The translations under genes and the position numbers were made by a program. Below, in pieces: positions 1-64,000 of a DNA stretch of 64,000 nucleotides. The notes beneath the pieces are model-generated. The model was not told where the DNA came from, did not search any database, and saw only the letters and a program-made list of their open reading frames with translations. Source of the DNA: Chromatiales bacterium (GTDB lineage: Bacteria > Pseudomonadota > Gammaproteobacteria > Steroidobacterales > Woeseiaceae); the NCBI GenBank assembly GCA_024679535.1, contig JAIBDF010000002.1, positions 41,053 through 105,052 on the forward strand, written 5' to 3'. Every line of letters starts with the position of its first letter. The first letter of the stretch is position 1.

Positions 1-1769
1 CGCCACTAGCGGATGCACTCAATGTGTCATACGGCCGCAGGCTCTCGAGCTACCCGCTGATCTCCATTGGCTTGCTCTGGCTGCGCTGGCTGGTACGAGA
101 TCTTCGTGCAACCGAGGTTTCGCAATTGCTTAGGTCGCCACTGATCGTAGCAGGTCCGGGCAGCGGTCGCGCACGGCTGGAATTGCGGCTGCGAAGGTTG
201 CCGGACCGCCACTGGTCGCCATCGATGATCACGTCGGCACTTCAGGGAAAAGACGAGTCGCCCGATGCGTCGGAGTGGCTGCAACGCGTTGCGGCCATCA
301 CCAAGAATCGGAGGGACCTGACTGGCGCGGCTTCGCCTGCGCACTGGGCTGTGACTGTTGATGAAGTCCTTAAAGCCGCAGGGTGGCCCGGCAAACAGCG
401 GCTCAGAAGTGCTGAGTTTCAGGCCGTAAATCGCTGGCGCGATCTCCTGAATGACCTGGCGCGCATGGACCTCGTTAGTGCGCGGATGTCTCTCGAGACT
501 GCGCTGAATCAACTTGAGAGCATGGCCGCCGATGCGGTGTTTCAACCCGAATCCGAGCACGCGCGCGTGCATCTGATGGGACCGCTGGAGGCGTCCGGAC
601 TTGAGTTCGATGCGCTGTGGCTGACTGGCGTTACCGCGGCGCAGTGGCCGCCGGCAGGCAATCCTTCAGCGCTCGTGTCCAGGCGCTTGCAGGAACAACA
701 TGGTATGCCGGATGCAACGCCTGATGACACGGTTGCGTATGCCCGGCGCTTACTCGGGTCTCTTTGTGCGGCGGCTCCGGTGATGGTTTGCAGCTATCCG
801 CTGACCGAAGATGACGCAGAACAGACGCCGAGCGACCTCTTGCCGGCGTCGAAACTCGCCGCCGCTGACGCGTTTCCTGCCCCAGGTTTGTTTGCCGCAA
901 GTATGGCCGGAACCGCAAGTCTTGTAGACCTTGCAGACAGGGTGCCACCGATTGGGCCTGACGAGCCGCTGTCGGGCGGAGCCGGCACGATTCAGAATCA
1001 ACTGACCGATCCCATAGCGGCGTTTCTTGGCGGACGGCTCGGGGTACGCGCTCTCGACGAACAAACTGATGGTCTGCCGGCATTACTGCGCGGCAACCTG
1101 ATACACGACGCACTCTATCAACTGTATATCGAAAAACCCTCGCGTGATGACATCCAAAGATGGACGGATTGCGAACATCGTATTGCCGGCGCAATCGACT
1201 TTGCATTCGGTCGTCATGAGAGGCATGCGGACCGGGTGTTACTCGCGCTTCTGGCTATGGAGCGCCGCCGAGTTGCCGGACTGTTGCACGACTTCATCGC
1301 TATCGATATTGCACGAGACGCTTTTATCGTCGACAGCGTCGAGCGCAGTGTTGAGTTTGCGGAAGCAGGGGTGAGGTTGAAGCTGCGTGTCGACCGTATC
1401 GATCGCCTTCCCGATGATGGAATAGCGATCCTTGACTACAAGACGGGCGCCGAAAAGAAATTCCTAACGGCCAAGGGCGAGCCGAAGGAAATCCAACTGG
1501 TCGCCTATGCTTGTGCGGTCGATGAACCGGTGGCGGCGCTGGCGCTCGTCAATGTGGATTCACGGACGATGGGATTCAACGGTGCGGGAACAGGATACAC
1601 AAATCCGGAATTATGGCCTGAACAGCTGGTGGGCTGGTCGAACCTCGTGCGCAGTGCCTGCATTGAGCTGACCGCCGGTGATGTGCGCATGAATATGTCG
1701 ATGACCATGGCGGATGCGAGGCCTCTCAACCTGCTGACGCGGTTCACGGAGTTGCGCAGTGACATCTGA
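1..1769 (+). CDS. AddB-like / PD-(D/E)XK nuclease family DNA repair protein (5' truncated by window edge)
   Basis: Frame is open through window start; C-terminal RecB-type nuclease motif 'IAILDYKTGAEKKF...KEIQLVAYA'; overlaps the downstream UvrD-type helicase. Confidence 0.8.
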   Translation, partial: PLADALNVSYGRRLSSYPLISIGLLWLRWLVRDLRATEVSQLLRSPLIVAGPGSGRARLELRLRRLPDRHWSPSMITSALQGKDESPDASEWLQRVAAITKNRRDLTGAASPAHWAVTVDEVLKAAGWPGKQRLRSAEFQAVNRWRDLLNDLARMDLVSARMSLETALNQLESMAADAVFQPESEHARVHLMGPLEASGLEFDALWLTGVTAAQWPPAGNPSALVSRRLQEQHGMPDATPDDTVAYARRLLGSLCAAAPVMVCSYPLTEDDAEQTPSDLLPASKLAAADAFPAPGLFAASMAGTASLVDLADRVPPIGPDEPLSGGAGTIQNQLTDPIAAFLGGRLGVRALDEQTDGLPALLRGNLIHDALYQLYIEKPSRDDIQRWTDCEHRIAGAIDFAFGRHERHADRVLLALLAMERRRVAGLLHDFIAIDIARDAFIVDSVERSVEFAEAGVRLKLRVDRIDRLPDDGIAILDYKTGAEKKFLTAKGEPKEIQLVAYACAVDEPVAALALVNVDSRTMGFNGAGTGYTNPELWPEQLVGWSNLVRSACIELTAGDVRMNMSMTMADARPLNLLTRFTELRSDI

Positions 1770-4700
1770 ACAGCAACTGCTGGACGACGATTTCAAGGCG
1801 CGCCATGAGGCCCTGGATGAAACGCGTTCGTTTATCGTCCAGGCGCCGGCGGGGTCCGGTAAGACCGAGCTTCTCATCCAGCGATATTTACGGCTGTTGG
1901 CCGTGGTGGATGCGCCGGAAGAGATTATTGCGATTACATTCACACGCAAGGCGGCGGCGGAAATGCAGCATCGGGTGCTCACGGCACTGCGCCGCTCGGT
2001 GCGCGGTGAGCAGCCCGAGCAGGAGCACCTGCGCCGAACGGCGAAACTGGCCGCTGCCGCATTGCAGCGTGATGCGCAAAACGGCTGGCACCTGCTTGCC
2101 AATCCGCGACGCATGCGAATCCAGACACTGGACTCTCTGAACGCCGCCATAGCCCGTTCGCGACCAATCAGTGCGCCTGCCAGTGCAAGCGGCGTCCGAA
2201 TTGTCGTCGATGCCGAAATGCTTGCTCTGCATCGTGCCGCTGCCATGGCGACGCTGGACTATGTGGCGATGACGGGCGCGGTGCACGATGTTGCAGCAGA
2301 AGTACTCGGCCACCTGGACAACAACACCGGCATTTACGTCGACTATCTGGCACGCATGCTGGGCACGAGGGATCAGTGGCTACCCTTTACGGGAAGTGGC
2401 TCGTTATCGCCGCAAGAAGCTGCTGGACTGCGGCAGAGGCTCGAGGGCAACCTCGAAATGGCTGTGGCAGAACACCTGTCGCTGACGGCTGCATCGTTTC
2501 CATCCACAGTACGCCACGAGCTCGCGGGGCTGCTTGACTACGCAGGCAGTAACCTGCAGGAACAAGGCAACACAGAACACCCAATTTGCGCGTTGGCCGG
2601 TATAAGCGATCTTCCCGCAGGCGAGGCCGCCGCTGCCAGGCAGTGGCGGGGCGTTGCCGAGATGTTGTTGACCTTGTCAGGCACGTTCCGGAAACAGGTG
2701 GATAAACGCCAGGGATTTCCTCCTGAAAACAAAGCACAAAAGGACGCGCTCAAGGAACTCCTGGCAGAGCTCGCGTCATGCACCGAGCTGGCCGAACTTC
2801 TGCACAACGTGCGGGCACTGCCGCCGGTTCAATACACTGACGACCAGTGGGCGGTACTGCTTGCGCTATTCCGCCTGCTGCCGCTGGCCAGTGGGGAATT
2901 GCGACGGCTTTTTGCAGAGCAGGGAGTTGCCGACCATATTGATATCGCGATTACGGCAGACGACGCGCTCGGCACAGCCGAGAATCCGGGTGATATAGCA
3001 CTGCTGCTGGATTACCAGGTTCGCCACCTGCTCGTGGACGAAATGCAGGATACGTCAAGTGCGCAGTACCGCATGCTCGAGTCCCTTACGGGCGGATGGG
3101 AACCTGATGACGGCAGAACACTTTATTGCGTCGGTGATCCGATGCAATCGATCTATCGTTTCCGCAACGCTGAAGTGGGTCAGTTCCTTTTGGCCAGGAA
3201 GCATGGTATCGGTAACATAGCGTTGGAACCGTTGATACTGCGCAGGAATTTTCGTTCCGGCGAACAACTCGTCGACTGGTTCAATTCCGTATTCCCGGCA
3301 GTCCTAGCGGCACAGGACGACCCGGGCAGCGGTTCGGTGCGCTATTCAGAGGCTATTGCGGTTCCGCAGTTGAGCGGTATCGGGAAATGTATGGTCCACC
3401 CCGTCTTCGGCAGCGACAAGCAGACCGAAGCACAGATTGGCTGCCGGGTAATCGCAGACACACTCAGGGAACATCCTGACGACGATGTGGCGGTCCTGGT
3501 ACGTGGTCGTAATCAGTTGCCGCAGCTGCTTGCTGCATTGAGACAGGACGGCATTGACTACCAGGCCATTGAGATCGACCGGCTGACGGATCTCCCTGAG
3601 ATCATAGAGGTCATGGCGCTAACACGCGCTGCTGCGCATACGGGGGACCGTATCGCCTGGCTCGGCCTGTTGCGTGCTCCCTGGATAGGGCTGGACTGGA
3701 CGGACCTGCATACACTGGTGAGTGGAGCGCCGCAGGCAAGCATCGTTGAGTTACTGCAAGACGAGGCCCGCTTGGCGACGTTATCGCCGGCAGGGCGTGA
3801 TGCTGTGCTAAGGGCCATGCCCGTGCTCGCCAAACTTGTCGCACCACGACTCTTAACTTCACTGCGCGATCTTGTGGAGGATTGCTGGCTATTGCTGGGT
3901 GGCCCGGCATTGCTCACCGATCAGTATGCCGTCGAGAACGTTTATCGATATTTTGATGTGCTCGCAAAGCACGAGCAGCATGGATCGCTGCAGGATGTCG
4001 CCGCACTTGAGTCATTACTCGACCTGGAGCGTGTCTCCACGAATGGCAGCGCGCGTGTGCAGATCATGACTATGCACAAGGCCAAGGGTCTCGAATTTGA
4101 GCACGTATTACTCTACGGGCTCGGGAGACTCCCGGGGCAAAGCGGCCGGAGCGTGCTCTCGTGGTTTGATATTCCCAATGAACATGGAGACGAGCGAAAA
4201 ATCATCAGTCCGGTCGGACCACGAGTAGAGGTTGAGAAGGATCCGGTACATCGATTTATCGAAATGACGGATGGCGCCAAGGATAAACACGAACAAGCGC
4301 GCCTGTTGTATGTGGCATGCACGCGTGCGCGCAAGTCCCTGCATCTTCTGGGTAACACGCTGGCCACAGAAGATGGGTACAAGCCACCGGCGAAAAGCAG
4401 TCTGTTGCGTATGTTGTGGCCAGCCGTCGAAGAAAAATTTGCCCGCGCCTTCGATAGCGCAGACATCGCCATGGCGGATAACGACGATGGTTTATGGCGT
4501 GTTCCTCGGCTGCGACGATTCGCACGCCCCTGGGAGGCGCCCGCAGTGCCGCCTCTGCCTGGACCGCAATCACCTGCAGCCGACACGGATGCCGCCGATG
4601 AAGAGGTAGAGTTCTACTGGGTAGGGGCGGAGGCGCGTATCGCAGGAACGGTAGTCCACCGCTGGCTGCAGGTGCTCGCCGAGGGGCGAACTGACGTGGA

Positions 4701-5133
4701 CCCTGCCGACAGTGACGGTCAACAGCAGGTGACGCGGCGCTGGCTGCGGGAAATGGGTATCGGCGACGAGCTTCAGGTCGGCATTGAGGCGCGGGTGGCA
4801 GCGGCACTGGACGGCGTCAGAAAGGATGCAAAAGGACGCTGGATCCTGGCCGGGGAAGGACGGGCAGAGTTCGCGCTAACGGGATTATTCGAAGGTGCCA
4901 TCGAATCTGTGGTCCTCGACAGGGTGCGCATCGATGAGGATGAGAATCACTGGATTATCGACTACAAGACCAGTACCCACGAAGGTGGCAACCTGCAGGG
5001 CTTTCTCAAAGCCGAAGTAGAACGTTACACACCTCAGATGGAGAAGTACGCGGCTTTATACGCGGCCTATTCCGGGCAGCGCCCGCGCTGCGCATTGTAT
5101 TTCCCACTGCTGCAGGAATTTGTCGAAGTCTAA
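1759..5133 (+). CDS. AddA-like UvrD/REP helicase-nuclease (exodeoxyribonuclease V beta-like)
   Basis: Walker A 'QAPAGSGKTELLIQRYLRLL', 'LLVDEMQDTSSAQ', 'GDPMQSIYRFRNA', C-terminal nuclease 'WIIDYKTSTHEGG'. Confidence 0.9.
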   Translation: MTSEQQLLDDDFKARHEALDETRSFIVQAPAGSGKTELLIQRYLRLLAVVDAPEEIIAITFTRKAAAEMQHRVLTALRRSVRGEQPEQEHLRRTAKLAAAALQRDAQNGWHLLANPRRMRIQTLDSLNAAIARSRPISAPASASGVRIVVDAEMLALHRAAAMATLDYVAMTGAVHDVAAEVLGHLDNNTGIYVDYLARMLGTRDQWLPFTGSGSLSPQEAAGLRQRLEGNLEMAVAEHLSLTAASFPSTVRHELAGLLDYAGSNLQEQGNTEHPICALAGISDLPAGEAAAARQWRGVAEMLLTLSGTFRKQVDKRQGFPPENKAQKDALKELLAELASCTELAELLHNVRALPPVQYTDDQWAVLLALFRLLPLASGELRRLFAEQGVADHIDIAITADDALGTAENPGDIALLLDYQVRHLLVDEMQDTSSAQYRMLESLTGGWEPDDGRTLYCVGDPMQSIYRFRNAEVGQFLLARKHGIGNIALEPLILRRNFRSGEQLVDWFNSVFPAVLAAQDDPGSGSVRYSEAIAVPQLSGIGKCMVHPVFGSDKQTEAQIGCRVIADTLREHPDDDVAVLVRGRNQLPQLLAALRQDGIDYQAIEIDRLTDLPEIIEVMALTRAAAHTGDRIAWLGLLRAPWIGLDWTDLHTLVSGAPQASIVELLQDEARLATLSPAGRDAVLRAMPVLAKLVAPRLLTSLRDLVEDCWLLLGGPALLTDQYAVENVYRYFDVLAKHEQHGSLQDVAALESLLDLERVSTNGSARVQIMTMHKAKGLEFEHVLLYGLGRLPGQSGRSVLSWFDIPNEHGDERKIISPVGPRVEVEKDPVHRFIEMTDGAKDKHEQARLLYVACTRARKSLHLLGNTLATEDGYKPPAKSSLLRMLWPAVEEKFARAFDSADIAMADNDDGLWRVPRLRRFARPWEAPAVPPLPGPQSPAADTDAADEEVEFYWVGAEARIAGTVVHRWLQVLAEGRTDVDPADSDGQQQVTRRWLREMGIGDELQVGIEARVAAALDGVRKDAKGRWILAGEGRAEFALTGLFEGAIESVVLDRVRIDEDENHWIIDYKTSTHEGGNLQGFLKAEVERYTPQMEKYAALYAAYSGQRPRCALYFPLLQEFVEV

Positions 5134-5867
5134 TATTGCCCTTCCAGGCTCAATTCCTGCTGCCCGCGATCGTTCGTTGGAAGATAGCGCATTTGGTTCC
5201 TGAGACTATCCGGGGCATCGGGCTTCGCTACGACCTGACCGCGAAAAGCGTAAGTCTTATCCGGATTCAATTTCAGGCTGCCGGCAACGTCCACTACGCC
5301 GTCCGTATCCTCAACGCTCGCAACGATGCCGTTGTTCTGGGTATAGAACTCGGCCCGATATCCTCCCAGCGACATATTACCGATAAGCGGGACCAGGAGA
5401 TTCGCTATGTCGACCGTGCCGTCCATGGCGGAGGCACGACCGGCCGCCAGTTCCAGCCTTTCGAATTGCAGGCTGGCGGTACCTCGAAGTCCCACAATGT
5501 TGGATGCTTCTTCAAACATTTGCAGAGGTACCGAAGCAGAGAGATTACTGAGAGCAAGCGTTCCCCCCAGGCTTAACGTCACCTCGCTTGCGAAAAAGCC
5601 TGAGACGGGCGTTCCGCTAATGTCGTAACGTGCTTTGCCTGTGAACAGTGCAAGCGGACGCATATGCCAGGTCAACTCGCGGAGGTACACACCGTTGGTC
5701 GCAAATTCGCGAGCGCCGCCATTCCAGACGGTGCCGTAAATTCCGCTGATCTGCACAAAGGGTGGAGACATCCATTTGTAAGCAATGCGGGCGGGAAAGG
5801 TTATGACCAACGCAACCACCATCGTCAGAACTGTGAGCAACAGGAGCCCGCGGTTGCGCATGATCAA
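5130..5867 (-). CDS. gspN: Type II secretion system protein N
   Basis: Last gene of gspGHIJKLMN order; N-terminal TM; GspN-like sequence. Confidence 0.8.
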   Translation of the reverse strand: MIMRNRGLLLLTVLTMVVALVITFPARIAYKWMSPPFVQISGIYGTVWNGGAREFATNGVYLRELTWHMRPLALFTGKARYDISGTPVSGFFASEVTLSLGGTLALSNLSASVPLQMFEEASNIVGLRGTASLQFERLELAAGRASAMDGTVDIANLLVPLIGNMSLGGYRAEFYTQNNGIVASVEDTDGVVDVAGSLKLNPDKTYAFRGQVVAKPDAPDSLRNQMRYLPTNDRGQQELSLEGQY

Positions 5868-6355
5868 AGACTGCGCTCCAGCGTCAGCGACGCGTTTATG
5901 CGCCCATCACCGACCGCGTCGCCATGGGACAGGCTGCCGGACTGGACGAACATCGCATGATTATCGCTCAGGTCGCCTAACCAGAGCATCAGATCGTCAA
6001 ACGCCACTTCTTCGAACTCAACGCGGATGCCGTTGCTGGTCGTTGGTTGACTGCGACGGCGGAACTGCTCCAGACCCCGGCTTCGCAGCGTCTGCGAAAC
6101 GACGATGATTGGCGCCTGCTGAGCGGAGCTTCCGCCCGCAGATGTGTTCAGGCCTCCCGAGGCCACCAGTGCCTGCAACGGCCGCAATTCAGCCAGTGAA
6201 CGTTCCCAGGTCGCCACGCGGGTCGCTACCTGGCTATGATTCCGGTCAAGCGGGGCCCAAAGCACGTAGTAGATCAGCGCAACACTCACAAAAATGACGC
6301 CGATCAGGACGAAAACCTGCTCCCGTGCTTCCAGATTGTCGTACCAGTTCCTCAT
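5864..6355 (-). CDS. gspM: Type II secretion system protein M
   Basis: N-terminal 'W..L..REQVFVLIGVIFVSVALIYYVLWAPL'; position after gspL. Confidence 0.85.
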   Translation of the reverse strand: MRNWYDNLEAREQVFVLIGVIFVSVALIYYVLWAPLDRNHSQVATRVATWERSLAELRPLQALVASGGLNTSAGGSSAQQAPIIVVSQTLRSRGLEQFRRRSQPTTSNGIRVEFEEVAFDDLMLWLGDLSDNHAMFVQSGSLSHGDAVGDGRINASLTLERSL

Positions 6356-7614
6356 GAGCCTGCCTCCCGAATCTGGATACGACTGTTGATGCGGTCGGCC
6401 ACTTTGTCCGTTGACTGGATCGAGGCTACGAAGCGACCGGATGCGTTGAGTGCTTTTTGAATGTTGCCGACTGTTTCAACATCAGGCGAGATGACCCTGA
6501 TGTCCACCACGCCGGCGCGGTAGCTGACGGCTTCTAGTTGCGCTTCCGAATATTGCTGCATCGCTGTCGCCAGTTCGCGAATTGATGGCAGAAAAACCTG
6601 TGGTGCCGTCGCCGTACCCATGGACCGTTTCATTGAGTTAACGATGGCCATCGGGTCAACGATATCGGTCGAGGCGTTCGGATTAAATTGTTGGTACTCC
6701 TGCGTGAATTGCGCACGTAACGCCGCTTCCTCCTGCGTGAGTCGATAATAATCGACGCCCTTGCCGGCGAAACCAACAATGATCAGCGTCAGCAGCAGGA
6801 TGGCGGCTTTACTCCAGGGGCGCAGCCAGGACTGGTAGTCTGTTTTCGGTCCGTAACGTCCCTGCAGCAGGTTGACGCCCTGACCGCTGGCAACGGTAAC
6901 GGCAAGGCGGGGCAGCGCCCCATCGGCCAGAAGGTTGATATCGACGCTATGCAATTCGTGACGCAGCGCAATCCAATCGTGCGACAAGCGCTCTTCATCC
7001 GCGGCATTGCAATACACGATGAGGTGTCCGGATTGTTCGGGCGGTGCATCGTCATCTGTCCGGTCGGCCAATTTTCCCGCGGCGACGAGTGCGTCGCTGG
7101 GGTTCGCGCCCTGCATCACAAACTCGGTGTCCTCACCATCATTAAAAAAGACACAGTCGTCGTCGACAAGTACGCTCATTGTTCCGGGTATGCGCGCCAG
7201 TCCGTAATTCTCCGGGATAATCTTCCATGGATTAATGTCGACTTCCTCGAATCGCGCCAGCCATGCGTCGAGCTGCGCGCGGGATACCGCGGCAACCGGC
7301 CGAATTCCCGAATCACGTTTGTCTCCCGCCGCAAACTGCATGGTCTCGATGTCGGCTGCGACCTGTTCCTCCAGGGCATACGGGATGGCTGCGTTGAGTT
7401 TGGATCCGCCACGCGCCGGCAAATTCACCGTCGTTGTGAGCGCTTCGGTAGACGGAATCAGCGCGATTACCGGTCGACCCTGCACCAGCGCTGCCGCATC
7501 TGCCAATGCGCCACGAAAGGGCTGGCTGCGACATGTGCCACTATCATCGGCAACGATCCACTCAACCATTGGATCGTTTTCTTTTCCTAGTCGAATGACG
7601 ACAAAATCTGTCAT
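6352..7614 (-). CDS. gspL: Type II secretion system protein L
   Basis: Actin-like N-terminal domain plus central TM, operon position. Confidence 0.88.
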   Translation of the reverse strand: MTDFVVIRLGKENDPMVEWIVADDSGTCRSQPFRGALADAAALVQGRPVIALIPSTEALTTTVNLPARGGSKLNAAIPYALEEQVAADIETMQFAAGDKRDSGIRPVAAVSRAQLDAWLARFEEVDINPWKIIPENYGLARIPGTMSVLVDDDCVFFNDGEDTEFVMQGANPSDALVAAGKLADRTDDDAPPEQSGHLIVYCNAADEERLSHDWIALRHELHSVDINLLADGALPRLAVTVASGQGVNLLQGRYGPKTDYQSWLRPWSKAAILLLTLIIVGFAGKGVDYYRLTQEEAALRAQFTQEYQQFNPNASTDIVDPMAIVNSMKRSMGTATAPQVFLPSIRELATAMQQYSEAQLEAVSYRAGVVDIRVISPDVETVGNIQKALNASGRFVASIQSTDKVADRINSRIQIREAGS

Positions 7615-7615
7615 G

Positions 7616-8548
7616 TCAGATGGTTCCCAGGCTGCGGAGGATGGGTGTTACTTCACCGGATCCGGAGACCCGCTGAAACACTGTAAATAGACTAACGCGA
7701 ACGGTATCAATCTGTACGATCGCCTTCAATTGAAAAAACTCGGATGTCTCACTAAAACCTGCTTGAGCGAGGTCGGGAGCCACCAGCGGCGCAAAAGTAC
7801 CACTTATGTCCGCAAATCCTCCACCTTCGCGCACATCGATGAGTCCCTCGGCGGTCGACAGGTCAATGTTGGGACCAAGCGACTGCAGGACCTGGAGGCT
7901 CGCGGTATTGACGTTAATCGCAGTCTGACCGGGTAATGCCGTGACGTGCGGCAGCAGAATCTCGAAACTGATGCGGTCCATGCCGTTGACTGCGGCCAGT
8001 TCCGTGATATTGGAGATGGGACGATCGGCCGTGCGATAGGCGGGTACGAATCCAGTATACATAGGGTCTTCAGCGCCGTTCGGAATGGTCTCTTCCTGGT
8101 CCGGATCAAGCCAGTCCGCGGTCGCATCCGCGACGGCCGGGTCAAGCCCCAGCGCTGCGAGCAGGCGTTGAAACTGCTCAAAGTAGGCCTGGTTGACCTG
8201 GCCGTCAGCGTCGATCAGGTTATTGACGTTAAAGCGTCCCTGCAGGTCCTCGAGCTTGCCGTAGATCTGTCCCTGGACGTTTTCGGAATCGATTGGCAGC
8301 GCGGGAATGTCGGTTGCCCAGACCTCATCGAGGTGATCGGTTTGCGTCTGCAATGCATCATCGCGCAGTATCGTCCTTACCCAGCCCTCAGAGCCGACCG
8401 CGACCTGGATCGCCTGATCCCGATGCAACATGACCATGGTGCGCCGCACATCCAATGCATTGTCCCACGCGAGCCCCGCTGCAACCGATCCTGCAAGTGT
8501 GGTCAACAGGAGGGCGGTAATCAGTGCCACGCCGCGTATGCGTATCAT
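7616..8548 (-). CDS. gspK: Type II secretion system minor pseudopilin K
   Basis: N-terminal 'RGVALITALLLTTLAGSVAAGLAW', internal 'GRFNVNNL', T2SSK fold features. Confidence 0.9.
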   Translation of the reverse strand: MIRIRGVALITALLLTTLAGSVAAGLAWDNALDVRRTMVMLHRDQAIQVAVGSEGWVRTILRDDALQTQTDHLDEVWATDIPALPIDSENVQGQIYGKLEDLQGRFNVNNLIDADGQVNQAYFEQFQRLLAALGLDPAVADATADWLDPDQEETIPNGAEDPMYTGFVPAYRTADRPISNITELAAVNGMDRISFEILLPHVTALPGQTAINVNTASLQVLQSLGPNIDLSTAEGLIDVREGGGFADISGTFAPLVAPDLAQAGFSETSEFFQLKAIVQIDTVRVSLFTVFQRVSGSGEVTPILRSLGTI

Positions 8549-9159
8549 GGGGCAACCTCGACGATACGGATCAATTCGCCTTCATCGGGCAGCACCAGGG
8601 AAATAGCGACCGCGCGCGGCAACGTCACCGTGTTCAACGTCGTCTGGAGGCTGATCGGGGGCCACTGATCGGTCCACTCACCGTCCACCTGCAGGAAGCG
8701 GAACGTCAGACTCTCGACATCCGTCATCATCACCGTTGTGACGGGGACGTTATTCACCGTGCGGTCGAGCACGTTCCAGTGATAACGCATGAGTTCGTCG
8801 TCCTCAATGCGATAAGCGGTTCGTTGTTGAGTACTGCGTGGAACGCCAGCTGAATTTGGCCAGCCACTGTGCGTTAGTTGCAAGGCGAAATCCGAGGAAA
8901 AGTTGGATACCATCGCGGGCTCGTACTGGCCGAGATCTGCGCGCACCGATCGTGGCGCGGCCTGGAGTAATTCCGACGACAAATAGCTCATCGTCCTTTG
9001 GATGCTCTGCAGCCGATCCATACGTTTGGTTAGCAGGTCCGAGTTGCTTAGAGTTTGCGAAAGCGCGCCGTAGGCCAGCGCCGTCAGGATGCCGAAAATG
9101 GCAAGCGCGACCATCACCTCAATGAGCGTGAAGCCTCTTTTTAGTTGTCGGGACATCAT
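8545..9159 (-). CDS. gspJ: Type II secretion system minor pseudopilin J
   Basis: Prepilin motif 'KRGFTLIEVMVALAIFGIL'. Confidence 0.9.
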   Translation of the reverse strand: MMSRQLKRGFTLIEVMVALAIFGILTALAYGALSQTLSNSDLLTKRMDRLQSIQRTMSYLSSELLQAAPRSVRADLGQYEPAMVSNFSSDFALQLTHSGWPNSAGVPRSTQQRTAYRIEDDELMRYHWNVLDRTVNNVPVTTVMMTDVESLTFRFLQVDGEWTDQWPPISLQTTLNTVTLPRAVAISLVLPDEGELIRIVEVAP

Positions 9160-9548
9160 CTGTAAATCCCGTTACGGCGGCCGATCTCGATCGGCTCGCC
9201 AATAAATCCGGTCACTGTCAGTATGACGTATTCCGCACCGTAGTGAGACACGGAGACATCGATGCGCCGGAAGTTTTCGATTCCGGTTTCGGATACGACA
9301 GCACGCCATTCCCACTCAGTATTACCAAACTCGATTTCACCGCTGGTCGCGCTTACTTCGGGTATCGCGTTGGCCAGACGCATTTCTGTAATTTTATTCT
9401 GGGCAATCCAGCTTGCGAAGGTGCGCTCCCGCAGGGTGTTCGCGGCATCGATCATCTGGTTCATACTGGCGGTGAGAGCGGTGAGCGAGAACGCAACGAT
9501 GATGAGCGCCACCATGACCTCCAGCAGCGTAAAGCCTCTAGATCTCAT
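9156..9548 (-). CDS. gspI: Type II secretion system minor pseudopilin I
   Basis: Start trimmed to 'MRSRGFTLLEVMVALIIVAFSLTAL'; operon position. Confidence 0.88.
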   Translation of the reverse strand: MRSRGFTLLEVMVALIIVAFSLTALTASMNQMIDAANTLRERTFASWIAQNKITEMRLANAIPEVSATSGEIEFGNTEWEWRAVVSETGIENFRRIDVSVSHYGAEYVILTVTGFIGEPIEIGRRNGIYR

Positions 9549-10101
9549 CGTCTTCCCCGAATTTGAGCTCACCGAGAATATCGCCGCGCATGATGATTTC
9601 TTTCCGTGTTTGCGGTCGAAGCAGACGAAGTTCGAAGGCGGTGCCCTCGCCACTGGCGAAAATGAAGAGGTGTGGCACGAATACTTGGGTGGTCGCGGTC
9701 ATGCTGGTGCTGTCGGGGTCCTCGAATTCTTGCGGATCACTGTTGAGCTGGATGCGTTTGTCATCAATATAAAGCTCAAATTCGATGCCTTCAGGCAGGT
9801 CGCGCAATCGATAGAGCTGGTCATCGGGCACGTCCATCCACTGCCGCGTCAGCGGATCGAATTCAACGAAACGATAGGCTGAGGTCATAATTTCTAGGCC
9901 GAACTCCCGTCCCTGCATCATCGCCTCGTCCTGAACCGTCTCCATCAGGGCGGTGATGCGAATCCGCTCTGTCAGTATTTCTTCATCGTCTGCGATTAGA
10001 CCCGTCGACAAGACGACGATAGCGAGAACGGTCCCCACAATAATAATGACGACGAGGATCTCGATCAGAGTGAAGCCGCGGGATTGTGGCTGACGGAGCA
10101 T
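9538..10101 (-). CDS. gspH: Type II secretion system minor pseudopilin H
   Basis: 'MLRQPQSRGFTLIEILVVIIIVGTVLA'; between gspG and gspI. Confidence 0.88.
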   Translation of the reverse strand: MLRQPQSRGFTLIEILVVIIIVGTVLAIVVLSTGLIADDEEILTERIRITALMETVQDEAMMQGREFGLEIMTSAYRFVEFDPLTRQWMDVPDDQLYRLRDLPEGIEFELYIDDKRIQLNSDPQEFEDPDSTSMTATTQVFVPHLFIFASGEGTAFELRLLRPQTRKEIIMRGDILGELKFGEDDEI

Positions 10102-10123
10102 CAGGATCTCGTCCTGCGGCCGA

Positions 10124-10558
10124 CTAGTCGTCGTCCCAGTTACCCAGGTCTGCGTTCAGCTTCTCGCCACCGGGTTGCCCGTCTGCACCAAGCGTATAGA
10201 TGTCAATTTCCTTATGGTTCCCGGGATTCAGGTACTCGTAGGGGTTGCCCCATGGATCTTTGGGCATGCTATCCAGGTACCCGCCCGGCTTCCAGTTCTT
10301 GACCATCGGGTCATTCGGTTTGGTAACCAGCGCCTCGATACCTTGTTCAGTCGATGGGTACTGAAAGTTATCGAGACGATAGAACTTCATTGCGTTTTCA
10401 ATCCCGGCGATGTCGGCCTTCGCTTTGGTGACCTGGGCGACGTCAACATTGCCGATAACATTGGGCGCGACAATAGCGGCAAGGATGCCAATGATGATGA
10501 CAACCACCATGATTTCGATAAGCGTAAAACCGGCCTGGCGTAGCTGCTGCACTGGCAT
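10124..10558 (-). CDS. gspG: Type II secretion system major pseudopilin G
   Basis: 'MPVQQLRQAGFTLIEIMVVVIIIGILAAIVAPNVIGN', 'DPWGNPYEYLNPG' C-terminal motif; start trimmed. Confidence 0.95.
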   Translation of the reverse strand: MPVQQLRQAGFTLIEIMVVVIIIGILAAIVAPNVIGNVDVAQVTKAKADIAGIENAMKFYRLDNFQYPSTEQGIEALVTKPNDPMVKNWKPGGYLDSMPKDPWGNPYEYLNPGNHKEIDIYTLGADGQPGGEKLNADLGNWDDD

Positions 10559-10657
10559 ATTCTGATGTTCCTTCACAAGCGATGCTCCACGCGGTCCGCA
10601 AACCAGGCGGATCCGCTGAATTGACACTGAATTAGCGTAAACGTCAGTATACCAAAC

Positions 10658-11269
10658 ATGGGGTTACACAAACTTGCGTTAAATGCGAATAAGCGCCACT
10701 GCTGGGGTATGGCGGCGCTGGTTGCAATTAGCTCCATCGTATTGGAGTTGGGGGGGGACCCCGTACGCGCAGCGCTGGCCTACACGCGCGAGGGGGTGGC
10801 AGCGGGTGAATGGTGGCGATTCCTGACCAATCACCTGGTGCACCTGGGCTGGACTCATATGTGGCTCAATCTGGCCGGTATCGCGCTCGTCGCCTGGCTT
10901 GTCGGCGGGGTATTTGACTGGCGTCGCTGGCTGGCGGTCGCCGGAATCACTGCGCTGGTCATCGCGGCGGGCTTTTGGTTCCTGTATCCCGAGCTTGAAT
11001 GGTACGTCGGACTCTCCGGACTGGAACACGGCTTGCTGGTAGGCGGCTTGTACGCCGGCATCCGGGCGCGGAACAAGGAAAGTATTGTTTTATTGTGTTT
11101 TGTGCTGGCGAAAATCGCGTGGGAGCAGTTTAGCGGCGGGCCGCTGCCAGGCTCTGCAGCAACATCAGGTGGCACGGTGATTATCAACGCGCACCTGTAT
11201 GGCACGATCGGAGGGGCACTGGCCGGTGTCCTGTTATGGCGTAGAGACGGGCAGGCCACGGCGATATAA
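10658..11269 (+). CDS. rrtA: Rhombosortase-like rhomboid family intramembrane serine protease
   Basis: Short six-TM rhomboid with 'HLGWTHMWLNLAG', 'GLSGLEHG' (catalytic Ser) and 'NAHLYGTIGGALAG' (catalytic His). Confidence 0.8.
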   Translation: MGLHKLALNANKRHCWGMAALVAISSIVLELGGDPVRAALAYTREGVAAGEWWRFLTNHLVHLGWTHMWLNLAGIALVAWLVGGVFDWRRWLAVAGITALVIAAGFWFLYPELEWYVGLSGLEHGLLVGGLYAGIRARNKESIVLLCFVLAKIAWEQFSGGPLPGSAATSGGTVIINAHLYGTIGGALAGVLLWRRDGQATAI

Positions 11270-11312
11270 TGCGCGGCACCCGCAAGGGCCATCAATCAAC
11301 AAAGGACATTTC

Positions 11313-12068
11313 ATGAGTCAGCTTTTTAATGCCAATGCCCTCGAGGGCGAAATCGCACTGGTGACGGGGGCTTCACGCGGGATCGGTGCCGCCATCGCCG
11401 CCGCTCTTGGCGCTGCTGGCGCCACGGTGGTGGGTACCGCCACAAGCCAGGCCGGCGCAGACGGCATCTCCGCCGCACTTGGGAAGCAGGGGCGAGGCAT
11501 CGTGTTGAATGTCGCGGACCCGGATTCAGTGCAGGCGGCCGTTAAGAACGTCCAGGAGAACGAGGGCGCAGCATCGATTCTCGTCAACAACGCCGGTATT
11601 ACGCGTGACAACCTGCTTATGCGCATGAAGCAGGAGGAGTGGGACGACGTTGTGGCGACCAACCTTACGGGTCTGTTCGCTATGAGCAAGGCGTGTCTGC
11701 GGGGCATGATGAAGGCCAAAAAAGGCCGGATCATCAATATCGCTTCAGTTGTGGCCACCATGGGCAATCCGGGCCAGGTGAACTACGCGGCGACCAAGGC
11801 CGGAATGGTCGGGTTTTCGAAATCGCTCGCCAAAGAAATCGGGTCGCGCGGTATTACGGTCAATGTCGTCGCGCCCGGTTTTATTGATACGGATATGACC
11901 AGGGACCTGCCTGAAGAGAGCCGCGCCGCCATGCTCAAACAGGTGCCACTGGGGTGCCTTGGAGCAGGCAACGATATCGCTAATGCGGTGCTGTTTCTGG
12001 CATCGGAGGGCGGTGCCTACATCACCGGCGAGACTTTGCATGTAAATGGCGGCATGGTGATGACTTAA
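11313..12068 (+). CDS. fabG: 3-oxoacyl-[ACP] reductase
   Basis: SDR motifs 'GASRGIGAAIA', 'NNAG', 'YAATKAG', C-terminal 'GETLHVNGGMVM'; precedes acpP-fabF; start trimmed to ATG 11313. Confidence 0.95.
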   Translation: MSQLFNANALEGEIALVTGASRGIGAAIAAALGAAGATVVGTATSQAGADGISAALGKQGRGIVLNVADPDSVQAAVKNVQENEGAASILVNNAGITRDNLLMRMKQEEWDDVVATNLTGLFAMSKACLRGMMKAKKGRIINIASVVATMGNPGQVNYAATKAGMVGFSKSLAKEIGSRGITVNVVAPGFIDTDMTRDLPEESRAAMLKQVPLGCLGAGNDIANAVLFLASEGGAYITGETLHVNGGMVMT

Positions 12069-12240
12069 AAGGCTATAGATTGCCGAATACTATTCACATA
12101 CAATACCCACCCACGCCCGGGGGGTACCTTGAAATATCAAGCACTTAGAGCAGAATTGGGCGCATAAATCAGCGGCATAACAGGCTCCTAAGGGCGTCTG
12201 GCTGTGAATTTTCTGAGTCTTTTCAGGAGTAATAAAGACT

Positions 12241-12483
12241 ATGAGCAGTATCGAAGAACAAGTGAAAAGTATTGTTGCAGAGCAACTCGGCGTAAAAGAA
12301 GACGAGGTGACCAACGGTGCTTCTTTTGTCGATGACCTTGGCGCTGACTCGCTCGACACCGTCGAGCTGGTGATGGCTCTTGAAGAGGAATTTGAAACTG
12401 AAATTCCCGATGAAGAAGCGGAGAAGATCACCACGGTCCAGCAGGCCATTGACTTTGTAACCGCTCGCCAAAGCGAGGGTTAA
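12241..12483 (+). CDS. acpP: Acyl carrier protein
   Basis: '[23 protein letters not shown]...[21 protein letters not shown]'. Confidence 0.98.
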
Positions 12484-12489
12484 TGATGC

Positions 12490-12522
12490 AGGCGCGGCTA
12501 TTTTCCGCCGCGCCTCATTTTC
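12490..12522 (+). terminator. Candidate intrinsic terminator/attenuator between acpP and fabF
   Basis: Perfect 9-bp stem AGGCGCGGC (12490-12498) / GCCGCGCCT (12507-12515), 8-nt loop, followed by CATTTT. Confidence 0.5.
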
Positions 12523-12565
12523 CAGTTTCGAACGGCAGTCCTGCCTTCAACTGACGGATAGATTC

Positions 12566-13807
12566 TTGAACAAACGACGCGTCGTAATAACCGGAATGGG
12601 CATCGTCTCACCGGTAGGTAGCACCTTGGATGATGCCTGGCGAAATGTTCGTGAAGGCAATCCCGGCACAGCACTAATTGACGAGTTCGATCCCAGTGCC
12701 TTTCCCACACGTATTGCGGGAATGGTTAAGGGCTTTGATGTCGATGACTATCTGTCTCGGAAAGATCAGCGCAAGAACGATCCATTTATCCACTACGGTG
12801 TTGCCTCGACGATCGATGCGATCAGGGACGCGAACCTCGAGATTACCGAGGAGAACGGCCATACAATCGGGGTCGCAATGGGTGCCGGAATCGGTGGCAT
12901 CAAAACCATCGAAGAAAACCACGCCAAAATGCTGGCTGGGGGCGCCCGCAAGGTGTCGCCTTTCTTCATTCCCGGCAGCATTATTAATATGACCTCGGGC
13001 CAGGTCAGTATCATGCAACACATCACGGGCCCGAATATTTCAATCGTTACGGCGTGCGCAACGTCAACGCATTGCATCGGGCTTGCGGCTCGCAGCATTG
13101 AGCATGGCGATGCCGACGTCATGTTGGCGGGTGGTTCGGAACATGCCACAACGCCGCTGGCAATGGCCGGTTTCTGTGCGGCACGGGCTATGACAACGCG
13201 GAACGACGACCCCGCAGGTGCCAGCCGCCCTTACGATATCGACCGGGATGGTTTCGTCCTGAGCAACGGAGCAGGCACCGTGGTGCTCGAAGAGCTCGAA
13301 CACGCCAAAGCACGTGGCGCAAGAATTTACGCTGAACTCGTTGGGTTCGGTATGAGCAGCGATGCGTATCACATTACGTTGCCGCCAGCAGACGGCGAAG
13401 GCGCGCGCAAGTGCATGGCCGCAGCGATTCGCGATGCGGGCATCGATGCGACCGATATCGACTACATCAACACGCACGGTACATCGACACCAGCGGGGGA
13501 CATTGGCGAGACGACTGGTATCAAGCGCGCATTTGGCGATCATGCGCATAAGCTGATGATCAGTTCGACAAAGTCGACAACCGGTCACATGCTGGGTGCG
13601 GCCGGGGTTGTTGAAGCCATTTTCAGTGCAAAAGCGCTCCAGGATCAGGTGATTCCTCCGACGATCAATCTGGAAAATCAGGATCCCGAGTGCGATCTGG
13701 ACTACACACCAAATGTCGCACGCGATGCGAAGGTACGAACCATTCTCTCCAATTCCTTCGGGTTCGGCGGCACTAACGGAAGCTTGATTCTTCGAGCTTT
13801 TGACTAA
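12566..13807 (+). CDS. fabF: Beta-ketoacyl-ACP synthase II (TTG start)
   Basis: 'VVITGMGIVSPVG', 'VTACATSTHCIG', 'THGTSTPAGD', 'STKSTTGHMLGAAG', 'NSFGFGGTN'. Confidence 0.97.
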   Translation: MNKRRVVITGMGIVSPVGSTLDDAWRNVREGNPGTALIDEFDPSAFPTRIAGMVKGFDVDDYLSRKDQRKNDPFIHYGVASTIDAIRDANLEITEENGHTIGVAMGAGIGGIKTIEENHAKMLAGGARKVSPFFIPGSIINMTSGQVSIMQHITGPNISIVTACATSTHCIGLAARSIEHGDADVMLAGGSEHATTPLAMAGFCAARAMTTRNDDPAGASRPYDIDRDGFVLSNGAGTVVLEELEHAKARGARIYAELVGFGMSSDAYHITLPPADGEGARKCMAAAIRDAGIDATDIDYINTHGTSTPAGDIGETTGIKRAFGDHAHKLMISSTKSTTGHMLGAAGVVEAIFSAKALQDQVIPPTINLENQDPECDLDYTPNVARDAKVRTILSNSFGFGGTNGSLILRAFD

Positions 13808-15113
13808 TCTCATTCGCGAGATCACGGGTCCGGAGGACCTGCGGCGATTACATCGCGAGCATCCCGCGCGATACCCATTTCTTTTGCAGAGTACGTCTCC
13901 CGGCGGTTCACTGGGGCGCTATGACATTCTGTTTGCGTTCCCGGGTGAAACGCTGGTCGCTGGCGAAGTGCCTGACTTCCTCGGGGCGCTTGACGAGCAT
14001 TGGCGGACAATCCGGGTCGCCAAGCGGAAGCTTGACCTGCCGTTTACGGGGGGATGGTTTCTCTACCTTGGTTACGAACTCGACGCAGAAATAGAACCAG
14101 GGATTGCCATGGCCCCGGATCCGGTACTGCCGGCGGCTTTTGCTGTGCGCTGTCCTACCGCACTTATCTACGACCACGTGGCTGCTGTCTGTCATCTTGT
14201 CTGCGAAACGCCGGGCGGCGCGAGCCGTGAGCGACTCCTGACAGACATTGACACTCTTGAGCGGCCTCGCGCGGGCACCACAGCCAGCGTTTTGTCGGTG
14301 ACAGAAGAAGATCCTATTACGTTTACAGATGCCGTGCTGCGGGCCAAGGAGTACATTTCGGCCGGAGACGTCTACCAGGCGAACCTGTCGCGCCAGTGGT
14401 CTGCGAAAGTGTCTCCAGGCGTCGAGGCCAGTGACATTTATGCCGCGCTCTGTGGGTCGAATCCAGGGCCCTTCGCCGGTATGGCTCGCTGGCAGAACAT
14501 CGAAATTATCTCGTCATCTCCGGAACGTCTGCTACAAATTCGCGACGGCATTGCGTCTACGCGGCCTATCGCCGGAACCCGCCCGCGGTCACTCGATGCC
14601 GGTGCCGATGAAGACCTTTCCGCCGAACTGTTTGCACATCCCAAGGAACGTGCAGAGCATGTCATGCTGATCGACCTCGAGCGCAACGATCTCGGGCGTG
14701 TGTGTGCAGCCGGGTCTGTTGAGGTTAACGAGCTAATGGTTCTTGAAAGCTACGCACATGTGCACCACATCGTCTCCAATGTGCAGGGTCGGTTGCGCAA
14801 TGACGTTACACCAGGCCAGACGATCGCCGCCGTATTCCCGGGCGGCACCATCACCGGCTGTCCGAAAGTGAGATGTATGGAAATCATCAGTGAACTGGAA
14901 CGCGGACCGCGCGGCGCGTATACGGGTTCCTTCGGCTACCTGAACCGGGACGGCAGCCTGGATTTGAATATCCTGATTCGCACGATGGTCATGGGCGGCA
15001 ACAGCGTGACGTTCCGCGCCGGATCAGGCATTGTCGCAGACTCTGATCCAACCGCCGAGCTTGAGGAAACGCGAGCAAAGGCAGAAGGTATGTTGCGCGC
15101 AATTTCACGATGA
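13800..15113 (+). CDS. pabB: Aminodeoxychorismate synthase component I
   Basis: Chorismate-binding motifs 'SSSPERLLQI...TRPIAGTRPR', 'PGGTITGCPKVRCMEII'; followed by pabC. Confidence 0.92.
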   Translation: MTNLIREITGPEDLRRLHREHPARYPFLLQSTSPGGSLGRYDILFAFPGETLVAGEVPDFLGALDEHWRTIRVAKRKLDLPFTGGWFLYLGYELDAEIEPGIAMAPDPVLPAAFAVRCPTALIYDHVAAVCHLVCETPGGASRERLLTDIDTLERPRAGTTASVLSVTEEDPITFTDAVLRAKEYISAGDVYQANLSRQWSAKVSPGVEASDIYAALCGSNPGPFAGMARWQNIEIISSSPERLLQIRDGIASTRPIAGTRPRSLDAGADEDLSAELFAHPKERAEHVMLIDLERNDLGRVCAAGSVEVNELMVLESYAHVHHIVSNVQGRLRNDVTPGQTIAAVFPGGTITGCPKVRCMEIISELERGPRGAYTGSFGYLNRDGSLDLNILIRTMVMGGNSVTFRAGSGIVADSDPTAELEETRAKAEGMLRAISR

Positions 15114-15952
15114 CCGAATGGTATGAAGTAAATCGCCAGACCCGGGCGGTCGATCCGTCTGACCGCGGCTTTCAATATGGTGATGGTCTGTTCGAGACGA
15201 TCGCTATTCGTGACGGCAAGCCGCGTCAATGGCAATACCATGTGGAGCGGCTCAACGCCGGCTGTGAACGGCTCGGACTGGAATTGCCAGGGCCATCACT
15301 CGAACTCGATCTCGGTGTTGCGCTTGCTCGAAGTAACCATGACAAGTCTTTTTGTATCGCGAAGATCATCGTGACCTCGGGCAGTTCCGTGCGGGGCTAC
15401 GGCCGGATGTTGCCGACCCCGGGCGAGGTTTATATCGGTGTGTTTTCAGCGACACCTCTGAACAAGCCGGCCTATCTCAACGGGGTAGCGACGATGCTCT
15501 GTGAAACCCGGCTTGCCACAGGGTCTCCCGTCGCTGGCATGAAGACGCTGAACCGTATTGAGCAGGTACTCGCGAGTTCGGAGTGCCTGCCAACGGGTGC
15601 GTTTGAAGGGTTCACGCTTGACGTCGAAGATCGCCTTATCTGCGGTACCATCAGCAACGTGTTTATTGTGAAAGACAAGATTGTGCGCACGCCGTCCCTC
15701 GACCGTTGTGGCGTCGAAGGCACCATGCGGCGCCTGGTTGTCAGGCTGCTTGGTCAGGAAGGCCATAATGTTGAGATCTGCGACCTCATGGAGGAGGATC
15801 TGGCCACCGCCGACGAGGTGTTCATAACCAATAGCCAAATGGGCGCCGTGCCTGTGCATCGCTGCGGTAACTACAAATGGTCTATTGGGGAGCAGACGCG
15901 TGAGGTTATGCGCCTGCTTGCGAATAACGGCATCGACGAGTGTCGGGAATGA
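15110..15952 (+). CDS. pabC: Aminodeoxychorismate lyase
   Basis: Class IV aminotransferase fold 'DRGFQYGDGLFETIAI', 'MKTLNRIEQVLAS'; between pabB and mltG. Confidence 0.92.
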   Translation: MTEWYEVNRQTRAVDPSDRGFQYGDGLFETIAIRDGKPRQWQYHVERLNAGCERLGLELPGPSLELDLGVALARSNHDKSFCIAKIIVTSGSSVRGYGRMLPTPGEVYIGVFSATPLNKPAYLNGVATMLCETRLATGSPVAGMKTLNRIEQVLASSECLPTGAFEGFTLDVEDRLICGTISNVFIVKDKIVRTPSLDRCGVEGTMRRLVVRLLGQEGHNVEICDLMEEDLATADEVFITNSQMGAVPVHRCGNYKWSIGEQTREVMRLLANNGIDECRE

Positions 15953-16983
15953 AGCGCGCAGTCCCGATAGCCCTGTTTGCTTTCATACTGGCGACGGTAG
16001 TAGGTGGGGCAGGCTTATACAAAATGAACCGATTCCTGGATACCCCCGTTACGCTGCCGCAGCAAGGAGCAACGTTTGACATTGCTCCGGGCAGTTCATT
16101 CAAAACGGTTGCTGCCGAGTTGGTTGCACAGGGCATTATCAAAGACGATTTCTGGTATCGAGTTCATGCGCGTCAAAGCGGGAAAGCGGGCGGCATCCAC
16201 GCAGGCGAATACAGACTCGAACAGGGCGCAACGCCGCGCAGCATGCTCGAGCAGTTCTTGCGCGGTTCGGTGCGACTTTATTCTTTCACTATTATTGAAG
16301 GCTGGAATCATCGCGATCTGCTGCAGGCACTGCATGCGAACGAAGCGATCGTTCAGTCTTTGTCCGATGAGGACTGGCCAGCGTTTCTTGAATCGCTTGG
16401 CGCTGCTATCACGCACCCGGAAGGGTTGTTCCTGCCCGAAACCTACCGCATTCCCCGCAACACAACGGACAAGCAACTACTCACTCAGGCCTATGAGTTG
16501 ATGCAAACAGTATTGGCCGAGGAGTGGCAGGCCAAGGGCGAGGGCGCCCCCGTCGATTCACCTTACGAAGCGCTGGTACTGGCGTCGATTGTCGAAAAGG
16601 AAACGGCTCGTGCCGATGAGCGCCCGCGCATAGCCGGAGTGTTTGCGAGGCGGTTGGAGAAGCGCATGAGGCTGCAAACAGATCCGACCGTGATCTACGG
16701 AATCGGAGCCGGCTTTGATGGCAACCTGACGCGTAAGCACCTCCGAACCGATACACCGTACAACACCTATACACGACATGGACTGCCGCCGACGCCAATC
16801 GCGATGCCCGGGCGCGCAGCGATCAATGCGGTGCTGCACCCGGCAGAGGGCGAGGAGCTGTTTTTCGTGGCAACGGGTCTCGGTGATGGCAGCCATAAGT
16901 TTTCAGTAACCAAAGACGAACACGATGCTGCGGTGGCAGAGTACCTGGCGCGCTTACGACAACAACGCAGGGAAGGGCGCTGA
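15949..16983 (+). CDS. mltG: Endolytic murein transglycosylase
   Basis: YceG-like: 'ASIVEKETARADERPRIAGVFARRLEKRMRLQTDPTVIYG', 'PYNTYTRHGLPPTPI'. Confidence 0.95.
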   Translation: MKRAVPIALFAFILATVVGGAGLYKMNRFLDTPVTLPQQGATFDIAPGSSFKTVAAELVAQGIIKDDFWYRVHARQSGKAGGIHAGEYRLEQGATPRSMLEQFLRGSVRLYSFTIIEGWNHRDLLQALHANEAIVQSLSDEDWPAFLESLGAAITHPEGLFLPETYRIPRNTTDKQLLTQAYELMQTVLAEEWQAKGEGAPVDSPYEALVLASIVEKETARADERPRIAGVFARRLEKRMRLQTDPTVIYGIGAGFDGNLTRKHLRTDTPYNTYTRHGLPPTPIAMPGRAAINAVLHPAEGEELFFVATGLGDGSHKFSVTKDEHDAAVAEYLARLRQQRREGR

Positions 16984-16984
16984 C

Positions 16985-17611
16985 ATGGAGCGAGGCAAAT
17001 TCATAAGCGTGGAAGGCATAGAAGGCGTTGGCAAGTCGACGAACATCGACGTCGTTGTCCGCCGCATCGAAGCGGCAGGCCACAAGGTTCTGACAACACG
17101 AGAGCCCGGGGGCACGCCATTCGCTGAAGATATTCGCGAGATCCTGATGAATCGGAATGACGAGCCGATTCCCGAAATTGCCGAGGTGCTGCTGATGTTT
17201 GCAGCGCGCTCATTCAACGTTAACAACGTCATCGTGCCGGCGCTTGAGGCAGGTACCTGGGTCGTTTGCGATCGCTTTACCGACTCGAGCCGGGCTTACC
17301 AGAGCGGTGGCCGCGGTATTCCTATGGAGACCATTGATAGGGTTGCGGACTGGGTTCACGGGGACACGTGGCCGGACGTAACGATTTTGCTCGACGCGCC
17401 GGTCGAGGTCGGCATGGAACGAGCCGGTAAGCGCAGCGCTCCGGATCGCTTTGAGCAGGAACGACATGACTTTTTTCAGCGCGTGCGCGAGTGCTATCTG
17501 CAGATCGCAGCGAGCGAGCCCGACCGCTTCGTCGTCATTGACACGACCGCCGATATCGACGCAGTCAGAACCGACGTGGCCAACCTGATCGATGAACTTC
17601 TCCGTGGGTAA
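16985..17611 (+). CDS. tmk: Thymidylate kinase
   Basis: 'GKFISVEGIEGVGKSTNIDVV', 'TREPGGTPFAEDIRE', 'CDRFTDSSRAYQSGGRG'. Confidence 0.96.
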   Translation: MERGKFISVEGIEGVGKSTNIDVVVRRIEAAGHKVLTTREPGGTPFAEDIREILMNRNDEPIPEIAEVLLMFAARSFNVNNVIVPALEAGTWVVCDRFTDSSRAYQSGGRGIPMETIDRVADWVHGDTWPDVTILLDAPVEVGMERAGKRSAPDRFEQERHDFFQRVRECYLQIAASEPDRFVVIDTTADIDAVRTDVANLIDELLRG

Positions 17612-17617
17612 GATCGC

Positions 17618-18601
17618 ATGGAACTAGACTGGCTGGAGCAATTCGTCGATAGCTGGCAGGACCGGATTTTGCATGACCGTGTTCCGCATGCCGTGCTGTT
17701 GGCGGGGCCAACTGGCGTGGGTAAGCGGGCGGCTGCACACTGGATTGCGGCAACCACGCTGGGACTCAAAACGTCGCGGCTACCGGTCTATCCGCAAGCT
17801 GCCGACGAGCACCCGGACCTGCGTTGGGTTGCACCGCTCGAGGACAAGGAATCCATCGGCATCGATCAAATTCGTGAGTTGGTGCATGCGATGGCGCTGA
17901 CCAGCTACGAAGGCGGCGGCAAGGTCGCTGTTATAGAGCCCGCTAATGCCATGACGGTGAGTGCTGCGAATAGCCTGCTGAAGACCCTGGAGGAACCGCC
18001 GGGCGATGCGTTGCTTGTCCTGGTAGCAGACCGGGTCGGTAAGCTGCCAGCCACTGTATTCAGCCGGTGCCAGCGTATTGACCTGCCGGCACCTGCGGAA
18101 ACGGTGGCGCTCGCCTGGCTGGACCGCGTCCAGCCAGGAGCACCCTGGACTGAGGCGCTGCGAGTGGCCGGTGGAGGGCCGTTGGCAGCTATCGCAGTGG
18201 CAGATGACCTCGAAACCAGCGCAAGCATGGCGCGGGATCTGAACGCGTTGGGTAAAGGGCTGGGATCCGCGGTCGAGGTTGCCGCACGCTGGACGAAGAT
18301 AAGGCCTGGATTCGTCCTGAACTGGCTCGCGCAACAGGTGAAACTGTGCGTTATCGCCTGTTCTGCAGGGCGTGAGCAGGCTCCGGGGCTGGCAATTGAG
18401 GATTCTGTGGTCCGCCGCATGGACAGGCGAAATCTCTTCTGCTATCTAGACATAATCAATGGGCTGCGCGGGCAGTCGGGTGGCTCGTTCAACGTTCAGG
18501 TGACGCTTGAGGCGTTGCTAATTGACTGGGCCGATGGTCTGCAGGACTGCGGACCGAATGTGCCCATGGATGGAATGAACTTAATGCTGGCCGGCCGATA
18601 G
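17618..18601 (+). CDS. holB: DNA polymerase III subunit delta'
   Basis: 'HAVLLAGPTGVGKRAAAHW', 'VIEPANAMTVSAANSLLKTLEEPPGDALLVLVAD'; after tmk. Confidence 0.93.
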   Translation: MELDWLEQFVDSWQDRILHDRVPHAVLLAGPTGVGKRAAAHWIAATTLGLKTSRLPVYPQAADEHPDLRWVAPLEDKESIGIDQIRELVHAMALTSYEGGGKVAVIEPANAMTVSAANSLLKTLEEPPGDALLVLVADRVGKLPATVFSRCQRIDLPAPAETVALAWLDRVQPGAPWTEALRVAGGGPLAAIAVADDLETSASMARDLNALGKGLGSAVEVAARWTKIRPGFVLNWLAQQVKLCVIACSAGREQAPGLAIEDSVVRRMDRRNLFCYLDIINGLRGQSGGSFNVQVTLEALLIDWADGLQDCGPNVPMDGMNLMLAGR

Positions 18602-18620
18602 ACCCCTATAAGGTAGAGAG

Positions 18621-18959
18621 ATGAACAAACCTGGACTGCTGACACTGACGATCAAGGACAAGAGTGCCTTGTACCTCGCGTACATGCCTTATGTGATCAA
18701 TGGCGGTTTATTTATTCCAACCAACAGTTCGTATCGACTGGGCGACGAGGTTTTCATGCTCCTGAACCTGATGGGGGAGGAGGAGAAAATTCCGGTAGCC
18801 GGTACGGTCATCTGGATGACGCCGAAGGGTGCGCAGGGCAAACGCACAGCAGGTATCGGCGTCCAGTTCTCGGACCAGGATCAGGGCAACACACAGAAGA
18901 AGATCGAAACCTACCTGGCCGGCGCGCTGGGTGGCGACAAGCCGACCCACACGATGTAG
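18621..18959 (+). CDS. PilZ domain protein
   Basis: Short protein after holB; 'GGLFIPTNSSYRLGDEVFMLLNLMGEEEKIPVAGTVIWMTPKG...GIGVQF'. Confidence 0.85.
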   Translation: MNKPGLLTLTIKDKSALYLAYMPYVINGGLFIPTNSSYRLGDEVFMLLNLMGEEEKIPVAGTVIWMTPKGAQGKRTAGIGVQFSDQDQGNTQKKIETYLAGALGGDKPTHTM

Positions 18960-18966
18960 AAGTGCC

Positions 18967-20013
18967 TCAGGCTTTTGCCGAGTTGATCCCGCCCTGCAGC
19001 ACGTAGGCCTGGAAGCCACGTTCGCTGAGGATGTAGGCGCCTGCTGAACTTCTACGCCCGGTATCGCAACACAGAACGTACTTCTTGCTCTTGTCGAGCG
19101 TGGATATTTTCAGTCGAATAAAGTACAGCGGAATATTGATCGCGCCATCGAGATGCTGGTTTTCAAACTCGCTGGGCAAGCGGACATCAAGCCACTGGCC
19201 ACCGGTTCGAACAATATCCTCAGCCTGCGCGATTGACAGCCAGTCCAGCATCGGCTCATTAAGCAGTTTCTTGAAGTCGTCCTTGCCGAGCCGCATGACG
19301 GCCCCGTCTGATTGCATGGTAACGGTGGCGTTGCGTTTGGCTTCAGATATCAGCGCTTCTTCACCGAAGGTATCGCCAACGTGCAGTTTGGCCAGCTTGA
19401 TACCTTCCTTGCTCAGTGGCGTCTCGCGCGTAACCAGTGCAGAACCCCGAATCAAAACGTAGAAATAGTCACCTTCCGCACCTTGCTTGAGAATCACATC
19501 GCCGGAGCGATAGTTAATCTGCTGCATGCGCATGAAGATTGCCTGGATGTTGGCAGGCGGGATCTTGTGAAATGCCTTCGTCTGTAACAGCATTGTCATC
19601 CAGTCTTCGCCGCCCTGGTCTGACTTGCCCTGCAACTCGGAGACTTCATAGGTACCCGTCTGGTCCCAGGTCAGCATGACGTCAAGAAGATCGCTGTCGA
19701 TAGAGATAAACTGCACACGGTCTCGCGCCTTCGCGGTCACACGGCGCGGATAGACAGGTGCAACGGGATTGCGCGCGTGCTCACTGCCACCTTCGATTTT
19801 GCCGACAATCTTGGCCTGATCCACCAGATCCAGAACGCCCGATACCACGTAGATGGTGCGTTTCTCGGTATCGCCTTCTTTGAACAGCATTTGGCCGGGG
19901 GATAACTCACGGATTTGCACCTTGCGGGCTAACGCCGCAAGGTTATCGCGCTTAAGGCCGTCAAGCGGTGAAAAACCTCTGAGCAGCTCTGTGCTTACCT
20001 GCTCACTCGCCAT
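18967..20013 (-). CDS. Cyclic-nucleotide-binding domain(s) plus C-terminal rhodanese domain protein
   Basis: CNB-like 'FKEGDTEKRTIYVVSGVLDLVD' and 'ILKQGAEGDYFYVLIRGSALV...LHVGDTFGEEALISE'; rhodanese 'WLDVRLPSEFENQHLDGAINIPL...VLCCDTGRRSS'. Confidence 0.88.
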   Translation of the reverse strand: MASEQVSTELLRGFSPLDGLKRDNLAALARKVQIRELSPGQMLFKEGDTEKRTIYVVSGVLDLVDQAKIVGKIEGGSEHARNPVAPVYPRRVTAKARDRVQFISIDSDLLDVMLTWDQTGTYEVSELQGKSDQGGEDWMTMLLQTKAFHKIPPANIQAIFMRMQQINYRSGDVILKQGAEGDYFYVLIRGSALVTRETPLSKEGIKLAKLHVGDTFGEEALISEAKRNATVTMQSDGAVMRLGKDDFKKLLNEPMLDWLSIAQAEDIVRTGGQWLDVRLPSEFENQHLDGAINIPLYFIRLKISTLDKSKKYVLCCDTGRRSSAGAYILSERGFQAYVLQGGINSAKA

Positions 20014-20172
20014 TAGTCATCCTGTTGAGATCCCTGAGTATCGCTCTTTGAGTTGGTATTACGTCAAGAGCGCATTCTACCTTCAATTCAACGACTTCCG
20101 GTACCTTCTGTAGCAAGCATCGTGAAGCACCGCACAGTTTCCTGATCGCCCCCTAGGCATGTGTGACCGGCG

Positions 20173-22191
20173 TCACAGGTCGGCCCACCCACTGTGTGGC
20201 CTAAATCGCTCACCGTAGTGTGACTCAAGTGCCGTTAGTGCTGCCACGACGGAATCAACGCCGCGTTCGCGCGCATAATTCAGTGGTCCACCACGAAACG
20301 GCGCAAATCCCGTACCAAAGATAACGCCGGCATCCAGCAGGTCGGCGTCGGCGACAACCCCCTCACTGAGACAGGCCATTGCTTCATTCATCATGGGTAG
20401 CATTAAACGGTCCTCGAGATCGTCGGGCACTTTCGAGCCGTCGGACGCGGGTTTAACCGCCTTGCCATCTTCCCAACGGTAGTAGCCCTGACCCGACTTG
20501 CGCCCCAGGTGACCCTTCTCGACCATGCCCGCAATATCCGTGTCGGGCATCGTGCGGTTCGATTCGGTCGTCAGGATCCCGGCGACATGCTGCGCGATAT
20601 CCAGTCCAACGCTGTCGACCAGTTCGATGGGCCCCATGGGCATACCGAACCGGACTGCCACCTTGTCGATCTCGGCGAGCGGCACGCCTTCTTTTGCCAG
20701 CGCCATGGCTTCGCCCATGTACGGCGCGAGAACGCGGTTAACGACGAATCCCGGTGCGCTCATACACTCAAGCGGAAACTTGCCAATACCCTTGGTAAAC
20801 GCGAATCCGATATCCATTGCAGACTGATCGGTATCCACGCAGCGAATGACCTCCACCAGCGGCAACATGGCCACCGGATTGAAAAAATGCAGTCCGATGA
20901 AACGGGTCGGCTCATTCAGGACGGAGCGCAATGCCTCGAGGCGGATGCTCGACGTGTTCGTTGCGAGCATGGCGCCGGGTTTCATCTTCGCCTGCAGAGT
21001 TTTATAGAGATCCTGCTTTGCTTCGAGGTTCTCGAAGATGGCTTCGATGATGAGATCTGCCTCTGCAGCGCCATCGCCACTAACGTCGGCTCGTAGTCTG
21101 CCGCTCGTCGCCTCGCGTTGCTCTTGGTCGCGTACTTTCTTACTGAACAGTTTCTGTGCGCGTTTGAGTGCCGGGTCGATATATTTTTGCTCACGATCCT
21201 GCAAAGTCACGGTGTGCCCGCGGAGTGCGCACCATGCAGCAATGTCACCGCCCATTACACCTGCTCCCACAACATGCACATGTTTGACCTTTTTATCGGT
21301 CTTATTTCCCTGTTTCTTGAGTTTGCCCTGCAGGAAGAAGACCCGAATCAAGTTGCGCGATGCGCTCGTCATCATCATATCGCCGAAGCTTTTTGCTTCC
21401 GCGACATAGCCGGTCTTTGTCGAGGCACCGTGCCTGGTCCACAAATCAATCATTGCGTACGGGGCCGGATAATGTTCTCTCCGCGCTTTCCCGGAAACCT
21501 GCTTGATGAGCATGTTGCGTACGACGGGCCGCAGTGGTCGCAGGCTCATCAGGCGATCTACAAACGGTGCGCGCCGTTTGGGAGGCTTCGTCGTAATCAA
21601 ATCCACCGCCACGTCGCGCCAGCCATCGTCTCCTGCGATACGATCGAGGAGACCGATCTTCAGGCCCTTGCGAGCATTGACGGGATTGCCGGTCAGCATC
21701 AGCTGCATACCTGCACGCACGCCACATAAGTTCACGGCGCGTACGGTGCCTCCAAACCCTGGGTGCAGTCCGAGTTTCACCTCCGGAAGGCCCAGGATGC
21801 GGCTGTCGCTTTCCGGTCCGATGCGAAAGTCACAGGCCATCACCAGTTCCAGCCCACCGCCAAGGCAGACGCCATTGATGGCCGCTACCGTGGGACAGGG
21901 GAGAGCCTCGAGACGATCGAACAACTGCTGCCCAAGGCGCGTCAGTTCAAAGGCCTTTTCCGCCGTTTTGATGCTCGTGAATTCGGTTATATCGGCGCCC
22001 ATTACAAAGCTGCCGGGCTTACCGGAGTATAAAACCAGACCGAGCGGTGGCGCTGCAGCCAACGTATCCATGACCTCGTTGAATTCCGTCAGGACCTCGG
22101 ATGACAAAACGTTCGCGCTCGCCTCCGCTTTATCTATACACAGCCAGGCAATCCCGGCCTCGTCGGTTTCCAGTTTCCAGTGTTGCATCAT
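20173..22191 (-). CDS. Fatty acid oxidation complex alpha-type protein (enoyl-CoA hydratase / 3-hydroxyacyl-CoA dehydrogenase)
   Basis: 'INGVCLGGGLELVMACDFRI', 'VVGAGVMGGDIAAWCALRGHTVTLQD', 'GLHFFNPV'; start trimmed. Confidence 0.92.
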   Translation of the reverse strand: MMQHWKLETDEAGIAWLCIDKAEASANVLSSEVLTEFNEVMDTLAAAPPLGLVLYSGKPGSFVMGADITEFTSIKTAEKAFELTRLGQQLFDRLEALPCPTVAAINGVCLGGGLELVMACDFRIGPESDSRILGLPEVKLGLHPGFGGTVRAVNLCGVRAGMQLMLTGNPVNARKGLKIGLLDRIAGDDGWRDVAVDLITTKPPKRRAPFVDRLMSLRPLRPVVRNMLIKQVSGKARREHYPAPYAMIDLWTRHGASTKTGYVAEAKSFGDMMMTSASRNLIRVFFLQGKLKKQGNKTDKKVKHVHVVGAGVMGGDIAAWCALRGHTVTLQDREQKYIDPALKRAQKLFSKKVRDQEQREATSGRLRADVSGDGAAEADLIIEAIFENLEAKQDLYKTLQAKMKPGAMLATNTSSIRLEALRSVLNEPTRFIGLHFFNPVAMLPLVEVIRCVDTDQSAMDIGFAFTKGIGKFPLECMSAPGFVVNRVLAPYMGEAMALAKEGVPLAEIDKVAVRFGMPMGPIELVDSVGLDIAQHVAGILTTESNRTMPDTDIAGMVEKGHLGRKSGQGYYRWEDGKAVKPASDGSKVPDDLEDRLMLPMMNEAMACLSEGVVADADLLDAGVIFGTGFAPFRGGPLNYARERGVDSVVAALTALESHYGERFRPHSGWADL

Positions 22192-22205
22192 GGTTCTCTC
22201 GTGAA

Positions 22206-22940
22206 TCAGGCCAGCTCGAAATCGCAAACGAGCGGCAGGTGGTCTGAATGGCGAACGTCGGGGACCTCAAACCTCGTCACCTTGATGCCATCCTGGTAGA
22301 GCACGAAATCAAGTTCCTTGCGCGGAGCTCGACTCGGGTATGTCGGAATGCTGTCGGTATTGGCGGAGGTCAGACCCGCTGCTTTCATGAACAGGTAAAT
22401 CTCATTCTCGCCCCAGAACGTGTTGAAATCACCCGCGACCACGACCGGCTTCTTCGTTTGCTGGATCAGGTCATAGAGGCGGCGCAGCTGTAAATGCCGA
22501 TGACGATACTTGAGGGATAAGTGCACCAGAAAAATCGCAAAGTCATCCATTTCGAGTTCGATGATCAGTCGCTTTATGCCGGTATCGAAATAGTGAAAAC
22601 GCTCGCCGTGCACGCGTGGCGCGGCCATAAACGCGTTGCCCTGCTTGCGCACGATCGGCAGTATCTGGTTAAACGACTTTTCACCGTACTTGGTCTCGTA
22701 CGAGGAGTTCATTCCGAGGTCCGCGGCAATCTTCTCAGCCTGGTTGATATTGCGGCTGCGGATGGAGCCCGTATCGACCTCGATCAGCCCGACGACATCC
22801 GGGTCGACAGACTTAATAAAGCGGGTAATCTCCGGGAGAACCGCCTGATTGCCAAATACATAGCCAGCTCCAGGAATCGGCATGTGCATGCTAGCACCGC
22901 CGCCGACAGCGTACCGGATGTTGTATAAAAGAAGCCGCAT
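22206..22940 (-). CDS. Endonuclease/exonuclease/phosphatase family protein
   Basis: 'LLLYNIRY', 'GLIEVD', 'VVAGDFNTFWGENE', 'HSDHLPLVCDF'. Confidence 0.88.
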   Translation of the reverse strand: MRLLLYNIRYAVGGGASMHMPIPGAGYVFGNQAVLPEITRFIKSVDPDVVGLIEVDTGSIRSRNINQAEKIAADLGMNSSYETKYGEKSFNQILPIVRKQGNAFMAAPRVHGERFHYFDTGIKRLIIELEMDDFAIFLVHLSLKYRHRHLQLRRLYDLIQQTKKPVVVAGDFNTFWGENEIYLFMKAAGLTSANTDSIPTYPSRAPRKELDFVLYQDGIKVTRFEVPDVRHSDHLPLVCDFELA

Positions 22941-23045
22941 GCGCCGCTACGATACCGAAACGCCCATACTATGGGAACAGGTCCGAGCGGCAGCGTCATG
23001 AAACGGCTAAACTCTTGACTAAACCCGTAGGGAAAGGAGTATTTT

Positions 23046-23522
23046 TTGTCTGAAAGTAATCCGATCCGCGTATTCGCGACGCATTGTTTTGACGAAACCG
23101 ATGACTATCTGCGCATATTCGAATTTCTTGAGAGCGTGGAACGCTTTTACTACGTCAATGTCAGCCAGCCTGAAAACCTGCCGACAACCGGTGGGGCACA
23201 GGAAATCCGGGACGAGTTGATCAAGCAGATCAAGGCGTCTGAGGCGATGATCGTCCTGCCATCCACGTTCGAGCAAAACAGGGACATGACCAACTTCATG
23301 ATGGATGTGGCCGAGGCCAACAACATCAGCATGATCACGATCCGTCATTTTGGCGGCATTCATGAGACACCGCCCGAACTGGCTGAGCGCTGTGCCGAGC
23401 ACATCGAGTGGAATGACCGTGAGATGGTTGACGCCCTCAAACGACAGGCGCGCGGCGAAGATACGGCACGTTGGGAAGTTCTCGACTTTCCGGGCTTTGA
23501 TGAGAACGGACCTATCGAATGA
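23046..23522 (+). CDS. TIR-like (MTH538/DUF1863, ThsB-like) domain protein
   Basis: 'IRVFATHCFDETDDYLRIFEFLESVERFYYVNVSQPEN...IRDELIKQIKASEAMIVLPSTF' resembles the MTH538 TIR-like family; start overlaps no other plausible gene. Confidence 0.6.
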   Translation: MSESNPIRVFATHCFDETDDYLRIFEFLESVERFYYVNVSQPENLPTTGGAQEIRDELIKQIKASEAMIVLPSTFEQNRDMTNFMMDVAEANNISMITIRHFGGIHETPPELAERCAEHIEWNDREMVDALKRQARGEDTARWEVLDFPGFDENGPIE

Positions 23523-24463
23523 GACCCGTAGTCATAGCGCATCGAGGGGCCTGCGGTTACCTGCCCGAGCATACGCTTCCCGCCAAGGCACTGGCCTATG
23601 CGATGGGCGCTGACTATCTTGAACAGGATATCGTCGCAACGCGCGACGACCGGCTTATCGTCGCACACGACATACATCTTGATCGCGTCACGAATGTAGC
23701 CGAGCGGTTTCCGGGCAGAGCCCGTGCTGACGGCCGTTACTATGCACGCGACTTCGATCTTGCCGAAATAACGACACTCAGGGCCCATGAGCGGACCGAC
23801 CGGCACGGCAAGCCGGCGTTTTCCGGCCGTTTCCCGTCTGCCGGAGAAAATTTCCGAGTGCATTCGCTCGAACGCGAGCTAGAACTTGTCGCCCACCTGT
23901 CCGTGCATGGTGCCCGTCCCGTCGGTATCTATCCCGAGATTAAGGATCCGGCCTGGCATCGCCGGGAGGGCGTTGATATCTCACTGCTGGTCCTCGAGAC
24001 GTTGGCGCGCTTCGGTTACGACGATCATGCCGCTCCCGCTTACCTGCAGTGCTTCGATGAAAATGAAGTGCGGCGTATTCGCCATCAGCTGGGCTGCCGC
24101 CTGAAGCTCGTGCAACTTATCGGTGAGGATGACTGGAGTCCGGAACCGACCAATTTTGCCGCAATGCGAACGAAGAAGGGCCTCGCCTTGCTGGCTGGCA
24201 CCGTGGATGGCGTCGGGCCATGGTTCAATCGGCTGTACAAATTACGCAAGCGTGACGGCCGAATCAGCGATAGCGGCTTCGTGACACGGGCGCATGAGCA
24301 GGGGCTTGTTGTCCATCCCTACACATTTCGGAGTGACGCGCTGCCACCCGGGTTTGCGAGCTTTGACGCACTTCTTGAGTTCAGTATTAATGGGCTTGCC
24401 GTTGATGGCCTGTTTACGGACTTTCCAGACCAGGTATTTCGATTTTTGCGGAGCATTTCCTGA
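23519..24463 (+). CDS. Glycerophosphodiester phosphodiesterase (GlpQ-like)
   Basis: 'VIAHRGACGYLPEHTLPAKALAYAMGADYLEQDIVATRDDRLIVAHDIHLDRVTNV'; ATGA overlap with preceding ORF. Confidence 0.93.
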   Translation: MRPVVIAHRGACGYLPEHTLPAKALAYAMGADYLEQDIVATRDDRLIVAHDIHLDRVTNVAERFPGRARADGRYYARDFDLAEITTLRAHERTDRHGKPAFSGRFPSAGENFRVHSLERELELVAHLSVHGARPVGIYPEIKDPAWHRREGVDISLLVLETLARFGYDDHAAPAYLQCFDENEVRRIRHQLGCRLKLVQLIGEDDWSPEPTNFAAMRTKKGLALLAGTVDGVGPWFNRLYKLRKRDGRISDSGFVTRAHEQGLVVHPYTFRSDALPPGFASFDALLEFSINGLAVDGLFTDFPDQVFRFLRSIS

Positions 24464-24513
24464 CAGACCGCCTCTAACCCAGGTGTGGGGGACCGAAGTC
24501 CGAATAGACAGGG

Positions 24514-24993
24514 ATGAGAGTAATGCAAAACGCAGCGCGTATTAGATCGATTCTACTGACACTGTTGCTGACATTCTCGGCAGCCACAATGGCTGAAGAG
24601 ACCGACTCAGCGGCACTTGACCTCAGTCAGTATCAGGGTGACGTCGTGGTGCTCGACTTCTGGGCCTCCTGGTGTGGTCCCTGTCGGCGGTCATTTCCGT
24701 GGCTCAACGAAATGCATACCAAGTACCAACAGGACGGACTCGTTGTGATCGGTGTCAATCTCGACGCCAGACAGGAAGATGCGGCGGAGTTCCTCGAGGA
24801 CTATCCAGCCGCATTCAAAATTCACTTCGATACAGATGCCACGCTTGCCTTCCAATACGGTATCCAGGCGATGCCGAGTTCAGTGGTCATTGGACGCGAC
24901 GGCGAGATAAGGGCCAGCCACAGTGGGTTCAAGGTCAAACAACAGGATGAATATGAAGCGATCCTCGTAGACGCGCTGGGGGAAAAACCGTGA
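24514..24993 (+). CDS. TlpA-like periplasmic thioredoxin
   Basis: Signal peptide; 'VVLDFWASWCGPCRRSFPWLNEMH'. Confidence 0.93.
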   Translation: MRVMQNAARIRSILLTLLLTFSAATMAEETDSAALDLSQYQGDVVVLDFWASWCGPCRRSFPWLNEMHTKYQQDGLVVIGVNLDARQEDAAEFLEDYPAAFKIHFDTDATLAFQYGIQAMPSSVVIGRDGEIRASHSGFKVKQQDEYEAILVDALGEKP

Positions 24994-25205
24994 AGATGAG
25001 AATCGCCGCAATCGCTCTGCTACTGGTTTGTTCAGGATGTTCATCAATGGGCGTACAGCCCTGGGAGCGCGAGATTCTGGCTCGCGAGGACATGCAGTTG
25101 ACGACCGACCCTCTTGAGGCGGCAACGGACGATCACATCTATTTTAGTAAAGAAGCTTCTAGCGGCGGTCGCGGATTCGGGGGCGGTGGCTGCGGGTGTA
25201 ACTGA
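24990..25205 (+). CDS. DUF4266-type small lipoprotein with Gly/Cys-rich C-terminus
   Basis: Lipobox 'LLVCSGC'; 'PWEREILAREDMQL...EASSGGRGFGGGGCGCN'; ATGA overlap with thioredoxin gene. Confidence 0.85.
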   Translation: MKMRIAAIALLLVCSGCSSMGVQPWEREILAREDMQLTTDPLEAATDDHIYFSKEASSGGRGFGGGGCGCN

Positions 25206-25206
25206 C

Positions 25207-26526
25207 ATGACAGCGACAACAAAAAAAAATGAGCGCTCTGTGTCCGCAACACTGGCTGCAGCGACCTGCGCACTGCTCGGCACCACCGCAATGACGCCGG
25301 TCGATGCACAGGAAGAGCCGAAGTGGGATTTCAATACGTCACTGCTGTACTACGGCGAGGATGAAAACCGGGTCCAGGATTTGAGTCTGAAGTCCATTAT
25401 TCGTCGCCTGTTTGCCGATGACCGAACGCTGACGCTCGGTCTGACGGTGGATTCGTTGACGGGGGCAACGCCTAGTGGCGCGATTCGGCAGGATGTGCCG
25501 CAGTCGTTTACGCGCCCCTCCGGCAGCGGCTCCTACATCGTACCTGCCGGTGAATTACCACTGGATGACACATTCAAGGATACGCGACTGGCCATAACCG
25601 CCGGCTGGCAGCAGCCCACTGGTGAGAAAGGACTGCTAAGTGCCGGCTTCAGCGCATCGAAGGAATACGACTACCTGCACACCGGCGTCAACGCGAGCTA
25701 TGCGCACGACTTCAACAACCGCAACACGACGGTATCTGCAGGGTTTGCGTTCGCCAAAGACAGTATCGAGTCGGTGGGAGGTGCACCGATCCCGCTTACC
25801 AGCATGCTGGACGTGGGCGATATCAGTAACCGGGTGGGTGATCAGGACAAGGACGTGCTGGATGTGGTGTTCGGCGTGTCACAGGTGATCTCGAAGAATC
25901 TCCTGGTGCAGGGCAATTATTCGTTCAGCCAGGCGGACGGCTATCTCAACAACCCCTACAAGGTGCTGAGCCTGGTCGATGGCGTAACGGGTGACACGTT
26001 GCCGCGCATTCCGGGAAACGAGGGCGGTCCGAGCGGTGTCTTCCTGTTTGAAAGCAGGCCGGACGAGCGGACGCAGCACAGTCTTTATACCCAGGCCAAG
26101 TACTACATGAACGGCAAAGTGCTGGATGCCTCCTATCGATACATGACAGATGACTGGGAGATCGACTCGCATACGCTCGACGTGCGCTATCGTTGGCCAA
26201 TAGGGGGCTCAAGCTATATTGAACCCCACGTCCGTTACTACACGCAGACGGAGGCCGAGTTCTATCGGCTGAGCCTGGATGATTCTGCCCCATTGCCGCA
26301 ATTTGCATCGTCCGATTACCGCCTTGGTAATTTCGATGCGATCACGGCGGGCCTGAAGTACGGCTGGAAGACGCGCAATGAGAATGACATGAGTATTCGC
26401 GTCGAGTGGTACACACAGTCGGGCACGGTTCCCGCAGGACAACTCATCGGCAACCAGGCGTCGCGCGACAATTACCCCGACCTCAATGCCTTGATCGTCC
26501 AGTTCAGCTACCGGTTCTTGCGCTGA
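25207..26526 (+). CDS. DUF3570 protein (predicted outer-membrane beta-rich)
   Basis: 'WDFNTSLLYYGEDENRVQDLSLKS', 'VDSLTGATPSGA', terminal aromatic-rich strand 'LIVQFSYRFLR'; start trimmed to ATG 25207. Confidence 0.85.
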   Translation: MTATTKKNERSVSATLAAATCALLGTTAMTPVDAQEEPKWDFNTSLLYYGEDENRVQDLSLKSIIRRLFADDRTLTLGLTVDSLTGATPSGAIRQDVPQSFTRPSGSGSYIVPAGELPLDDTFKDTRLAITAGWQQPTGEKGLLSAGFSASKEYDYLHTGVNASYAHDFNNRNTTVSAGFAFAKDSIESVGGAPIPLTSMLDVGDISNRVGDQDKDVLDVVFGVSQVISKNLLVQGNYSFSQADGYLNNPYKVLSLVDGVTGDTLPRIPGNEGGPSGVFLFESRPDERTQHSLYTQAKYYMNGKVLDASYRYMTDDWEIDSHTLDVRYRWPIGGSSYIEPHVRYYTQTEAEFYRLSLDDSAPLPQFASSDYRLGNFDAITAGLKYGWKTRNENDMSIRVEWYTQSGTVPAGQLIGNQASRDNYPDLNALIVQFSYRFLR

Positions 26527-26527
26527 C

Positions 26528-27430
26528 GTGACGCATCCCAGGCCCGGAAGGCATGTCCAGCTGGTGGCCACAGAGCATGGCTGGGCAGGGCACTTTCCAG
26601 CCATGGGCAGCCCCTGTGAGGTCCTGACAGATGGCGGCGACAAGCAGCTCGCCGGCAGGGTCTCACTGCTTGTCGCCGAAGAAGCCTGGCGCATCGAGGA
26701 CAAATTCAGTCGCTATTTGGACGGCAATATCATCCATCGAATCAATACGTCACAGGGTGATCCGGTAGAAGTCGATGCTGAAACGGGCCATCTGCTCGAT
26801 TTCGCGGCGACGCTCTTTGATATCAGTGCTGGCGGCTTTGATATCACCTCGGGCGTGCTGCGCGCTGCCTGGGTTTTTGATGGCACTGACAATATTCCGG
26901 CCCAGGCGGACATCGATAACATCTTGGGGCGGGTCGGATGGCAGCATGTCACTTGGGCCGATTTGCGCCTGACGATGCAACCCGGTATGGAAGTGGATCT
27001 GGGGGGTATCGGCAAGGAATACGCTGTGGATCGATGTATGGCAATGGCCCGTTCCGCTACGAACGTTCCCGCCATGATTAATTTCGGTGGCGACCTGGCA
27101 GTCACAGGTCCACCGGTTACGCGGGAGGCCTGGAAGGTAGGCATCGAGGGGCCAGGCGTCGATGCGGCTGGGAAACGGGTCGCTCTGCGGCAGGGCGCGC
27201 TGGCTACAAGCGGGGATGCGCGGCGATTTCTGTTGCACGATGGGGTGCGTTACAGCCATATTCTCGATCCAAGGACCGGATGGTCGGTGCCAGACGCACC
27301 CTCCTCGATAACGGTCGCGGCGGATACCTGCACCCAGGCGGGCATGATGAGTACGCTGGCGATGTTGCGCGGCACGGAGGCCGAGCAGTTCCTCGCCGCC
27401 CAAGCGTTACTCCACTGGTGCCGGCGATAA
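26528..27430 (+). CDS. ApbE family FAD:protein FMN transferase (GTG start)
   Basis: 'MGSPCEVLTDG', 'DLGGIGKEYAVDR', 'NFGGDLAVTG', 'YSHILDPRTGWSV', 'TCTQAGMMSTLAML'. Confidence 0.95.
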   Translation: MTHPRPGRHVQLVATEHGWAGHFPAMGSPCEVLTDGGDKQLAGRVSLLVAEEAWRIEDKFSRYLDGNIIHRINTSQGDPVEVDAETGHLLDFAATLFDISAGGFDITSGVLRAAWVFDGTDNIPAQADIDNILGRVGWQHVTWADLRLTMQPGMEVDLGGIGKEYAVDRCMAMARSATNVPAMINFGGDLAVTGPPVTREAWKVGIEGPGVDAAGKRVALRQGALATSGDARRFLLHDGVRYSHILDPRTGWSVPDAPSSITVAADTCTQAGMMSTLAMLRGTEAEQFLAAQALLHWCRR

Positions 27431-27598
27431 GTTAGAAATAGTATTATAAAAAGATAATAAATTATTGTTTTTCTTGTATATAATTAAATTATTGAAATTT
27501 AGGCCGCGACCATTTATGGTCATTGTGACTCGGGGCGGTGCTTCTGTATTGAGATCTCTGTCCTTTCATAGATGACGAAACCGAATAATCATTAGCTA

Positions 27599-28141
27599 AT
27601 GTTTGTCGACCTTCCGCAAGAACTGATCCTGTACACGATTGGCGCCTTCCTCTTGGGATATCTGCTGTCGTCGGTCTTTTCCCGATTGGGTTCTCGCTAT
27701 CGAGAGAGAAAGCGTGATCCTCGCGACGATCGGATCCGAGAACTGGAAGCCGAATTACGCATTGCACAGGGCAGTTCCGAGAAGACCATCAGCCAGATCG
27801 AGCGCCTTGAGGAGCAGCTGAAGGAGGCAACGATTGGTATAGAGCGTCGGGATAATGTGATTTCCGATCAAGCGGTCAAGCTCGACCGTGCGCAGATGGA
27901 CCTGAAGGAATCGGTGATAAAGACGCGAGAATTGCGGTCTGAACTCACCGAACGAGCCACTGAAAACGTGCATGCCGAAGCCAAGATCCGAGAAGTCGAG
28001 ACGGAGCTGTCTGTTGCCCAGGCCTCAACGGATCTGATGGCGACCGGCGTGCTGGATTATTCGGTCGCACCCGACAAGGAAGACGGCGGCGCCCCGGTGA
28101 ACGAGAACCAGCCGGCCAAAGTCAGCAAGACTGCGACCTGA
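27599..28141 (+). CDS. Single-TM coiled-coil protein
   Basis: N-terminal TM 'LILYTIGAFLLGYLLSSVFSRL' then long heptad-rich region. Confidence 0.7.
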   Translation: MFVDLPQELILYTIGAFLLGYLLSSVFSRLGSRYRERKRDPRDDRIRELEAELRIAQGSSEKTISQIERLEEQLKEATIGIERRDNVISDQAVKLDRAQMDLKESVIKTRELRSELTERATENVHAEAKIREVETELSVAQASTDLMATGVLDYSVAPDKEDGGAPVNENQPAKVSKTAT

Positions 28142-28143
28142 TC

Positions 28144-28929
28144 TTGCTGCTAAGACCTTTCGCCGCGCTCACGGCGGCCGCGATCTGCGCCTCCTGCAGT
28201 CAGTGGGACCAACCCGTTAACATTCCTTTCGTTGCCACCTGGCAGGGCGGACCAATCGATTGCCTCAGCGAGGAGTCGGCGCTTACCGATCTGCGTTTTT
28301 ACGTGAGCAACGTGCAGCTGGTAGACGCTGAGGGTCAGGGCCATGACGTCAGATTCGCAACAGAAATGACCTGGCAGAACGACGCCGTGGCCTATATCGA
28401 CCTTGAGGACGGAACGGGCTCCTGCCGGAACGGCACCGCAGATACGTATGACCATGTTGTCGGGGTTGCAGGTGTCAGGGAATACCACGGCCTGCGCTTT
28501 TCCATCGGTGTGCCGTTTAGACTGAATCACGCCAATCCGCTGACGGCCAAACCACCTCTGGATGACCCCGACATGCACTGGCACTGGCGTTCCGGATACA
28601 AGTTCCTCCGTGCGGGGGTCAGGACCGACGATGACGGATTCTGGATTCATGCTGGCAGCGCAGGTTGTCAGGGGACCGTTGGTAACATCACTGACTGTAA
28701 ATTCCCGAACCGCATCGACGTGTTCCTGCCCGATTTTGTGGTTGGAAAGGACTCGGTGAACATTGAGTTGACTGAATTGCTCAGGGGCGTCGACCTTGGA
28801 GATGCCACGCGGAGTGATTGCTCTTCGGGTCCGCCGGAAATATCGTGCCGCGGGCCATTTGCTGCGCTTGGCATCGACTTCACAACAGGTGAACAAAGCG
28901 GCGCACAGCGCGTATTCTCGGTGCAATGA
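28144..28929 (+). CDS. MbnP family copper-binding protein (metallo-mystery pair four-Cys protein)
   Basis: 'IPFVATWQGGPIDC', 'DLRFYVSNVQLVD', 'DMHWHWRSGYKFLRAG', four conserved-type Cys ('GSC', 'GCQG', 'TDC'); adjacent MbnH-like diheme gene; start codon is a non-ATG. Confidence 0.85.
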   Translation: MLLRPFAALTAAAICASCSQWDQPVNIPFVATWQGGPIDCLSEESALTDLRFYVSNVQLVDAEGQGHDVRFATEMTWQNDAVAYIDLEDGTGSCRNGTADTYDHVVGVAGVREYHGLRFSIGVPFRLNHANPLTAKPPLDDPDMHWHWRSGYKFLRAGVRTDDDGFWIHAGSAGCQGTVGNITDCKFPNRIDVFLPDFVVGKDSVNIELTELLRGVDLGDATRSDCSSGPPEISCRGPFAALGIDFTTGEQSGAQRVFSVQ

Positions 28930-30056
28930 AAAGGACCTCTGCACTTACCGCCGCCGTGGTTGCGGCGAGCCTCGTGTTCGTGTGGTTCTCGCGCGACCCT
29001 GATTGGGAGTGGGGTCTGCCAGGTGACGTGCCGGCCCCGCAGGTGCCTCCTGACAATCCCATGAGTGTTGCGAAAGTGGAGCTGGGCCGCTGGCTGTTCT
29101 ACGACACCCGTCTGTCCGGTAACGAGACGATGTCCTGCGCAAGCTGCCATATCCAGGCGCTGGCGTTTACAGACGGGGTCTCGCGGTCGATTGGTGCAAC
29201 CGGGGAAGCGCATCCCCGCAGCTCCATGAGTCTCGTCAATGTTGCGTATGCAAGCCGACTGACATGGGCAAACCCGTTACTTGATCGTCTCGAAGATCAG
29301 GCCCTTACTCCGTTACTTGGCGACAGGCCCATCGAAATGGGTCTGAGAAACGGCGAGCAACGGTTTGCGGAACTGCTCGGTTCTGAGCCCAGCTACAGCG
29401 AACTGCTGCGGCAAGCGTTCCCGGGCGATGCAGATCCGCACTCGCTGCTCAATGGGGTGCGCGCCATCGCAGCGTTTGTGCGGACCATCAACAGTTTCGA
29501 TACGCCGTACGATCGCTATATGCGAGGTGATGCGCTGGCTATGAGCGAATCCGCGCAGCGTGGTATGGATCTGTTCTTTTCTGAACGCCTTGAATGCTTC
29601 CACTGCCACGGCGGGTTCAACTTTACCGACAGCACGACGCATGCCGGCAGCGGTATAGCTCGCGTCGGCTACCACAACACAGGGCTGTACAACCTTGACG
29701 GGGTCGGTGCTTATCCCACCGACAATACAGGCCTGTTTGATATGACCGGCGAGCCTCGGGACATGGGCCGCTTCAAGGCACCGTCGCTACGCAATATTGC
29801 GGTTACCGCGCCGTACATGCACGACGGCAGTGTTGCGACGCTTGAGGATGTCATCGCGAACTACGAGCGCGGCGGACGGCTGATAGCGGACGGCGAACTG
29901 GCGGGTGATGGCCGTCTGAGTCCTTACAAATCAGAATTCGTTACAGGGTTTGAACTAACCGCTGGGGAGCGCGCGGACCTGCTCGTCTTCCTGGAGTCGT
30001 TAACCGATGATGCTGTGCTGACGGATCCGAAATTCTCGAATCCGTTTGATCGCTAG
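28926..30056 (+). CDS. MbnH family diheme cytochrome c peroxidase-like protein
   Basis: Heme motifs CASCH (29136-29150) and CFHCH (29595-29609); 'LGRWLFYDTRLSGNETMSCASCH'; ATGA overlap with MbnP gene. Confidence 0.9.
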   Translation: MKRTSALTAAVVAASLVFVWFSRDPDWEWGLPGDVPAPQVPPDNPMSVAKVELGRWLFYDTRLSGNETMSCASCHIQALAFTDGVSRSIGATGEAHPRSSMSLVNVAYASRLTWANPLLDRLEDQALTPLLGDRPIEMGLRNGEQRFAELLGSEPSYSELLRQAFPGDADPHSLLNGVRAIAAFVRTINSFDTPYDRYMRGDALAMSESAQRGMDLFFSERLECFHCHGGFNFTDSTTHAGSGIARVGYHNTGLYNLDGVGAYPTDNTGLFDMTGEPRDMGRFKAPSLRNIAVTAPYMHDGSVATLEDVIANYERGGRLIADGELAGDGRLSPYKSEFVTGFELTAGERADLLVFLESLTDDAVLTDPKFSNPFDR

Positions 30057-30697
30057 CGGGTCGAGAGTGCGACGCTAAGCCGCGTCTTTCGCCAGGAAAT
30101 CCACAAGAGCACGAACCACACCTGCATCAGGAGCGAGGCGATCCACTCGATGCGATTTTCATTGCTGTTGAGCGTCCCGAAAACCGCTTTCTGCACCAGG
30201 TTGATAACGCCCAGAGCCCACGGCGTCACCGTGATCCAGACCATTGCGCGCTGCAGCGGTGAGCGGTCGAGTGACAACGACAACACCAACTGGGCCAATG
30301 CGGTACCCCCGAAATACAAATAGACGCCATAGCGGCGCATGATTTCGTAGAACGGGTCGTTGCTTGCCAGGTAGGAGACATACAGCACCAGGGCGATGGC
30401 GCCCACAACGCCCGAGACGAGGATCACGGGCCCGGCCTTAGTCGTCGGCTTTAGCGACCTGAGCCAGAGAACGGCGAAATACCAGGTCAATGCAAGGACC
30501 GTCGACTGGGGTAACAGGATAGCCCTGAATAACCGGTCTCCCGGGGGGTAACGTCCCGTTGAACTGATCGACGTGCAGCCGTCGAGGTAGGGAATACACG
30601 ATGGCAGGACATCATTATTTGCCCCAATCCAGTACGCGATATTGATGCCTATCAGCGGGGCAATTGCAGCGATAAGGGGCAGAACACGTACAAGCAT
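30053..30697 (-). CDS. Multi-TM membrane protein (possibly Frag1/DRAM/Sfk1-like)
   Basis: About six hydrophobic segments; 'YPPGDRLFRAILLPQS'; start trimmed to ATG at 30697. Confidence 0.55.
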   Translation of the reverse strand: MLVRVLPLIAAIAPLIGINIAYWIGANNDVLPSCIPYLDGCTSISSTGRYPPGDRLFRAILLPQSTVLALTWYFAVLWLRSLKPTTKAGPVILVSGVVGAIALVLYVSYLASNDPFYEIMRRYGVYLYFGGTALAQLVLSLSLDRSPLQRAMVWITVTPWALGVINLVQKAVFGTLNSNENRIEWIASLLMQVWFVLLWISWRKTRLSVALSTR

Positions 30698-30760
30698 GGC
30701 GCCAGCATAACCGATGCGCAGATGACAAAACCCAGCATTTACCGCAAAGTAGGGGAGGTG

Positions 30761-32404
30761 ATGAATAACAACGCTACTAATCGGCAGCCCCCTTCGGTTG
30801 ACTTGCTCAGCGCCTTTTGCCTGTGTTTGCTGCTGCTCGCAGCGTGCTCGGATCCGCAAGCAGAGGAGCAGCCGAAGCCCGAGATCGAAGCGGTCGCAAG
30901 CGACGCGGCAGCGACCACCCCGAAGTCGGAATCCACAGAGTCTCAGGATGAGCCGACCAGATCATTGCCGTCGTTGGATGACTTGTTGCCGGAACAGTTC
31001 GGCGACCTGACCGCCCCGTGGTTCGGCGATCTGGATGGCATGATCGAACGGCGCGTCATCCGGGTACTGGTGGTTCCCGGCGGGCCACAGTTCTTCTATT
31101 ACAACGGCAAGCCCCGCGGCATGGTAGCCGAACTCCTGCATTTACTGCAGGAAGAGCTGAACGTCGGACTGGATCGCGGGCTGGACCAGGTTGAGATTTT
31201 GCCGATGCCAGTCAGTCGTGACCGGCTGATCGCGGCGTTGCTAAGCGGCAAGGCCGACATGGTCGCCGCCGATCTCACGATAACCGAAGCACGTTCGGAG
31301 CTGGTCGATTTTTCTATTCCATTTGCCCGTAACATCGACGAAGTGGTCGTCTTCGCACCAAGCGAGGGTGATGATGTTCTGTCACTGGACGATCTGGCCG
31401 GCCGTAGCGTGTATGTCCGTAAGTCATCCAGCTATTTCGAGCATCTAACCGAGCTTAATGTCGACCTCGTTGACCGCGGGCTCGCGCCCGTCCGGATAGA
31501 TCTGGCCAATGAGCTTCTGAGATCTCAGGATATTCTTGAGATGGTCAGTGCCGGTCTGGTTACAGCCACTGTTGTTGACAGCTACAAGGCGAGTTCCTGG
31601 TCAAAGATCTTATCTGGCCTGCGAGTCAGAGACGACCTGGTGGTGCACGGTGGTGGGTCGATTGCCTGGGCATTTCGCAAAGACAGTCCGCAGTTGGCGG
31701 CTGTTGCCAACGATTTTGCTCGCGGTCATCGGCAGGGCACTTTGATCGGTAACGTGCTGATCAATCGATACATGGAGAATCTCAATTGGGTTCGAAACTC
31801 GACATCGGAAGTTGGCGTTGCACGACTGCGCCCACTCATGGAACATTTCAACGCCAGCGGGGCCGGGAATGAAATTGATCCGCTGATGCTCGCAGCGCAA
31901 GGCTACCAGGAGTCAGAACTTGAACATGATCGGGAGAGCCCCGTAGGCGCTCGTGGCGTTATGCAGATTAAGCCGTCGACCGCCGCGGACCGCAATGTTG
32001 GCATTCAGGACATATCTGAGCCGTCTGACAACATAGAGGCGGGCGCCAGGTACATGCGCTTTCTGATGGACAGGTATTTCGCCGATCCCGACATGGGGGA
32101 ATTACAGCAATGGATGTTTGCATTGGCAGCATACAACGCCGGACCTGCCAGAATTCAACGCTTGCGCAGGCAGGCTACCGCCGAGGGATACGATCCCAAC
32201 CTGTGGCTGGACAATGTCGAAATAATTGCGGCGCGTAAAATCGGGCGAGAGACGGTCCGCTATGTTCGGAATACACTAAAATACTACGTCGCATACCGAT
32301 TGACGTGGAAAGAGCGAGAGCTACGGGAATCGCTTGTGACTGGTGTGCCTCAATCCAGACAACTACTTCCAGTGATCCGTGATGAACTCGTCTACCTCTG
32401 GTAG
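30761..32404 (+). CDS. MltF-like membrane-bound lytic transglycosylase (SBP_bac_3 + SLT)
   Basis: Lipobox 'LLLAACSD'; SBP domain 'ADMVAADLTITEARSELVDFSIPFARNIDEVVV'; SLT 'LMLAAQGYQESELEHDRESPVGARGVMQIKPSTA...NIEAGARYMRFLMD'. Confidence 0.9.
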   Translation: MNNNATNRQPPSVDLLSAFCLCLLLLAACSDPQAEEQPKPEIEAVASDAAATTPKSESTESQDEPTRSLPSLDDLLPEQFGDLTAPWFGDLDGMIERRVIRVLVVPGGPQFFYYNGKPRGMVAELLHLLQEELNVGLDRGLDQVEILPMPVSRDRLIAALLSGKADMVAADLTITEARSELVDFSIPFARNIDEVVVFAPSEGDDVLSLDDLAGRSVYVRKSSSYFEHLTELNVDLVDRGLAPVRIDLANELLRSQDILEMVSAGLVTATVVDSYKASSWSKILSGLRVRDDLVVHGGGSIAWAFRKDSPQLAAVANDFARGHRQGTLIGNVLINRYMENLNWVRNSTSEVGVARLRPLMEHFNASGAGNEIDPLMLAAQGYQESELEHDRESPVGARGVMQIKPSTAADRNVGIQDISEPSDNIEAGARYMRFLMDRYFADPDMGELQQWMFALAAYNAGPARIQRLRRQATAEGYDPNLWLDNVEIIAARKIGRETVRYVRNTLKYYVAYRLTWKERELRESLVTGVPQSRQLLPVIRDELVYLW

Positions 32405-33757
32405 ACCGCCCTGCAGGATCAGATAGCCATTGTGAGGCTCACGTTCAGTGATTTCATGGCTAACCGGATTGCGCATCATCGCCATGACATCATCGTGCTC
32501 GTCGGTGTGGCCGAGAACCCAGCCAAGCTTCATCAACGCGGTTTCGGGCAGCATGTTATCGAGTGGCACCACGCCGATATTGAGCAGGTCGCGCCCGGTA
32601 TCGTAGACGTACATCTGCGCAAAGCCCCACAGGGTCTGCACGGTCATGACGACATGGACACCCTGATCGATCGCACGCTTGAGGGCCGGGAAGAGTGGTT
32701 TGTTCACATGCCCAAGGCCGGTGCCGGCGATGACGATGCCGCGATAGCCTTTTTCCACGAGAGCATCGACCAGATCCGGCTTCATCCCCGGGTAGTAGTA
32801 GAGGATGGTGACCCGGTCGTCATGACGAGTGTCGATTCGGACTTTGCGCGTGCGATCACGTGGCAGATAGTCGGGGTTGATCGTGGTAAAACCGTCTCTG
32901 TCGACGACACTGAGCGGAACGTCGCCGATGGTTCGGAAGGTCGAGCGGTAGGAGCTGTGCATCTTGCGGCAGCGCGTGCCCCGGTGCAGCAGTCCGTAGC
33001 GGTCTGACGTGGGCCCGAACATGCAGATTTGTACCTCGGCGATATCGCCGCGGCCCGCGGCCGAGACGGCATGTATCAGGTTCAGGGCGGCATCGGATGA
33101 TGGCCGATCCGAGGATCTCTGCGAGCCGACGACAACGATCGGCACCGGACTATTCTGCACCATGAATGACAAGACGGAAGCGGTGTGGCCCATCGTATCG
33201 GTGCCGTGACCAATGACGATCCCGTCGGCGCCGCCCTCGATCGCCTCGCCGACCGCTTCTGCGAGCGTAACGTACTCGACCCAACTCATATTTTCGGAGA
33301 AAACGCCGAAGATCTTTCTGGTAGTCAGATTACAGAGCTCCGCAAGTTCCGGTACGGCCCCGTACAGTTCGCCCGGCGTAAACGCCGGAATCACGGCGCC
33401 GGTTCGGTAGTCGAGACGCGAGGCGATTGTGCCGCCGGTGCCAAGCAGGGTCACGTTCGGCAGGTCGGGCGTAACCGGAAACGCCTTCTCGGGGATCTTG
33501 TAGACCGCTTCCTTGAAACCAAGCTCCTCGATCGACTCGATACGATCGACGTGGATGCCGACGTTGTAACCGGTCTTTAGCTTGAGCACGACGTGCAGAT
33601 CGTCAAAGGTCTCGCTGCGCGGCAGGATGACGCCTTCGAAGGTGCTGCCTGCCGTATTCCTGACGCGAACGTCGCCCCACACCCGCATTCCCCAGTGTTC
33701 GAGGCGGGACCGTGCAAGGCCGCGATAGCCCTTCAGGGGGTCCTTGGTGTCACTCAT
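32363..33757 (-). CDS. gatD: Archaeal-type Glu-tRNA(Gln) amidotransferase subunit D
   Basis: N-terminal 'GVILPRSETFDDLHVVLKLKTGYNVGIHVDRI'; asparaginase core 'TLLGTGGTIASR', 'GHGTDTMGHTA', 'GSQRSSDRPSSDAALNLI', 'HRGTRCRKMHSSYRSTF'; ATGA overlap with gatE. Confidence 0.92.
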   Translation of the reverse strand: MSDTKDPLKGYRGLARSRLEHWGMRVWGDVRVRNTAGSTFEGVILPRSETFDDLHVVLKLKTGYNVGIHVDRIESIEELGFKEAVYKIPEKAFPVTPDLPNVTLLGTGGTIASRLDYRTGAVIPAFTPGELYGAVPELAELCNLTTRKIFGVFSENMSWVEYVTLAEAVGEAIEGGADGIVIGHGTDTMGHTASVLSFMVQNSPVPIVVVGSQRSSDRPSSDAALNLIHAVSAAGRGDIAEVQICMFGPTSDRYGLLHRGTRCRKMHSSYRSTFRTIGDVPLSVVDRDGFTTINPDYLPRDRTRKVRIDTRHDDRVTILYYYPGMKPDLVDALVEKGYRGIVIAGTGLGHVNKPLFPALKRAIDQGVHVVMTVQTLWGFAQMYVYDTGRDLLNIGVVPLDNMLPETALMKLGWVLGHTDEHDDVMAMMRNPVSHEITEREPHNGYLILQGGLPEVDEFITDHWK

Positions 33758-35718
33758 GTCCGTGCCTCCAACTCAGATGAAAGCGTGGAGGCGACCTCCA
33801 CCGCAGGTACCAGTCCCCTTAGCCCGGACATCAGGCATCCCATCAGGAATCGCTCGAACTGACCATCGTTGTAGGTCGGCTGCTGAAAGGGCTCGGTTTC
33901 GACCGCCGCTCGAACGCTCTCGGGAAGATCGTCCCACCGACGATCGAGCCCGAGACCGGTCAGGACCGTGTCGAGATCGGGCGACTCGGCGAGGCCCGAG
34001 ACAATTTCCTTCCACGCATCGCGTAGCGCCGGTTGCTGGCGAAAGCTATTGAAGAGCGCGAGCCAATCCTCGTCCGAAATCCGGTCAACCGGTACGCCGG
34101 AACGGCGCAGGCCCTTGAGGCGCTCACCAAAGAAATAGCAGGTCCAGGCGAGGTCGCTACCGCAATTTTCGACCACGAGATCGACCAGGCGTGCGCCGCC
34201 GCGTCGAATCAGAAAGTGGATCGTTGGCAGCGGAATCCCGACTTTGCCATAGCGTTTCTCACGTTCCCAGGGCGGCTCAGGCAAGGTGTCCTGCAGGCCT
34301 TGGACCCGACTCCGGGTCAACGCCTGCGGGGGAGAGTCGGTGTCGGGGTACATGCGGTCGGGTCCGGGCAAAATACGCTCGAAATCGGTCGATCCGTCCG
34401 CCTTCGGTTGTCGTGTTTCGTTCGGCACACCGTCGAGGGCATCGACATAGCGCAGCCGGATTTCGTCAGCTGCGGTAAGGGTGTCCTCAGCGGCTCCCCA
34501 GATGACGATCAGCGCATCATCGGCGCCACAGTCGAGCCCACTTCGGAGTCGCTCGAGCTCCTGCTCTGAGCCCTCGTAATCGGGCCAGTTCTCGTTGTGG
34601 ACGAAAGTTGGCTGCTGATCGAGGCAGGCGATCACGCGGACCCGGCCCATGAGTTCGTGCGCGAAGGTCAAACCCGGCTGCGTTGGCCAACTTAATGTTC
34701 GCGCCAGGCCTTGCAACACCACGGCACGCACGCAGAAATCGCCGCGACCGTGCTCAAGATCGGACCCGGGATCCGCGGCCCGTGTTGCACGCTCGCTCTG
34801 CCAGGCCGCGGCGCGAAAGTGATCCAGCCGCGAGTCCGCGACAAGCTGGGTGACGTCCTCGTGGCGGATGCGTATATCCCCGGCCTCGTGCAGCCCACGG
34901 CCGCGCAGTTCATCCCGCAATTCCAGTAAATTGACTTGTCGAGCTGCCTCGCCGTGAACCAGTGCAGGTGCCAGACCGGCCTTGGCGACCCCCTTGATCT
35001 CGACTCTGCGCCCGCCGGCGACGGAAACGTTGACATCCTGACGGCTTGCTCCCATGCCGACGCGAACATGCCCGGTCGAACGGCAAACCCTGCCAATACA
35101 CAATATTGCCTCTTCAACTTCCTCGGGTGTTCTCAGGTCAGGCCCCGTCACCGTCTCGATCAACGGCATGCCGAGTCGATCGGTACGCCAGACGATGAGG
35201 TGACCGCGGTCAGAAACCTCGCGGCAGCTGTCCTCTTCGACGCTGATCTGCGTAATCGAGATGCGCCGGTCCCGGAAGGGAATACTCCCCTCTACGCCGA
35301 CGATCGCGGTCCGCTGGAAACCCGTTGGTATCGATCCGTCGAGATACTGCTTGCGAGCAATATGAACCTCGTCGACGATATCGCAGCCAAGCATCAGGCA
35401 TTGCTCGATAGCGATATCAATGGCTTCCTGGTTGATGGGAAAGGGTGGGGTATCGTCCATCTCATAGGTACAGACGTTCGACTTGTGGAGCAGATAGACG
35501 ACGTTTTTTTTCGTCTTGAACTCCATTAGCGCGGTGCCGTCATATTCCCCAAGTTCCGACAGCGTTGGCCGCATGTGCCGCAGCACCGCACCATCATGAC
35601 TCGTGGTATAGACCCCGGCGGGGCAGTGGCAAAAGAGTTTTCGCCGGGTATCGAGCTGCTGGTGGACCTCGAGTCCGACCCGCAATCCAATTTTTTTGTA
35701 GTCCAGTGAAACTGTCAT
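33754..35718 (-). CDS. gatE: Archaeal-type Glu-tRNA(Gln) amidotransferase subunit E
   Basis: GatB/E core 'GLEVHQQLDTRRKLFCHCP', 'QYLDGSIPTGFQRT', 'DRLGMPLIETVTGPDLRTPEE', 'GASRQDVNVSV'; GAD-like insertion; C-terminal tail 'LMGCLMSGLRGLVPAVEVASTL'; start trimmed. Confidence 0.92.
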   Translation of the reverse strand: MTVSLDYKKIGLRVGLEVHQQLDTRRKLFCHCPAGVYTTSHDGAVLRHMRPTLSELGEYDGTALMEFKTKKNVVYLLHKSNVCTYEMDDTPPFPINQEAIDIAIEQCLMLGCDIVDEVHIARKQYLDGSIPTGFQRTAIVGVEGSIPFRDRRISITQISVEEDSCREVSDRGHLIVWRTDRLGMPLIETVTGPDLRTPEEVEEAILCIGRVCRSTGHVRVGMGASRQDVNVSVAGGRRVEIKGVAKAGLAPALVHGEAARQVNLLELRDELRGRGLHEAGDIRIRHEDVTQLVADSRLDHFRAAAWQSERATRAADPGSDLEHGRGDFCVRAVVLQGLARTLSWPTQPGLTFAHELMGRVRVIACLDQQPTFVHNENWPDYEGSEQELERLRSGLDCGADDALIVIWGAAEDTLTAADEIRLRYVDALDGVPNETRQPKADGSTDFERILPGPDRMYPDTDSPPQALTRSRVQGLQDTLPEPPWEREKRYGKVGIPLPTIHFLIRRGGARLVDLVVENCGSDLAWTCYFFGERLKGLRRSGVPVDRISDEDWLALFNSFRQQPALRDAWKEIVSGLAESPDLDTVLTGLGLDRRWDDLPESVRAAVETEPFQQPTYNDGQFERFLMGCLMSGLRGLVPAVEVASTLSSELEART

Positions 35719-35883
35719 CGCCCCAACTCTCCGGCCCTCGACAAAGCGCGCGAATAATAGCATTCCGGACCCATGGATCGAGCAACGTATAGGTTAGGCC
35801 CGCGACAAATCCTGACGCCCACCCAGACACCCGTGTGGGGGAGGGGACTTTCGTTGGTCAGTCTTGTCTACGGAGCTTCGAAT

Positions 35884-36483
35884 CTAACGCGGTGTATCGT
35901 CATATCCCCACGGCGCCGGAGGTGCTTCGACGGGCTTGGTCAGATCGAAGTCGACCCTGAATTCCCGCCCCTGGCGGATCAGTCGGTAGGTAAATCGTTC
36001 AGGGTAGATATACATTTGCCAGGTATTGCCGACGGATTGCGGAATGGCATTATCGACAAACAGTTCTTTTGAATACTGGTCGGCCGGGAAAGACTGTACC
36101 TGCGCCCACCCGGCATCGACCGTATGGCCACCATACTGAGTCAGCGTGTCCTCGGTGCCATCGCTGTGTCGGTGATCGTGCTTGAGCGACAGGCCGGACC
36201 CCGTCCTGGTAATTAGCCAGGTGCGAGAGGCATCTTCACCGACGTGAAAAGGAATCTGCAGTTGCGTCTCGTCACAGTGCCTGACGTGCATGATGAGTTT
36301 CTTGTTCGCAAAGCTATCGCTGTCAGCGTTATCGACGGTGACTTTTCCAGAATAGGCTTTGCCGCAGAGTTCGCTGATCGCGCGGAAGAATGCATCCTGC
36401 GGCGGACTCGATGGAACGGATGCTTGTGCAAAACCGATTACGTAGAAGAGAGTCGAAAGTACAACGAGAACTGGCAATTTCAT
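35884..36483 (-). CDS. Secreted hypothetical protein
   Basis: Signal peptide 'MKLPVLVVLSTLFYVIGFAQA' and coherent 199-aa ORF. Confidence 0.7.
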   Translation of the reverse strand: MKLPVLVVLSTLFYVIGFAQASVPSSPPQDAFFRAISELCGKAYSGKVTVDNADSDSFANKKLIMHVRHCDETQLQIPFHVGEDASRTWLITRTGSGLSLKHDHRHSDGTEDTLTQYGGHTVDAGWAQVQSFPADQYSKELFVDNAIPQSVGNTWQMYIYPERFTYRLIRQGREFRVDFDLTKPVEAPPAPWGYDDTPR

Positions 36484-36789
36484 GGTTATGAATCACATCA
36501 AGCGAGGAACTACGGTCAGAATACCTTAGCAAGGTCGCAAATGAGAGGTGATCCTAGAAGTTTGATACCGACTGCTCCGACGAAGAAAGTGTACGACATC
36601 TCTAACAATACCTTCGATCATCCAGATTCGTCCATCCCCGGCGTTTGGGCGAGGCAGATTACATCGTTGTCTGCGGAGGTTAAGGCCCAACTTTGTGTCA
36701 GAAGTTAAGGACAATAGATAGGAATGAGGCGTAAGAAATCGCCCGCACCCAGCGAGCTTGGCGATGTTTCCGCACGGGAATTCGTCAAC

Positions 36790-37383
36790 TTACGGCAGGG
36801 CGTCTAACATTCGTTGCGCGGATGCGCGTATCGAGTCGTCAGATCCAAGTTGGGTAGCTTTCGTGAGCGCTTCCCTGGCGGTCTGTGTATCGCCGGTCTC
36901 GCTGGCTACATAGCCCAGCGTCAGCCAAATACGCTGGTTGCTGGGATCGATGTCGATTCCTTGCCGGAGCCAGCGCCGGGCCTCGTCGGAACGACCCAGG
37001 TACTGCAGCGTGATCCCGAGGTTGTTATGGACCTCGACATTCTGCGGATCAAAGCCTAGCAGCCGCTCATAGAGCATGGCCGCCTGGTCGTACTCTTGCG
37101 TCGAAAAGTAGGCGTCCGCCCTGCGTGTGATTTCGCGTGGATCAGTCAGATCGGCGATAGCCGACGCGCCGGAATTCGACAGGGCACGGTCTGCCATGCT
37201 CAGCATTTCGTCCCAGTTCACAGCGCTGTTTTCCACCGTCGGTGTCGTATTGATCGCCGGTGCCGAAGACGTCCTGACATCCGCATCGGTTTGGTAGGCG
37301 TCACGCGTGATCGCGAACACGACGAACCCGAAAGCAAACTGAAATATGAGGAGCGCGGTCCAGAATCTGACGTTTTTGGGCAT
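36790..37383 (-). CDS. TPR repeat protein, N-terminally anchored
   Basis: TM 'FWTALLIFQFAFGFVVFAI'; TPR 'AAMLYERLLGFDPQNVEVHNNLGITLQYLGRSDEARRWLRQGIDIDPSNQRIWLTLG'. Confidence 0.85.
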   Translation of the reverse strand: MPKNVRFWTALLIFQFAFGFVVFAITRDAYQTDADVRTSSAPAINTTPTVENSAVNWDEMLSMADRALSNSGASAIADLTDPREITRRADAYFSTQEYDQAAMLYERLLGFDPQNVEVHNNLGITLQYLGRSDEARRWLRQGIDIDPSNQRIWLTLGYVASETGDTQTAREALTKATQLGSDDSIRASAQRMLDALP

Positions 37384-37739
37384 CCGGAGACAACCTGTGT
37401 TTTGAGTGGTGCGTTGGTCGGTGAGATTTGATATTACCGCAATGGCCCACAGTCTCCACGTTAGTTCTGACGATGTTGGCAGTGACGCTGCCTGAAATAG
37501 CTCATGCGCAGTCGTACTGATCGCAAGAGGCGTACTTCGCAGAACTTGAAGTTAGCAGGATGAAGTGCAGGCCGCAGCGGTGCCTTCCAGGGTTCTCAGC
37601 CTGCGAGTAATCGTTTCAGGGCACTCTCGTGGCCGGGTTACTTCGGGTTTTGGTGCCATTGCTACGTCTTGGCAGAGGGACGCGAGCGAAACCGGAGCAG
37701 GTCGCTTTCTCTGGGAGTTCTCTACCCACCCGATACATG

Positions 37740-37767
37740 ATTTAACATAATATACATTATACGCATA
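37740..37767 (-). other. dif: dif site (XerCD recombination site; chromosome dimer resolution, replication terminus)
   Basis: ATTTAACATAATATACATTATACGCATA versus reverse complement of E. coli dif ATTTAACATAATATACATTATGCGCACC: 25/28 by eye; XerD arm 11/11, centre 6/6, XerC arm 8/11. Confidence 0.88.
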
Positions 37768-37809
37768 TCTCGAGGAAGACTGGCCAAGTAACCGCAGCAC
37801 AGGACCTCT

Positions 37810-38289
37810 ATGGAGTACTATCGGCTTATGAAGCTGATCGGGCCGTACCCAGCAAAAAATCTCACCTGCCGACAATCGGCGGGAATCCACGGGCGCGCTT
37901 TTTGTTTTGGTCTGATCATGGTCGGTCTGTGTTTGCTCAATACGGCTGACGCGCAAACCCAGATACACAAGTGCACGGACGCTGAAGGCGGTGTTGTGTA
38001 TTCGCAGCTACCGTGTGTGTCTCTGAAGTCAGTTGAACCCGAGAAGACAGAACCTGACCCGAAAACTGAAACCGCCTCGCCGGTAGCCGCAACACCAGAG
38101 CTCTCTATCACTGATATCCCGCAACACGGGCCCAAACCGGGGCCAGGTGCTTCAACGTGCAAGAAACACTATCGTGATGCAATCGACGCCATCGACGCAG
38201 AAATTAGCCGCGAGTACTCGCCTGACAAAGCTGAACAGTACAAACAGCGGTTGTTGCTGTTGACCCGCAAACTCAGACAGTGCTCCTGA
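37810..38289 (+). CDS. DUF4124-like secreted protein (start uncertain)
   Basis: 'IHKCTDAEGGVVYSQLPC' after a hydrophobic leader 'GLIMVGLCLLNTADAQ'. Confidence 0.7.
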   Translation: MEYYRLMKLIGPYPAKNLTCRQSAGIHGRAFCFGLIMVGLCLLNTADAQTQIHKCTDAEGGVVYSQLPCVSLKSVEPEKTEPDPKTETASPVAATPELSITDIPQHGPKPGPGASTCKKHYRDAIDAIDAEISREYSPDKAEQYKQRLLLLTRKLRQCS

Positions 38290-38353
38290 TAGTCATGTCT
38301 CAACCCACGCTATAGTGCCCTCTCTCCAGTACTTAGCGAAAGGCCCGTACCCC

Positions 38354-39103
38354 ATGACTCTACGCAGACTCGCGGTATTCGTTCTAGTGTTTTTCGTCCC
38401 AATGCTCGCCAGCAGCGAAGAGTTGGAAGGTAATTTCCTGTACAAGGTTACGACAATTCGGGCTGCGACCGGCGCTCTGGCGGACCTCCTGGATTGGGAG
38501 GCGCAGCTGAGTGCATCGGACTATTACGATGAAGCGGGACAGCAGCGCCCGCTTCTCATGCGCCATTCGCAGGGCGATCAGTGGGACCTACTCGTGATCG
38601 TCCCGATGCAAAGCTGGACCGACTATCACTCCGTGGCGGCAACACAAAAGCGCGACAATGCAGCTGCTAAACACGAGGCACTGATAGCCGCTGGTCAGAC
38701 ATTATTCGCGTTTTACGAGGACCACTTTGCCTACGGACCACCCTGGTCATCACTAAAGTCCGCCTATGCAGCAAACGGTTTTTTTCACATTGAGATGTTC
38801 GAGGCAGCCAGTGGCAAAACACCTGAACTTCTCGAACAGCGTCGCATGGAAAACACCTATCTTGAATCGACCGGCCAGACGCCGAACATGATTTTTCGTC
38901 GGGCGGCCGGCTCTGACGTTGATGTTTTCACGATTGGATTCCACCACGACTTGCAAACGTTCGCCGCACCGGCCGATGTCACCGTCGAGGAAAAAGAGCT
39001 TGCGGCAAAAGCGGCCGGCTTCAAAGGTCTTGAGGACCTTTCATTCTACCTTCGCTCACTTATCTCCGGCCATCAGGACACGCTGGCCGTGAAAGTGGAT
39101 TAG
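38354..39103 (+). CDS. Secreted hypothetical protein
   Basis: Signal peptide 'MTLRRLAVFVLVFFVPMLASSEE'; start trimmed. Confidence 0.7.
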   Translation: MTLRRLAVFVLVFFVPMLASSEELEGNFLYKVTTIRAATGALADLLDWEAQLSASDYYDEAGQQRPLLMRHSQGDQWDLLVIVPMQSWTDYHSVAATQKRDNAAAKHEALIAAGQTLFAFYEDHFAYGPPWSSLKSAYAANGFFHIEMFEAASGKTPELLEQRRMENTYLESTGQTPNMIFRRAAGSDVDVFTIGFHHDLQTFAAPADVTVEEKELAAKAAGFKGLEDLSFYLRSLISGHQDTLAVKVD

Positions 39104-39206
39104 TTACGCTACCCGTGAGCACAGGCGCTCACCGACCCCGAACGTCCAACCACCGCGGTCGACCCGTTTGTTATCATGGCGCGTCCATATCACGGTGCCT
39201 CTCTGT

Positions 39207-40697
39207 ATGAATCAAGCTGATCAACGTTTTTCCTCGCGCCTGGGAATGATTCTTTGCGTGCTTGGCATCGCCGTCGGCACGGGCAATATCTGGCGTTTTC
39301 CACGCATTGCCGCCCAGAACGCTGGTGAGGACGGTGCCGGCGCATTCCTCGTCGCCTGGCTCGTTTTCCTGTTCGTCTGGAGCGTGCCGTTGATCATTGC
39401 GGAGTACGCACTTGGTCGCAAAGGTCGTATGGGGGTCGTCGGGACGTTTGCAAAACTGGCCGGGGAGAAATTCGCCTGGATGGGTGCATTTGTCGGCTTT
39501 GTTGCCACCGCCATCATGTTTTATTACTCCGTGGTTGCGGGCTGGTGTATCTACTACCTGATAAAAATGACCGTCGCTCCCCTGCCCCTCAGCGCGGCGG
39601 CCTCACAAGGCGTCTGGGATGGCTTCCAGAACGGCGGGTTTCCAGTCGGTTTTCACGCACTGGCCATGGGGCTCGGCGCCGTTGTCGTCTGGAATGGAAT
39701 ACGCTCGATCGAGCGCGCGAACCTTGTGCTGATCCCTGCCCTCCTGCTCATCGTCCTGGTCTCGCTGGCACGTACACTGACACTTGATGGGGCATCCGAG
39801 GGCATTGCCTTTTTGTTCACACCCGACTGGTCTACGCTCGCGCAGCCGCGTATCTGGCTGGAAGCGCTAACGCAGAATGCCTGGGATACCGGCGCGGGCT
39901 GGGGCCTTATTCTGACCTACGGCGCTTATATGCAGAGCCGGCATGGCGTCGTAAAAAACGCAATCATCACGGGCGTTGGCAACAACACGGTCTCACTGCT
40001 CGCGGCCATCGTCATCTTCGGCACCGTTTTTGCAATTCTCGGCACCCAAATGAGCAAGGGCGAGGTGCTGGAGGTGATGCAGACGAGCGGACCGGCAGCA
40101 ACCGGGCTGACCTTTATCTGGATGCCGCAGCTGTTCGCGAAAATGCCGGGCGGGAGTATTTTCGCCATATTGTTCTTCCTCGGCCTCGCGTTCGCCGCTT
40201 TTAGTTCTCTCATCTCGATGATCGAGCTGAGCACCCGCATTCTGGTCGATTTCGGCATTGCGAGACGCCAGGCGATCCTTGGCGTATGCATCGTCGGCTT
40301 CACGCTGGGCATTCCTTCTGCAATCAATCTTGAGTTCTTCGCCAATCAGGACTTTGTCTGGGGAGTCGCCTTGATGATCTCCGGCGCATTTATTGCTTTC
40401 GCCGTAATTCGCCAGGGTGCGTCGCGGTTTCGTACCGAGAATATCGACAATCAACCGGATGACTGGAATGCCGGACCTATCTGGGATGCGCTTATTCGAT
40501 TCGTAATTCCAGGCCTTGCCGCTGTGTTGCTTGGCTGGTGGCTTTATCAGGCCGCCGTCGTCTACGCGCCGGAACGCTGGTTCGATCCGTTCGACCCCTT
40601 CAGCGTCATGACGTGCCTGACGCAATGGGGCATTGTGCTGTTCTTACTTATCGTGTTGAACCGGCGGGTCGCCAAACGGACTCTGCGTGGGACCTAG
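39207..40697 (+). CDS. Sodium-dependent transporter (NSS/SNF family)
   Basis: 'FSSRLGMILCVLGIAVGTGNIWRFPRIAAQNAG' signature and multiple TM segments. Confidence 0.95.
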   Translation: MNQADQRFSSRLGMILCVLGIAVGTGNIWRFPRIAAQNAGEDGAGAFLVAWLVFLFVWSVPLIIAEYALGRKGRMGVVGTFAKLAGEKFAWMGAFVGFVATAIMFYYSVVAGWCIYYLIKMTVAPLPLSAAASQGVWDGFQNGGFPVGFHALAMGLGAVVVWNGIRSIERANLVLIPALLLIVLVSLARTLTLDGASEGIAFLFTPDWSTLAQPRIWLEALTQNAWDTGAGWGLILTYGAYMQSRHGVVKNAIITGVGNNTVSLLAAIVIFGTVFAILGTQMSKGEVLEVMQTSGPAATGLTFIWMPQLFAKMPGGSIFAILFFLGLAFAAFSSLISMIELSTRILVDFGIARRQAILGVCIVGFTLGIPSAINLEFFANQDFVWGVALMISGAFIAFAVIRQGASRFRTENIDNQPDDWNAGPIWDALIRFVIPGLAAVLLGWWLYQAAVVYAPERWFDPFDPFSVMTCLTQWGIVLFLLIVLNRRVAKRTLRGT

Positions 40698-40754
40698 CCA
40701 CTAAGCACAACCCCGAATTGCGCTCCATTCGGCCGGCGTGCAGAGGAGCCGCAT

Positions 40755-40860
40755 CACAAGGTCATTGGCGTCGATTGCCCCTACACCGGAGACGGTGAGG
40801 AGTTTTCGTCAGCCCATCTCCTTTGCGTCAGTCTGGGTAGCTGCATGTTACTGGCCAATG
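40755..40860 (+). pseudogene. Possible OsmC-family remnant (N-terminal fragment)
   Basis: In-frame 'HHKVIGVDCPYTGDGEEFSSAHLLCVSLGSCMLLANG' resembles the OsmC core 'EAFSPTDLVAxALGSCM'; no complete ORF. Confidence 0.4.
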
Positions 40861-40883
40861 GCCGCAGCCGCCTGAACGCGGAA

Positions 40884-42503
40884 TCAGGACTGGATAGACG
40901 AGACGCCCCCGTAGGCGACGCCGGTCAGCTGACACATGTCCGTTTTGAACGATGTCAGGTCGTCGGCGTTGAATTCGGACAGGTGCCGGTGGCCGGCCGC
41001 GCGCGCAACGACCTGCATTAATTCCACCGATGCCGCGAAGAATCTCGCCAGGCGTTCTGCCGCAATATCGACCGGCAGTCGCTCCCGCAAATGCGGCTTC
41101 TGAGTCGCGATACCAACCGGGCAGTTATTCGTGTGGCATGCGCGCATACCGAGACAACCAATCGCCTGAATCGCAGCATTGGACACGGCAATGCCATCCG
41201 CGCCCAGAGCCATAGCTTTCGCGAAGTCAGCCGGGGTTCTCAGCCCGCCGGTAATGATCAGTGATATACCCTGCGCGTCGCTGGCATCAAGGTGTCTTCT
41301 TGCCCGAGCCAGCGCCGGGATGGTCGGTACCGAAATATTGTCGCGGAAGATCAACGGTGCTGCGCCGGTGCCGCCGCCGCGCCCGTCCAGAATGATGTAG
41401 TCGACACCGACCTCCAGTGCTGCATCGATGTCTTTCTCGATGTGCTGTGCGGAGAGCTTGAAGCCAACGGGAACGCCGCCGGTTCTATCGCGAACCTCAT
41501 CGGCGAAATCACGAAACTGGCTCAAGCTGTCCCACTCCGGGAACCGCGCCGGCGAGATGGCGGCCTTGCCCTCGGCCAGTTCACGGACTTCAGCAATCTT
41601 GCCCTTGACCTTGTTGCCTGGCAGGTGGCCACCGGTACCGGTCTTGGCGCCCTGCCCGCCCTTGAAATGAAAGGCCTGGGTTTTCTGCACCTTGTCCCAG
41701 GAAAACCCAAATCGTGCGGACGCAAGCTCATAGAAATAACGCGAATTGGCTTCCTGCTCCTCGGGCAGCATCCCGCCTTCACCCGAACAAATTCCAGTAC
41801 CCGCAAGTTCTGCTCCTCTCGACAGCGCGACCTTGGCTTCTTCGGACAACGCACCGAAACTCATGTCGGAAACGAATAGCGGAATGTCGAGTTTGAGCGG
41901 CTTCCTGGCGTTCGGGCCGATGACTATGTCCGTGCCTACCGCCTCTTCGTCCAGCAGCGGCAGCTTGTGCAATTGTCCAACGACAAACTGCAGATCGTCC
42001 CATTTCGGCAGGCTATTGCGCGATACGCCCATCGCCGCTGAGGGACCATGATGTCCTACCTTGCTCAGACCTTCATTGGCGAGCTTGCGGATGAGCTTTA
42101 CGTGCGGCTCATCTGCCGTGCCAGTGGGGTCCTGGTACGCGCCCTGATAACTGTTCCGATTGTAGGGCTGGGGATGATTCTTCGCCCAAAGGGCGATTTC
42201 GTCCTCATCCACGAAAACCTCGTCGCCTTCGAGCCAGGCATTGAATTTCGGCAGGGTCTCTGAGTTATCGTATTCGCTGACGCCAGTATCGAGGCGGTAG
42301 TCCCACCCATGCAGTCCACAAATGATGTTCTCGCCGTCGATATGGCCATCGGACATGAGCGCGCCACGGTGCGCGCAGCGTCCGTACAGCACACTGACTT
42401 CATCATCGTAACGAGTTACAACAAGATCGACGCTCGCGACGAGCGCGTGGGCAGGCACACGATCTTTGAGTTCGCGATGAGAAAATATAGATACTGCTTT
42501 CAT
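40884..42503 (-). CDS. Rieske [2Fe-2S] domain fused to glutamate synthase-type FMN domain
   Basis: 'CAHRGALMSDGHIDGENIICGLHGWDY' (CxH...CxxH) then GltS domain 'SDMSFGALSEEAKVALSRGAELAGTGICSGEGGML', 'KGGQGAKTGTGGHLPG', 'ILDGRGGGTGAAP'. Confidence 0.93.
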   Translation of the reverse strand: MKAVSIFSHRELKDRVPAHALVASVDLVVTRYDDEVSVLYGRCAHRGALMSDGHIDGENIICGLHGWDYRLDTGVSEYDNSETLPKFNAWLEGDEVFVDEDEIALWAKNHPQPYNRNSYQGAYQDPTGTADEPHVKLIRKLANEGLSKVGHHGPSAAMGVSRNSLPKWDDLQFVVGQLHKLPLLDEEAVGTDIVIGPNARKPLKLDIPLFVSDMSFGALSEEAKVALSRGAELAGTGICSGEGGMLPEEQEANSRYFYELASARFGFSWDKVQKTQAFHFKGGQGAKTGTGGHLPGNKVKGKIAEVRELAEGKAAISPARFPEWDSLSQFRDFADEVRDRTGGVPVGFKLSAQHIEKDIDAALEVGVDYIILDGRGGGTGAAPLIFRDNISVPTIPALARARRHLDASDAQGISLIITGGLRTPADFAKAMALGADGIAVSNAAIQAIGCLGMRACHTNNCPVGIATQKPHLRERLPVDIAAERLARFFAASVELMQVVARAAGHRHLSEFNADDLTSFKTDMCQLTGVAYGGVSSIQS

Positions 42504-42612
42504 AGCGTACGACCTCGAGTGATTGAATGATGTCCAAAAAGCGTCATTACGAGCGCCGTTCTGTATGGGCGTGCAATAGCGATGAGCGAAACCCGAATTG
42601 TCGCGGTATTTT

Positions 42613-44490
42613 TCATGATTCGTCAGGCCTCGTTACACCCATGCGCCCCTTCAACTCATGCTCCCATTCATTTTGCATCTCGCGGTATCGTGCTTTGAAG
42701 GGTTCGTTCTCGCTTATCGGCACATCGGTGTCGTAGAGGTCCGCGAGATCAGTCATTATCCTGCGATCCATTGCCTCGAACTCAGCCATCATCATGCCTG
42801 ACTGATCCCTGGAGAAGCCGAGTGCCTCGAACGCCGACCGCCCTGCCCTGATTGAACTGTCATAGGTCTCACGAATAATGTCACGACAACCGATCGACCA
42901 AAGATCATAGACATGCATGCGATCGTAAGCGCGCGCGACGATGTGGACCTGCGGATGGCGTTCTATTACATACCGGGTCAGTTGCGTGACGGACTCCTTC
43001 CCATCAATGGCCACGACCAGCACTTTGGCTTCCTCGATACCCGCTGCCTGCAGAAGATCCGGACGCGTTGCATCGCCAAAGTACGCGCGCAATCCGAAAC
43101 CGCGTAGCATTTCGAGCTGTTCGGAGCTGTAGTCAACCACTGTCGTTTCAAATCCTGCCGCACTCAATGCCCGGTTGACGATGCCGCCAAACCGACCGTG
43201 CCCGGCAATAATTATCCTGGCAGACGAATCTATCGCATCGGCTTCGCGTTCCTGTCGATTTGAATAACGCGGTGCGATCACTTTGTCGTAGAGAATGAAC
43301 AACAACGGGGTCAGTAACATCGATAACGCCACGACCAGCAAGAGCAGATCGGCAATTTCGCCTGGCAATACTGCGTTTGCCACAGAAAACGTTAACAGTA
43401 CAAAACCGAATTCACCCGCTTGCGCAAGACCGAGTGTGAGCAGCCACTTGTCGCCACCCTTGAGTCGAAACAGGTGCGCGAGACCGTACAGCACCAATGC
43501 CTTTATCAAGATTAAACCGAAGGTAAGCCCCAGGACCGTCCTGACATTGTCAGACAGCAGCGTAAAATCAATGCTTGCGCCCACCGTGATGAAAAAGACG
43601 CCAAGAAATATTCCTTTCAGGGGGCTGATGTCGCTTTCGATTTCATGGCGGTAATCACTGCGGGCCATCACTACGCCGGCAAGAAAGGTCCCGAGCGCCG
43701 GCGACAGGCCAACCATCGTCATGAGCAGCGCAATTGCGAGGACCAACATCAGGGCGGTGCTAACGAACAACTCCCGCAAGCGCGACCGCGACACGAACCG
43801 AAATATCGGATCGGTAAGGTAGTGGCCCGCCGCGACAACGACGGCGATCATGGCGAACGAGACGAGCGCAACCTGCCAGCCCTGCAGACCATCCACCAGG
43901 CTCAGGTTCAATCCGTGCTGCTCGGTAGTGCCATGCCCTGAAGCCGCGACCTGCAGCGTCGCATCGCGTAGCTCAGGCATCGCCAGCAAGGGGATAAAGA
44001 CCAGCATTGGAATGACCGCAATGTCCTGGAATAGCAGGACGGAGAAGCTGGCGTGACCACCATCGCAGCGCAGCAAGCCCTTCTCGCTCAGCGTCTGATT
44101 GACGATTGCGGTCGATGAGAGCGCGAGCACCATGCCAATAGCCAGACCGACCGTCCATGGCTGCCCCAGACCCACCGCAATAGCCGCAGCGAGAATCGTT
44201 GTCCCAACCACCTGCAAACCACCCAGCAGGAAGATTCTCGAACGCATGTCCCAGAGGGCCGTGGGACTCAATTCCAGGCCGACCAGAAACAGCATCATGA
44301 CCACACCGAATTCCGCGAAGTGCTGCAGGCGGGTGACATCCGTATCGGCCCAGTGCAGCACCGGGCTCAGCACAATGCCTGCCAGCAGATAGCCCAGTAC
44401 CGAGCCAAGCCCAAGGCGGGACGCAATCGGTACCGCAATCGCGCCTCCCAGGAACAGGATCAGCGCAATCAGCATGAATTCAGGAGACAA
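42613..44490 (-). CDS. KefB/KefC-type monovalent cation:proton antiporter with TrkA-N domain
   Basis: CPA2 TMs 'LGLGSVLGYLLAGIVLSPVL', TrkA-N 'RIIIAGHGRFGGIVNRAL'. Confidence 0.93.
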   Translation of the reverse strand: MSPEFMLIALILFLGGAIAVPIASRLGLGSVLGYLLAGIVLSPVLHWADTDVTRLQHFAEFGVVMMLFLVGLELSPTALWDMRSRIFLLGGLQVVGTTILAAAIAVGLGQPWTVGLAIGMVLALSSTAIVNQTLSEKGLLRCDGGHASFSVLLFQDIAVIPMLVFIPLLAMPELRDATLQVAASGHGTTEQHGLNLSLVDGLQGWQVALVSFAMIAVVVAAGHYLTDPIFRFVSRSRLRELFVSTALMLVLAIALLMTMVGLSPALGTFLAGVVMARSDYRHEIESDISPLKGIFLGVFFITVGASIDFTLLSDNVRTVLGLTFGLILIKALVLYGLAHLFRLKGGDKWLLTLGLAQAGEFGFVLLTFSVANAVLPGEIADLLLLVVALSMLLTPLLFILYDKVIAPRYSNRQEREADAIDSSARIIIAGHGRFGGIVNRALSAAGFETTVVDYSSEQLEMLRGFGLRAYFGDATRPDLLQAAGIEEAKVLVVAIDGKESVTQLTRYVIERHPQVHIVARAYDRMHVYDLWSIGCRDIIRETYDSSIRAGRSAFEALGFSRDQSGMMMAEFEAMDRRIMTDLADLYDTDVPISENEPFKARYREMQNEWEHELKGRMGVTRPDES

Positions 44491-44511
44491 AAATACCTCT
44501 CGCGGAAAGGG

Positions 44512-45168
44512 CTACTCGCCCTTGACCAGGATGACCTGGTACTCCGACATGTGGACCTTCCAGCCATTCGCCGTGAGCCGTTCGATGACAAGCTTTCCCT
44601 TGCCGCCGTTCGGCAGATCGCAGTCGTCGATCAATATGACCGTATCCTCGTGCAGACACCCCTCTATCGCCTTGATTTCATTGAGGTGATGATCCTGACT
44701 GGCGGTCTGAATCGCCGTATCGGTCTTGTGATAGTCGTAACTGTCCAGGTACAAGAAGTCGACCATATCGGTAAACTCGTCGAGATACGCTACGGAGTCC
44801 GAGGTCACCAATGTGACACTATCCGACAGATCCATCATGACGACGGCCTGCCCGGCCCGCTCCGTTGCCGCGGGGTCGATATCAACCGCGTAAAGATGGG
44901 CATCATTCTGCTTCGCCCACAGCCCGAATACGATCGTCGAAGCGCCATCTCCCTTCGACTTCTCCAGCCCCATGCGGGCAACGCCCGTTTCCAGAAGGGC
45001 TTTGGCACCGCGTTCGTCAAGCAGGCGCAGAGTTTCGCGCAGCGTGTCTCGTCGCTTGCCGAAGTTGTACCTGCGGGGCAGCAGCGGAGCGAGATTCTTG
45101 TGGCGAACCAGTTTGCGAACTACCGCCACAATAACCGCCACGACAATAAGAGTGAGAAGGAATTTCAT
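44512..45168 (-). CDS. Membrane-anchored class I SAM-dependent methyltransferase-like protein
   Basis: N-terminal TM; 'LLETGVARMGLEKSKGDGASTIVF...LYAVDIDPAA', 'DFLYLDSYDYH'. Confidence 0.65.
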   Translation of the reverse strand: MKFLLTLIVVAVIVAVVRKLVRHKNLAPLLPRRYNFGKRRDTLRETLRLLDERGAKALLETGVARMGLEKSKGDGASTIVFGLWAKQNDAHLYAVDIDPAATERAGQAVVMMDLSDSVTLVTSDSVAYLDEFTDMVDFLYLDSYDYHKTDTAIQTASQDHHLNEIKAIEGCLHEDTVILIDDCDLPNGGKGKLVIERLTANGWKVHMSEYQVILVKGE

Positions 45169-45240
45169 TGAAAATCAGAGAGCTCCAGCTTCAGGTGCCC
45201 TAACTTTACAATGATCCCCCGTTCCGCGCGATGTCTTTTC

Positions 45241-46461
45241 CTATATGAGCCCGGTGTGTCGAAGCGCGGCCTGCAACTGTGACCAGCGCTGCTCCAGCGT
45301 GCCGGTATAGCCAATCGAGATGCGCAGCAGGCCCGGAGAGATACCGGCCGAGTCCTTGTCTTCGTCGCTCATTTCACTGGATGTGCTCGACCCGGAACAG
45401 GACATCAGGGTGTCGAAATAGCCAAGGCTCACGGCAAGGTACCCGAAGCGTTGCTCGTTTTGCAGGCACGACATCAGAGCGTTCGCAGTCTCCTCGTCGC
45501 CAACATCCAGCGTGAACACGCCCCCGTAGCCGTATTCGTCGCAATGCAGTTCCTCGAACAGCGCATGATCGGGATGATGCGGCAGGCCCGGGTAGGTAAC
45601 CTTGAGCCCGAGCTCGTCCAGGCGTGCTGTTATTGCGAGCGCCCGTTGGCTGTGCGCGTTCATGCGTAAGGGTAGGTGAGGAATCCGCAGGCTGATGCCG
45701 GCCGCCACATTCGGGTCCATTGTCGGCCCGAGCAGCATTAGCGGGCCCATATGCAGGTCCATAAGCGCGCCGATGAAGGTCTCGCTGCCACAGATAGCAC
45801 CCGCGATAACGTCAGAGGCACCGCTGATATATTTGGTAATGCTGTGCACCACGATATCGGCACCGAGCACCGCAGGGCTCAGGATCAGCGGACTGAAGGT
45901 GTTGTCGACAACCAGCGGTATCCCGCTTTCCTTCGCGAGGGCTGACAGTCGTGGAATGTTGGCCAGTCGCAGCGTTGGGTTCGAAATGCTCTCGGTGAAG
46001 ATCAGGCGCGTCTTGTCCGTGATGGCATTGGCCACCGCGTCCACGTCAGAAATATCGACGAAGTGCGTGGTAATACCTGATTTGGCAGGTAGAAAGTCGT
46101 GCAGCAATGCGTAGGAACCGCCGTAGATGGCACTCGAAGCGACAACTTCGTCCCCGGCATTGCACAGGCACATAATGACGCCCGAAATCGCCGCCATGCC
46201 GCTTGCCGTGCAGTACGCCGCCTGCGTGCCTTCCAGCGCAGCCATCTGGCGGCCCAGGTTGTACACGGTCGGATTGAAATGGCGCCCGTAGAGGTAGCAG
46301 CCTCTGTCCGGACCCGCGCGACCCTGAAACAGGTCGGGCATGGTTTCTGGATCGATAACAGTGAACGTCGAACTTGTCTCGATGGACATGTTGACGCCGC
46401 CGTGTTCCCCGAACTCATGGCGCAGGTGAGCGAGGTCCTCGATGGGGTTTCGGCCACGCAT
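45241..46461 (-). CDS. PLP-dependent trans-sulfuration enzyme family protein
   Basis: Cys/Met metabolism fold 'YGRHFNPTVYNLGRQMAALEGTQAAYCTASGMAAI', 'HSITKYISGASDVIAG'. Confidence 0.92.
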   Translation of the reverse strand: MRGRNPIEDLAHLRHEFGEHGGVNMSIETSSTFTVIDPETMPDLFQGRAGPDRGCYLYGRHFNPTVYNLGRQMAALEGTQAAYCTASGMAAISGVIMCLCNAGDEVVASSAIYGGSYALLHDFLPAKSGITTHFVDISDVDAVANAITDKTRLIFTESISNPTLRLANIPRLSALAKESGIPLVVDNTFSPLILSPAVLGADIVVHSITKYISGASDVIAGAICGSETFIGALMDLHMGPLMLLGPTMDPNVAAGISLRIPHLPLRMNAHSQRALAITARLDELGLKVTYPGLPHHPDHALFEELHCDEYGYGGVFTLDVGDEETANALMSCLQNEQRFGYLAVSLGYFDTLMSCSGSSTSSEMSDEDKDSAGISPGLLRISIGYTGTLEQRWSQLQAALRHTGLI

Positions 46462-46500
46462 GATTGTTCTCCCTTTTTGACCAGGCCGGCCGCTGGGGAA

Positions 46501-47385
46501 TCAGGCGCTCTTTTTAAGAACCAGTAAATTACCCAGCAGGACCAGCGATGTTCCCGTAACAATCGACAGGTCCAGTTGTAGCCCTTCAAATGCTATTGAC
46601 AGCATCAGGGCGACCACCGGCCACATGACCGACGCGTACCCGGCCTTGTGGGCGCCAATCCTGCCGAGCAGCGTCAGGTATGCACCAAACGCGACGACCG
46701 AACCAAATATTGCCAAATAGACCAACGACGCGATGTACGTAAAAGTCGCGTCAAAAATGAATTCATGACCACTGACGACAGCCACGATTGCGGTGACTAC
46801 TGCGCCATAGAACATTCCCCAGGCGTTTCCCTGCATAACCGGCAGCGCCCGTTTCTGTGCGGCCTGTGAGACCATATTGCCGCCCGATGCCAACAGGGCG
46901 CCCAGCATTGCCAGCAAAAAGCCGAAGAACACCCCGTCATTAATCGAGACAGACTCAATGCGGGGCGCGAACAGGATCACAATCCCGACGATACCCAGCA
47001 ATGCCCCTGCCAAAACGCGGGCGCCCGCCCGCGTGCCGAAAAAGACGCGCGACAGGATGATATTAATCCACAGCAACATCGAGAAAGCGATTGCCGCCAG
47101 AGCCGAAGTGATATGGACCTGCGCCCGATACGTCAGGATGTAGTTCATGCCAAACAGGAAGAACCCGAGCGCACCGAACCATAAGTGATCTTTTACTTTA
47201 AAAGAAAGCGATAAGTTTCTAATTTTACATGTAATAAATAGAATCGCCGATGCAAGCATGTAGCGATATACGATCGACACCTCCGGCTCCACCACGCCCA
47301 ATTGAAATTCGATGGCCAGCCAGGTCGACCCCCAGATCAGTACCGTTACCACATACAGAAACGTGTTATTCATCAGCCGATGCAC
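46501..47385 (-). CDS. EamA/DMT family transporter
   Basis: Approximately ten TMs, 'LIWGSTWLAIEFQLGVV' start typical of EamA. Confidence 0.9.
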   Translation of the reverse strand: MHRLMNNTFLYVVTVLIWGSTWLAIEFQLGVVEPEVSIVYRYMLASAILFITCKIRNLSLSFKVKDHLWFGALGFFLFGMNYILTYRAQVHITSALAAIAFSMLLWINIILSRVFFGTRAGARVLAGALLGIVGIVILFAPRIESVSINDGVFFGFLLAMLGALLASGGNMVSQAAQKRALPVMQGNAWGMFYGAVVTAIVAVVSGHEFIFDATFTYIASLVYLAIFGSVVAFGAYLTLLGRIGAHKAGYASVMWPVVALMLSIAFEGLQLDLSIVTGTSLVLLGNLLVLKKSA

Positions 47386-48392
47386 TTCTGTTCCAGCGTC
47401 GCGACTAACTCTTCATCGTTACTGGCTTTTTGGAAGAAGCGTTCCAGCAATTCGAGGCGCCGCTTGGTTTCTTTGCCGCCGGTAGCGGGCAGATCCTGGA
47501 CCAAAGCGGTTATTTCCGCTTCTCGATCCCGGATGGCTTGCACTGCCGCCATAATCTGCAGATCTGGAATGCAATATCCGCGATAGCGGCGAACCCGAAC
47601 ACTCCTGATGCCCACACTCGGGTCGGGGCGCGCATATCGGGCATTCACGAGGCCGGCAAGATCGAAGTCATACGGAACCAGGTAGTGCATGCCCTCTTTC
47701 GCCAGCAGCGTGCCGTTATGGCAGCAGTGTTCCTCTCCAGTCGCCGTGACGAGTGACCAGTCGGTATTCGCTATCAGGTAGTGAAAGACAAACACCAGCG
47801 CCGCCTGGTCCGGCTGCAAAAGTGATTTCACGACATTGGGGGTTTCAGCGAGTTCAGCCTCAACTCTTGCTGCCAAATCGGTGGTGGGCTCAAGCAAAAA
47901 GCCATAGCGGATCAGCGGCTCACTCGCCGAACTGGCGGTGTCGGTGTAACTGATGCGCAGCAGGCGGGTGCGATACGCGGTGTCCGAAAGCAGCGCAAAT
48001 ATCCGGTATGCCGCGTATTCCGCGAGGACATTTTCTTCGTAATTGGCTTTAGCTTTGCAGTGCGTCACCAGTTTCAGCTTGTCATGGCCTGCGAAGACCC
48101 CACCCACCGCTGCGTCACTGCCAAACTGCAACCTGAGCGGTGGAAAATGGCATACGCGGGCTCTGCTGTTCCCACGAACGCGGACCGACACCGGGAACTC
48201 CTGACCATCCATCAGCAGCTTGAAGGGCCATGCCCTGCGTTCTTCCCTATCCTCGATGGTCTGCTGCAAAGGGCCCTGAAGTGACACCTCCAGCACCTTG
48301 TCACTATCAAAAAGTGCACCACCGGCGTGCGCCGTGCCGACCCAAAACAAGAGCAGGATTTGTGACCGCCAAACGAGATAGCGAGGGGGCAT
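47373..48392 (-). CDS. Secreted hypothetical protein, possibly CotH-like kinase fold
   Basis: 'FPVSVRVRGNSRARVCHFPPLRLQF', 'FVFHYLIANTDWSL...HNGTLLAKEGMHYLVPYDFDLAGLVN'. Confidence 0.5.
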   Translation of the reverse strand: MPPRYLVWRSQILLLFWVGTAHAGGALFDSDKVLEVSLQGPLQQTIEDREERRAWPFKLLMDGQEFPVSVRVRGNSRARVCHFPPLRLQFGSDAAVGGVFAGHDKLKLVTHCKAKANYEENVLAEYAAYRIFALLSDTAYRTRLLRISYTDTASSASEPLIRYGFLLEPTTDLAARVEAELAETPNVVKSLLQPDQAALVFVFHYLIANTDWSLVTATGEEHCCHNGTLLAKEGMHYLVPYDFDLAGLVNARYARPDPSVGIRSVRVRRYRGYCIPDLQIMAAVQAIRDREAEITALVQDLPATGGKETKRRLELLERFFQKASNDEELVATLEQKCIG

Positions 48393-48409
48393 ACGCGGAT
48401 AATAACCAG

Positions 48410-48786
48410 ATGTTCGAGGGGCTGCTCATATTGCCGGTTATCGTGCTGGGATACGCCGCGGTAGAGAACGACTACTACCTGGATATTCTGACGTACCTGG
48501 AATCGGCGGCACGGGGATTTGCGGGCCGGTTATTCACATCCTGTTCGCCTCCATTTGGGCGCATTGGATCACTCGGGCATGGCTGGCAAAAGGGCCGATC
48601 GTGGGGGCTGCAATACAGGGGTTCCTGCTTGCGTCCGGGCTGCATGGCATTTACGACTTTATGGTTTTGATGTATCCCATCGCCGCACTCCCAATCGCAG
48701 CCCTGATGATTGCGGTAATCTGGCTGTGGCGGCTGCGTCTCATGCGGCGCATGCATGAGGTCGCCATGCTTGACCCTGAGCCCTAG
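48410..48786 (+). pseudogene. PrsW-family intramembrane protease remnant with -1 frameshift
   Basis: Frame 2 'MFEGLLILPVIVLGYAAVENDYYLDILTYLESAARGFAG' continues in frame 1 as 'GPVIHILFASIWAHWITRAWLAKGPIVGAAIQGFLLASGLHGIYDFMVL'; one missing G near 48521-48526 would restore the frame. Confidence 0.6.
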
Positions 48787-48791
48787 GCTTA

Positions 48792-48977
48792 CTAGCCGCG
48801 GTCGTAAGGGTTGCCGCTATCTGGCGTCTCTACGGGTTCTTCGAGTGTCAGCTCAAGCTCGTCGCCTGAATCGAGCAGCAGCTCCGAGCAACGCCGCTGA
48901 ACGTTAGCCAGCCTGAGAGTCACATTTGAGTCCGCGAGCGGTATGTCGTTGACATCCTTTGGCATCTTTCCTTCCAT
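48792..48977 (-). CDS. Small acidic hypothetical protein
   Basis: 'MPKDVNDIPLADSNVTLRLANVQRRCSELLLDSGDELELTLEEPVETPDSG'; intergenic, coherent composition. Confidence 0.45.
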   Translation of the reverse strand: MEGKMPKDVNDIPLADSNVTLRLANVQRRCSELLLDSGDELELTLEEPVETPDSGNPYDRG

Positions 48978-49125
48978 ACTGTTACCTGTCTGTGTTTAGC
49001 GACAGGCTTCAATTTGCAGTATAGAGACAGCACCTTGGCCAAAGTGTGAACCAGTTCACACTAAATTGCGCCAAAATGCGGAATTTCAGGCAGTTATGTC
49101 AAAAACAGGCAAACTTTGCAGCCCG

Positions 49126-50697
49126 TCAATCTGCAGGTGGCTGCTGCTGTAGCACGGACATGAGTATTGCGATTCCTTCAAGGAAGTTGCCGAGTCGCAG
49201 ATTTTCGTTGGGACTGTGCTGATTGTTGTCGATATTGACGGTGGGCACCGTTGCAGCTGGCAAGTCCAGAGCGTCAATAATTGGCGCTATCGGAATAGAG
49301 CCGCCCATCGTCACCACGACAATCGGCTCCTCGCCGAACAGATGCCGCATTCCTGCCCTGGCCATCCGCGCGGGTGGTGCCTCCGGGTCAGTCCGAAACG
49401 CTCCATAGGCGACCTCGTGGTCAAAACTGACAATTCGGGGGTAAGCCATGCGCTCGGCATCTGACGGTGCATGATCCAGCACCGTGAAGCCGAGATCTGC
49501 AATATGAGTCCGAACCAGGCCAATGAGGTGAACAGGATCCGATTCGACTACGAGCCGGATATCAATCTCGGCCACAGCGGTTGGTGGAATAATCGTCCTT
49601 GATGCCGCCCCTGTCCATGCGGCGGACAGGCCCCGGATATTCAGTGATGGGTATTGAATCGCTTCCTGCAGACTGTCGGCCACCGCGTCAGATTGAACCA
49701 GACCCATAGAAGCCAGGATTGCTTCTTCATCATCCGGAACGGCCTCGAGCATCGACCGAGTCTTGTCGTCAATGGCGACCCCATCATAGAAGCCGTCGAT
49801 CATTACGACGCCGTCCGATGACTTCATCGATGCGAGGATCTGAGCGAGCGCCAGGGCCGGATTCGGTACGAAATTGCCGTAGTGGCCACTGTGTTGTGCT
49901 ACTCGCGGGCCATAGGCGGTCAGCGTGATCGTCGCAATACCCCGCGCGCCAAGTGACACGGTCGGGCGATTCGACGCATGCGGCGGACCATCGAAGATCA
50001 GCAGCATGTCGGCAGCCAGTAGTTCGCTGTGGGCCCGGACGGCCGCCGCCAGGTGAGGCGATCCAAGCTCTTCCTCGGTGTCGATTAAAACCTTGAGGTT
50101 GTAGCCAAGCCGTCCATTGATACTGCTCAGCAACTCTATGGCCATCAGGAACTGCGTCATCGGTCCCTTCGAGTCCGATGCCGAACGGGCGAAGATGCGC
50201 CAGTCCGGGTTCAGGCTGCCCTGCACGGCGTCCCAGCTGATAGTCTCCCAGGCCCCATCAGCAGACTGCTCTTTAAGGACCGCCACGTAAGGGCTCGGCT
50301 GCTGCCAGGCCGCGGGATCTACCGGCTGGCCATCTGCCTGCAGATAGATAAGCACGGTCCTGGTGGCGCCAGCGGAGAGACGCTCGGCGTAGATCGACGG
50401 ACTGCCGTCGGTGGGAATGAGTCGCGCAGTGAAACCGCGCTGCTCAAAGGCATGCTTTACCCACCCGTTCAGACCGACTATCTGGTCCGGGAAGTTCGCA
50501 TCATTGGGCAACGACAGGAATTCCCGGTACAGGGAAATGGCCTCCAGCGCATGACCGCTGACCATCTCGCGGATCTGGCCGGCACTGATTTGGTCAGGAT
50601 ATTCCTCGCCCCCTGCCGACGCGGCCAGCAGCAGAGCACTCCAAAGCATGCCTCGATAAAAAGGCCGGAATCTTTTATTAATTAATAAGTTATACAT
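49126..50697 (-). CDS. M20 family metallopeptidase/dipeptidase, secreted
   Basis: Signal peptide; 'LIDTEEELGSPHLAAAVRAH', 'HSGHYGNFVPNPALALAQIL', 'VVTMGGSIPIAPII'. Confidence 0.9.
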   Translation of the reverse strand: MYNLLINKRFRPFYRGMLWSALLLAASAGGEEYPDQISAGQIREMVSGHALEAISLYREFLSLPNDANFPDQIVGLNGWVKHAFEQRGFTARLIPTDGSPSIYAERLSAGATRTVLIYLQADGQPVDPAAWQQPSPYVAVLKEQSADGAWETISWDAVQGSLNPDWRIFARSASDSKGPMTQFLMAIELLSSINGRLGYNLKVLIDTEEELGSPHLAAAVRAHSELLAADMLLIFDGPPHASNRPTVSLGARGIATITLTAYGPRVAQHSGHYGNFVPNPALALAQILASMKSSDGVVMIDGFYDGVAIDDKTRSMLEAVPDDEEAILASMGLVQSDAVADSLQEAIQYPSLNIRGLSAAWTGAASRTIIPPTAVAEIDIRLVVESDPVHLIGLVRTHIADLGFTVLDHAPSDAERMAYPRIVSFDHEVAYGAFRTDPEAPPARMARAGMRHLFGEEPIVVVTMGGSIPIAPIIDALDLPAATVPTVNIDNNQHSPNENLRLGNFLEGIAILMSVLQQQPPAD

Positions 50698-50760
50698 CGA
50701 AATTAAAGTGGATTATCGGTATGAAGCCGGCCTGTACCGGTCCAAACTGATGCGGTTGCC

Positions 50761-51729
50761 TCAGAATTTGAGCATCGCCGAACCCCAGGTGAAACCCGCC
50801 CCGAAGGCTGCCATCAGGAGCGTATCGCCGCGCTTGATACGCCCATCGCGCACGGCCTGGTCCAGAGCCAGCGGGATCGACGCACCAGAGGTGTTCGCAT
50901 GCTCATCAACCGTGGCGATGACACGCTCCATTGGCAGGCCGATTTTCTTGGCCGCCGCCTTGATGATGCGCATGTTGGCCTGGTGCGGCACAAACCAGTC
51001 AATATCGTCGATGTGCCCGTCCAGGTCCGCAATCGTCTCACGCGCGATGCTGTCGAACGTCGCCACCGCACGCTTGAAGACGGCATTGCCGTTCATTTCG
51101 ATGAAAGCCTCGCCCTTGCGGGTGATGTCGTAACCAATAGAAACGCCCTGCTTCACGTGCAGAAGTTCCTCGTACTCACCGTTTGCGTGGATATGCGTCG
51201 CCATAATGCCGGGTTCGTCGCAGGCTTCGAGAACCACGGCACCCGCGCCATCGCCAAACAGCACGGCTGTGCCACGGTCTTCCCAGTTGGTAATGCGTGA
51301 GAGCGTTTCGGAGCCGATGACCAGGGCCTTTTGCGCGCCGCCGGTTTGCACGTAGCGATTTGCGAGGTCCAACCCGTAGAGAAAGCCACTGCAGGCCGCA
51401 TGCACGTCGAAGGCCGGACCACCCTTGGCGCCCAGTCGGCGCTGAATAATGCAGGCGGTCGAGGGGAATACTTTGTCGGGCGTAGCCGTTCCGAGAATGA
51501 TGAGATCAATGTCATCCGCACTGACACCAGCCATATCCATGGCCCGTTTTGCGGCTTCGAGCCCCATTGAACCGGTCGTCTCACCCTCACCGGCAATGTG
51601 ACGACGCTTGATCCCTGTACGTTCCCGGATCCACTCATCCGAGGTTTCCATGATCTTCTCGAGATCTTTATTACTTACAACCTTTTCTGGCAGAAAGCTG
51701 CCAATTCCGGCGATGCGTGCGTACGTCAT
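50761..51729 (-). CDS. Beta-ketoacyl-ACP synthase III (FabH-like)
   Basis: 'HAACSGFLYGLDLA', 'VPHQANMRIIKAAAKKIG', 'DEHANTSGASIPLAL': Cys-His-Asn triad. Confidence 0.93.
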   Translation of the reverse strand: MTYARIAGIGSFLPEKVVSNKDLEKIMETSDEWIRERTGIKRRHIAGEGETTGSMGLEAAKRAMDMAGVSADDIDLIILGTATPDKVFPSTACIIQRRLGAKGGPAFDVHAACSGFLYGLDLANRYVQTGGAQKALVIGSETLSRITNWEDRGTAVLFGDGAGAVVLEACDEPGIMATHIHANGEYEELLHVKQGVSIGYDITRKGEAFIEMNGNAVFKRAVATFDSIARETIADLDGHIDDIDWFVPHQANMRIIKAAAKKIGLPMERVIATVDEHANTSGASIPLALDQAVRDGRIKRGDTLLMAAFGAGFTWGSAMLKF

Positions 51730-53669
51730 CAGGTGTCCCTCTTCAGGAACGCCGCGATCTCACGCAGCGTCGGGTAGTCGAACAAATCGCTGATATCCAG
51801 TTTGCCCGGGTATTTCTCGTCGATTGCCAGTACGACTTCGGTCAGTGTTAAGGAACTTACACCGACTTCGAACAGATTGTCATCTGCGTTGATCTTCCGA
51901 TCTTTGGCCACTTCCCGACAAATCAGCTCGAGCTCAGCCACCAGCGGGTCGGTGTCGACCGACTCCTCCGCCGTTTCCGACGGCTGCAGCTCATTGAGCA
52001 CAGCGTCATACTCCCCGTCGAAATAGGATTCCAGCAGCTTGCCGCGCTGCACTTTGCCGCTGGTTGTCTTCGGGATCTTGGGAACCGGGATAACGGTGTC
52101 GACCGCGATGCCGGTTTGCTCGCCGACGACGTCACGCACCGCATCGATTAATGGCCTGAAGTCGTCAAGATCCTGGCGATACAGAATGAAAGCCACGAGT
52201 TCCTCAGTTTGTCCGCCCTTGGGCGTAGCGCCGGCCACCACAACCTTGTTGAGGTCGAGGCCGTCGATTCGCGCGACAATGTCCTCGATATCATGAGGAT
52301 AGTAGTTCTGCCCGTTGATGATGATGATGTCTTTCTGGCGGCCCGTAATAACGAGCTGGTCGTTGACAAAGACTCCACAGTCACCGGTCCGCAGCCAACC
52401 GTCCTGCGTAAACAGTGCGGCTGTCGCCTCAGGGTCAGCGTAGACGCGCTCAGTCATGCTGCCACCGTGTAACTGGATGTGACCAATATGGCCAGGCGAC
52501 AGCTCGTCATCGTTGTCATCTGTGATCCGAATATCAACATCGCGGATCGCCTTGCCGACTGTCACGAAACTGACAGCATCGCTATCCGCTTCGTCCACAG
52601 CGCGGAACGTTTCCCCGATTTGCAGGCTGTGACGGTCCATGATGACGCGCGCGTACTCAGGTCCGAGCTCGGAGAACGACACGCCGACAGTCGCTTCGGC
52701 CAGTCCGTAGACCGGCAGCATGGTGTTGCGCTTCAAACCGTGCGGCGCCAGGGCTGTCAGGAATTCCTCGCAGAGATCCCAGGAAATCGGTTCGGCACCG
52801 TTGAGAATGCGTTTCACCGAAGACAGGTCAATGTCCGGAAGCCCTTTGCGCACAAACAGCTTGAGGAAATGTTTGTAGCCGAAGTTTGGTGAGCACAGCT
52901 GCGTCGCGCGCAGTTCACTGGCTTTACTCATCCACAGCAGTGGTCGACGCACGAACACGCTGGTGTCCATGACCGCGTGGTTCATGCCGGCGGCGAGCAC
53001 GCTCAGGTGGAAACCGATCAGGCCCATATCATGCGTCAGCGGCATCCAGCTCAGCGCCTGGTCGTCTTCGCGCCAATCGGCACCCTCCACAATCGCGCGG
53101 ATGTTTACGCACAAATTGCGATGCGTCAGTACCACACCTTTCGGATCGCTGGTTGAACCCGACGAATACTGGATGAAGGCGGTATCGTCGGGCGCCGCTG
53201 CATACAGTTCGCCATGCGCACCGGGCTCGACATCACTCATCAGGACCGCGTGCGTCTCCAGCAGCTGCGTAATATCAGCCAGCTCACGCTCCTTCGCAAA
53301 ATCGAGCAGCCGCTGCAGCAGATCCATCTCGGTAAACAGCGTGACGTTCTCGAGCTGCGCGAGTATGCGGAACAGCTTGTGTTTGTGTTCATCGCTGATA
53401 CCGACGGCGACCGGCACCGGCACGATGCCGCCCAGAATGGCGGCCCAAAACGCAATCACGAAGCTCCTGTTGGATTTGCTGAAAATAATCAGCTCATCGC
53501 CGGGCTTCATACCACGCTGTTGCAGCGAGCCCAGCAATGCGAGCGCTTCCTCCCACAAAGCGGAAAAACTGAGAACGGACTCGTCGTGTTCACCGTCGAT
53601 GAAACGGATTTCCCGGTCGCAGTCTTTAACGTCCGACAACAGGTCGATCATGCTGTTATAGAGCTTCAT
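51729..53669 (-). CDS. Fatty-acyl-AMP ligase with C-terminal acyl carrier domain
   Basis: 'FIQYSSGSTSDPKGVVLTHRNL', 'SWMPLTHDMGLIG', FAAL-like C-terminal half; ACP 'DDNLFEVGVSSLTLTEVVLAI'; start trimmed. Confidence 0.92.
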   Translation of the reverse strand: MKLYNSMIDLLSDVKDCDREIRFIDGEHDESVLSFSALWEEALALLGSLQQRGMKPGDELIIFSKSNRSFVIAFWAAILGGIVPVPVAVGISDEHKHKLFRILAQLENVTLFTEMDLLQRLLDFAKERELADITQLLETHAVLMSDVEPGAHGELYAAAPDDTAFIQYSSGSTSDPKGVVLTHRNLCVNIRAIVEGADWREDDQALSWMPLTHDMGLIGFHLSVLAAGMNHAVMDTSVFVRRPLLWMSKASELRATQLCSPNFGYKHFLKLFVRKGLPDIDLSSVKRILNGAEPISWDLCEEFLTALAPHGLKRNTMLPVYGLAEATVGVSFSELGPEYARVIMDRHSLQIGETFRAVDEADSDAVSFVTVGKAIRDVDIRITDDNDDELSPGHIGHIQLHGGSMTERVYADPEATAALFTQDGWLRTGDCGVFVNDQLVITGRQKDIIIINGQNYYPHDIEDIVARIDGLDLNKVVVAGATPKGGQTEELVAFILYRQDLDDFRPLIDAVRDVVGEQTGIAVDTVIPVPKIPKTTSGKVQRGKLLESYFDGEYDAVLNELQPSETAEESVDTDPLVAELELICREVAKDRKINADDNLFEVGVSSLTLTEVVLAIDEKYPGKLDISDLFDYPTLREIAAFLKRDT

Positions 53670-53676
53670 GTGTTCC

Positions 53677-54984
53677 TTAACGTATGGAAGGTCGCATCTG
53701 GATATCTTCCGCCGAACGCAGGTTAATCGCCAGTTCAAGTTCCGGCTCCGCGTCATCGACGGGTTGCATGCGAAAACGCGGCAGCAGCAGTCCCAGGTGT
53801 ACTTTCATTTCTAGAAAAGAGAAATATTCACCAAGGCAGCGTCGCGGCCCGAGCGAAAACGGGAAATACGGCAGGTCTTTTTTCGGCTTGTCCGTCGGTG
53901 CGAAACGATCCGGATCGAAGCGTCCGGGTCCCGGCCAGTAGTGATCAGTGCGGTGCAGGATGTATGGCGAAAGATAGATGTCCGTACCTGGCGGTACGTC
54001 GTACATTTCGAGTGCGTCCTGGGCATGCGAGCGGCGTGTGAACAGCCACACCGGGGGATACAGTCGCAACGCCTCCTCCAGCGTCTGTTGTGTGTACTCC
54101 ATCGCGGCGAGGTTTTCCGCGGTGATCGCCGCTACATTCGGTACGATGCGCTGCGCCTCAGCGATCAGTCTCACCTCAATATTTGGGTGCTTCGCGATCA
54201 GGTACCAGACCCAATTGAGCGTGTTCGCCGATGTCTCGAAACCGGCAACGATCAGCGTCATAAGCTCATCAAGCAGTTCGGCATCGCCAAACTTGTTTCC
54301 CTGCTTGTCGGTTGCGTCCAGGTACATGGACAGGAAATCAAAGTGCTGGCTGCCCTTCCCTGCGCGCCGATCGGCAATGATGCTCAGCAGCAATTCGCGC
54401 AGATGCCGGACTTTCATGACGACACTGAGATCGCGCGTGGAATCGCGGCTCAGGAATGCGAATGGGTTCTCGCCTTCGGTCAGGATTCGGTTTTCGTAGT
54501 CGTCACCAAAAATACTGATCAGGATGAGTTCCAACGCGAAGTCGCTCGTCTCTGACGTGATATTGATGGTCTCACCCTGCGCCGCCGCCCGGGCCCAGCT
54601 TGCCGCACGCCGGTCGGTGCATTCAACCATCACCGTCATCAGACGATGCACGTTCTGGCGACTGAATGCCGGCTGGATCATCGTTCGGGAGCGACGCCAG
54701 ACATCGCCATCGCTGACAATGAGTCCATTGCCGAGGAGCATTTTGACCCGTTCGAATCCCGGCCCCTTCTGATACTTGCTGTGACGCCTGGCAAGAATCC
54801 TCCGAACTTCCACCGCATCGTTTACGAAGTAGGCCAGCCGGCCGTTCGGCTTCAGCATACTGACCATATCCCCGTGCTCAGCCTGCAGAGCCTGCAGCGT
54901 CGCAAGCGTCTCCGCATCGATGCCCAGGGTCACTGGCTGTTCGGGCCCGGGTGGCCGCCTGTAGTCGGGCTGGGGTTCGGTCAT
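53677..54984 (-). CDS. Cytochrome P450
   Basis: I-helix 'LIVAGFETSANTLNW', 'EALRLYPPVWLFTRRS', heme-binding 'FPFSLGPRRCLGEYFSFLE'. Confidence 0.96.
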   Translation of the reverse strand: MTEPQPDYRRPPGPEQPVTLGIDAETLATLQALQAEHGDMVSMLKPNGRLAYFVNDAVEVRRILARRHSKYQKGPGFERVKMLLGNGLIVSDGDVWRRSRTMIQPAFSRQNVHRLMTVMVECTDRRAASWARAAAQGETINITSETSDFALELILISIFGDDYENRILTEGENPFAFLSRDSTRDLSVVMKVRHLRELLLSIIADRRAGKGSQHFDFLSMYLDATDKQGNKFGDAELLDELMTLIVAGFETSANTLNWVWYLIAKHPNIEVRLIAEAQRIVPNVAAITAENLAAMEYTQQTLEEALRLYPPVWLFTRRSHAQDALEMYDVPPGTDIYLSPYILHRTDHYWPGPGRFDPDRFAPTDKPKKDLPYFPFSLGPRRCLGEYFSFLEMKVHLGLLLPRFRMQPVDDAEPELELAINLRSAEDIQMRPSIR

Positions 54985-55074
54985 GGGATACGCTGAAACG
55001 ACAGGATTGGCGGTGGGAATGCAGGCGCAATATTACATTGACCCGCGCAGATTCGATACTGCAAACTCCGGACC

Positions 55075-55821
55075 TTGAACGACAAATCCCCCAATCACTT
55101 TGATTCCGTCGAGTCACGCCGCAGTAAATCGTCGCGGCGTCGCATGACGCCCGCGCGCCGCCTGTATTATTTTCTCGGCCTGCCGGTGCTGCGTGCACTG
55201 ATCAGGCTCCTGACCTCGACCTATCGCATCGAGACCATCATCGGGACCCGGCATATCGAACCGTATATCGGCGACGATGCGGTGTGTGCCCCCGCCTACT
55301 GGCATCAGCACCATGTCATCGGCTCAACGCTGATTCGCTCCTGGATTCGGCGGGGCTTCAAGGCCTGCTTTCTTGTGTCAGGCTCGGTAGACGGCGACGT
55401 GCCGGAGCGTGTGGCACGTGCCTGGGGCGCGGAAGTTATTCGTGGGTCGGCCAACCAAAGCGGCGCCCTGGCCCTGCGTGATCAGCAGCGCATGATGAAA
55501 CAAGGCTATTCGATCGTTACCACCGCGGATGGCCCTCGCGGGCCGAAGTATGAATTCAAAGCGGGTACGGTGCTCATGGCCCGTATTGCGGGCGTACCCA
55601 TCATCCCGATCGGCTGTGCTGCGGAACGGGCATGGTACCTGAACCGCTGGGATGATTTCATGATTCCCAAGCCGTTTTCGCGCGTGGTTATTGCCATAGG
55701 CGAGCCTGTCCCGGTACCACGGGATATCGCCCTGGACAATCTGGAACCCGTCAGGGAGCGTGTTCAGGGAGCAGTCATGTCCCTTATGAGAGACTCTGAA
55801 GACGCTCTCAAAGCCGACTGA
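55075..55821 (+). CDS. DUF374 / lysophospholipid acyltransferase-like protein (TTG start, or ATG 55144)
   Basis: 'QSGALALRDQQRMMKQGYSIVTTADGPRGPKYEFKAGTVLMARIAGVPIIPIG'. Confidence 0.88.
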   Translation: MNDKSPNHFDSVESRRSKSSRRRMTPARRLYYFLGLPVLRALIRLLTSTYRIETIIGTRHIEPYIGDDAVCAPAYWHQHHVIGSTLIRSWIRRGFKACFLVSGSVDGDVPERVARAWGAEVIRGSANQSGALALRDQQRMMKQGYSIVTTADGPRGPKYEFKAGTVLMARIAGVPIIPIGCAAERAWYLNRWDDFMIPKPFSRVVIAIGEPVPVPRDIALDNLEPVRERVQGAVMSLMRDSEDALKAD

Positions 55822-55831
55822 GGAGGCCCAC

Positions 55832-56539
55832 CTGAAAATCCTGAGCCAAATAGCGCTGGCACTGGCCGCAGCGGCCCTGTTGGTCGTGTCTGTGGCCGCT
55901 GGGGCGGAATTGACGCCCCACCGAGCCGAGTACAAGGTAAAGATCAATATCCTCTCCGGCCAGCTGAACACCGAGCTGAGTGCCACGGAAACCGGTTACG
56001 TCGCCACTCATGTGATCAAACCCAAGGGCATTGCGAAGCTGCGCGGTGGACATATGCGCGTGCGTTCCGAGTTTGCGACGGCACCAGACGGTGTCAGGCC
56101 CGTCAATTTTCATGAGGTCGACACGATTCGCGGCGATCCTGAAACCCGTATCGAGTTTGACTGGACCACGAACCAGGCCAGCGGAACCGTCGGCAGCGAT
56201 GAAGTGCTGCTGCAGCTCGATGGCATCGCGCACGACAATGTCTCGATCCAGTACGAGCTGATGCACGACCTGCTCAATAGTGGCCCGAGCGACACCTACG
56301 TGCTGTTTGATGTCGACAAGATGCGAATTGCCAATGTGCGCAATGTCGGCGCCCGTGAGATCAAAACCAAGGCAGGGACCTATGAGGTGGTTGGCATCCA
56401 GCATCAGAAAGAGGGCTCATCCAGGGTGACCACGCTGTGGTGTGCCGCTGCACTGGACTACCTGCCTGTCGTTATAGAACAGCACCGCAAGGGCAAACTC
56501 AATTTCCGGGCAACATTGACCCGCTACAACCCGATCTGA
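55832..56539 (+). CDS. DUF3108-like secreted protein, likely CTG start
   Basis: SD AGGAGG (55821-55826) 5 nt before CTG 55832; translation from there gives '(M)KILSQIALALAAAALLVVSVAAGAELTPHRAEYKV'. Confidence 0.75.
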   Translation: MKILSQIALALAAAALLVVSVAAGAELTPHRAEYKVKINILSGQLNTELSATETGYVATHVIKPKGIAKLRGGHMRVRSEFATAPDGVRPVNFHEVDTIRGDPETRIEFDWTTNQASGTVGSDEVLLQLDGIAHDNVSIQYELMHDLLNSGPSDTYVLFDVDKMRIANVRNVGAREIKTKAGTYEVVGIQHQKEGSSRVTTLWCAAALDYLPVVIEQHRKGKLNFRATLTRYNPI

Positions 56540-56551
56540 GCCGCGCCGGCT

Positions 56552-56977
56552 TTAGCCGAACAGAATTGAGAGCTGCAATACCAGCAGCAAACCTGCCGTA
56601 AACAGAGCCGCTGCCAGCAGGCTGGCGCCCCAGCGCGCCAATAATGGCGCATTTGCTATGCCCGCATAGACCGGCGCCGCGGGCAGCGCCGCGAGACAAG
56701 CGAGGGGATAAACGACCAGGGCCGCGCGCGGGTAGCGATAAGCCCAGGCTTTCAGCTCCCGCCGTGCACTCATTTCCGAGACCAGATCATCTATTTTGCC
56801 GAGCTCGCGGGCCGCCTGGCGGCGAGCTTCCCGGCGGGGTGCCCCGTCTTTAACCGCCGCGTCGACGAGGTCATCATAATGATCGCGAATTTCATTTGCG
56901 GCCCGATGCGCATGGCGGGCCGCTATGCCGCTTTGCACCAGACGCGTTGCAAGGTCATGGACATCGGGTTCATGCAT
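56552..56977 (-). CDS. HAAS/permease-prefix-like membrane protein partner of PadR
   Basis: N-terminal helical 'EIRDHYDDLVDAAVKDGAPRREARRQAARELGKIDDLVSEM' plus TM segments; directly downstream of PadR gene. Confidence 0.75.
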   Translation of the reverse strand: MHEPDVHDLATRLVQSGIAARHAHRAANEIRDHYDDLVDAAVKDGAPRREARRQAARELGKIDDLVSEMSARRELKAWAYRYPRAALVVYPLACLAALPAAPVYAGIANAPLLARWGASLLAAALFTAGLLLVLQLSILFG

Positions 56978-57308
56978 GACCGGGGCTCTCCAATGCAGTC
57001 TCGATACCGCCTTGAATCCGTCGCCAGTCGTCCTGCAGGTCCTGCAAGCGCCCATGTCCCTGTTTTGTCAGGGAATAATAGACCCGAGTGCGCCCGCCGA
57101 CCGGTTTGCGACGGGCTTTGAGCGAACCATTGCGCTCGAGGCTGTGCAACACCGGATAAATGACCCCCTCGCCCAGTGATATGGCCTCACCGGTCACTTC
57201 TTTAATCGATCGCACCAGCTCATAGCCGTACATCTCACGATTAACGAGAAGCCTCAGCAGCAGGAGTTCAGGCACGCCGCTCATGAATGGAGGGTTGCTT
57301 TTGGCCAT
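56970..57308 (-). CDS. PadR family transcriptional regulator
   Basis: 'ELLLLRLLVNREMYGYELVRSIKEVTGEAISLGEGVIYPVLHSLERNGSLKA'. Confidence 0.95.
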   Translation of the reverse strand: MAKSNPPFMSGVPELLLLRLLVNREMYGYELVRSIKEVTGEAISLGEGVIYPVLHSLERNGSLKARRKPVGGRTRVYYSLTKQGHGRLQDLQDDWRRIQGGIETALESPGHA

Positions 57309-57317
57309 CCCTCAAAC

Positions 57318-57395
57318 ATACCTCGAACTAAAGGGTATAACAAGACTTACTTTGTGGTTCTAGGTATGTACAATATACCTTGTGATTCGAGGTAT
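57318..57395. promoter_or_regulatory. Putative PadR operator array in divergent intergenic region
   Basis: ATACCTCGAA (57318-57327) and its inverse TTCGAGGTAT (57386-57395) flank AGGTATGTACAATATACCT (57362-57380, near-palindrome). Confidence 0.6.
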
Positions 57396-57428
57396 CCAAG
57401 TTGGCGGGAAACTGACAGGAGCCAGACC

Positions 57429-58025
57429 ATGTTTGGCAGATACGCATCTGCTGTTACCACGGGGACCCTGATGACCTGCGCCCTGCTGTACGCCATGCAG
57501 GGCCTTATACCCCTTCAGCCGGGTGCCGAAAGCGAGCCGCGACCGAGAACCATCGTGGACTGGATTAACCTCCCGCGGCAGCCGTCACCACCTCCCCCGC
57601 CAACCCCCGACTACGACAAGGAAACCATCATGTCGGCACCGATACCGCCAGCCGGCAGACCGACCGGCAAACCCGGCCCTGGCATCTACAATCCCGTCCG
57701 AGCCTCCGCACCGCCCCCGGGCAACACACGACCCGGCCGTATCGGCGATCCGGATGGGCCCCTGATTGCCATCGTGAGGGTGCAACCGACCTACCCGGCC
57801 CCGGCACAAGCCAGGGGCATCGAAGGCTGGGTTGATGTGAGCTTTGACGTCATGACGAGCGGCCAGGTTACGAATATCCAGGTCACGGGATCGAGCCATG
57901 GCGTTTTCGAGAAAAGCGCACTTCAGGCTGCGCAGAAATTTCGTTTCCGCGCGCCCGTTGTGGACGGTGCGCCGCAGGTGGCTACCAATGTGAACTATCG
58001 CTTTCGCTTCGAAATGCAGAACTAG
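57429..58025 (+). CDS. TonB-like energy transducer
   Basis: N-terminal TM, Pro-rich linker 'RQPSPPPPPTPDYD', C-terminal 'YPAPAQARGIEGWVDVSFDVMTSGQVTNIQV...FRFRAPVVDG'. Confidence 0.88.
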   Translation: MFGRYASAVTTGTLMTCALLYAMQGLIPLQPGAESEPRPRTIVDWINLPRQPSPPPPPTPDYDKETIMSAPIPPAGRPTGKPGPGIYNPVRASAPPPGNTRPGRIGDPDGPLIAIVRVQPTYPAPAQARGIEGWVDVSFDVMTSGQVTNIQVTGSSHGVFEKSALQAAQKFRFRAPVVDGAPQVATNVNYRFRFEMQN

Positions 58026-58099
58026 TCGACCCCTGGGTGGTGGCTCTGCGGAAAGCCTTTCCTTCCCGCCGGGCTAACCAAGGAGCCACTGCCCTCTTT

Positions 58100-58690
58100 T
58101 CAGATACGGTCGAACACCTGCCTCGAGGAGTGCAGCTGCTGCTCACCGTCCTGAATTTTAATCTCCCTGACCAGTTCACTCCCTCCGCCCGCAAGTGCCC
58201 ACGTTTCAGTGAGGATGACACCGCGCTCATCCATCGTTTCAACGATATAGACCGCGCCCTCCCAGCCTGAGACGCGCTGGGCCTCGATTGGACCCAGAGA
58301 GACCACCCGCTTCTCACCGAACGTATATTCCTCGACGACAGAGCGATCGAAACTGACAAATATGCCGTGCGAGGTCTGCGAAATCTTTAATGAACGACCG
58401 CTCTCGATGAACACGTGGACAACCGTGCCTTTCGAGCGCTTATTGCGGCCAGAACGCTCCGGGGTCTGCTGGCGTCGCGTTGATCCCGCAGGGGGCACGT
58501 AGATGCCCTGTTCACGTTCGACCTGACGGGCATCGGCCGCATCGTTGCGGCCCTGCAATTCCCACCGCCCTGAGAAATCAACACCCACCGGGACCGCAGC
58601 GCTCCGCGCAGGCAGTTCCGGTCTGCTTCCGCATCCGCTGATTAGCAAGAGGATTGCCGCAATCGCCGCCACTTGAAAGAGCTTGTTCAT
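58100..58690 (-). CDS. Lipoprotein, hypothetical
   Basis: Lipobox 'LLLISGCGS'; coherent 196-aa ORF. Confidence 0.75.
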   Translation of the reverse strand: MNKLFQVAAIAAILLLISGCGSRPELPARSAAVPVGVDFSGRWELQGRNDAADARQVEREQGIYVPPAGSTRRQQTPERSGRNKRSKGTVVHVFIESGRSLKISQTSHGIFVSFDRSVVEEYTFGEKRVVSLGPIEAQRVSGWEGAVYIVETMDERGVILTETWALAGGGSELVREIKIQDGEQQLHSSRQVFDRI

Positions 58691-58795
58691 GCCACTAGTT
58701 TTTCACAGATCTTTGTCAACGCATACCACCGGGGCCACGTTAGTTACGATAGACGCCGGACAGACGGCGGACGGAAATCTGCCAAGGAGACGAAA

Positions 58796-58963
58796 ATGCA
58801 CAAGCTTCACCTGATCGCAGCGGCCTCGGGCCTCGCCCTGTTGCTCCCGGTTGCGGGGCTCACCCAATCGACCGACGCGCTTAGACAAAGGCGGCGGCAC
58901 GCCAGCACCTGCCCGACAAACGTCGCGCACAGGGCGAACGCAGGAACCGTCAACAGTAGCTGA
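58796..58963 (+). CDS. Small secreted peptide candidate
   Basis: AAGGAGA upstream of ATG 58796; signal peptide 'MHKLHLIAAASGLALLLPVAGLTQS'; possible terminator downstream. Confidence 0.35.
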   Translation: MHKLHLIAAASGLALLLPVAGLTQSTDALRQRRRHASTCPTNVAHRANAGTVNSS

Positions 58964-60167
58964 CCCACTCCAGGTCCAGCCACTCCGCCAGTGAATCGAG
59001 TTCGCTCCGCAGGGCGGACTCGTTTTTTTTTGGGTCGGCACCGGGCTCATGATGTAGCGCTTTGACCAGCAGGACTTTTCGCTGGCGGTCAGCTTTCAGG
59101 TCGACGCGTGCAACGATTTTGTCACCCACCCGGAATGGCAGGACATAGTAGCCCCACCGACGCTTCGCCTGCGGCACATAGATCTCGATGCGATATTCGA
59201 AATTAAAGAGACGCTCGGCGCGGGGACGAAACCATACGATCGGATCAAACGGCGATAACAGCGACGCTCCGTCAATCGTGCGCGGCAAGCGCGCCGTGGC
59301 AGACAGGTAGGCCTGTTCCGTCCAGCCCTCGACCTTTACGGGCGTAAGAGCACCCTCCTCCACAAGTTCCTTCACACGCGGAGCCACATCACGTGCCGTC
59401 ATACGGTAATAGTCGGCCAGGTCCCGCACCGTTGCGACGCCCAGTGACTCGGCAGACTGCCGCAGTAACAGCCGTTCGGCATCTGCGCGCCTGACACGTC
59501 GTTCACGGTGGGCCTGGCCAATGAGACGTTCCGGCAGATCGTAGACGCGTTGAAAATTACCGAGGCGCCTGCGAATCCCAAGCGTGCCTCGCCCGAAATG
59601 ATGCTCAAGCGCCCAGCGCTGTACCGGACGATGCCAGTCCCCAGGTTTTTTTCTTGCGGGAGTGGCTACGGCCGGCAAATCATTGGCAGTCACCGCTCCA
59701 TCGCGCTCAACCTTGTGGAGAATATTCCGCAGATAGCCCTCTGGATCCTCAAGCGTCTTAAGTGGATTTCGCTTCCATGGCTCCCAGGCCGCCCGACGAT
59801 GCTCAAGCAGCGGCCAGTCGCTGACTCGCACAATGGAGGCCTCATGCGCCCACTGTTCCGTAAATTCACGGGATCCATACAGGAATTGTTCCAGCCGCTG
59901 ACGGTCGTAGTTACCGAGCCGCGACCAGAGAATCAGGAAGTGTGCCGGTATGAGGACATTCACGAAGTCGAGCTGCAACACGCCAACCCGATGCAGAGCG
60001 CGGCGATAGTGCCGAACGTCGTCGGGCGATCGGGGCCTGGACCGGTCGAATCCCTGCGCAGCAAGCGCAATACGTCGCGCTTCGGCTGCCGAAATGTCAG
60101 TTCTGCGACATGGCACTGTGCATGCGCTCCCCAAAAAGTCAGAATACCTATTGTATGCGATCAGCAA
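58950..60167 (-). CDS. YcaQ-like winged-helix DNA glycosylase family protein (start uncertain)
   Basis: 'RRIALAAQGF', 'RVGVLQLDFVNVLIPAHFLILWSRLGNYDRQRLEQFLYGSREFTEQWAHEASIV'. Confidence 0.85.
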   Translation of the reverse strand: MLIAYNRYSDFLGSACTVPCRRTDISAAEARRIALAAQGFDRSRPRSPDDVRHYRRALHRVGVLQLDFVNVLIPAHFLILWSRLGNYDRQRLEQFLYGSREFTEQWAHEASIVRVSDWPLLEHRRAAWEPWKRNPLKTLEDPEGYLRNILHKVERDGAVTANDLPAVATPARKKPGDWHRPVQRWALEHHFGRGTLGIRRRLGNFQRVYDLPERLIGQAHRERRVRRADAERLLLRQSAESLGVATVRDLADYYRMTARDVAPRVKELVEEGALTPVKVEGWTEQAYLSATARLPRTIDGASLLSPFDPIVWFRPRAERLFNFEYRIEIYVPQAKRRWGYYVLPFRVGDKIVARVDLKADRQRKVLLVKALHHEPGADPKKNESALRSELDSLAEWLDLEWVSYC

Positions 60168-60589
60168 TCCACATCATTGCCTGCCTGATCCTGTTAGTCA
60201 GCAACCCGACCGTTGCCAGTCCCACGGATGTTGAGGGCACATGGCTGAGCGGCGATGGCGATGGTCTGATCGCCGTGCAGATTCTGGGTTCACAGATCAG
60301 CGCTACAATACTGGGCTCACCCAACGCCGATGCAAAACGGCCGAAAACAGACACAAGGAACCCGGACCCGGCGCTGCGCGAGCGTGCGCTACTGGGCCTT
60401 GAGATATTCAGCGGTTTTCACTACGACGGCGACGGTCGCTGGTCAGGTGGACAAATCTACGACCCCAACAGCGGCAAAACCTACAGCTGCAAACTAAGAC
60501 TGATCGATCGCGACACGCTCCGCGTCCGCGGATATATTGGTATCTCACTGATCGGGCGCACAGAGACCTGGCGTCGCCAGACCGACTAG
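60155..60589 (+). CDS. DUF2147-like secreted protein
   Basis: Signal peptide; 'DVEGTWLSGDGDGLIAVQIL', 'WSGGQIYDPNSGKTYSCKLRLIDRDTLRVRGYIGISLIGRTETW'. Confidence 0.88.
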   Translation: MRSAIHIIACLILLVSNPTVASPTDVEGTWLSGDGDGLIAVQILGSQISATILGSPNADAKRPKTDTRNPDPALRERALLGLEIFSGFHYDGDGRWSGGQIYDPNSGKTYSCKLRLIDRDTLRVRGYIGISLIGRTETWRRQTD

Positions 60590-60984
60590 TCCCCAATTAT
60601 TGCGTCTGCCTCAATCTCGACAAGCATGTCCGGGTCGATCAGCTGCGACACCTCAACCATGGCCGTGGCTGGCCGGATATCCGCAAAAGCCTCCCCGTGG
60701 GCGCGCCCAATGGCCTCCCATTGGCTGATATCCGTGACGAACATACGGGTACGCACAACATCGCCCAATCCGCTTCCGGCTTCGATAAGCGCCTTCTCGA
60801 TGATTGCAATGCAGCGTTTCGCCTGGACGTAAGCGTCCCCCACGCCAACCACCGCGCCATCGTCGCCAACCGGTGCGGTTCCGGACACGGCGACATGTGC
60901 CCCAACCCGGACCGCACGGCAGTATCCGACAATCGATTCCCAGGGTGCGCCGGTAGAAATATTCTGGCGTTTACTCATAGACAT
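60586..60984 (-). CDS. RidA family protein
   Basis: YjgF/Rid fold 'AVRVGAHVAVSGTAPVGDDGAVVGVGDAYVQAKRCIAIIEKAL', 'RPATAMVEVSQLIDPDMLVEIEADAI'. Confidence 0.93.
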   Translation of the reverse strand: MSMSKRQNISTGAPWESIVGYCRAVRVGAHVAVSGTAPVGDDGAVVGVGDAYVQAKRCIAIIEKALIEAGSGLGDVVRTRMFVTDISQWEAIGRAHGEAFADIRPATAMVEVSQLIDPDMLVEIEADAIIGD

Positions 60985-60992
60985 ACCTTTTC

Positions 60993-62246
60993 TCAGGCAA
61001 AGACTTCATTGGATTTGCGAACGCGCACCAGCCATAAGGCTGATACGACCAGATACACGGCTGTGACCGCCCAGACCAAGGCATTAACGGCCAGGCCTGC
61101 CGGCTGCGCGAGAAGCAACAGCAGCGGCACCACTACGAGCAACCTCACGAGCTCCACAGTCCTTGCAAAAGCCTTGCCCTGGTTCAGCCAGCCCAGCGAC
61201 AGCAGCAGCGCCCACAAGGCAACACAGGGGATAATTACGGCGCTCGCGCCGACGGACTGATACAGACCACCGACCCACAGGACCAGTCCGATCGCGACGA
61301 CAAACTGCGCGACGGCATAGCGGCGAATACCGGTAGCAACCGGCGGGTCGAATTTCTCAAAATGCGCCAGGGCAGCCCGTTGTTTAGGGTACTGCGCTGC
61401 CACGTCGGGCGGGCGCCAGCCGGTCGGACGAAACCAGATACCTATCTTGTCACGCCAGCGCTTTGCCTTGCGTGCGTCAAACAGGAGGTAGTCGTAAACC
61501 TGGAGATTTGCCCAGAACGGGTTCCAGCTGGCCAGCGGCTTGCGCACCCCGAAGACGACAGGCTCATCATCACGCTCCGGTTCGTAGCTGTTAAACAGCC
61601 GATCCCAGATGATGAACATCCCGCCATAGTTCTTGTCGATGTAACGCTCATTCTGGGCGTGATGAACACGATGATGAGACGGCGTCATAAGTACCGCTTC
61701 AAGTGGACCGAGGCGACGGATCAACTGCGTGTGGACCCAGAACTGGTAAATAAGATTGACCGCATTGACAGTGATCAATACTTCAAGCGGGAAGCCAACG
61801 ACGAACAGCGGCAGGTAGAAGATCCAGCCAAACAGGAAACCCGTGCTCGTCTGGCGCAATGCCGTCGAGAGGTTGTAGTCCTCGCTCTGATGATGCACGG
61901 CGTGTGCCGCCCAGAGGATTGAAATTTCATGACTGAAGCGATGGAACCAGTAGTAGCAAAAGTCCCATGCCAGGGCCGCCAGTGCCCACAGGGCGATCCC
62001 ACGCGGCGACGCATCGAACCATGCCAAAGACAGGTCGAACAGCGCCAGGTGCTGCATGGCAAAACCCCAACCGAGTAGCGGCAGAATCCTGGTGAAGTAG
62101 CCGAGCGTCGTGCCAAGTATGCCGGCACTGATGCTGTTGATGGCATCGTTGCTGCGGTAATAGCCGGTGCGCTTGCGCCAGTCGACGAACAACTCGATGA
62201 TGAGCGCTACGATAAAAAACGGTACGGCCAGGGCGATCAGGTCCAT
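60993..62246 (-). CDS. Sterol desaturase / fatty acid hydroxylase family protein
   Basis: His clusters 'HRFSHE', 'HAVHHQSE', 'HHRVHH', multiple TMs. Confidence 0.94.
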   Translation of the reverse strand: MDLIALAVPFFIVALIIELFVDWRKRTGYYRSNDAINSISAGILGTTLGYFTRILPLLGWGFAMQHLALFDLSLAWFDASPRGIALWALAALAWDFCYYWFHRFSHEISILWAAHAVHHQSEDYNLSTALRQTSTGFLFGWIFYLPLFVVGFPLEVLITVNAVNLIYQFWVHTQLIRRLGPLEAVLMTPSHHRVHHAQNERYIDKNYGGMFIIWDRLFNSYEPERDDEPVVFGVRKPLASWNPFWANLQVYDYLLFDARKAKRWRDKIGIWFRPTGWRPPDVAAQYPKQRAALAHFEKFDPPVATGIRRYAVAQFVVAIGLVLWVGGLYQSVGASAVIIPCVALWALLLSLGWLNQGKAFARTVELVRLLVVVPLLLLLAQPAGLAVNALVWAVTAVYLVVSALWLVRVRKSNEVFA

Positions 62247-62294
62247 GCCTGCAGTTTACGGTAAGCTGCGCGGCAACGGGAACAGGAACTTTCG

Positions 62295-63632
62295 ATGATC
62301 AACATGCAGGAACTTGAACTGCTGCGCGACGCGCTGGCGACCCTCGAGGAGGGAGTATCGGAGTTGCCACGCTTCACGCCGACATTCGACGCCGAGCGCG
62401 CAGGTGAAGTGCTTGACGAAGTCGCCACACGCATGCGGGACAACTACCCCTACTTTCATCCTCAGTATGCGGGACAGATGCTGAAGCCTCCGCACCCGAT
62501 TGCGCGTATGGCCTATGCGCTTGCCCTGTGGATCAATCCGAATAACCATGCGCTCGACGGCGGCCGCGCCAGCTCCGCAATGGAAAAAGAATGCATCGTT
62601 GATCTCGGCCGCATATTCGGTTGGGAACAGCCGCTTGGTCATCTCACCGGCGGCGGCACCATGGCGAATCTCGAGGCCCTGTGGGTTGCCGGGAGACTAA
62701 GTCCTGGCAAGCGTGTCATTGCATCCGAACAGGCGCATTACACGCACAGTCGCATTACCCAGGTTCTCGGTATTGCGTTTGCGCCGGTAGCGATCACGAC
62801 GAATGGCAGGATGGATGTTGTCGCAGTGGAGAGGCTTCTGGCCGAGGGTGATGTCGGCACCGTTGTCGTGACCATCGGTAATACGGGGCTTGGCTCAGTA
62901 GACCCACTGGCCGATATCCTCGCGCTGCGTGATCGTTATGACTTCCGCATTCACGTGGATGCGGCCTATGGAGGTTATTTCGGACTGGCCCGAGATCTCG
63001 ATGCTGAGCAGAGACGGCATTTCGATCGGCTGGGCGAAGTGGACTCGATCGTGATCGATCCGCATAAGCATGGGCTGCAACCTTACGGTTGCGGCTGTGT
63101 CCTGTTTCGAGATCCCTCGGTCGGTACGTTTTACAAACACGATTCGCCCTACACTTATTTTAGTTCGGGCGACATGCACCTTGGCGAGATAACGCTCGAG
63201 TGTTCACGCCCCGGCGCATCGGCTGTCGCGCTCTGGGCAACGCACAAATTACTTCCACCGGTGCGCGACGGTGAGTTTAGCGAGGGACTCGATGGCTGCC
63301 TGCGCGCAGCCAGGGCGCTCTGGCGCGAACTGCACAAGAGCAGCACGTTCACACCACTGATGCAGCCGGAACTCGATATCGTCGTCTATGCGGTGAATGC
63401 AGAGACAACGAGCGCCACATCGCGACGCGCGCGCGAGGTTTTTGAGGCCGCTGCGGAGCGCGAGCTGCATCTGGCGTTAATGGAACTGCCCATTGAAGTT
63501 TTCGCGGCGTATGCCCCCGACGTCGAAGTCGATACTGAATCTGTTATGTGTCTGCGTTCGGTGCTGATGAAACCCGAGCACGAGGACTGGGTGGAACGAA
63601 TTACAGCGCTGCTCGAAGCGAGCGCACGATAG
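62295..63632 (+). CDS. PLP-dependent decarboxylase-family protein (group II decarboxylase fold)
   Basis: 'GGTMANLEALWVAG', 'HVDAAYGGYFGLA', 'DSIVIDPHKHGLQPYGCGCVLFRD'. Confidence 0.92.
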   Translation: MINMQELELLRDALATLEEGVSELPRFTPTFDAERAGEVLDEVATRMRDNYPYFHPQYAGQMLKPPHPIARMAYALALWINPNNHALDGGRASSAMEKECIVDLGRIFGWEQPLGHLTGGGTMANLEALWVAGRLSPGKRVIASEQAHYTHSRITQVLGIAFAPVAITTNGRMDVVAVERLLAEGDVGTVVVTIGNTGLGSVDPLADILALRDRYDFRIHVDAAYGGYFGLARDLDAEQRRHFDRLGEVDSIVIDPHKHGLQPYGCGCVLFRDPSVGTFYKHDSPYTYFSSGDMHLGEITLECSRPGASAVALWATHKLLPPVRDGEFSEGLDGCLRAARALWRELHKSSTFTPLMQPELDIVVYAVNAETTSATSRRAREVFEAAAERELHLALMELPIEVFAAYAPDVEVDTESVMCLRSVLMKPEHEDWVERITALLEASAR

Positions 63633-64000
63633 CGAATCCCAGGTAGAAACAGGCAAAACCACCGACCAGGGTCGTGAACAGGTAGGTGAACGAGTAGAAC
63701 AACTCGTTGCGCTGCAGCATGGTGTTCAGCTCCATGACCATAGTCGACAGCGTCGTAAAACTGCCACAGAAGCCGATGGCGAACAGCAGTCGGTACTGAT
63801 CCGGAATGAATCCCGCTTCGTTAAACCAAGTCGAATGCGCGATGAGGTGCGCGAGCATTCCCATCACCAGGCAACCGAGGAGGTTTGACCCCAGCGTCCC
63901 CCAGGGGAAAGCCACATCGCGCTGCAGCAGGACGTTCAAAGCGAATCGCGCCATAGCTCCGAGCGCGCCGCCCAGAGCCACGAACGTGTACGACCAGAAA
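63601..64000 (-). CDS. crcB: CrcB/Fluc fluoride channel (start beyond window)
   Basis: 'GGALGAMARFALN', 'WGTLGSNLLGCLVMG', 'GFCGSFTTLSTMVME'; open frame through window end. Confidence 0.92.
   Translation of the reverse strand, partial: FWSYTFVALGGALGAMARFALNVLLQRDVAFPWGTLGSNLLGCLVMGMLAHLIAHSTWFNEAGFIPDQYRLLFAIGFCGSFTTLSTMVMELNTMLQRNELFYSFTYLFTTLVGGFACFYLGFAIVRSLRAAL

Follow-up and report, generated by a model that had tools for sequence, protein, structure and literature searches.

Introduction

Reviews published in 2022 describe GatDE as exclusive to archaea, one of them terming it an archaeal signature protein (PMC8762117, PMC9499178), and one of these builds an argument about LUCA and about the lack of GlnRS transfer on that exclusivity (PMC9499178). 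What, then, is an apparent gatD-gatE pair doing in a bacterial genome? The window analysed here is the whole 64,000-nucleotide stretch of contig JAIBDF010000002.1 of a Chromatiales bacterium, in which an initial annotation had pointed out an archaeal-type pair that looked horizontally acquired, with a retained or repurposed function. We consider below whether the genes are truly GatD and GatE, whether they belong to this genome, where they came from, and what they may do in their present host.

Results

Identity of the gene pair

Both open reading frames are intact, and the gatE stop codon overlaps the gatD start as ATGA (Table 1). GatD scores 490 bits against the NCBIfam equivalog model gatD_arch (cut-off 324), and GatE scores 404 bits against gatE_arch (cut-off 320) and 468 bits against PRK04028 (NF003107; cut-off 456), both GatE matches being full length. 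Because these scores lie above the NCBIfam cut-offs, the identity of the two proteins is not due to chance. The best GatB model reaches 134 bits on GatE against a cut-off of 338, and GatD is also above the cut-off of the type-I asparaginase model. The best PDB matches of GatD and GatE are the P. abyssi and M. thermautotrophicus subunits (E values of 1e-113 to 1e-116 and 1e-84 to 1e-88, respectively). We judge from these matches that the pair is a true GatD plus GatE, neither a stray asparaginase nor a GatB.

Read from its first ATG, gatE occupies positions 33754-35763 of the minus strand (669 aa), and the ATG at 35718 is in frame as codon 16 of this longer frame. The start at 35718 is at least as likely as that at 35763 and is the better supported of the two, since a congener of the host (G218) has GTG at this position, the M. 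thermautotrophicus protein starts nearby, and the model shows no structure for residues 1-17.

GatD consists of a GatD_N domain (residues 30-77), a type-I asparaginase-like glutaminase domain and a C-terminal tail found in the bacterial clade (below). The motifs GTGGTIAS and HGTDTMGHT and the lysine of RKMH are present, as the initial annotation had it, and their catalytic Thr, Thr-Asp and Lys residues do not vary among 62 bacterial GatD proteins. We take the functional roles of these residues, and of those in GatE, from what is known of type-I/II asparaginases and GatB. GatE consists of a GatB/GatE kinase cradle, a GAD insertion and a helical, YqeY-type tail, all of which are supported by HMM and model matches. 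Pfam calls GatB_N alone on the window protein, and calls GAD and YqeY in two other members of the clade (L071 and L078). The AlphaFold model of GatE has a pLDDT of 85.1, and its best matches are the archaeal GatE structures 1zq1_C and 2d6f. The gene positions, ATGA coupling, intact frames and domain make-up first read from the letters are thus all borne out.

Table 1. Features of the gatDE cassette (positions in the window)
Feature	Position	Strand	Basis
gatD, 464 aa	32363..33757	-	TIGR02153 490 bits; PF18195/PF00710/PF17763
gatE, 654 aa from likely start	33754..35718	-	TIGR00134 404 bits; NF003107 468 bits; AlphaFold best matches 1zq1_C, 2d6f
ATGA overlap of the gatE stop with the gatD start (translational coupling)	33754..33757	-	sequence
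GatD Thr110, first catalytic threonine (GTGGT)	33428..33430	-	invariant in 62/62 bacterial and both archaeal GatD
GatD Thr186-Asp187 (HGTD), second catalytic pair	33197..33202	-	invariant in 62/62 bacterial GatD
GatD Lys265 (RKMH), catalytic lysine	32963..32965	-	invariant in 62/62 bacterial GatD
GatD C-terminal tail, EPHNGYLILQGGLPEVDEFITDHWK	32366..32440	-	kept in bacterial clade, absent from two archaeal stretches (alignment)
GatE Glu176-Glu177-Asp178 (EED, common with GatB), kinase-site motif	35230..35238	-	invariant in 82 bacterial GatE
Cassette common to window and congener G218, 91% DNA identity, immediate flanks differ	32363..35786	.	blastn

Provenance of the contig

The host assembly is a MAG of 3.49 Mb (95% complete) in 237 contigs, and an assembly of this kind could hold a contaminating contig binned with it by mistake. 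The tetranucleotide signatures of the two window halves match the other contigs of the bin at 0.90-0.91, compared with 0.08-0.81 for ten loci of other holders of the clade, so we assign the window contig to the bin. The cassette also occurs in a second MAG of the genus, where a gene close by is orthologous to one in the window (77.8% DNA identity), and we consider contamination very unlikely.

Two further features of the window may be recorded here. An MltF-like solute-binding/lytic transglycosylase gene (30722-32404) lies tail to tail with gatD, and the same arrangement is present in two distant Bacteroidales loci (L108:3932-5371 and L110:11622-13118) and absent from congener G218; it may reflect chance or co-transfer. 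One open reading frame at 40884-42503 joins a Rieske [2Fe-2S] domain to a glutamate-synthase FMN domain.

Distribution among bacteria

A mixed bacterial-archaeal GatE alignment was used as the query in a scan of 84,980 prokaryotic species genomes. When the loci were ranked by similarity to the window GatE, the best 80 were all bacterial and came from about 15 phyla, a ranking that is uninformative on the number of archaeal matches. These phyla include Acidobacteriota, Myxococcota, Planctomycetota, Ignavibacteriota, Bacteroidota, Gemmatimonadota, Aminicenantes, KSB1, Fermentibacterota, Krumholzibacteriota, Zixibacteria and Cloacimonadota, among others. The pair is truly GatDE, as had been proposed, and it is no one-off in bacteria but a member of a broad bacterial branch. 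Within its own lineage it is rare: GatE is above cut-off in two of 73 genomes of the genus (the window genome and G218), in two of 396 genomes of the order (both within the genus) and in one of 398 genomes of the phylum. In the phylum of a complete Ignavibacteria genome (G401) the count is 22 of 296.

GatD is present at 66 of the best 80 GatE loci, mostly directly downstream or overlapping, and several of the remainder are cut by contig ends. No conserved neighbor besides GatD was found across the 80 loci, where the recurrent clusters are broad families or synteny among close relatives. A PhoH-family-like gene (the family judged by eye) lies directly upstream of gatE at L076, L079, L080, L085 and L096, loci of related Ignavibacteria/Bacteroidetes genomes, an arrangement that likely reflects plain synteny.

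A viral scan gave no GatE relatives, and a search for a mobile carrier of GatDE found none, plasmids and phages giving GatB plus a single haloarchaeal GatE. The latter lies on a Natrinema thermotolerans megaplasmid (L128:3405-5356), where the N- and C-terminal parts of gatE are in different frames and the collection's table has no gene entry.

Phylogeny, acquisition and selection

Trees were built from 82 bacterial and three archaeal GatE rows (with two archaeal rows for GatD), the archaea all being Euryarchaeota. In the GatE tree a 100% branch divides the 82 bacterial rows from the three archaeal ones, and the window and G218 proteins are nested with full support in an eight-row Acidobacteriota/Myxococcota set. 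The GatD tree is concordant. When GatB is used as the outgroup, support is 100/100 for GatE, 100/97 for the archaea and 84/93 for the bacteria, and the window protein groups with GatE, away from GatB (100/100). The phylogenetic check suggested with the initial annotation therefore places both subunits in a bacterial GatDE clade.

Did the pair come straight from an archaeon? The families were first described from archaea (hence the model names gatD_arch and gatE_arch), but the window proteins are 34-35% identical to those of archaea versus 63-66% to those of Acidobacteriota/Myxococcota MAG relatives and lie inside a supported bacterial subclade in all three trees, and we regard direct transfer from an archaeon to this bacterium as extremely improbable. 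Because the pair nests inside the Acidobacteriota/Myxococcota subclade, the recent transfer would have been from bacterium to bacterium. The pair is thus judged to be horizontally acquired in this genus, and this part of the earlier proposal stands; there is no sign that an archaeon was the direct donor.

The window and G218 loci have one nearby gene in common, and the cassette is inverted relative to it. Compared between the two species, GatE has a dN/dS of 0.130 and GatD one of 0.063 (dS about 0.3). The two genes have been kept as functional proteins by purifying selection since the window species and G218 parted, in agreement with the intact frames and catalytic residues (above).

Other routes to Gln-tRNA in the host and in related holders

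The genome checks proposed with the initial annotation gave the following. The host encodes GlnRS (C62, 717 bits), a complete and separate GatCAB operon, and GluQ. The operon lies in gatCAB-mreB gene order, an arrangement known from Pseudomonas that suggests a gammaproteobacterial host. Its own tRNA-Gln(UUG) and tRNA-Gln(CUG) both carry U1:A72, whereas the archaeal enzyme is reported to recognise A1:U72 together with the D-loop (PMC9499178). No gltX was found in the window assembly. This bacterial GluRS gene is above cut-off in 27 of 73 genomes of the genus, and some of the 46 without it are 99-100% complete. In relatives gltX adjoins tRNA-Ala/tRNA-Glu genes (L130), and among the host's own tRNA loci scanned, tRNA-Ala(GGC) and tRNA-Glu(UUC) are likewise absent. 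Since these flanking tRNAs are missing too, the lack of gltX is probably an assembly or binning loss in this genome rather than real biology.

Fifty GatE-bearing bacterial genomes were compared. GlnRS is above cut-off in 40 of them and present as fragments in two more (about 42 of 50), and GatB is present in about 18. This co-occurrence of GlnRS, and often of GatB, means that most holders do not depend on GatDE alone for Gln-tRNA(Gln). The complete Ignavibacteria genome G401 has GlnRS, GluRS and GatDE without GatB. Two apparent holders without GlnRS were discarded, one because its GlnRS match abuts a run of N (G400) and the other because the match lies at a contig end (G429). In a Neomarinimicrobiota MAG (G418; L175, L176), GatDE occurs with two GluRS genes, and GlnRS and GatB were not found; this is possibly a bacterium that makes Gln-tRNA through GatDE.

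Divergence of the tRNA-contacting domains

Bacterial GatE pairs with 55-65% identity in the catalytic domain are 30% identical in GAD and 23% in the tail, whereas archaeal pairs with 57-58% catalytic identity are 43-56% and 32-37% identical in these regions, a baseline that consists of three sequences. Among bacterial GatE proteins, 111 of 278 catalytic columns reach 95% conservation, but not one of the 160 tail columns does. GatB of the window's order, taken as a control, has 31 of 193 tail columns conserved at 95% or more versus one of 179 in the Ignavibacteria-like GatE subset. The bacterial clade also has invariant residues of its own, namely GatD Arg262 and the C-terminal tail, and GatE QYLDGSIP (xVIDGSN in archaea) near the catalytic cradle. 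This divergence, together with the clade-specific residues, points either to tRNA being recognised in another way or to a different substrate.

Discussion

How does the pair compare with the enzymes that it resembles? It has the two subunits, domain order, catalytic residues and GatE fold of archaeal GatDE (P. abyssi 1zq1, M. thermautotrophicus 2d6f) and passes the same equivalog cut-offs. It differs in belonging to a bacterial sister clade (with three Euryarchaeota sequences sampled), in the clade-specific residues of both subunits, in GAD and tail domains that change faster, in its coexistence with GlnRS and in a host tRNA-Gln that lacks A1:U72. With bacterial GatCAB, which the same genome encodes, it has in common the GatB cradle and EED motif of GatE, but GatE has a GAD insertion, scores far below the cut-offs of GatB models and is split from GatB by a 100/100 branch, and its partner is the asparaginase-type GatD rather than the amidase GatA. 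The catalytic domain of GatD is like that of type I L-asparaginases, which differ in that GatD has GatD_N, is coupled to gatE and finds GatD proteins as its top matches.

Enzymatic activity of the pair is predicted from homology and the catalytic residues, while the substrate and physiological role proposed here are a guess. GatD would hydrolyse glutamine, and GatE would, in an ATP-dependent manner, phosphorylate a carboxylate and then amidate it with the GatD-derived ammonia. We favor, with about even confidence, an amidotransferase of accessory or altered role outside the canonical Gln-tRNA pathway, whose two-gene cassette would have entered the genus recently from another bacterium with a GatDE of the Acidobacteriota/Myxococcota subclade and would have been retained by purifying selection. 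Having both GlnRS and GatCAB, the cell would not need it for bulk Gln-tRNA(Gln). Its most likely task would be the accessory amidation of a tRNA misacylated with Glu (or Asp), serving for clearance or as a backup, and its recognition of tRNA would be altered.

A strong rival to such an accessory tRNA amidotransferase, though one we hold clearly less probable, is that the glutaminase/kinase chemistry has been kept and repurposed to amidate something other than Glu-tRNA(Gln), perhaps no tRNA at all. The coexistence with GlnRS in most holders, the low GAD and tail identities at like catalytic identity, the tail without a single column conserved at 95% and the clade-specific invariants in the GatE cradle and GatD tail all agree with this. 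That GAD and tail change faster could mean that the enzyme has ceased to act on tRNA, and QYLDGSIP and other cradle invariants hint at a changed substrate. On the other side, GAD and the YqeY-type tail are still there, GatD is the only conserved neighbor, so that no other pathway is indicated, and the archaeal baseline is three sequences. Of the two outcomes first offered for the function, retained or repurposed, the second is suggested by the redundancy with GlnRS and GatCAB and by the fast tRNA-contacting domains. It is possible, and we say so tentatively, that the whole bacterial branch (about 15 phyla, mostly beside GlnRS) acts on another substrate, its catalytic core frozen and its tRNA-reading domains released.

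It is rather unlikely that GatDE works here as in archaea, converting the product of a non-discriminating GluRS to Gln-tRNA(Gln). Family membership, the intact active sites and the gene content of G418 would fit such a route, but the host has its own GlnRS and GatCAB, its tRNA-Gln carries U1:A72 in place of the A1:U72 that archaeal GatDE reads with the D-loop (PMC9499178), and in G401, which lacks GatB, GatDE co-occurs with both GlnRS and GluRS. That GatD matters alone, as a plain asparaginase/glutaminase with GatE as a passenger, would agree with its match to the type-I asparaginase model but hardly with a GatE that is intact, invariant in its catalytic core and under selection (dN/dS above), and we think it very improbable.

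No report of a bacterial GatDE branch was found in the literature searched, a search that did not extend to subscription papers and preprints, and the branch is apparently undescribed; the NCBIfam models recognise its members, which may already be so labelled in databases with no remark made on it. A broad bacterial branch beside GlnRS removes the archaea-only premise, and GatDE can no longer be safely used to mark archaea in metagenomes. It also offers a natural case of an enzyme of indirect tRNA aminoacylation that persists beside the direct one.
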